From a virus, in the IMG/VR virus record IMGVR_UViG_3300031140_000045, positions 1 to 23,737 of that record: a stretch of DNA of 23,737 nt. One strand, 5' to 3'. A model generated the notes under the pieces. That model saw only the letters and a list, made by a program, of their open reading frames with translations. It did no database searches and was not told where the DNA came from. This document shows, in pieces, positions 1 to 23,737 of this stretch (positions within the stretch are counted from its first letter, which is position 1; every line of letters starts with the position of its first letter). The position numbers and the translations under genes are program-made.

Positions 1-84
1 CAAGTTTATAAACTAGGTAAAGCTAAAAGCTTTAAGTATTCTAGTGTAAGACAGTTTAATAAAAAAGGAAGAAAAGTTTCATAA
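1..84 (+). CDS. C-terminal end of an unidentified upstream gene (partial)
   Basis: Frame 1 is open from the first base for 27 codons and closes with TAA at 82-84. The last A is also the first base of the ATG of the terminase small subunit gene. This stop-start arrangement (TAATG) recurs at nine other junctions here, which is the main reason to treat the frame as a gene end. The visible tail is rich in Lys and Arg (it contains QFNKKGRKVS). Too little remains to identify the family. Its position directly before the terminase genes is compatible with any small late-operon protein. Confidence 0.5.
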   Translation, partial: QVYKLGKAKSFKYSSVRQFNKKGRKVS

Positions 85-425
85 TGACTGAAGATAAAAC
101 TTACGAGAATGAAGTAGTTAAAGCTACAACTGAAGTTAAGTCTCCGAATCTAGGTGGTAAAAGACCTGGAGCTGGTAGACCTATAGGTGCAGCCACTAAG
201 AAGAAGTGGAAATCTATGGAAGATATGGCAGATAAATATCAACATTCTCCTTTGGATTATCTATTAGCTGTGCTAAACAATCCTATGAGCTCACCTGAGC
301 GTAAAATGTACGCAGCCGAAAAGGCAGCACCATTTGTTCACCCTAGGTTAGCATCTACAACTTCTAAGATAGGAACAGATGAACCAATCGCAATCAAAGT
401 CTCCTGGCAAAAAGACGACTCCTAA
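84..425 (+). CDS. Terminase small subunit (putative)
   Basis: A 113-residue protein directly before the large terminase gene, which is the usual place for the small subunit that recognises packaging sites and loads the motor. The N-terminal third carries a Gly/Pro/Arg-rich basic stretch (GGKRPGAGRPIGAATKKK, about residues 24-41), a hallmark of many phage small terminases. A helical part follows that includes SPLDYLLAVLNNP and a region rich in Ala, Lys and Glu ending in HPRLAS. The start overlaps the stop of the preceding frame (TAATG), and a GGAAG-like site lies about 12 bases upstream. The 3' end overlaps the large-subunit gene by 47 bases in another frame. The call rests on motif and position; the DNA-binding role is inferred. 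Confidence 0.75.
   Translation: MTEDKTYENEVVKATTEVKSPNLGGKRPGAGRPIGAATKKKWKSMEDMADKYQHSPLDYLLAVLNNPMSSPERKMYAAEKAAPFVHPRLASTTSKIGTDEPIAIKVSWQKDDS
371..374 (+). promoter_or_regulatory. Ribosome binding site deciding the large terminase start
   Basis: AGGA lies four bases before the ATG at 379, inside the 3' end of the small-subunit gene. It supports a start inside the upstream gene, giving a 47-base overlap, over a later start. Confidence 0.55.
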
Positions 426-1692
426 ACCAGTCGTTAAGATTGAAATACCCTACAAACCAAGACCTTACCAATTAGAAGTACACAACTCATTAAAAAGATT
501 TAGTGTCCTAGTATGTCATAGACGATTTGGGAAATCAGTACTAGCCATAAACGAATTAATTAAGACAGCAGCAGATAAACCAAGATCCTTATGTGCATTC
601 ATAGCACCAACTTACAGACAAGGTAAGAGTATCGCTTGGGAATATTTGAAACAATACACAGCACCTTTAATGAAATATGGTGGTGGTAGAAACGAAACAG
701 AATTAAGAATAGATCTATTCAACAACTCACGTATACAAATCTTCGGAGCAGATAATCCAGATAGTATTCGTGGAATGGGATTTGATAAAGTTGTGATGGA
801 CGAATATGCCATCATGTCTCCCAGAGTATGGACTGAGATTGTAAGACCAGCAGTATCTGACAAATTAGGATCCGTCCTATTTATTGGAACTCCAATGGGA
901 CATAATCAGTTTTGGGAAGTATATGACTTTGCTCAACGTGGTCATAAGGATTGGTATGGGAAACTATACAGAGCTTCTGAGACAGGAGTAATCCCTGCTG
1001 ACGAGTTACAACAAGCTAAGGATATAATGAGTCCTGAGCAGTACGAACAAGAATTTGAGTGTTCATTTACTGCAGCAGTATCAGGAAGTTATTATGGAAG
1101 ATTGATAACTAAAGCAGATAAAGAAAAAAGAATTGGAGAAGTACCTGTAGACGAAGCTGTTGGTGTAGAAACTTGGTGGGATTTAGGTATTGGAGATTCA
1201 ACTGCAATATGGTTTGCACAAAGAATCGGTGAAGAAGTTCACTTAATAGATTATTACGAAACGTCAGGTGAGTCATTAGCACACTATGCAAATATCTTAA
1301 TGGAAAAAGATTATGCTTATAGTAGACACATAGCACCTCACGATATTATGGCGAGAGAGTTAGGAACAGGTAAATCAAGGTTAGAAGTTTCTCAAGAACT
1401 TGGTATTGACTTTGAGGTAGCACCTAAGTTAGAAGTAGATCATGGAATTGAATCAGTAAGGAATACATTAGGCAGCTGTTATTTTGATAGGGTTAAATGT
1501 AAACAGGGCTTAGACGCTTTAAGACAATATAGAAAACAATGGGACGACAAGAATCAAGTATTTAAAAATAAACCACTTCATGACTGGTGTTCACACGCAA
1601 GTGATGCATTTAGATATGGATGTGTACATGACCCAATTGATACATCAGACTGGGATAAACCAATTAATATAGACACAAAATACGTAGTATGA
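379..1692 (+). CDS. terL: Terminase large subunit (packaging ATPase/nuclease)
   Basis: A 437-residue DNA-packaging motor that docks on the portal, pumps DNA with its ATPase domain and cuts it with an RNase H-like nuclease domain. Visible ATPase motifs are a Walker A variant CHRRFGKS (residues 46-53), Walker B VVMDE (138-142, D141 and E142) and the coupling motif FIGTP (169-172 region). The C-terminal half shows nuclease-type acidic motifs: WWDLGIGD (D268, D273), APHDIMARE (D322) and the closing SHASDAFRYG (D409). Length and motif order fit a complete large terminase. The start lies within the small-subunit gene, with AGGA upstream. The stop overlaps the portal start (ATGA at 1689-1692), so the three genes are probably translated in a coupled way. 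Confidence 0.95.
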   Translation: MNQSQSKSPGKKTTPKPVVKIEIPYKPRPYQLEVHNSLKRFSVLVCHRRFGKSVLAINELIKTAADKPRSLCAFIAPTYRQGKSIAWEYLKQYTAPLMKYGGGRNETELRIDLFNNSRIQIFGADNPDSIRGMGFDKVVMDEYAIMSPRVWTEIVRPAVSDKLGSVLFIGTPMGHNQFWEVYDFAQRGHKDWYGKLYRASETGVIPADELQQAKDIMSPEQYEQEFECSFTAAVSGSYYGRLITKADKEKRIGEVPVDEAVGVETWWDLGIGDSTAIWFAQRIGEEVHLIDYYETSGESLAHYANILMEKDYAYSRHIAPHDIMARELGTGKSRLEVSQELGIDFEVAPKLEVDHGIESVRNTLGSCYFDRVKCKQGLDALRQYRKQWDDKNQVFKNKPLHDWCSHASDAFRYGCVHDPIDTSDWDKPINIDTKYVV

Positions 1693-3845
1693 AAAAAAAA
1701 GAAAAATCAAAACAAGAAATATTATCAGTAGTAAGTAGAGAGATACATAACGCATCAGGTTACATTGGTGGAGAACTTGTATCTGCTAGAAAAAAATCGT
1801 TAGAATATTACTTAGGACAACCTCTTGGCAATGAACAAGAAGGTAGATCTCAAGTTGTTTCTAATGATGTATTAGATACTGTTGAAAGTTTAATGCCATC
1901 TCTAATGAGAATCTTTACAGCTGGAGATAATGTATTTAATTGTGAAGGTATGGGGCCAGAAGATGAAGAAATGGCTAGACAATGTTCAGATTATTTAAAC
2001 TATATTTTCTATAAAGAGAATGATGGTTTCCTTTGTTTATATACAGCATTCAAAGATGCATTAATCCAAAAGAACGGAATCCTAAAAGTATATTGGGATG
2101 ATGCAGAAAAAATTGAAAGAGAAGAATATACAAGATTAACAGATTACGAATTAGAAGATTTACTTACTTCTGATGAAGTTAAAGTACACAATCATACTGA
2201 ATATGAAGAACCTATTACAGATGAAGCTGGTAAAGAAATTGATGTAGTTAAACTACATGATGTAGTTATTAAGAGAACAAAATTATATGGAAAGGTTAAA
2301 ATAGAACCAGTTCCACCTGAAGAATTTTTAATTGAACGTAGATGCAAATCAATTGATACTGCAAACTTTGTTTGTCATAGAGTGAACAAAACAAGAACAG
2401 AATTAGTTGAGATGGGTTACGATAAAGATATAGTAGACTCCTTACCAACTGGTGATGGAGATTATTATAGCGAAGATAAATTTACTAGACACCAAAGTGT
2501 AGACTTTTCTCATGGAGAAACAGATGGTGATAAGAGTACACAAGATGTTTTAATTCACGAATGCTATGTAAGAATGGATGTAGATGGTGATGGTAAAGCA
2601 GAATTAATGAAAATCACTGTAGCAGGTGATGGTAAAAAACTTCTTGATATGGAAGAAATAGATAGAATGCCTTTCGTTTCTATGACTCCTGTAATCATGC
2701 CACACAGATTCTACGGAAGAAGTGTGTCTGAATTAGTAGAAGATATACAGTTAATAAAATCTACTGTAATGCGACAGATGTTAGACAATATGTATCTAAC
2801 AAATAATAATAGAGTTGCAGTACAAGATGGACAAGTTTCAATGGATGATCTTTTAACAAATCGTCCAGGAGGAATTGTAAGAACAAAACAACCTCCTCAA
2901 AATGTGATGATGCCTATTCAGGCTCAACCCATTACCGAACAAGCAAGTGGTTTGTTATCTTATTTAGATTCTGTTAAAGAGTCTAGAACAGGGGTAACGA
3001 AACAATCACAAGGGCTAGATTCAAATGCACTAAGCAGTACAGCAACTGGTCAGAACCAAGTTCTAACACAATCGCAAATGAGAATGGAGTTAATTGCCAG
3101 AATTTTTGCTGAGACTGGTGTGAAAGATTTAGCCTTAAAAATGTTTGAGCTTATTTGTAAGTATCAAAACAAAGAAAAAATTGTAAGAATCAGAGGTAAG
3201 TATATTCCTATGAGACCTTATGAATGGAAAGACAGAGTTAATATTACAGTAGAAGTAGGATTAGGTACTGGATCAAAAGAACAACAATTGATACTAATGA
3301 ACGCTATATTAGAAAGACAGATGTCTGCTATCAATTTACAACAAAATGTTCATGGCCCAATGGTTAATCTAAGAAATATTTACAACTCTTTGAAAAAATT
3401 AGTTGAAAATGCAGGTCTAAATAGTATAGAACCATACTTCATGGATCCAGATGTGGGAGCAGCTCAAATGCCTGAAATTCCTCCAAAACCACCTACTGAA
3501 TTTGAGAAGGTGACTTTAGCCCAAGTACAAGGTGAAAACCAACGTGCACAATTAAAAGCTGAAACGGAGAGTAAGAATATAGAAGGTAGAATGAGACAAG
3601 CACTTCTAGATTATGAACTAGCCATCAAAGAAATGGAATTGAAATACAATACCAAAATTGATGAGTTAGAACTTAAACGAAGATCTATGTTAGAACAAAC
3701 TGACTTGAATAAATCAGGTGATCTAATGAAACAAATGATACAAGGACAACAACAATTCTTTAAAAATGGACAAGGAAATACTGATCAGGGAGGGCAATCG
3801 AGCTCAGCAACTGCTGGACGATCCCCTTCTAAAAAAAGCATTTGA
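1689..3845 (+). CDS. Portal protein (P22-like size)
   Basis: A 718-residue protein, close to the length of the P22-type portal, that would form the dodecameric ring at the capsid vertex through which DNA enters and leaves. The N-terminal region, with YYLGQPLGNEQEGRSQVVSN and then DTVESLMPSLMRIFT, is typical of podoviral portals of this group. The central part includes PPEEFLIERRCKSI and later SRTGVTKQSQGLDSNAL, also portal-type. Residues about 600-690 are strongly helical and charged and probably form a coiled coil or barrel. The last 30 or so residues are rich in Gln, Gly and Ser. The start overlaps the terminase stop (ATGA). The last 80 bases also encode the start of the next gene in another frame. 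Confidence 0.9.
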   Translation: MKKKEKSKQEILSVVSREIHNASGYIGGELVSARKKSLEYYLGQPLGNEQEGRSQVVSNDVLDTVESLMPSLMRIFTAGDNVFNCEGMGPEDEEMARQCSDYLNYIFYKENDGFLCLYTAFKDALIQKNGILKVYWDDAEKIEREEYTRLTDYELEDLLTSDEVKVHNHTEYEEPITDEAGKEIDVVKLHDVVIKRTKLYGKVKIEPVPPEEFLIERRCKSIDTANFVCHRVNKTRTELVEMGYDKDIVDSLPTGDGDYYSEDKFTRHQSVDFSHGETDGDKSTQDVLIHECYVRMDVDGDGKAELMKITVAGDGKKLLDMEEIDRMPFVSMTPVIMPHRFYGRSVSELVEDIQLIKSTVMRQMLDNMYLTNNNRVAVQDGQVSMDDLLTNRPGGIVRTKQPPQNVMMPIQAQPITEQASGLLSYLDSVKESRTGVTKQSQGLDSNALSSTATGQNQVLTQSQMRMELIARIFAETGVKDLALKMFELICKYQNKEKIVRIRGKYIPMRPYEWKDRVNITVEVGLGTGSKEQQLILMNAILERQMSAINLQQNVHGPMVNLRNIYNSLKKLVENAGLNSIEPYFMDPDVGAAQMPEIPPKPPTEFEKVTLAQVQGENQRAQLKAETESKNIEGRMRQALLDYELAIKEMELKYNTKIDELELKRRSMLEQTDLNKSGDLMKQMIQGQQQFFKNGQGNTDQGGQSSSATAGRSPSKKSI

Positions 3846-4026
3846 AGATCTTTCTGAAATTTACAGACTAGAGATCTTTAACACAAGTTTCGCAGATGAC
3901 GATACTCGTAGAAACCTTTGGGTAGCCTACAATATGGTAGACAAAATCAAAGGTCATTTACTAAGTGTCATGTCAAGTGGAAGGTTAGCTCAAGCCGATA
4001 TTGAGCAATTAAATAAACGAAGTTAA
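3766..4026 (+). CDS. Small conserved protein after the portal, unknown function
   Basis: An 86-residue protein beginning inside the portal gene (80-base overlap, different frame). The sequence is helical and charged: an N-terminal RAQQLLDDPLLKKAFEDL, then DDDTRRNLWVAYNMVDKIKGHL. Similar short proteins with an LL-DP-L-K-AF opening often sit between portal and scaffold in related phages, so it is probably a head-assembly accessory or a minor virion protein. The alignable opening lies within the overlap, which supports the ATG at 3766 rather than a later start. No catalytic motif is visible and I cannot assign a role. Confidence 0.7.
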   Translation: MDKEILIREGNRAQQLLDDPLLKKAFEDLSEIYRLEIFNTSFADDDTRRNLWVAYNMVDKIKGHLLSVMSSGRLAQADIEQLNKRS

Positions 4027-4048
4027 TCTAACGAAACTTCAATTTCGT
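4019..4048 (+). other. Two overlapping, mutually exclusive RNA stems before the scaffold gene
   Basis: GAAGTT (4019-4024) can pair with AACTTC (4035-4040), and ACGAAA (4031-4036) can pair with TTTCGT (4043-4048) around the loop CTTCAA. The two stems share bases, so only one can form at a time. There is no T-tract, so this is not a terminator. The scaffold ribosome binding site (AAAGGAA, about 4056-4062) lies just downstream. Both stems are short and could be chance in AT-rich DNA. Confidence 0.3.
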
Positions 4049-4068
4049 CAACCCATAAAGGAACGATC

Positions 4069-5043
4069 ATGTCAGAAACTACAAAAGGTGCAGCAGATAA
4101 GATAGATGGATTACTGAATCCCCAAACGGACAATCAAGTACCAGAAACTAAAGTTGAACCATCAGAGCCAATTCCTGAGACACAGGAAGTACCAGAGAGT
4201 GAGGAATCGAAACCTACTCCTGAACAAGCCCCTGAAAATACTGAGACTGAAGAAGAAACTACAACAGAATTAGAGACACCAGAACTCCACCGAGTAAAAG
4301 TAAGTGGTCAAGAGTTAGAGGTGAGCCTCGATGAGCTGAAAGCAGGATATTCTAGAGACTCGGATTACAGACAAAAAACTCATTCTTTAGGTATGGAAAA
4401 GAGAGATCTTGAAAACCAAAAGAGTAGTTTGAGTCAAACTTACGATACTCGTTTATCAGAACTAAACGATTTAATTTCGACAGCAGATCAATATGTGAAA
4501 CAGAAACAAGGTGGACAAGACCTTGCTAAACTTTATCAAGAAGATCCAACAGAAGCTTCTAAACTTGACTTTGAATTAAGACAAGAAAGTGGCCGAATAG
4601 AAGGATTGAAAAATAAAGCTAGAGAAGTTCAGGCTATACAGTATGAATCTTATCTTAGTACACAGAAAGAACTGGCTGCAACAAAGATACCAGAGTTTAG
4701 CGATCCAAATAAATCTGATACTTTTAAACTTAGTATGCGTAATAATTTACGTGATTACGGTTTTAATGATCAGGAAATTGGAAGCCTTGCAGACCATAGA
4801 TTTTTAATGGTAGCAAAGGACGCTATGAGCTTTAAATCTCAAACAGGAAAAAGACCTATCACTTCTAAAAAGATAGCGAATGCTCCTAGAGTTTTAAAAG
4901 CTGGTGTTGCTAAATCGAGTAATAGTTCAGGTAGAGAAGGCGTGAGAAATAAAATCAATACGCTAAGAAAGTCTGGTCACATTAAAGATGCCCAGTCTGC
5001 CATAGCCGATATGATTAATCTTAAATCTCAACAAAGGAAATAA
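4069..5043 (+). CDS. Capsid scaffolding protein
   Basis: A 324-residue protein immediately before the major capsid gene, the standard position for the internal scaffold that guides procapsid assembly and then leaves. Residues 1-72 are very rich in Glu, Pro and Thr. A short conserved block follows (HRVKVSGQELEVSLDELKAG, then YSRDSDYRQKT), which is the recognisable feature of scaffolds in this phage group. From about residue 105 to 210 the protein is charged and helical, probably coiled coil. The C-terminal part is basic (SKKIANAPRVLKAG and a Lys/Arg-rich tail), as expected for a segment that binds the coat protein. A strong AAAGGAA site precedes the ATG. The gap to the capsid gene is three bases. 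Confidence 0.85.
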   Translation: MSETTKGAADKIDGLLNPQTDNQVPETKVEPSEPIPETQEVPESEESKPTPEQAPENTETEEETTTELETPELHRVKVSGQELEVSLDELKAGYSRDSDYRQKTHSLGMEKRDLENQKSSLSQTYDTRLSELNDLISTADQYVKQKQGGQDLAKLYQEDPTEASKLDFELRQESGRIEGLKNKAREVQAIQYESYLSTQKELAATKIPEFSDPNKSDTFKLSMRNNLRDYGFNDQEIGSLADHRFLMVAKDAMSFKSQTGKRPITSKKIANAPRVLKAGVAKSSNSSGREGVRNKINTLRKSGHIKDAQSAIADMINLKSQQRK

Positions 5044-5046
5044 ACA

Positions 5047-5991
5047 ATGGCACAGCCAACAAATACGTTCGACACATACGATTCAGTAGGTGAAAGAGAA
5101 GATCTTTCAGACGTTATCTACTCAATCTCACCAACAGATACACCATTTTTAAGTTCAGCAGCTAAAACAAAAGCAACTGCCGTACTTCACGAATGGCAAA
5201 CAGACGCCCTAGCAGATGCAGTAAGTAACAATGCTGTTATCGAGGGTGATGAAGCAACTTTAGATGCATCAACTGCAACTGTTAGACTTTCTAACTCTTG
5301 TCAAATTATGGATAAAACTGTAGTTATAACAGGAACTCAAGAGTCTGTAGATAAAGCAGGTAGAGCATCTGAATTAGCTTACCAAATCGCTAAAAAAGCT
5401 AAAGAGCTTAAAAGAGATATGGAAGCTACGCTTACTGGTAAAGTTGCAGAAGCAACAGGTGACGCAACAACTGCTAGAGCTATGGGAACTCTTGGTGCTT
5501 GGGTTATTACTAATGACGCTTTAGGAGCAAGTGGTGCTTCTGGTGCTGGTCTTGGTAATACTGCAAGAACTGACGGAACTCAAAGAGCTTTCACAGAATC
5601 TGCACTTAAAGGTGTAATTAAATCAGTATGGAATGCTGGTGGAGATCCTTCTATGATTATGGTAGGCCCCTTCAACAAGCAAAAATTATCAGGATTTACT
5701 GGTAACTCTACTAGATTTGATGCAGGTGCAGACGCTACTTTATATACATCAGTTGACGTATACGCATCTGACTTCGGTCAATTGCAAGTAGTACCTAATA
5801 GATTCTCTAGAGATAGAGATGCTTATGTACTTGATATGGAATACTGGGGTGTTGCTTTCTTAAGAGACTTTTCTATGCATGAACTTGCTAAGACTGGTGA
5901 CTCTGAAAAAAGACAACTTTTAGTAGAAGCTACTCTTGAATCTAGAAACGAAGCAGCTTCAGGTTTAGTTGCAGATTTAACTACTTCATAA
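5047..5991 (+). CDS. Major capsid protein, SU10/DUF5309-type HK97 fold
   Basis: A 314-residue shell subunit. The opening (FDTYDSVGEREDLSDVIYSI, then SPTDTPFLS) and the C-terminal part (VLDMEYWGVAFLRDFSMHEL, then KRQLLVEATLESRNE) match the SU10 major capsid family as I know it (DUF5309), an HK97-fold protein without a cleaved delta domain. The helix-rich middle (residues about 100-140) would be the spine region. AAAGGAAA precedes the ATG with good spacing. The gene follows the scaffold by three bases and is followed by an intrinsic terminator. That would confine high capsid transcription to the upstream unit or reduce expression of the genes after it. Family assignment is by recall of the sequence pattern, not by a search. 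Confidence 0.92.
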   Translation: MAQPTNTFDTYDSVGEREDLSDVIYSISPTDTPFLSSAAKTKATAVLHEWQTDALADAVSNNAVIEGDEATLDASTATVRLSNSCQIMDKTVVITGTQESVDKAGRASELAYQIAKKAKELKRDMEATLTGKVAEATGDATTARAMGTLGAWVITNDALGASGASGAGLGNTARTDGTQRAFTESALKGVIKSVWNAGGDPSMIMVGPFNKQKLSGFTGNSTRFDAGADATLYTSVDVYASDFGQLQVVPNRFSRDRDAYVLDMEYWGVAFLRDFSMHELAKTGDSEKRQLLVEATLESRNEAASGLVADLTTS

Positions 5992-6005
5992 TAGTTACAC
6001 GTATA

Positions 6006-6044
6006 TAGGGGGGTAACCTTAATACTACTCCCCTAGTACTTTTT
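6006..6044 (+). terminator. Rho-independent terminator after the major capsid gene
   Basis: A ten-base-pair stem joins 6006-6015 to 6026-6035: TAGGGGGGT pairs with ACTCCCCTA with one G-U pair, plus an A-T pair closing the loop. The loop spans 6016-6025. Five T follow at 6040-6044. It lies 15 bases after the capsid stop and is the only intergenic structure in the window with both a GC-rich stem and a T-tract. Confidence 0.8.
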
Positions 6045-6094
6045 AAACATTGAAGATCAGAGATAGGTTATGATCGGAACAATAGGAAAACAAA

Positions 6095-6436
6095 ATGAGA
6101 ACATTAAACGATTACTTTATAACATCAGCAATACCTGACGTATCAGCAGCATCATCAACTTTTGTAGTTGTACCAGACGCAGGTAGAATTATTAAAATAT
6201 TTGCTCATAACTTAGCAACTACTACTGGCACAGCAGCAGTTACTTTTGAAATAGATGGCGTAGCTTGTACTACAGGTGCAATAAGTCATATAGCTGCAAG
6301 TTCAGCTGGCAAACAATACTCAACAGAACCTTCAGCAGCAAACGAAGTTCTTGAAGGAAGTGCACTTGAATGTATCACTAATGGTGGTTCTACAAATGCT
6401 TCTAAAATGGAAATAACTTTCGTTATCAGAAGATAA
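6095..6436 (+). CDS. Small beta-rich structural protein, possible capsid decoration protein
   Basis: A 113-residue protein directly after the capsid gene and its terminator. It is rich in Ala, Thr, Ser and Val in alternating hydrophobic stretches (SSTFVVVPDAGRIIKIFAHN; AAVTFEIDGVACT; KMEITFVIRR), as in a compact beta-sandwich, with no catalytic motif. The position between the capsid and neck genes suggests a head decoration or stabilising protein. The general strand layout resembles that of the protein at 14081-14419. AGGAAA precedes the ATG. Its function is inferred from position and composition; it could equally be a minor tail or neck component. Confidence 0.6.
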   Translation: MRTLNDYFITSAIPDVSAASSTFVVVPDAGRIIKIFAHNLATTTGTAAVTFEIDGVACTTGAISHIAASSAGKQYSTEPSAANEVLEGSALECITNGGSTNASKMEITFVIRR

Positions 6437-6445
6437 TAAATTACT

Positions 6446-6463
6446 GGGGGTGGCAACATCCCC
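6446..6463 (+). other. RNA hairpin with GCAA tetraloop between two small structural genes
   Basis: A seven-base-pair stem GGGGGTG/CATCCCC (one G-U pair) closed by the GNRA loop GCAA at 6453-6456. No T-tract follows; an AAGGAAC ribosome binding site comes next, before the ATG at 6482. The structure is therefore unlikely to be a terminator and is more likely an mRNA-stabilising or processing hairpin. Confidence 0.5.
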
Positions 6464-6481
6464 TAACAAAAAGGAACAAAT

Positions 6482-6760
6482 ATGAATTACGGATTAAGAC
6501 ATGGAACTGTACTTAAATTAACTTCAGGATCTTCTTCTTCTGCAAGTGCAGCATTTACAGATGGAACAGAATATATCAGAGTAGTTAGTACTATTGCTTG
6601 TCATATACAAGTAGCAGTATCACCTACAGCAGCAGCGACTACATCATTATTACCAGCTAACGAAGTTGAAACTATTAAAGTATCAGCTGGAGAAAAAATA
6701 GCTGTATTAAGAATTGGTGGATCAGACGGAGAATTATACGTAACTGAACTATCTGAATAA
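6482..6760 (+). CDS. Small beta-rich structural protein
   Basis: A 92-residue protein with Ser/Ala-rich linkers between probable strands (GTVLKLTSGSSSSASAAFTD; EYIRVVSTIACHIQVAVSP; EKIAVLRIGG; ELYVTELSE). This pattern is typical of small phage virion or head-associated beta-sandwich proteins. It sits between two other small structural candidates. AAGGAAC precedes the ATG, and the stop shares a base with the next start (TAATG), pointing to coupled translation. No specific role can be read from the sequence; decoration or head completion is the reasonable guess. Confidence 0.55.
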   Translation: MNYGLRHGTVLKLTSGSSSSASAAFTDGTEYIRVVSTIACHIQVAVSPTAAATTSLLPANEVETIKVSAGEKIAVLRIGGSDGELYVTELSE

Positions 6761-7098
6761 TGGGTAGAGTCAGAGATATTGAATACGATGCTGGTGTAAA
6801 GACTAAGTACATCCAAGAGTCTGATGGTAAGTTAACTATCAATAACTCTCAAGATGTATCTTCTTTGTTAAAAAGAAACAAGGAGCTTTACAATCAGGAT
6901 AATGGATATATATCTGGTGCAAAAGAAATGAAAAGAGTGGCTAGTATTCCACCTTTAATTCTTTCTATATGGGCTAAAGAATACAATGGAACAAACAATT
7001 GGTTCCAATTACCAAAACTAATTCAAAGAAAGATAATGAGAACTAAACTTAATAGTAATGAGTTTAGATATTTCAGAACAGCTGAGGGAAATTTATAA
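6760..7098 (+). CDS. Conserved small virion-region protein
   Basis: A 112-residue protein of a type often found between capsid and adaptor genes in podoviruses. The visible pattern is DVSSLLKRNKELYNQDNGYI, then MKRVASIPPLILSIWAKEY, then LIQRKIMRTKLNSNEFRYFR and finally TAEGNL. I recognise the RVA-IP and closing FRT-A-G pattern from phage hypothetical proteins but know of no established function. The start and stop both overlap neighbours as TAATG, which places it in a tight translational chain with the genes on either side. Possible roles are head completion or neck assembly; both are inference. Confidence 0.6.
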   Translation: MGRVRDIEYDAGVKTKYIQESDGKLTINNSQDVSSLLKRNKELYNQDNGYISGAKEMKRVASIPPLILSIWAKEYNGTNNWFQLPKLIQRKIMRTKLNSNEFRYFRTAEGNL

Positions 7099-7763
7099 TG
7101 GCGTTAACAACATATTCAGGATTAAAAACTGCATTAGCCAACTGGTTAAACAGAACTGACTTAACAGATGAGATAGCTAATGACTTTATTAAGTTAGCTG
7201 AAGGTGATTTTAATGCTAAGTTAAGAATAAGACAAATGGAACAGATTGATACTATTACTATAGACTCAGAATCTGTAGCAGTACCAACAGGTTTCATTGG
7301 AGTTAGATCTCTTTACCTACTTGCTTCAAGTACTAAGTACGCATTAAAGTATATTACACCTAGTAACATGTTTGATATTAAAGCAGGATCAACTACTGCT
7401 AGACCAAGAGTATATACAATTCAAAGTGATGATGCTTCAGAAACATTAAGATTTGGGCCAGCACCTGATACAAGTTATACAGGTTATCTATCTTATTATA
7501 AAAGCTTTACACCTTTAAGTGATACAGCTACTACAAATTACATTTTAACAAGTCACCCAGCTATATATTTATATGGCTCTTTATTTCATGCAGCAAACTT
7601 CTTAGGTGGTATAGATCCACAACAAGTTCAACAATGGTTTCAAATGTATGTTGCAGCTCTAGAAAGATGTGAAAATAATGACAAACAAGATTCATATGGT
7701 GGAGCACCTGTTCAACAAAGAACAGATATACAAACCGACTTATCATTTTATAGGAGCAGATAA
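7098..7763 (+). CDS. Head-tail adaptor protein (P22 gp4/SU10 adaptor-like)
   Basis: A 221-residue protein that would form the ring joining the portal to the tail nozzle. The helical start (YSGLKTALANWLNRTDLTDE, then IANDFIKLAEGDFNAKLRIR) and the later LPD-type body (SVAVPTGFIGVRSLYL; PRVYTIQSD; LSYYKSFTPLSD; HPAIYLYGSLFHAANFLG) are characteristic of the gp4-like adaptor family. The order adaptor then nozzle matches P22-like and SU10-like neck modules. A GAGGGA site precedes the start, and both ends overlap neighbours as TAATG. Some members of the wider family carry peptidoglycan-degrading activity in P22; nothing here shows that residue set. Confidence 0.8.
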   Translation: MALTTYSGLKTALANWLNRTDLTDEIANDFIKLAEGDFNAKLRIRQMEQIDTITIDSESVAVPTGFIGVRSLYLLASSTKYALKYITPSNMFDIKAGSTTARPRVYTIQSDDASETLRFGPAPDTSYTGYLSYYKSFTPLSDTATTNYILTSHPAIYLYGSLFHAANFLGGIDPQQVQQWFQMYVAALERCENNDKQDSYGGAPVQQRTDIQTDLSFYRSR

Positions 7764-9571
7764 TGCAAATACCTTTTGGAGAATGGCTACCTGATCAACC
7801 AGCACATGGTATGAAAGGTGCTAATGTAGCAACAAATGTTTACCATGCTTTAGGATCTTATAAAAGATTTCCTTCATTAGTTTCGTATTCAGCTGCATCA
7901 ACAACTGTTTCAGATGCACGTGGAGCAGGATCATTTAGAGATAACTCTAATGCTGTATTTAATTTTGTAGCTACTGCAGATACTTTATATAAGTTAGCAT
8001 CAGGAACTTTTACTGATGTGGGTGCTGGTGGATTATTATTATCTACAGCAAAAGCTTCATGTACAATCACAGTTTCTGATTATGCTAATATTGGTGCTAG
8101 TAAAACTGTTAGTTTACAAAAAAATAATGGATCATCTATTACATTTACATCAGTAACTAGTTCACCATCTACAAATCAATTTCAAGTACAAACTAACGAT
8201 AATACAACAGCAACAAATTTAAAAACAACTATTAATGGTCATGCAGATTTTACAGCAACAGTAGCAGATGCAGTTGTTACAGTAACAAGAGCTGCAGTTG
8301 GTAGATTAAATTTAACTAATGTTTCTTCAGATACTGTAAGACTAACAACAACAAATTTTACTGGTGGAACTCCTTTATCAGGAACAGCAACAGACTTTGT
8401 AACATTCACACAATTTGGTGAATACGTAATTGCAAGTAATGGTGTAGATCCAGTTCAATATTATTTAATGGGTACATCAACTGCTTTTGCTAATCTTACT
8501 GCAATTCAAACAGCAGGAACATGTCCTTTATTTAGAGTCTCTGGAGTTATCAGGGATTTTTTAGTTTCAGGTAATATTAGTGGAGCAACTAATAGAATAC
8601 AATGGTCAGGAATTAATGACATTACAGTATGGACAGGTAAACAATCTGACTCACAAGATCTTCCAGGATCAGGTGGTAAAATTGTTGCCATTACTTCTGG
8701 TGAAGTAGGATATGTATTTAGACAAAACCAAATAATTCGTATGGATTATGTTGGTGGTGCAACAGTATTTAGACTGTCAGTTATATCTCCTAACCGAGGA
8801 GCTATGTATGGTAAAACAGTAGCACAAGATAACAGACGTGTATTTTTCTATGCAGATGATGGCTTCTACGAAATACAAGGTGATAACGTAGTAGGTATTG
8901 GTGTAGAAAAAGTAAACAGATTTTTTGATTTAGATTTAAACAAAGCTTATTCAGACAGAATAGTAGCAGCAACAGATCCATTTAATACATTGGTTATGTG
9001 GTTATACCCTTCTGTAAATGATACTGCTAATACTACAGGTATATGTGATCGTTTAATTATATATAATTATTCTACACAAAAATGGTCATTATCAAAAGTA
9101 AATGCTAGTCAAATATTTTCTCAATTTATTGGAGCTTATACTGTAGAATTAATGGATATTATATCTGAAAATCTTGAAAATATTGGTGCATCATTAGATA
9201 CAGATTTTTGGTCTGGTGGACAAATGTATTTAGGTGGAATAGATAATAGTTATAAAGCTGCAATCTTTTCTGGAACTTCTAATGAATGTGAAATAGAAAC
9301 AGCAGAAATAGAAGGTTTCCCAGGAGCAAGAACTAATATTACAGGAGTTAGACCAATTGTAGATGCAACTGCAACAGTAACTGTAAAAACTAGAGAAAGA
9401 TTAGCAGACACAGAAACAGAGTCTAGTTCATCTTCTATGGTAACAAGTGGTGTTAATCCAGTTAGACAATCAGGTAGATACATAAGAGCTAATGTAAAAA
9501 TAGCTTCAGGAACTACATTTAACCATGCACAAGGAATTGATCTTGTTGCATCAAAAGCAGGATATAGATAA
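7763..9571 (+). CDS. Tail nozzle/hub protein (P22 gp10-like) with an inserted domain
   Basis: A 602-residue protein closing the short tail below the adaptor. The opening (FGEWLPDQPAHGMKGANVAT, with YHALGSYKRFPSLV) and the beta-propeller-like body (FRVSGVIRDFLVSG; RIQWSGINDITVW; GEVGYVFRQNQIIRMDYVGG; VFFYADDGFYEIQG; DRLIIYNYSTQKWSLSK) match tail-needle-side nozzle proteins such as P22 gp10. Residues about 95-203 interrupt this fold with a Thr/Val/Asn-rich segment (CTITVSDYANIGASKTVSLQ to RLTTTNFTGG) that looks like an independent beta-sandwich insertion. The C-terminal 100 residues are also beta-rich. TAGGAG precedes the start, which shares a base with the adaptor stop. Confidence 0.82.
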   Translation: MQIPFGEWLPDQPAHGMKGANVATNVYHALGSYKRFPSLVSYSAASTTVSDARGAGSFRDNSNAVFNFVATADTLYKLASGTFTDVGAGGLLLSTAKASCTITVSDYANIGASKTVSLQKNNGSSITFTSVTSSPSTNQFQVQTNDNTTATNLKTTINGHADFTATVADAVVTVTRAAVGRLNLTNVSSDTVRLTTTNFTGGTPLSGTATDFVTFTQFGEYVIASNGVDPVQYYLMGTSTAFANLTAIQTAGTCPLFRVSGVIRDFLVSGNISGATNRIQWSGINDITVWTGKQSDSQDLPGSGGKIVAITSGEVGYVFRQNQIIRMDYVGGATVFRLSVISPNRGAMYGKTVAQDNRRVFFYADDGFYEIQGDNVVGIGVEKVNRFFDLDLNKAYSDRIVAATDPFNTLVMWLYPSVNDTANTTGICDRLIIYNYSTQKWSLSKVNASQIFSQFIGAYTVELMDIISENLENIGASLDTDFWSGGQMYLGGIDNSYKAAIFSGTSNECEIETAEIEGFPGARTNITGVRPIVDATATVTVKTRERLADTETESSSSSMVTSGVNPVRQSGRYIRANVKIASGTTFNHAQGIDLVASKAGYR

Positions 9572-9717
9572 TGAGTGATACAACAGATATAGATAACGTT
9601 AGATATTCAATGGAAACACAAGAATTTTTTCAAAGACAAATTGAAGAAGCAATTAATACATTAGTTAACAAGAACAATACTGAAAGCAATAAAGCATTCA
9701 GTTGGTTTATGGAATAG
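9571..9717 (+). CDS. Short helical protein of 48 residues, unknown function
   Basis: A short frame starting on the last base of the nozzle stop (TAATG at 9569-9573), with AGGA upstream, and ending in TAG at 9715-9717. It fills the whole space between nozzle and fibre. The protein is acidic at the start (MSDTTDIDNV) and then a probable amphipathic helix (METQEFFQRQIEEAINTLVN), ending AFSWFME. The fibre ribosome binding site (AGGGAG) overlaps its stop codon, so translation of the fibre may depend on it. Position, start context and codon pattern support a real gene. A small tail-assembly or fibre-attachment role is possible but unproven. Confidence 0.6.
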   Translation: MSDTTDIDNVRYSMETQEFFQRQIEEAINTLVNKNNTESNKAFSWFME

Positions 9718-9721
9718 GGAG
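9716..9721 (+). promoter_or_regulatory. Ribosome binding site deciding the tail-fibre start
   Basis: AGGGAG lies four bases before the ATG at 9726. A TTG in the same frame at 9702 has no such site, so the fibre most likely starts at 9726. The site overlaps the stop codon of the 48-residue gene. Confidence 0.65.
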
Positions 9722-9725
9722 ATTT

Positions 9726-12700
9726 ATGGCAGGAACATTTTTAGGAAAATACGACACAACATCAGCAAATAATACAACTACAGGAACTAATTCAGTTTCA
9801 GTTGCAGAAGGAATGTTGCCTTCCAACATCAATAATGCTTTTAGAAGTGTTATGGCAGATATTAGACAGCACTATAATGATGCTGAATGGATTGAATATG
9901 GAGATGGAGCAGGTACTTATACACCTACTTATGTATCTTCTACAAGTTTTACAATAGATGGAGTTGATGTAACAACTCCTTATCATGTTGGACGTAGAAT
10001 TAAAGTTGTGGCAACTACGCCAGGAACTATTTACGGATCAATTACAGCAACAGCATTTTCAACAAATACAACAGTAACAGTAGCATGGGATTCAGGATCT
10101 TTATCTAATGAAGCTATTACAAGTGTTTATCTTGGTGTTTTATCTAAGACAAATTCTTCTATACCTTTAGTAGTTATTGGAACTGGAAATGTAGCAGATG
10201 ATGCAATTACAGCTGCAAAAATGGCAGTTAATTCTGTAGATTCAGATTCATACGTAGACGCTAGTATTGACTTAGCTCATATGAGTGTAAACAGTATTGA
10301 TAGTGATCAGTATGTAGATGCATCAATAGACACAGCACATTTAGCAGCAGATGTAATTACTGGAGCTAAAATAGCAGATGATGCTATTGATAGTGAACAT
10401 TATACAGATGCAAGTATAGATCTTGCACACATGAGTGTAAATTCTATAGACTCAGATCAATACGTTGATGGCTCAATAGATGTAGCTCACATGTCAGCAG
10501 ACTCAGTTGATTCAGCACAATATGTTGATGGTTCAATAGATAATGCACACATAGCTGATGATGCTATTGACAGCGAACATTATGCTGCTGGTAGTATTGA
10601 TACAGCTCACATAGCTGACGTTAATGTAACTCTTGCAAAACTTGCAACTAGTTCAGTTAACTCATCTAAAATTGTAGATGATTCAATTGTTAATGCAGAT
10701 ATTAATTCAAGTGCTGCAATAGATGCAACTAAGATTGCAAATGGTACAGTAACAAGTGCAGAATTCCAATATATTAATACTTTGAGCTCTAATGCTCAAA
10801 CACAAATAAATACAAAAGCAGCTACAACTTATGTTGATGAAGCAGTTGCAGGACTAAGAACTAGAATAGTTGTAGAAGCAACATCAACAGCAAACGTAGT
10901 TATAGCAAGTGCTCTAGAAGCAGGAGACGCTATTGATGGTGTAACTTTAGTAGCTGGAGATCAAGTTTTACTTAAAGATCAATCTACTGCTAGTCAAAAT
11001 GGTATATATACAGCAGTTGGTAGTGGTGCAGGAGCTGCATCTAGATCAACTGAATATAATACTATAGATGAAATTTCTGGTCAAATGGTTGTTGCTAATC
11101 AAGGAACAGCTAATGATAATACTATATGGCTTTGTACTACAAACAGTAGTGCTTCTCTTGGCTCAGATTCAATTACATTTACAAAAATTACTCCATCAAA
11201 TTCAGGAACAGTTACATCTATTATTGCTGGAACTGGTTTATCTGGTGGTACTATTACAGGATCTGGAACAATTGCAATTGATACAGCTACGACTGTGGAT
11301 AAAACAACATCACAAACTTTAACAAACAAAACTTTAACAACTCCAGTAATAACTTCTATATCAAATAGTGGAACTGTTACTATACCATCTGGAGCAGATA
11401 CTTTAGTTGGAAAAGCTACTACTGATACCTTTACAAATAAAACATTAGATTTAGGTGGAACTGGTAATAGTTTAACAGGTTCATTAGCAGAATTTAATAC
11501 TGCTTTACAAAGTGATAGTTTTACTTCTTTAACAGGAACTGAAACACTTACAAACAAAACTTTAACTTCACCAAAAATAAATGAAGATGTAGCAGTAACT
11601 TCTACTGCAACAGAACTAAATTTATTAGATGGTGTTAGTGGATTAGTACAAGGTGATTTAACTAAACTTGCAGCAGTAGATGCTTCGGCAGCAGAAATAG
11701 ATACATTAGATGCTTTAAGTAGAGGAAGTATTATTTATGGTAATGCTAGTGCAGCCACAGCAATTTTAACTAAAGGTAGTGCTACTCAAGTATTAACTTC
11801 AGATGGTACAGATATTTCTTGGAGTGATGCAGCTGGTGGTGGATTAGATTGGCAAACAATCGTAACTGGTTCAACTTTAACAGCAGTTGCTGGTAGAGCA
11901 TATTGGATTAACACAACATCTAATGCTTGTACTATAACTTTACCTAGTTCAGCTAGTAATGGCGACCAAATTATCTTTGCTGACTTTGCAAGAAATTGGG
12001 GAACTAATTCTGTTACACTAGATTCAAATGGATTAAATTATCAAGGTGAAGATGATTCAAATAATTTCATATATTCAACATCAGGTGAAACAGTTAATAT
12101 TGTTTATTCAGGAGCAACTAATGGTTGGATTCCTTTAGATGATGATGCTGTAGCATTTGTTGGCCCACCACCATCAACTCAAAAATCTATTATGGCTTTT
12201 GGTGATAGTGCTGGTGCAGGCAAATCAAATTTAGTTAACAGTTCTGGAGTAATTGCAGCAGATATTAATGGTGTAGGAACACAAAGATATGGAGTAGATG
12301 CTGCTTCATATGGTGGGGACAAAGGTCTTTACGCATTTGGCAGACCAAGTGGTTATGTAAATACTAGAAATTTAATTTCTAATCAAGGTGTAATTGCTTC
12401 TGATGCTACTGGTGCTGGTGCTGCTAGAGCCTATTTGTCTGGAACTCAATATGGTACAGACACAGCAATTTTTGCTTTTGGTAATACTGGTTCTGGTTAT
12501 GTAAATAATTATAATTTAGTTAATAACACAGGTGTGGTCGCTTCTGATACATCTGGCTCTGGTACTATAAGGTCTGGTGCTGGTTCAGTACCTTATGGTG
12601 GAGATAAAGCTATGTACGCATATGGTTATAGTGGAAGTTATCTTAATAGTAAGGCTTTAGTTTCTAATCAAGGTGTTGTTGCTTCAAATTCTACTGGTGT

Positions 12701-13049
12701 AGGAACGGCTAGAGTTTATATGAGTGGTTCTGGTTATGATGGTGGAGATAAAGGTATTTTCGCATTTGGAGATAATAATAACAGTATGATAGGTGTAACA
12801 AATTTAGTTTCAAATACTGGTTCATTAGCTAGTGATACTAGTGCCGTAGGTACTGCTAGATATGGAGTTTATTGTAGTCAATATGGTGGAGATAAAGCAA
12901 TCTTTGCGTATGGTTATACTAATGCTGGTGCTGGTGCATTAAATATGAAAAATTTAGTTAATAGTTCTGGTGTTATGGCTTCTGATGCGACAGGTGTCGG
13001 TTCAGTTAGAGCAAATGGTGGAGCATGTGGATTCTCACAATCAGCATAA
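9726..13049 (+). CDS. Tail fibre / receptor-binding protein with repeat stalk and repeat tip
   Basis: A 1107-residue, Thr/Ser/Ala-rich fibre. Residues 1-155 form a probable particle-attachment region (MAGTFLGKYDTTSANN; NAFRSVMADIRQHYNDAEW). Residues 158-338 are acidic repeats built on units such as DDAIDSEHY and SIDLAHM. Residues about 377-485 resemble a common fibre domain (DGVTLVAGDQVLLKDQSTAS, then QNGIY). About 530-615 has three TNKTL motifs, then TATELNLLDG, all frequent in phage tail fibres. Residues 817-1107 are six tandem repeats forming the likely receptor-binding tip. The start at 9726 is set by AGGGAG; an in-frame TTG eight codons earlier lacks a site. No intramolecular-chaperone or peptidase motif is visible at the C terminus. 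The two genes after it may help assemble or cap it. Confidence 0.85.
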   Translation: MAGTFLGKYDTTSANNTTTGTNSVSVAEGMLPSNINNAFRSVMADIRQHYNDAEWIEYGDGAGTYTPTYVSSTSFTIDGVDVTTPYHVGRRIKVVATTPGTIYGSITATAFSTNTTVTVAWDSGSLSNEAITSVYLGVLSKTNSSIPLVVIGTGNVADDAITAAKMAVNSVDSDSYVDASIDLAHMSVNSIDSDQYVDASIDTAHLAADVITGAKIADDAIDSEHYTDASIDLAHMSVNSIDSDQYVDGSIDVAHMSADSVDSAQYVDGSIDNAHIADDAIDSEHYAAGSIDTAHIADVNVTLAKLATSSVNSSKIVDDSIVNADINSSAAIDATKIANGTVTSAEFQYINTLSSNAQTQINTKAATTYVDEAVAGLRTRIVVEATSTANVVIASALEAGDAIDGVTLVAGDQVLLKDQSTASQNGIYTAVGSGAGAASRSTEYNTIDEISGQMVVANQGTANDNTIWLCTTNSSASLGSDSITFTKITPSNSGTVTSIIAGTGLSGGTITGSGTIAIDTATTVDKTTSQTLTNKTLTTPVITSISNSGTVTIPSGADTLVGKATTDTFTNKTLDLGGTGNSLTGSLAEFNTALQSDSFTSLTGTETLTNKTLTSPKINEDVAVTSTATELNLLDGVSGLVQGDLTKLAAVDASAAEIDTLDALSRGSIIYGNASAATAILTKGSATQVLTSDGTDISWSDAAGGGLDWQTIVTGSTLTAVAGRAYWINTTSNACTITLPSSASNGDQIIFADFARNWGTNSVTLDSNGLNYQGEDDSNNFIYSTSGETVNIVYSGATNGWIPLDDDAVAFVGPPPSTQKSIMAFGDSAGAGKSNLVNSSGVIAADINGVGTQRYGVDAASYGGDKGLYAFGRPSGYVNTRNLISNQGVIASDATGAGAARAYLSGTQYGTDTAIFAFGNTGSGYVNNYNLVNNTGVVASDTSGSGTIRSGAGSVPYGGDKAMYAYGYSGSYLNSKALVSNQGVVASNSTGVGTARVYMSGSGYDGGDKGIFAFGDNNNSMIGVTNLVSNTGSLASDTSAVGTARYGVYCSQYGGDKAIFAYGYTNAGAGALNMKNLVNSSGVMASDATGVGSVRANGGACGFSQSA
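10197..10739 (+). repeat. Degenerate peptide repeats in the fibre stalk
   Basis: Fibre residues 158-338 repeat units of about 15-17 residues with the consensus IDS-x-x-Y-x-D-x-SID-x-AH. DDAIDSEHY occurs at about 10375 and 10555. A 20-residue unit starting ASIDLAHMSVN occurs twice without change, at 10260-10319 and 10410-10469. The DNA copies have diverged strongly at synonymous positions. The regular acidic spacing fits a trimeric beta-helix or coiled stalk. Confidence 0.75.
12174..13046 (+). repeat. Six tandem repeats of about 47 residues at the fibre tip
   Basis: Units begin at 12174, 12309, 12450, 12594, 12735 and 12882 (lengths 45, 47, 48, 47, 49 and 55 codons). The consensus is YGGDKaIFAFGyt, a variable loop, NLVsNxGVVASDxtGvGtaR, then a variable end. 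The alternation of a short aromatic/Gly strand with conserved turns resembles blades of a beta-propeller. Conserved cores with variable connecting loops suit a receptor-binding head. The fold is inference. Confidence 0.75.
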
Positions 13050-13072
13050 TAATAATATAGGAAAATAATAAT

Positions 13073-13678
13073 ATGGCTTCAAAACTTAATTCAGAATTTA
13101 ATTATCGTTACCAAGTAATAGGAGATACTCCTTGGGAAAAATTAAAAACATTAAAAGGTTTTTTAGAAGGTAGAGTTGATGCAGCTAAACTTGAACAATT
13201 TGGTATTTTAAAACACAAAATTAAAGTTTCAAAGCTAAAACATTTTAAAGAAAATAAAGGTTTAGAATATGAAATTTTAGAACTTGAACTTGAAGTATTA
13301 GAACAAGAAGCTACTTTTCAAACTGCTAAAGAGGCATATGAACTTAATAGAATAGAAATTAAAACTTTAGAAAAACTATTAAAAGAACTCTATGTGATTG
13401 CAGAACCTACAAGAATTAAAGGTTATACAGATGAAGAAATGTTTGAAGCTAATGCTGCAAATGAATTTACTGTAAGTATTGGTAGAGAGATACAAGCTGA
13501 AATGATTGCTAATGGCAGACCATCACCAGCTAAATTAAAAAATGCTATGAGTAATCCTCATACTTGGAACGCATTAAAAAAAATAGGATTAGTACCTAAA
13601 GAAACAAAAATACTTATGGGTAATATTGATCCAACATTAAAAATAGAACTTAAAGGAGTTGAAGATGAAATTATATAG
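13073..13678 (+). CDS. Conserved marine-phage protein after the fibre, unknown function
   Basis: A 201-residue protein with ATAGGAAA before its ATG. The N-terminal block (NSEFNYRYQVIGDTPWEKLK, then TLKGFLEGR) looks familiar from hypothetical proteins of marine podoviruses. The middle (residues about 55-105) is Glu/Lys/Leu-rich and probably coiled coil (ELELEVLEQEATFQTAKEAY). The C-terminal part includes NAMSNPHTWNALKKIGL. No enzyme motif is visible. Its position immediately after the fibre gene suggests a fibre-associated or fibre-assembly role, as for many genes in this slot; that is inference from context only. Confidence 0.6.
   Translation: MASKLNSEFNYRYQVIGDTPWEKLKTLKGFLEGRVDAAKLEQFGILKHKIKVSKLKHFKENKGLEYEILELELEVLEQEATFQTAKEAYELNRIEIKTLEKLLKELYVIAEPTRIKGYTDEEMFEANAANEFTVSIGREIQAEMIANGRPSPAKLKNAMSNPHTWNALKKIGLVPKETKILMGNIDPTLKIELKGVEDEII
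13652..13658 (+). promoter_or_regulatory. Ribosome binding site deciding the 125-residue protein start
   Basis: AAAGGAG sits six bases before the ATG at 13665, which is ideal spacing. The in-frame TTG at 13659 directly abuts the site and cannot be the start. Confidence 0.65.
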
Positions 13679-14042
13679 AATTGAATCGTCTGCATGTGGT
13701 AGTTTTTTTGGCACACCAGAGGATACTATAAAACCAGATAGAACAGATTGCACAATAATAGCACAAACACCAAGTAATGATGGTTATTTGTTTTTGTGTA
13801 AAGATTCACAAACTGCACAAACTGGTTTAACTTTATTAAGTACAGTACCATCTGGATTTGATTTTACTTACTGTCAAGAATGGGGTCTAATAATTAATGA
13901 TGCTGTTGTTGCAAGAGTGATATTAGATTTAAGAAAAAAATCTTACAATACTTGGGAAAGTCAGTTAGAAGAAATTTATGATCATGGAATAGATAATTGG
14001 AAAATAAGACTTACACAAGTTAAAGCAGATATTCCTAAATAG
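13665..14042 (+). CDS. Unknown protein in the fibre-adjacent pair
   Basis: A 125-residue protein whose start lies in the end of the previous gene (14-base overlap) with a strong AAAGGAG site. Visible patterns are an opening YRIESSACGSFFGTPEDTIK, then CTIIAQTPSNDGYLFLCKD, then VPSGFDFTYCQEWGLIIND and a helical Trp-containing end (SQLEEIYDHGIDNWKIRL). Four Cys are present (C10, C28, C44, C69), not in a zinc-like arrangement. I do not recognise a family with a known function. The paired arrangement with the 201-residue gene after the fibre suggests a shared role in fibre maturation or particle assembly, which is inference. Confidence 0.55.
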   Translation: MKLYRIESSACGSFFGTPEDTIKPDRTDCTIIAQTPSNDGYLFLCKDSQTAQTGLTLLSTVPSGFDFTYCQEWGLIINDAVVARVILDLRKKSYNTWESQLEEIYDHGIDNWKIRLTQVKADIPK

Positions 14043-14080
14043 TTAATTGAAAAAAACAATAAAAGAATTATAAATAAAAC

Positions 14081-14419
14081 ATGGCTAATATATATAAAAA
14101 CGCAGGTATTAATTTAACCACTACCAATTTAACTACTATATATACAGTACCTACTTTAAGAACAGCTATTGTTAAAAGTATACAAATTAGTAATGAACAC
14201 AGTAGTGGTAATTTGGTAGAAATATTTGTAACAGATAGTTCAGCAAGTGCTACCTTTGAAATTTATCACGTATCAATGGCTTCCTCAACAACAGTCAATG
14301 GTTTATCAGCACCTCTTGTCTTGGAAGCTGGTGATATACTTAAAATTCAAACAGCTAATGCTAACGTAATAGAAGGTATGATTAGCTATCTAGAAATATT
14401 TGACGAAAAAAGTACCTAA
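14081..14419 (+). CDS. Beta-rich virion-type protein, similar layout to the post-capsid protein
   Basis: A 112-residue protein with a pattern I know from phage structural proteins: an opening ANIYKNAGINLTTTNLTTIY with TVPTLRTAIVKSIQI, then SSGNLVEIFVTDSSASATFE and PLVLEAGDILKIQTANAN, ending YLEIFDE. This suggests a beta-sandwich that binds the virion surface or a tail component. The strand order and the phrase T(I/V)xxVP followed by an Ile/Val-rich strand and then LE-(G/A)-G-D resemble the protein at 6095-6436, so the two may be distant paralogues. The start lacks a clear ribosome binding site in an AT-rich 38-base gap. The stop shares a base with the next start (TAATG). Confidence 0.6.
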   Translation: MANIYKNAGINLTTTNLTTIYTVPTLRTAIVKSIQISNEHSSGNLVEIFVTDSSASATFEIYHVSMASSTTVNGLSAPLVLEAGDILKIQTANANVIEGMISYLEIFDEKST

Positions 14420-14841
14420 TGAAATTGGTTCAAGTACCTACAAAAAACATTGAAGAAGTTTGGCACATAGTTGTCAAAGATATAGCAGACGCATTAGCAA
14501 GATCTAATGGATATGCTTTAGCAGAACACATTAAGAAATGGATCCTAGAAGAAAAAATGCAATTATGGATTTTATGGGATCAAGAAGATAAAGAAAGATA
14601 TTTTGGTACAGTAGTAACAGAAGTAATACAAAGACCATTACAACGATGTCTTAACATTAAAATTATGACTGGTAAGCATCGTGAAAAATGGCAACATTTA
14701 ATAAAACATATTGAAGAATTTGCATGGCAAAACAAGTGTGATTTATTAGAGTTGGTTGCAAGACCAGGTTGGAAGAAAGTTTTAAAACCATTTGGTTATA
14801 AAGAAAGTCATATATTATTAGAAAAAAAAAAGGAGAATTAG
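14419..14841 (+). CDS. GNAT-fold acetyltransferase-like protein
   Basis: A 140-residue protein with the strand-helix rhythm of a small GNAT protein: an opening VQVPTKNIEEVWHIVVKDIA, a strand LWILWDQ, a strand YFGTVVTEV, a strand LNIKIMTG and a helix HLIKHIEEFAWQN, closing with LLELVARPGWKKVLKPFGYK and ESHILLEKK. GNAT-like proteins of this kind are common beside tail and ejection genes in podoviruses. The normal acetyl-CoA pyrophosphate motif (Q/R-x-x-G-x-G/A) is not obvious: TGKHREKW occupies that place. It may therefore be a degenerate fold member with a structural or assembly role rather than an enzyme. It overlaps the preceding stop (TAATG) and precedes the ejection cassette. Confidence 0.55.
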   Translation: MKLVQVPTKNIEEVWHIVVKDIADALARSNGYALAEHIKKWILEEKMQLWILWDQEDKERYFGTVVTEVIQRPLQRCLNIKIMTGKHREKWQHLIKHIEEFAWQNKCDLLELVARPGWKKVLKPFGYKESHILLEKKKEN

Positions 14842-14842
14842 T

Positions 14843-15577
14843 ATGTCATCAGGTGGAGGAGGTCAAACAACAACACAAAGTACAGCAGTACAACCATATT
14901 CAGCAGCAGAACCAGGATTAAATCAAATCTTGTCTGAAGCTGGAACTATATATAATCAAGGGCCATCAGGTGCTGGTTATGTAGCACCAACAACACAAAC
15001 TACACAAGGTTTAGCTGCACAAGAAACTATTGCAGGAGCAGCAAATAATCAAATTTTAAATACTATACAAGGTAACTACTCTAATCCTTTCTTGTCGCCT
15101 ATGATTGCACAAGCAGGTAATGATATTTATTCTAGTGTTGCAGGACAGTTTAGTGGAGCAGGTAGAACTCCTGGATCTCCAATGATGCAGTCCCAAGTAA
15201 CAGGACAAGTTGCAGATAAAATGGCACCTTACGCTTTTCAAGCATACAACGCTGAAAGACAAAGACAATTAGGAACTGCTCAACAAGTACCTAGTTTAAC
15301 AGCAGTTGGTGGAGCTTTAGAAGATATACAAAGACAACAAAATATGGCACCACAAAATTCGTTAGCTCAGTACTATAATACTGTAGCACCGATTGCTTAT
15401 GGATTGCCTACACAACAATCAACAACACAACAACCAGGTGCCAATCCTTTAGGTATGGCAGCAGGTGGAGCTATGAGTGGAGCTGCTATGGGTAATATGT
15501 TTTCCCCTGGTGGTGGTGGAGCCATGATGGGTGCAGCTGTTGGTGGTCTTGGTGGATTATTAGGAGGGTTATTATAA
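14843..15577 (+). CDS. Internal virion / DNA-ejection protein with glycine-zipper tail
   Basis: A 244-residue protein starting SSGGGGQTTTQST, a signature of small ejection proteins in marine and other podoviruses. The central part is Gln/Ala/Asn-rich and helical (MAPYAFQAYNAERQRQLGTA). Residues about 205-244 are a Gly/Ala/Met/Leu zipper (AAGGAMSGAAMGNM; MGAAVGGLGGLLGGLL), a typical membrane-inserting segment. The likely role is to leave the particle at infection and help build the conduit for DNA across the envelope, as P22 gp7 or gp20 and T7 core proteins do. An AGGAG site precedes the ATG. The stop shares a base with the next gene. Confidence 0.7.
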   Translation: MSSGGGGQTTTQSTAVQPYSAAEPGLNQILSEAGTIYNQGPSGAGYVAPTTQTTQGLAAQETIAGAANNQILNTIQGNYSNPFLSPMIAQAGNDIYSSVAGQFSGAGRTPGSPMMQSQVTGQVADKMAPYAFQAYNAERQRQLGTAQQVPSLTAVGGALEDIQRQQNMAPQNSLAQYYNTVAPIAYGLPTQQSTTQQPGANPLGMAAGGAMSGAAMGNMFSPGGGGAMMGAAVGGLGGLLGGLL

Positions 15578-15675
15578 TGAGTAAATTAATAAATGAAGTT
15601 AAACACTACTACAAAGATCACAAAAAAGTTGTGATTTCAGTAGCAGTTATTTTAGTTATCGCAATAATAGTATAA
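15577..15675 (+). CDS. Single-span membrane peptide of 32 residues in the ejection cassette
   Basis: A very short frame read from the sequence: it starts on the last base of the previous stop (TAATG at 15575-15579) with AGGAGG upstream and ends in TAA at 15673-15675. It encodes a basic N-terminal half (EVKHYYKDHKK) and a hydrophobic C-terminal half (VVISVAVILVIAIIV) running to the stop, so a C-tail-anchored, N-in single-span peptide is likely. The strong start and position inside the tightly packed ejection operon support a real gene. Holin-like or pore-accessory roles are possible; no family is recognised. Confidence 0.6.
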   Translation: MSKLINEVKHYYKDHKKVVISVAVILVIAIIV

Positions 15676-15684
15676 GGAATTAAT

Positions 15685-16506
15685 ATGCCAGGTGGTGGAC
15701 AAGACGCAGGAGCAGGATCAGGTTTTGGTGGTGGTAATAGTGGGCCAGCAGGAGGAGCTTCTTCTGGTGGAAACTATGGTGGTAATAGTAATTCTAATCA
15801 ATCTTCTAGCAGTAATGATGGGTATCAAAACGTACATCAAACTGGAGCAGTTACACAAACTCCAGGAGCAACATCACCTGATGATGATGGTAGATTAAAT
15901 TATCTTTCAGGTGCTTATCAAGATATAAAATTATCTCAAGCTCAAAAAGATAAGTTTGCAGAAGATCAAAAACAAGCTAATTATGCAATTAGTCCAATGT
16001 CAAAACCAAGCAATGTAGCTATTGGTGTTGGTTTAAACCTATTACTACCAGGAGCAGGTTATCTCTTTGGTCATTATAAAAATTCTACTGCTATGGGTTA
16101 TTCAATGACTAATCCATTAAGTGGTTTAAAAGATAAATTTGGTAATGCTAAAGATTGGGTAGGAGATAAATTTGGTGGGCTTTTAGATGGGCCAGATGCT
16201 AATTTTAATACAAGTGGTGTTGGTGATGGTTCAGATAATAACAGAACTACAATGAATACTATAGCACCTTTAGCTCCTTATGCAGTTTCAGGAATTACAC
16301 CACAAGAATCTCAAGCTAGTAAATGGTATGCTAGTATAGGAGAGAATACAGGATCAACATTTAATTTTGCAGGTGCGTATGCTGATGCAAAAACAAAAGT
16401 AGCAGCAAATTTAAGTAGCCATGGGCCATTAGCACAGTTAGCTGTAAGCGATAGTCCTTATTACAACTGGTTAAAAACAAACAAATTAGACAAAGGAATA
16501 TTATAA
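15685..16506 (+). CDS. Putative internal virion / ejection protein, Gly/Ser-rich N terminus
   Basis: A 273-residue protein. Residues 1-50 are Gly/Ser/Asn-rich and low in complexity (GGGQDAGAGSGFGGGNSGPA and further), resembling the N termini of other ejection proteins. The middle has a hydrophobic Gly-rich segment, NVAIGVGLNLLLPGAGYLFG (about residues 109-128), which could insert in a membrane. The remainder includes LSGLKDKFGNAKDWVGDKFG and the closing SPYYNWLKTNKLDKGIL. AAGGAA precedes the ATG. The gene lies between the 32-residue membrane peptide and the tape-measure-like gene, and its stop shares a base with the next start. No similarity to a named family is claimed; the role follows from context. 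Confidence 0.6.
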   Translation: MPGGGQDAGAGSGFGGGNSGPAGGASSGGNYGGNSNSNQSSSSNDGYQNVHQTGAVTQTPGATSPDDDGRLNYLSGAYQDIKLSQAQKDKFAEDQKQANYAISPMSKPSNVAIGVGLNLLLPGAGYLFGHYKNSTAMGYSMTNPLSGLKDKFGNAKDWVGDKFGGLLDGPDANFNTSGVGDGSDNNRTTMNTIAPLAPYAVSGITPQESQASKWYASIGENTGSTFNFAGAYADAKTKVAANLSSHGPLAQLAVSDSPYYNWLKTNKLDKGIL

Positions 16507-17702
16507 TGGGTTTATTAAGTAATACATGGGAAGAATGGAAGAAAAATAATCAAGATACTGTCCGAAATGACTTCTCAGGAATGAATAGTGATGCAATGTC
16601 ACCAAAATTAAATACAGCAGGTGGTATAACTAATCCTAGTTATCAAAGAGAAGAATCTCCTTTGGTTAAAAATCCTATATTTACTAAAGATAATTTTAAA
16701 AAAGCAGGTAGTGCAATATATGATTCACTTCCAGGTTCAGATTTTGATAGAAAATTTGCAATAAAGGAAGCTCAAAAAAATCAACAACCTGGTATTCCTC
16801 AAGGAGATAATATACCATTCCATCCTTCTCAAGGAGGAAAAAATATTACTGGTGCTGATCTTGAAAAAGATCAAGGATTTTTATCTAAGCTATCTGGTAT
16901 GGCAGGTGTAGATATGGATAAAGCAAAAGCTAATTGGAAAGAGAAAGGTGGGTTTGAAGGACTTATGTCTAACCCTGCGTTCTCATTAGGACTAGCATTA
17001 ATGCAATCATCAGCTAATGGTAAAACTATTAATCAAGGTATCTTAAATAACTTTATTAAAGCAGGTGGTATATCTGCAGAATATAAAGATAGAATTGAAG
17101 CAAGAAAACAAGCACCTATTCAAGCAACAGCTGGAGACATGGCTGAAACTGCAGACCTATTAAAACAAATGGGTATTGAAAAAGGTAACTGGTTTGAAAA
17201 TTTTGGAGGTAAAGTATCTAATTTTTTTGGTGGAGAAGGAAGTAAAAATCCAGGACTTGAATGGCAAACAGCTGTTGAAGAAATATCTTTACAATACCAA
17301 AAAAGCGTTCAAGAATGGCAAGCTAAAAATAAAGACGCTAGTGGTAAACCTAAACTAATTAGAAAAACAGATCAAATTAGAATCATGCGTGATCTAGTTA
17401 AATCAGGTAAAATACAAAAAAATAGTGCTTGGTTTGGTGGTCTATTTACTTCTGATTCACTTAGAAACCCTTTACCTCCTGGAAAAGCTGAAGGTGGCCC
17501 AGTAGAACAAGGCAAACCCTATGTTGTTGGAGAGAAAGGCCCTGAGATTATTATACCAAGATCAGATGGTGATGTTCTAACTAATGATGACTCACAAATT
17601 TACGCTATGTTATTAGCATCTAACCCACAACTACAGAAAGTATCTAGAGTAAGAGCTCAGAAGATTATGAGAAATAGATTCCCTGAATACTTTGAAGGAT
17701 AA
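16506..17702 (+). CDS. Internal virion protein with tape-measure-type GEKGPE motif
   Basis: A 398-residue helical protein with the signature GGPVEQGKPYVVGEKGPEII followed by IPRSDGDVL near residues 329-357. This GPV-G-x-x-YxVGExGPE(I/V) pattern occurs in many tape-measure and internal virion proteins of tailed phages. In a short-tailed phage it fits an ejection-conduit or core component. Earlier parts are Asn/Lys/Gly-rich (NPAFSLGLALMQSSANGKTI), and the C terminus is basic and aromatic (MRNRFPEYFEG). AAGGAA precedes the start, which overlaps the previous stop (TAATG). The gene is followed four bases later by the basic 199-residue gene. Confidence 0.7.
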   Translation: MGLLSNTWEEWKKNNQDTVRNDFSGMNSDAMSPKLNTAGGITNPSYQREESPLVKNPIFTKDNFKKAGSAIYDSLPGSDFDRKFAIKEAQKNQQPGIPQGDNIPFHPSQGGKNITGADLEKDQGFLSKLSGMAGVDMDKAKANWKEKGGFEGLMSNPAFSLGLALMQSSANGKTINQGILNNFIKAGGISAEYKDRIEARKQAPIQATAGDMAETADLLKQMGIEKGNWFENFGGKVSNFFGGEGSKNPGLEWQTAVEEISLQYQKSVQEWQAKNKDASGKPKLIRKTDQIRIMRDLVKSGKIQKNSAWFGGLFTSDSLRNPLPPGKAEGGPVEQGKPYVVGEKGPEIIIPRSDGDVLTNDDSQIYAMLLASNPQLQKVSRVRAQKIMRNRFPEYFEG

Positions 17703-17705
17703 TAT

Positions 17706-18305
17706 ATGATTACTAAAATTGCAAAATTTGTTATTAGAAAAGGCAAACCTAAAATTAAAGGTTATAGTCCTAAATATAAAGGGATTAAAAAATTTCCTGC
17801 ACAAAAAACACCTAAAAGATCACAAGCATGGCTAGATGAAGCAGCAGATTTTAAAGCAAGATCAAAATTTGATAGTATTTTTGATTCTACTGAAGATAAT
17901 GTATATCAAGGTATTAAAATTTTAGCCACAAAAAATGCAGCTGCTAAAACTTTAGCTTCTAAAACTGCTGGAAAAAAATGGAGTTTCTCATTAAATAAAG
18001 CAATTAAAAAACAAAGATCTACTATAGCTACTTTTGCTAAATCAAATAAAGGTTTAATTACTAAAAGTGGAATCAAACAAGCTAAGATAAAAGGCTTTGT
18101 TAAAACTTTAAACAAACACGACTTAGAATTTGAAAGAATTAGATCTAAAACAGAACAATTATTTACAAGCTCAAAAGGTGCTAATCCCTTTAAAACTTAT
18201 ACTAAAGTAACAAAAAGATCTTTAAGAGATGGTACTAAATTAAGACGAGAAGGCCAAAGAATTGTAGATCACAATAAAACAATAAAAAGAGAATGGGGAT
18301 TCTAG
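17706..18305 (+). CDS. Very basic internal-type protein, possible DNA-binding ejection component
   Basis: A 199-residue protein with about 39 Lys and 12 Arg against about 15 acidic residues (hand count), so the expected pI is far above 10. The N-terminal 40 residues are Lys-rich and Pro/Tyr-containing (KGKPKIKGYSPKYKGIKKFP), followed by helical stretches (AKTLASKTAGKKWSFSLNKA). The C-terminal part is Arg-rich (KRSLRDGTKLRREGQR). AAGGA lies six bases before the ATG. The neighbours are a tape-measure-like protein and the largest internal protein. A role in packing with or guiding DNA during ejection is plausible from charge and context; no named family is recognised. Confidence 0.6.
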   Translation: MITKIAKFVIRKGKPKIKGYSPKYKGIKKFPAQKTPKRSQAWLDEAADFKARSKFDSIFDSTEDNVYQGIKILATKNAAAKTLASKTAGKKWSFSLNKAIKKQRSTIATFAKSNKGLITKSGIKQAKIKGFVKTLNKHDLEFERIRSKTEQLFTSSKGANPFKTYTKVTKRSLRDGTKLRREGQRIVDHNKTIKREWGF

Positions 18306-18306
18306 T

Positions 18307-21300
18307 GTGGCTAATGACTTCAATCTTAATGAATTTAAACTAAAAGACCCAGTAAGTAATATCCAAGATGGACTCCAGGAGCCTGTTAAAGATAGTACTC
18401 CTGGGTTTTTTCAGTCTTTAAAGAATCCAATAGATCTTTGGAGAGAAGAATCTTTACCTGCTTCCATGTATCAATGGCTTTCAGGTAACACTAAAAAGAA
18501 ACAAGCTCAAGAAGCATTAGACTACATTCGTGGTAATCCAGAACAAGAAGGTTCTAAAATCTATAAAGAAGCAGAAAGACATCTAAATCGTTTTGGTTAT
18601 CTATTAGATGATGGGCCAATGAACATAGACATAAAAGAAATTGGCAATATGATAAAAGCCAATCCTAAGATGTTTGGTGCAGAACTTGTTAACATGATGA
18701 TGGCAGATCCTTACTTATTATTTATGCCTTTGGGATGGGGTAGATTAGGTAGAGGAGTTGTTAATGGTCTTAGATTAAAGTTTGGTAAACAAATGTCTTT
18801 AGCTAAAATACCAAGAAGAAAGGCATCAGTTATGTCTGATCTTAAAGTAGGTGCGTTTGCCACACTCGCAACACCCTTTGTATTCTCTGGTGCATGGCAA
18901 CTAGGTGAAGATGCAACATTAGATCCTAAAAGACTAGCAGTAGAAACTACTATAGGTGCAACAGCAGGTGCTGTTTTATCTGTAGGTTTTGCTGGTATGG
19001 GTGCTATGGCACAAAGATTAACTAGACTTCCCAAAGATAGAGTTGCAGAAATACAAAGTCAAGTTTTTAAAAAACATGGTGTCAATCCTGAAAAATTATT
19101 AGACTATAATGAGCAAGGCATTCCTCGTTCAATAGATGAACTTCTTAATGAGATAAACAAACAAACAAAGATCATGAATGATCCTGTAGAGTTTGATGTT
19201 ATTAAAGCAGATATGACTGCAGCATTAAGAGAAATAATGGAGAATGGCAGAGATATGTCTATAGCTACATTATTTAAAGGTGCAGCTTCTGTTGGTGGAG
19301 TTTTTGGTGCAGCACAATTCCTTACAGCTGAAGATGATAAAGCATTAGCAACTGCTAAAGGTGTTGGATTAGGTGCAGCAATATATGCTGCTGGTGCATT
19401 AGTTAATAGATATTTAAAAAGAATACCTAAAGATTTTGAAGAAGTTGCATTAATGGCAGAATCTACAATGGATGCAGCTAAGATTAATACAGTTAAATTA
19501 AACTCTGCAGGTTATAAATTAGGCAATACAATTAAAGAAATGCTTCCAGATGCATTGGACTCAAGACGTAAAGTATTTTACTACTTAACTGAAGGAAGTG
19601 TTAATAGAAAAACATTTAAGTTTGATGCTAGATTGGGGCCAATATTAAGAACAGAATTAAATAAAGCTGAAAGAGAAGCAGCAGATGCTATAAAAAAAGT
19701 ATTCAATTCTTTTGATCAAACATTTGGTGAACATGGTGAGAGATTATTTAACAATAAGAGAGCTAATTACTTACCTTTGTTATGGGATCATTATAATCCT
19801 AAAGATCAACCTTTTAAGTTTGTTAAAGAATTTGATAAAGATATAAATAAAATTAGTGGCCCTTCTGGTAAATTTCAATTTAGTAGACGTGGTGTATTTG
19901 GCGATATAAATAAAGGACTACAAAAAGACTTCACAATTAAAAAAGGATATGATGATCCTGCTGAGTTAATTAAATTGTATGTTCATGCTGCAGGTAAAGC
20001 AATATCTACTAAAGCTATGATTTCTAGTTTAGAAAGAACTAAAGTAGGTCATTCAGCATTACTTGTTAGACGAGGTGTAAAAATACCTTCAAACGATTAT
20101 GTAGAATTTAAACATCCTTACTTTGAAGATAAGTTAGGTTTTCCTTATATTCATAAAGGTATGGAAAGATCAATAAGAATGGTTTTTGATGCTAGAGATG
20201 AGCCAGCTCTAATGAGTGCAATCTTTACTACTAACCTTATGATGAAAAGATTAGCAGTAGGTTTCTCATTCTTTCATGCAGGTGCATTAGTAGAAAGTTT
20301 ATGGTTTGCTGGTGCTAAACCTAAGTTTATTAAAAAGTTATTAGATCCTAGATCTAAAGCAGAGCTAGAGAAGTTTATTAGCAATCCAGAAACATATGTT
20401 AAAGAATTTCCTCATGCAGTAAATGTCCTAAATGATATGGGATTTAAAGATGTGATACAGTTCTCTAGAGGAATGGGTTTACAGATTTCAGCACCTGAAG
20501 ATATAGGCTTTGATAGATTCTATTATAACTTAAGAGGTATTGATAAAACATTAAAATCTCATTTTGGTATTTCTACAAATGGAAATATAGAAAAAGTATT
20601 TAAGTGGTTTGATAAAGTTACTTGGGACAGAGTATTTACACAAGCTAAACTACATACGTTTCTTACAGTATTAAATAGAACAAATCTTAAAGGTGTCCCT
20701 AATAAAATAAGAATTGAACCAGGTGATACACAATCTGTTATATATCGTAAGGCAGCACAAGCAGCTACAGTTACAAATGATGCATTTGGTGGACAGAATT
20801 GGGAACAAGTAGCGAACAGAATACAAACACCTTGGCTTAAGAGTTTATTACAAACTACATTTTCTCCAGGATCTAGAGGGTATATGCAACTATTAATGTT
20901 TGCTCCTGACTGGACAATATCTAATGTAAGAATTATTGGTAAGTCTTTACCTGCTTTTGAAAGCGATCCAGGACTTAGAAGAATGTATCAATACTATTTT
21001 GCAAGGGCTGCACTTACATATGCAGCAGCAGGATCTGCACTTAACTATATATTTAGTGGACACTCTCTATTAGATAACGTGGATCCAACTAGAATTGACT
21101 TAGGAGATGGTGAAGTATTAACCTTTTCTAAACAATTAATGGAACCTTTCCATTGGATAACTGATCCGTCTGGAACTGGGTTAAAGAAAATTGGGGCCTT
21201 ACCAAGAGTAGTAACTGAAGTGTTAACTAATAAGAAATACTTAACTACTAAGTGGAGTCCAAATATTACTAGAAACGATGATGAAGCTATTAAAAAGGGC

Positions 21301-21507
21301 TTATCAATAGGAGGTCATGTGGGTAAAAGATTTTTACCTATTTGGTTACAACAGGCGTCAGCTTCAGTAGAAAAAGCTTTGCATCAAGATGGTCTATCTT
21401 TAGACGTTGCTGCAGATACCTCTGTTGATTTCGTACTGGGTCAATTAGGGCACCCCAGATATAAAGGGCCAAGATATACACAATACAAAACGAGAGATAT
21501 ATTCTAA
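18307..21507 (+). CDS. Large internal virion / DNA-ejection protein with membrane helices
   Basis: A 1066-residue protein, the second largest here, filling the slot of the big core/ejection protein of podoviruses (T7 gp16 position). The start is GTG at 18307, one base after the previous stop, with GGGGA upstream. Four hydrophobic Gly/Ala-rich segments near residues 180-199, 213-235, 320-340 and 349-368, and one near 897-917 (TYAAAGSALNYIFSG), could span a membrane. The C-terminal part from about residue 826 (FGGQNWEQ; LLMFAPDWTISNVRIIG; WITDPSGTGLKKIGALPRV) resembles a module I know from large polyvalent phage and plasmid proteins. No catalytic lytic site was found by eye. A terminator-like hairpin lies in its first 105 bases. 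Confidence 0.72.
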   Translation: MANDFNLNEFKLKDPVSNIQDGLQEPVKDSTPGFFQSLKNPIDLWREESLPASMYQWLSGNTKKKQAQEALDYIRGNPEQEGSKIYKEAERHLNRFGYLLDDGPMNIDIKEIGNMIKANPKMFGAELVNMMMADPYLLFMPLGWGRLGRGVVNGLRLKFGKQMSLAKIPRRKASVMSDLKVGAFATLATPFVFSGAWQLGEDATLDPKRLAVETTIGATAGAVLSVGFAGMGAMAQRLTRLPKDRVAEIQSQVFKKHGVNPEKLLDYNEQGIPRSIDELLNEINKQTKIMNDPVEFDVIKADMTAALREIMENGRDMSIATLFKGAASVGGVFGAAQFLTAEDDKALATAKGVGLGAAIYAAGALVNRYLKRIPKDFEEVALMAESTMDAAKINTVKLNSAGYKLGNTIKEMLPDALDSRRKVFYYLTEGSVNRKTFKFDARLGPILRTELNKAEREAADAIKKVFNSFDQTFGEHGERLFNNKRANYLPLLWDHYNPKDQPFKFVKEFDKDINKISGPSGKFQFSRRGVFGDINKGLQKDFTIKKGYDDPAELIKLYVHAAGKAISTKAMISSLERTKVGHSALLVRRGVKIPSNDYVEFKHPYFEDKLGFPYIHKGMERSIRMVFDARDEPALMSAIFTTNLMMKRLAVGFSFFHAGALVESLWFAGAKPKFIKKLLDPRSKAELEKFISNPETYVKEFPHAVNVLNDMGFKDVIQFSRGMGLQISAPEDIGFDRFYYNLRGIDKTLKSHFGISTNGNIEKVFKWFDKVTWDRVFTQAKLHTFLTVLNRTNLKGVPNKIRIEPGDTQSVIYRKAAQAATVTNDAFGGQNWEQVANRIQTPWLKSLLQTTFSPGSRGYMQLLMFAPDWTISNVRIIGKSLPAFESDPGLRRMYQYYFARAALTYAAAGSALNYIFSGHSLLDNVDPTRIDLGDGEVLTFSKQLMEPFHWITDPSGTGLKKIGALPRVVTEVLTNKKYLTTKWSPNITRNDDEAIKKGLSIGGHVGKRFLPIWLQQASASVEKALHQDGLSLDVAADTSVDFVLGQLGHPRYKGPRYTQYKTRDIF
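18374..18411 (+). terminator. Terminator-like hairpin inside the large internal-protein gene
   Basis: CCAGGAG (18375-18381) pairs fully with CTCCTGG (18398-18404), extendable by one T-G pair (18374/18405). The loop is 16 bases, and six T follow immediately at 18406-18411. The structure sits 68-105 bases into the coding sequence, upstream of nearly all of the gene. Stem and T-run read as a standard intrinsic terminator but inside a reading frame, so it may act as an attenuator only when translation lags. Whether it acts in vivo is not shown. Confidence 0.45.
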
Positions 21508-21707
21508 TGAGCAGAAACACAGAAAATCAAACAGAACTTTTAAAAGTACACGGATCAATTGATCTTATTAACCAGAGGTTAGATACATTGGAGAACAATC
21601 ATCTAGCACATATTCAAAAAGATATAGACAGAATTATGTATGTCATATCAGCAATTGGATTAGGTTTATTAGGTCAATTTTTATATTTAATTACTAAAAA
21701 TATTTAA
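21507..21707 (+). CDS. Small coiled-coil plus membrane-helix protein (possible XhlA-like holin accessory)
   Basis: A 66-residue protein: a charged helical part with regular leucines (LLKVHGSIDLINQRLDTLEN), then one hydrophobic segment near residues 44-62 (VISAIGLGLLGQFLYLI), ending TKNI. This plan (N-terminal coil, C-terminal span) resembles haemolysin XhlA-type and other lysis accessory proteins, and the gene opens the likely lysis region. The start overlaps the ejection-protein stop, and its own stop overlaps the next start (both TAATG). The lysis role is inference; it could also be a virion membrane-binding component. Confidence 0.5.
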   Translation: MSRNTENQTELLKVHGSIDLINQRLDTLENNHLAHIQKDIDRIMYVISAIGLGLLGQFLYLITKNI

Positions 21708-21925
21708 TGGAACTAATGCTAGTAATGTATTTTTGCTCAGCATTACTTAGTGATTGTCAAGGCCCATACATAACGAAAGAGTCTTATAAAGATTATAATA
21801 CCTGTATGATTTCAGGGTATTCAAAAGCATTAACTAAAATGAAAGAAGTTGATGAAAAAGAAGTTAATCAATACATGATTTATATTAAGTTTGTATGCCA
21901 AGAAGATACAAGAACAGCTACATAA
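21707..21925 (+). CDS. Small exported or membrane-anchored four-cysteine protein
   Basis: A 72-residue protein with a short hydrophobic start (MELMLVMYFCSALLS) that could be a signal or anchor, then a polar region with cysteines at positions 10, 17, 33 and 64 (SDCQGPY; YNTCMISGYSKAL; IKFVCQED). Four cysteines in an exported protein suggest disulfides in the periplasm. I recognise the general form from marine phage hypothetical proteins in this slot, without a known function. The start overlaps the preceding stop (TAATG) with no clear ribosome binding site, so it probably depends on coupling. Membership of the lysis or host-envelope region is inferred from neighbours. Confidence 0.5.
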   Translation: MELMLVMYFCSALLSDCQGPYITKESYKDYNTCMISGYSKALTKMKEVDEKEVNQYMIYIKFVCQEDTRTAT

Positions 21926-21978
21926 AGTTGTACCTTTGTTAGTTGATTTATTAGTTAAATAATTATAAAAGCTATAGT

Positions 21979-22683
21979 ATGCTTCGAAAATCAATACTTG
22001 TTATAAGTGATCAACACGCACCATACCATCATATAGATACCCTTGACTTTTTAAGAGCTATAAAGCAAAAGTATAAACCTGACTGCGTTGTAAACATAGG
22101 TGACGAAATGGATTGGCATTCAATTTCATTCCACGATTCTCACCCTGGTTTATATTCGCCTAGTCATGAGTTGGTAGTTGCTAAGAAATTTCTTCAAGAA
22201 TTAGAGAAGTTATTTCCTAAACAACACATCATGGATTCCAATCATGGTAGTTTAGTTTTTAGAAAAGCTACTAAGTATGGATTACCTCATGAGATCTTTA
22301 AGTCATATAATCATATGCTTGGAGTTGGTAAAGGTTGGACATGGCACGATGATTTGATTATTAAAGCATCCAATGGTCAAAACATTTACTTCTGTCATGG
22401 TAAATTTAAAGACGTGCTTAAAGTAGCACAACAATATGGAATGTGTACTGTCCAAGGACACTACCACACTTCATTCAAAATAGATTATTGGAGCAATCCA
22501 AATGAACTACTTTGGGGAATGCAAGTTGGGTGTTTAATTAACATGAAAAGTTTAGCGTTTGAATATAACAAACTTCAAAAGTCTAGACCAGTAATAGGAA
22601 CAGGAGTTATCATTGATGGATTACCAATATTAATCCCAATGGTTTTAAAAAACGATGGCAGATGGAATAGAAAAATTACCTAG
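21979..22683 (+). CDS. Calcineurin-like metallophosphoesterase
   Basis: A 234-residue protein with the complete metal-site motifs of the calcineurin-like phosphoesterase family: SDQH (D11, H13), GDEMD (D42, D45), SNHG (N88, H89), FCHGKF (H140) and QGHYHT (H161, H163). Such enzymes hydrolyse phosphomono- or diesters with two metal ions; the substrate here cannot be read from sequence. No signal peptide is visible, so it is probably cytoplasmic. It starts after a 53-base AT-rich gap without an obvious ribosome binding site. The last 29 bases overlap the next gene in another frame. Phosphoesterases with this motif set are known from many phages, sometimes near DNA metabolism or lysis genes. Confidence 0.85.
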   Translation: MLRKSILVISDQHAPYHHIDTLDFLRAIKQKYKPDCVVNIGDEMDWHSISFHDSHPGLYSPSHELVVAKKFLQELEKLFPKQHIMDSNHGSLVFRKATKYGLPHEIFKSYNHMLGVGKGWTWHDDLIIKASNGQNIYFCHGKFKDVLKVAQQYGMCTVQGHYHTSFKIDYWSNPNELLWGMQVGCLINMKSLAFEYNKLQKSRPVIGTGVIIDGLPILIPMVLKNDGRWNRKIT

Positions 22684-23104
22684 AGGAATTAGAAACAAGA
22701 ACCCTGGCAATATAAAGCTGGGTACTGAGTGGGATGGACTGGCAGATGAACAATCTGATCCAGTTTTTTGTGTATTTAAAGAATCTGTTTGGGGCATTAG
22801 AGCTCTAACTAGAATACTTTTAGTATATAGATTCCACCATAAAAAATTTACAGTAGAAGATATTATTTCAAGATGGGCTCCTCCAAGTGAGAATGATACA
22901 GATGCTTATATAGTATTTGTATGTAAGCAAATAGATTTTAGTCCTAAAGATGAATTAGATAATAGTATTGAACATTATTTACCATTAGTAAAATCAATAA
23001 TACAAATGGAAAATGGTATGCAGCCATTCGATGATGAGCTGTTAGTAGAAGGAATGTATAAAGCATGGGAAGGTTTCCCAGCAGGTTCTAACAAGGTAGC
23101 ATAA
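22655..23104 (+). CDS. Putative peptidoglycan hydrolase / P5-like virion lysozyme family
   Basis: A 149-residue protein with the pattern RGIRNKNPGNIKLGTEWDGL, then a Phe-rich stretch, then VWGIRALTRILLVYRFHHKK and ISRWAPPSENDTDAY, ending NGMQPFDDE. This is the small phage family often annotated as structural protein P5 or endolysin, and I know it from its N-N-P-G-N-I and RWAPP-EN motifs. The fold is thought to be lysozyme-like and to act on peptidoglycan, but the catalytic residue is not certain from sequence alone. No signal peptide is visible, so it would rely on a holin or act from the particle. It overlaps the phosphoesterase gene by 29 bases. Lysis is the best-supported role, given its holin-like neighbour. 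Confidence 0.65.
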   Translation: MADGIEKLPRGIRNKNPGNIKLGTEWDGLADEQSDPVFCVFKESVWGIRALTRILLVYRFHHKKFTVEDIISRWAPPSENDTDAYIVFVCKQIDFSPKDELDNSIEHYLPLVKSIIQMENGMQPFDDELLVEGMYKAWEGFPAGSNKVA

Positions 23105-23121
23105 TATGGAAGGTAGTCTCA

Positions 23122-23199
23122 ATGAATTATTGGTTTACCTTTTGGTTAGTGCTAGCTTTTATAGCTCTAGTCCTATTCGGTGGGCCTAATCTAAATTAA
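23122..23199 (+). CDS. Tiny single-span membrane peptide of 25 residues
   Basis: A short frame between the P5-like gene and the holin-like gene. The start at 23122 has AAGGTAG about eight bases upstream. The peptide is Trp/Phe-rich at its N terminus (MNYWFTFWLVLAF), then IALVLFGGPNLN, so nearly the whole chain is one hydrophobic span. The alternative frame from the ATG at 23106 (27 codons) reads less like a protein. It fits the pattern of tiny membrane genes beside phage lysis genes. Function unknown; a holin-accessory role is a guess. Confidence 0.45.
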   Translation: MNYWFTFWLVLAFIALVLFGGPNLN

Positions 23200-23215
23200 G
23201 TAAAGGGGGAGATAT

Positions 23216-23596
23216 ATGTGGTTTAATTTATTATCCATGGGTATAAAGACGGCAAGTCATTTATACAAAAACAAACAAACAACAAAACAACTAATGTCAG
23301 ATGCTCGAATGAGACATGCTGAGAAAATGAGTACAGGTGAGATTGAATATAAAGCGAAAGTTATTGAGAGCAATGATCAGGGTTACAAGGATGAGTTTGT
23401 CCTTATTCTTATATCTATGCCTATCTGTATACTGGCTTGGTCTATCTTTTCTGACGATCCAGAGATTCATACTAAATTAACATTATTTTTTGATTATTTT
23501 AATCAGCTACCATACTGGTATCAAGCTATCTTCATAGGTGTCGTAAGTGCTATCTATGGTTTAAAAGGTGCTGATATTATGCGTAAGCCAAAGTGA
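23216..23596 (+). CDS. Holin-like protein with two or three membrane segments
   Basis: A 126-residue protein with a strong AAAGGGGG site before its ATG. The N-terminal 55 residues are charged and helical (LYKNKQTTKQLMSDARMRH). Two clear spans follow, residues about 61-78 (FVLILISMPICILAWSIF) and 100-117 (YWYQAIFIGVVSAIYGL), with an acidic loop between them and a basic tail (MRKPK). The layout resembles the 3TM-holin group found in gene-transfer-agent-like and marine phages, although only two spans are clear here. With the P5-like gene just upstream it would form a holin-endolysin pair. The stop overlaps the start of the next gene (GTGA). Confidence 0.6.
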   Translation: MWFNLLSMGIKTASHLYKNKQTTKQLMSDARMRHAEKMSTGEIEYKAKVIESNDQGYKDEFVLILISMPICILAWSIFSDDPEIHTKLTLFFDYFNQLPYWYQAIFIGVVSAIYGLKGADIMRKPK

Positions 23597-23737
23597 TCTC
23601 AATAGTAGGATATTGCAAAGGATGTAATACACAAATATTACATAAGCAATCTTTTATAACCTTACCAAACAAACAAATTTTATGTACCAAATGCTATAAG
23701 AGCTCAGGAGCTCAGTTGCCTTTTTGGGGTAAAAATA
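23593..23737 (+). CDS. Zinc-ribbon protein, truncated by the window end
   Basis: An open frame from GTG at 23593, overlapping the preceding TGA (GTGA at 23593-23596), to the end of the window. It shows two CxxC pairs (C8, C11 and C31, C34), with YCKGCNTQ and ILCTKCYKSS, the spacing of a small zinc ribbon. It reads on through PFWGKN without a stop. The start is chosen from the overlap; no strong ribosome binding site was seen. Zinc ribbons of this size usually bind nucleic acid or a protein partner. The full gene would be needed to say more. Confidence 0.6.
   Translation, partial: MISIVGYCKGCNTQILHKQSFITLPNKQILCTKCYKSSGAQLPFWGKN

Follow-up and report, generated by a model that had tools for sequence, protein, structure and literature searches.

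Beta-propellers are known from the (putative) host-recognition devices of several phages: the receptor-binding protein of phi11 and P2 of PRD1 have five blades, and gp131C of PhiKZ has seven (PMC4901313, PMC7048315). In jumbo phages, a kelch-type propeller protein, CBB_552, is part of the virion (PMC5259590). Kelch propellers, such as those of KLHL12, KLHL20, Keap1, and the designed SAKe6, have six blades and tandem repeats of about 44-56 residues; the C-terminal strand closes blade 1, and the B-C and D-A loops form the ligand face (PMC6720452, PMC6650413).

Here, we describe a phage tail fibre whose tip is predicted to share with kelch the six blades in the same register and the C-terminal strand that closes blade 1, and whose repeats of 46-50 residues fit the kelch range. 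Its blade number differs from those of phi11, PRD1, and PhiKZ. Moreover, the phi11 propeller lies in the middle of the protein and is closed by an N-terminal strand, whereas the one described here is C-terminal and would be closed by a C-terminal strand. The preliminary description of this DNA had called a propeller at a fibre tip an unusual adhesin design. This holds only in part: jumbo phages have kelch proteins (PMC5259590), and the receptor-binding proteins of phi11, PRD1, and PhiKZ were already known to contain propellers (PMC4901313).

The window –the whole stretch of 23,737 nucleotides analysed– carries a tail fibre gene of 1107 aa, from 9726 (ATG) to 13049 (stop), on the plus strand, as are the fibre parts and the companion gene described below. 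The N-terminus and shaft (9726-11834) can be read directly from the sequence and match tail-fibre families of PHROG (892, 13518, and 28766); this part presents the low-complexity repeats DSxxYVDxSIDxAH and LTNKTLTSP. Residues 28-496 of the fibre are 37% identical to gp54 of Pelagibacter phage HTVC106P, and the portal protein is 53.6% identical to the one of that phage. On these two matches, the window likely belongs to a SAR11-type podovirus. Between the shaft and the propeller lies a beta domain of about 110 aa (11835-12164), which we modelled jointly with the tip and which is found in 62 of the 184 six-blade relatives.

The preliminary description had reported six tandem repeats in the last 291 residues of the fibre, with a span of 12174-13046. 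The six repeats were confirmed, with 46-50 residues each, and it is only the start that changes, as the first repeat begins at 12186. The motifs quoted at the time are also present: YGGDK, [AIF/GLY/AMY]A[FY]G, NLV[SN]N, and [VI]AS[DN]xTGxG[TS]xR. From the repeat positions and the AlphaFold2 model, we placed the six units at 12186-12323, 12324-12464, 12465-12608, 12609-12752, 12753-12896, and 12897-13046 (46, 47, 48, 48, 48, and 50 residues, respectively), with their first strands at tip residues 5, 51, 98, 146, 194, and 242. The sequence repeats are circularly offset relative to the structural blades: repeat 1 holds strands B, C, and D of blade 1 together with strand A of blade 2, and the closing strand lies at the end of repeat 6.

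When compared to shuffled sequence, the self-similarity of the tip peaked when it was shifted by 95 residues (z 8.3) and by 48 (z 6.9). A repeat HMM found exactly six units in the window tip, and likewise in nearly all its relatives. At the DNA level, Tandem Repeats Finder retrieved only trivial units of 6-9 bases from the tip stretch, so the repeats of the window copy are old. Its blades share a mean identity of 44% among themselves.

At the structural level, AlphaFold2 was run on the tip with the window sequence and 110 relatives (111 sequences), and it returned a mean pLDDT of 95.6 and a pTM of 0.92, with all five models in agreement. In the PDB, every top Foldseek match was either a kelch domain or a designed ring of the kelch type (best E 8e-16). 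With VIA-align, the best match was SAKe6BC (Z 32.8, 272/281 residues, 2.4 A), and KLHL20, KLHL17, and Keap1 presented Z values of about 32. Model residues 8-292 aligned with residues 326-609 of Keap1, from first strand to last, and residues 8-294 with residues 318-601 of KLHL20. In the sequence, the first strand of the array is strand B of blade 1 and the last is an unpaired strand A (model residues 288-292, 13020-13034), which, from DSSP and the Keap1 and KLHL20 alignments, would be the innermost strand of blade 1. Since the aligned ranges begin and end together, the ring would be closed as in KLHL20, in which the C-terminal strand takes the strand A position in blade 1 (PMC6720452).

A kelch blade has four antiparallel strands; in the tip model, DSSP assigned three regular strands to each blade and only isolated bridges to the outer strand. 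The joint model of the pre-tip domain and the tip presented the same propeller strand pattern (pLDDT of 85.3 for the best model, and 60-68 for the others). As a prediction, the closed six-bladed propeller is near certain. The six-bladed ring had been a guess in the preliminary description, and it is now supported by a confident model, by the kelch match, and by relatives with six blades or multiples of six; the extended non-closed fold named there as the refuting outcome was not seen in the AlphaFold2 prediction.

In IMG/VR, we found 470 candidate places for the tip with a four-member profile and 336 with one relative as the query, and we fetched at most the best 80 relatives per query (e.g., the best 80 of 470). 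The nearest two distinct tips among the matches listed, L008 and L009, are 62-66% identical to the window tip. In bacteria and archaea, with one genome per species and 84,980 species, only one locus harbors a relative. We applied the repeat HMM to all ORFs of the loci fetched. Among 199 non-redundant complete ORFs, it counted six units in 190, 12 in two, and 18 in two, with two, three, or five in the remaining five; as the loci had been ordered by how closely they matched a query with six repeats, a count of six may be overrepresented. The array was C-terminal in all 199 ORFs, ending 0-9 residues before the stop. Larger ORFs (12, 18, and 30 repeats) consist of blocks of six with a step of 66-191 residues between blocks. 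From these sequences, the blade number appears to be locked at six or its multiples.

It is hardly conceivable to us that the array stays open and extended, as a beta solenoid or helix, instead of closing into a ring. Repeats of such size could form solenoids, and Pfam recognises no propeller family here; however, the closed model is confident, the kelch match covers the full length, and an open solenoid is not expected to hold its count at six or to form separate blocks of six.

Several propellers can be strung on one protein, as seen on single ORFs with 12, 18, or 30 blades (L163 2181-10865, L158, and L043). In rare cases, an ORF has three or five blades that closely resemble each other (L014 5913-6731, L095 7752-8528, and L207 2599-3978); these are possibly collapsed assemblies, or real smaller rings or oligomers. 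Propeller genes also occur in tandem, for example at L084 3879-9666: 45 of the 72 loci of at least 9.5 kb, some of which overlap, have two to five consecutive ones with a median gap of 13 bases. Moreover, some relatives present their tips fused to N-termini common to other phage tail fibres. The 54-residue N-terminus at L004 3200-3361 (MTLPASGxLTFGQINTELG) is common to cultured-phage proteins with other tips, an FG-GAP protein of Vibrio phage nt-1 among them.

At the sequence level, searches of the tip against Pfam, NCBIfam, PHROG, and the PDB (phmmer) retrieved nothing above chance. No kelch model was among the 25 Pfam families matched by most of the 111 members, and none was found for the window. 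A kelch repeat has a diglycine after strand B, and conserved Tyr and Trp residues. The tip is 11-18% identical to kelch proteins in the alignments and lacks both the GG doublet and the blade Trp; in its family, columns 4-6 read G/A-Y/F-G, and the core columns are essentially devoid of Trp. The kelch proteins of phage CBB are recognised by InterPro kelch models, unlike the tip family. The kelch protein of BcepSaruman matches the tip model (E 8e-14) with only 16% identity. Since these sequence marks of kelch are missing despite the kelch-like fold, we do not file the tip under the kelch family proper: it is kelch-like by fold and not a member by sequence. Uncharacterised proteins of uncultured Caudovirales, such as A0A6J7XFV6 (45% identity, TM 0.93), belong to the same family as the tip. 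Scattered Pfam matches, such as Peripla_BP_4 (38 of the 111 members, best 3.9e-5), were rejected as low-complexity hits that disagree with the predicted fold.

When we searched all PDB sequences with a profile of the 111 tips, only six gave matches below E 1, all of them PLL/PHL-type lectins of Photorhabdus (best E 2.9e-7), whose repeats align in phase with the tip profile over four to five blades. The propeller could be a glycan binder that shares its descent with these seven-bladed lectins, with sugar sites between the blades, as in PHL (PMC5584973), and not on one face. We consider this unlikely. The single-stretch E-values are only 4.6e-4 and 0.03, and Gly/Ala-rich repeats can inflate a profile score; besides, the tip has six blades versus seven, its core is essentially without Trp whereas the sugar sites of PHL are Trp-lined (PMC5584973), and the best structural match is kelch. 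None of the 50 matches listed by VIA-align was a PLL lectin, which we did not count against the lectin reading.

To return to the kelch-like ring, its variation is concentrated on one side. In the alignment of 1104 repeats from 184 proteins (48 columns), the core is nearly fixed (AIFGYG...TNLVSNTGVVATDTTGVGTAR..LAAAGYGGDK), and the variable columns are 7-15 and 37-38. Mean entropy reached 2.83 bits in the B-C loop and 3.62 bits at D-A positions 37-38, compared to about 0.84 bits elsewhere; the conserved turns presented 0.97 bits (C-D) and 0.82 bits (A-B). Variable loops around a conserved core had been proposed before, and the entropies sustain this proposal and sharpen it to the B-C loop and positions 37-38. 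The comparison of loops and cores among relatives, also suggested then, found the loops clearly more variable. The pN/pS ratio was 0.81 in the variable columns vs. 0.16 in the core columns, which is no proof of positive selection in the loops because synonymous sites are saturated.

With the antiparallel topology of the blades, one face of the ring carries the B-C and D-A loops, and the other the A-B and C-D turns. In K13, conservation is highest at the B-C and D-A positions (PMC6650413), whereas in the tip family these include the most variable ones. From the strand topology and the kelch structures, we infer that both chain ends sit on the conserved face formed by the A-B and C-D turns; thus, the variable face should point outward, and it probably grips the host cell.

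One could also think that the ring caps or stabilises the fibre structurally and makes no contact with a receptor, because propellers can be structural parts and the conserved face could act as an interface for assembly. This seems quite improbable to us: the hypervariability is one-sided, and Tyr (19.5%), Ser, Asn, and Gly are frequent at the four positions that vary most, which fits recognition and not a cap. The C-terminal position and the presence of several different paralogues in one phage also fit recognition better. As for the source of the variation, we dropped the idea that the tip is the target of a diversity-generating retroelement, since no reverse transcriptase (RVT_1) was detected above the cut-off in the window or in 26 related contigs, which may be fragments.

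Regarding the evolution of the blades, those within one protein present a mean identity of 67% (protein means from 36 to 84%). Between proteins, blades with the same number are 62% identical vs. 61% for blades with different numbers, so they are interchangeable at the family level. In the window and its nearest relatives, the blade order is mostly kept. After searching all pairs, we found seven near-identical blade pairs off register vs. 137 in register; the clearest case involves L030 (blade 5) and L096 (blade 4), with 99% DNA identity between the two blades. Judging from these pairs, blade exchange does occur, yet it is not the rule among close pairs. New propellers are known to arise, to this day, by the amplification of single blades (PMC9218822). 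A near-identical contig, L002 (99.8% over 12.9 kb), concentrates 24 of its 25 differences in the region where the pre-tip domain begins (~11750-12250). This is as expected for an exchange of the tip module, or it could be an assembly join.

The fibre gene is followed after 23 bases by a companion gene of 201 aa (13073-13678), which we propose as a chaperone or assembly factor of the propeller on the basis of its conservation and its linkage. Its relatives are located directly behind propeller ORFs in 89 of the 145 loci with room for them (median distance of 4 bases) and anywhere in the locus in 123 of 173. With the companion as the only query in IMG/VR, 56 of the 57 distinct copies listed have a propeller ORF immediately upstream, and for the 57th it is one gene away. 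Among 23 diverse copies, the identity to the window copy ranges from 49 to 77%. The next gene, of 127 aa (13659-14042), presents a weak match to the second domain of Mtd (E 0.048), below the cut-off.

Fibre chaperones are proteins of ~20 kDa whose gene typically comes right after that of the fibre, and gp27 of Alteromonas phage V22 (~22 kDa), directly downstream of a receptor-binding fibre, is one of them (PMC7289586). Since its size and position fit such chaperones, the companion is, by analogy, most likely a dedicated chaperone of the propeller. It had no match in Pfam, NCBIfam, or the PDB, and only weak and scattered ones in PHROG, and in those family searches it resembled no known fibre chaperone (Tfa, gp38, or gp27). 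With the tip as the query, tblastn and blastn retrieved nothing useful from 50,697 phage records, and their low-complexity filter may mask a Gly-rich query. For this reason, absence from the phage records was judged on the companion, which had no match at E 1e-3 in them or in plasmid records; unlike in size and position, it thus presents no recognisable relationship to V22 gp27.

The bacterial copy belongs to an Oligoflexia MAG (L173 4743-6549), where a propeller of six blades, preceded by a Tat-like leader (SRRKFF...), is followed by a companion without an evident signal sequence; gene names and leader were read off the translations. The pair is flanked by a polyamine-type ABC transporter operon on one side and metK/lepA on the other, and no companion was found in the other genomes of that phylum among the 291 drawn. 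Tat exports folded proteins, so the folding of the propeller in the cytoplasm with the aid of the companion would make sense. Bdellovibrio recognises its prey via phage-like fibre tips (PMC10769870), which is a possible parallel to the Oligoflexia pair.

These data also bear on a second reading of the companion, as a virion component (an adapter or tip partner) and not a chaperone, which we retain as a serious, if minority, possibility. The near-obligate linkage to the propeller fits a bound partner equally well, and Tfa of Mu and the gp38 adhesins remain on the fibre (PMC7289586). Nevertheless, the companion is far more conserved than the variable face of the adhesin, and the bacterial pair, with a Tat-like signal on the propeller and none evident on the companion, fits work in the cytoplasm.

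Altogether, we think it probable that the tip is a receptor-binding ring of six blades with an outward variable face and a dedicated helper gene. The fibre would end in a closed six-bladed kelch-like ring, anchored to the shaft by its conserved face, with the A-B and C-D turns and both termini. The hypervariable face, with six B-C and six D-A loops, would be directed off the virion and bind a receptor on the host surface. Blades would be altered or swapped while the ring is kept at six, and the 201-aa companion would fold or assemble the propeller as a dedicated helper, most likely a chaperone.

Finally, hundreds of phage contigs bear this tip (470 candidate places in one scan), for which there is no family model. 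Its companion gene marks it almost perfectly. The likely receptor-contact positions –the B-C loops and positions 37-38– can be read from the sequence and would give a handle on host recognition by uncultured phages; the six-fold, one-face design resembles a natural library of binding scaffolds. In a broader view, which we regard as evenly balanced, these tips may represent an adhesin system, so far unrecognised, of phages that are mostly uncultured: a six-blade ring that closes on itself, has one face free to vary and one fixed, and evolves through changes in its loops and swaps of blades while strictly kept at six. The system would have its own chaperone, sometimes several rings per protein, and would once have been captured, as a unit of two genes, by a bacterium that may export the ring as an adhesin.
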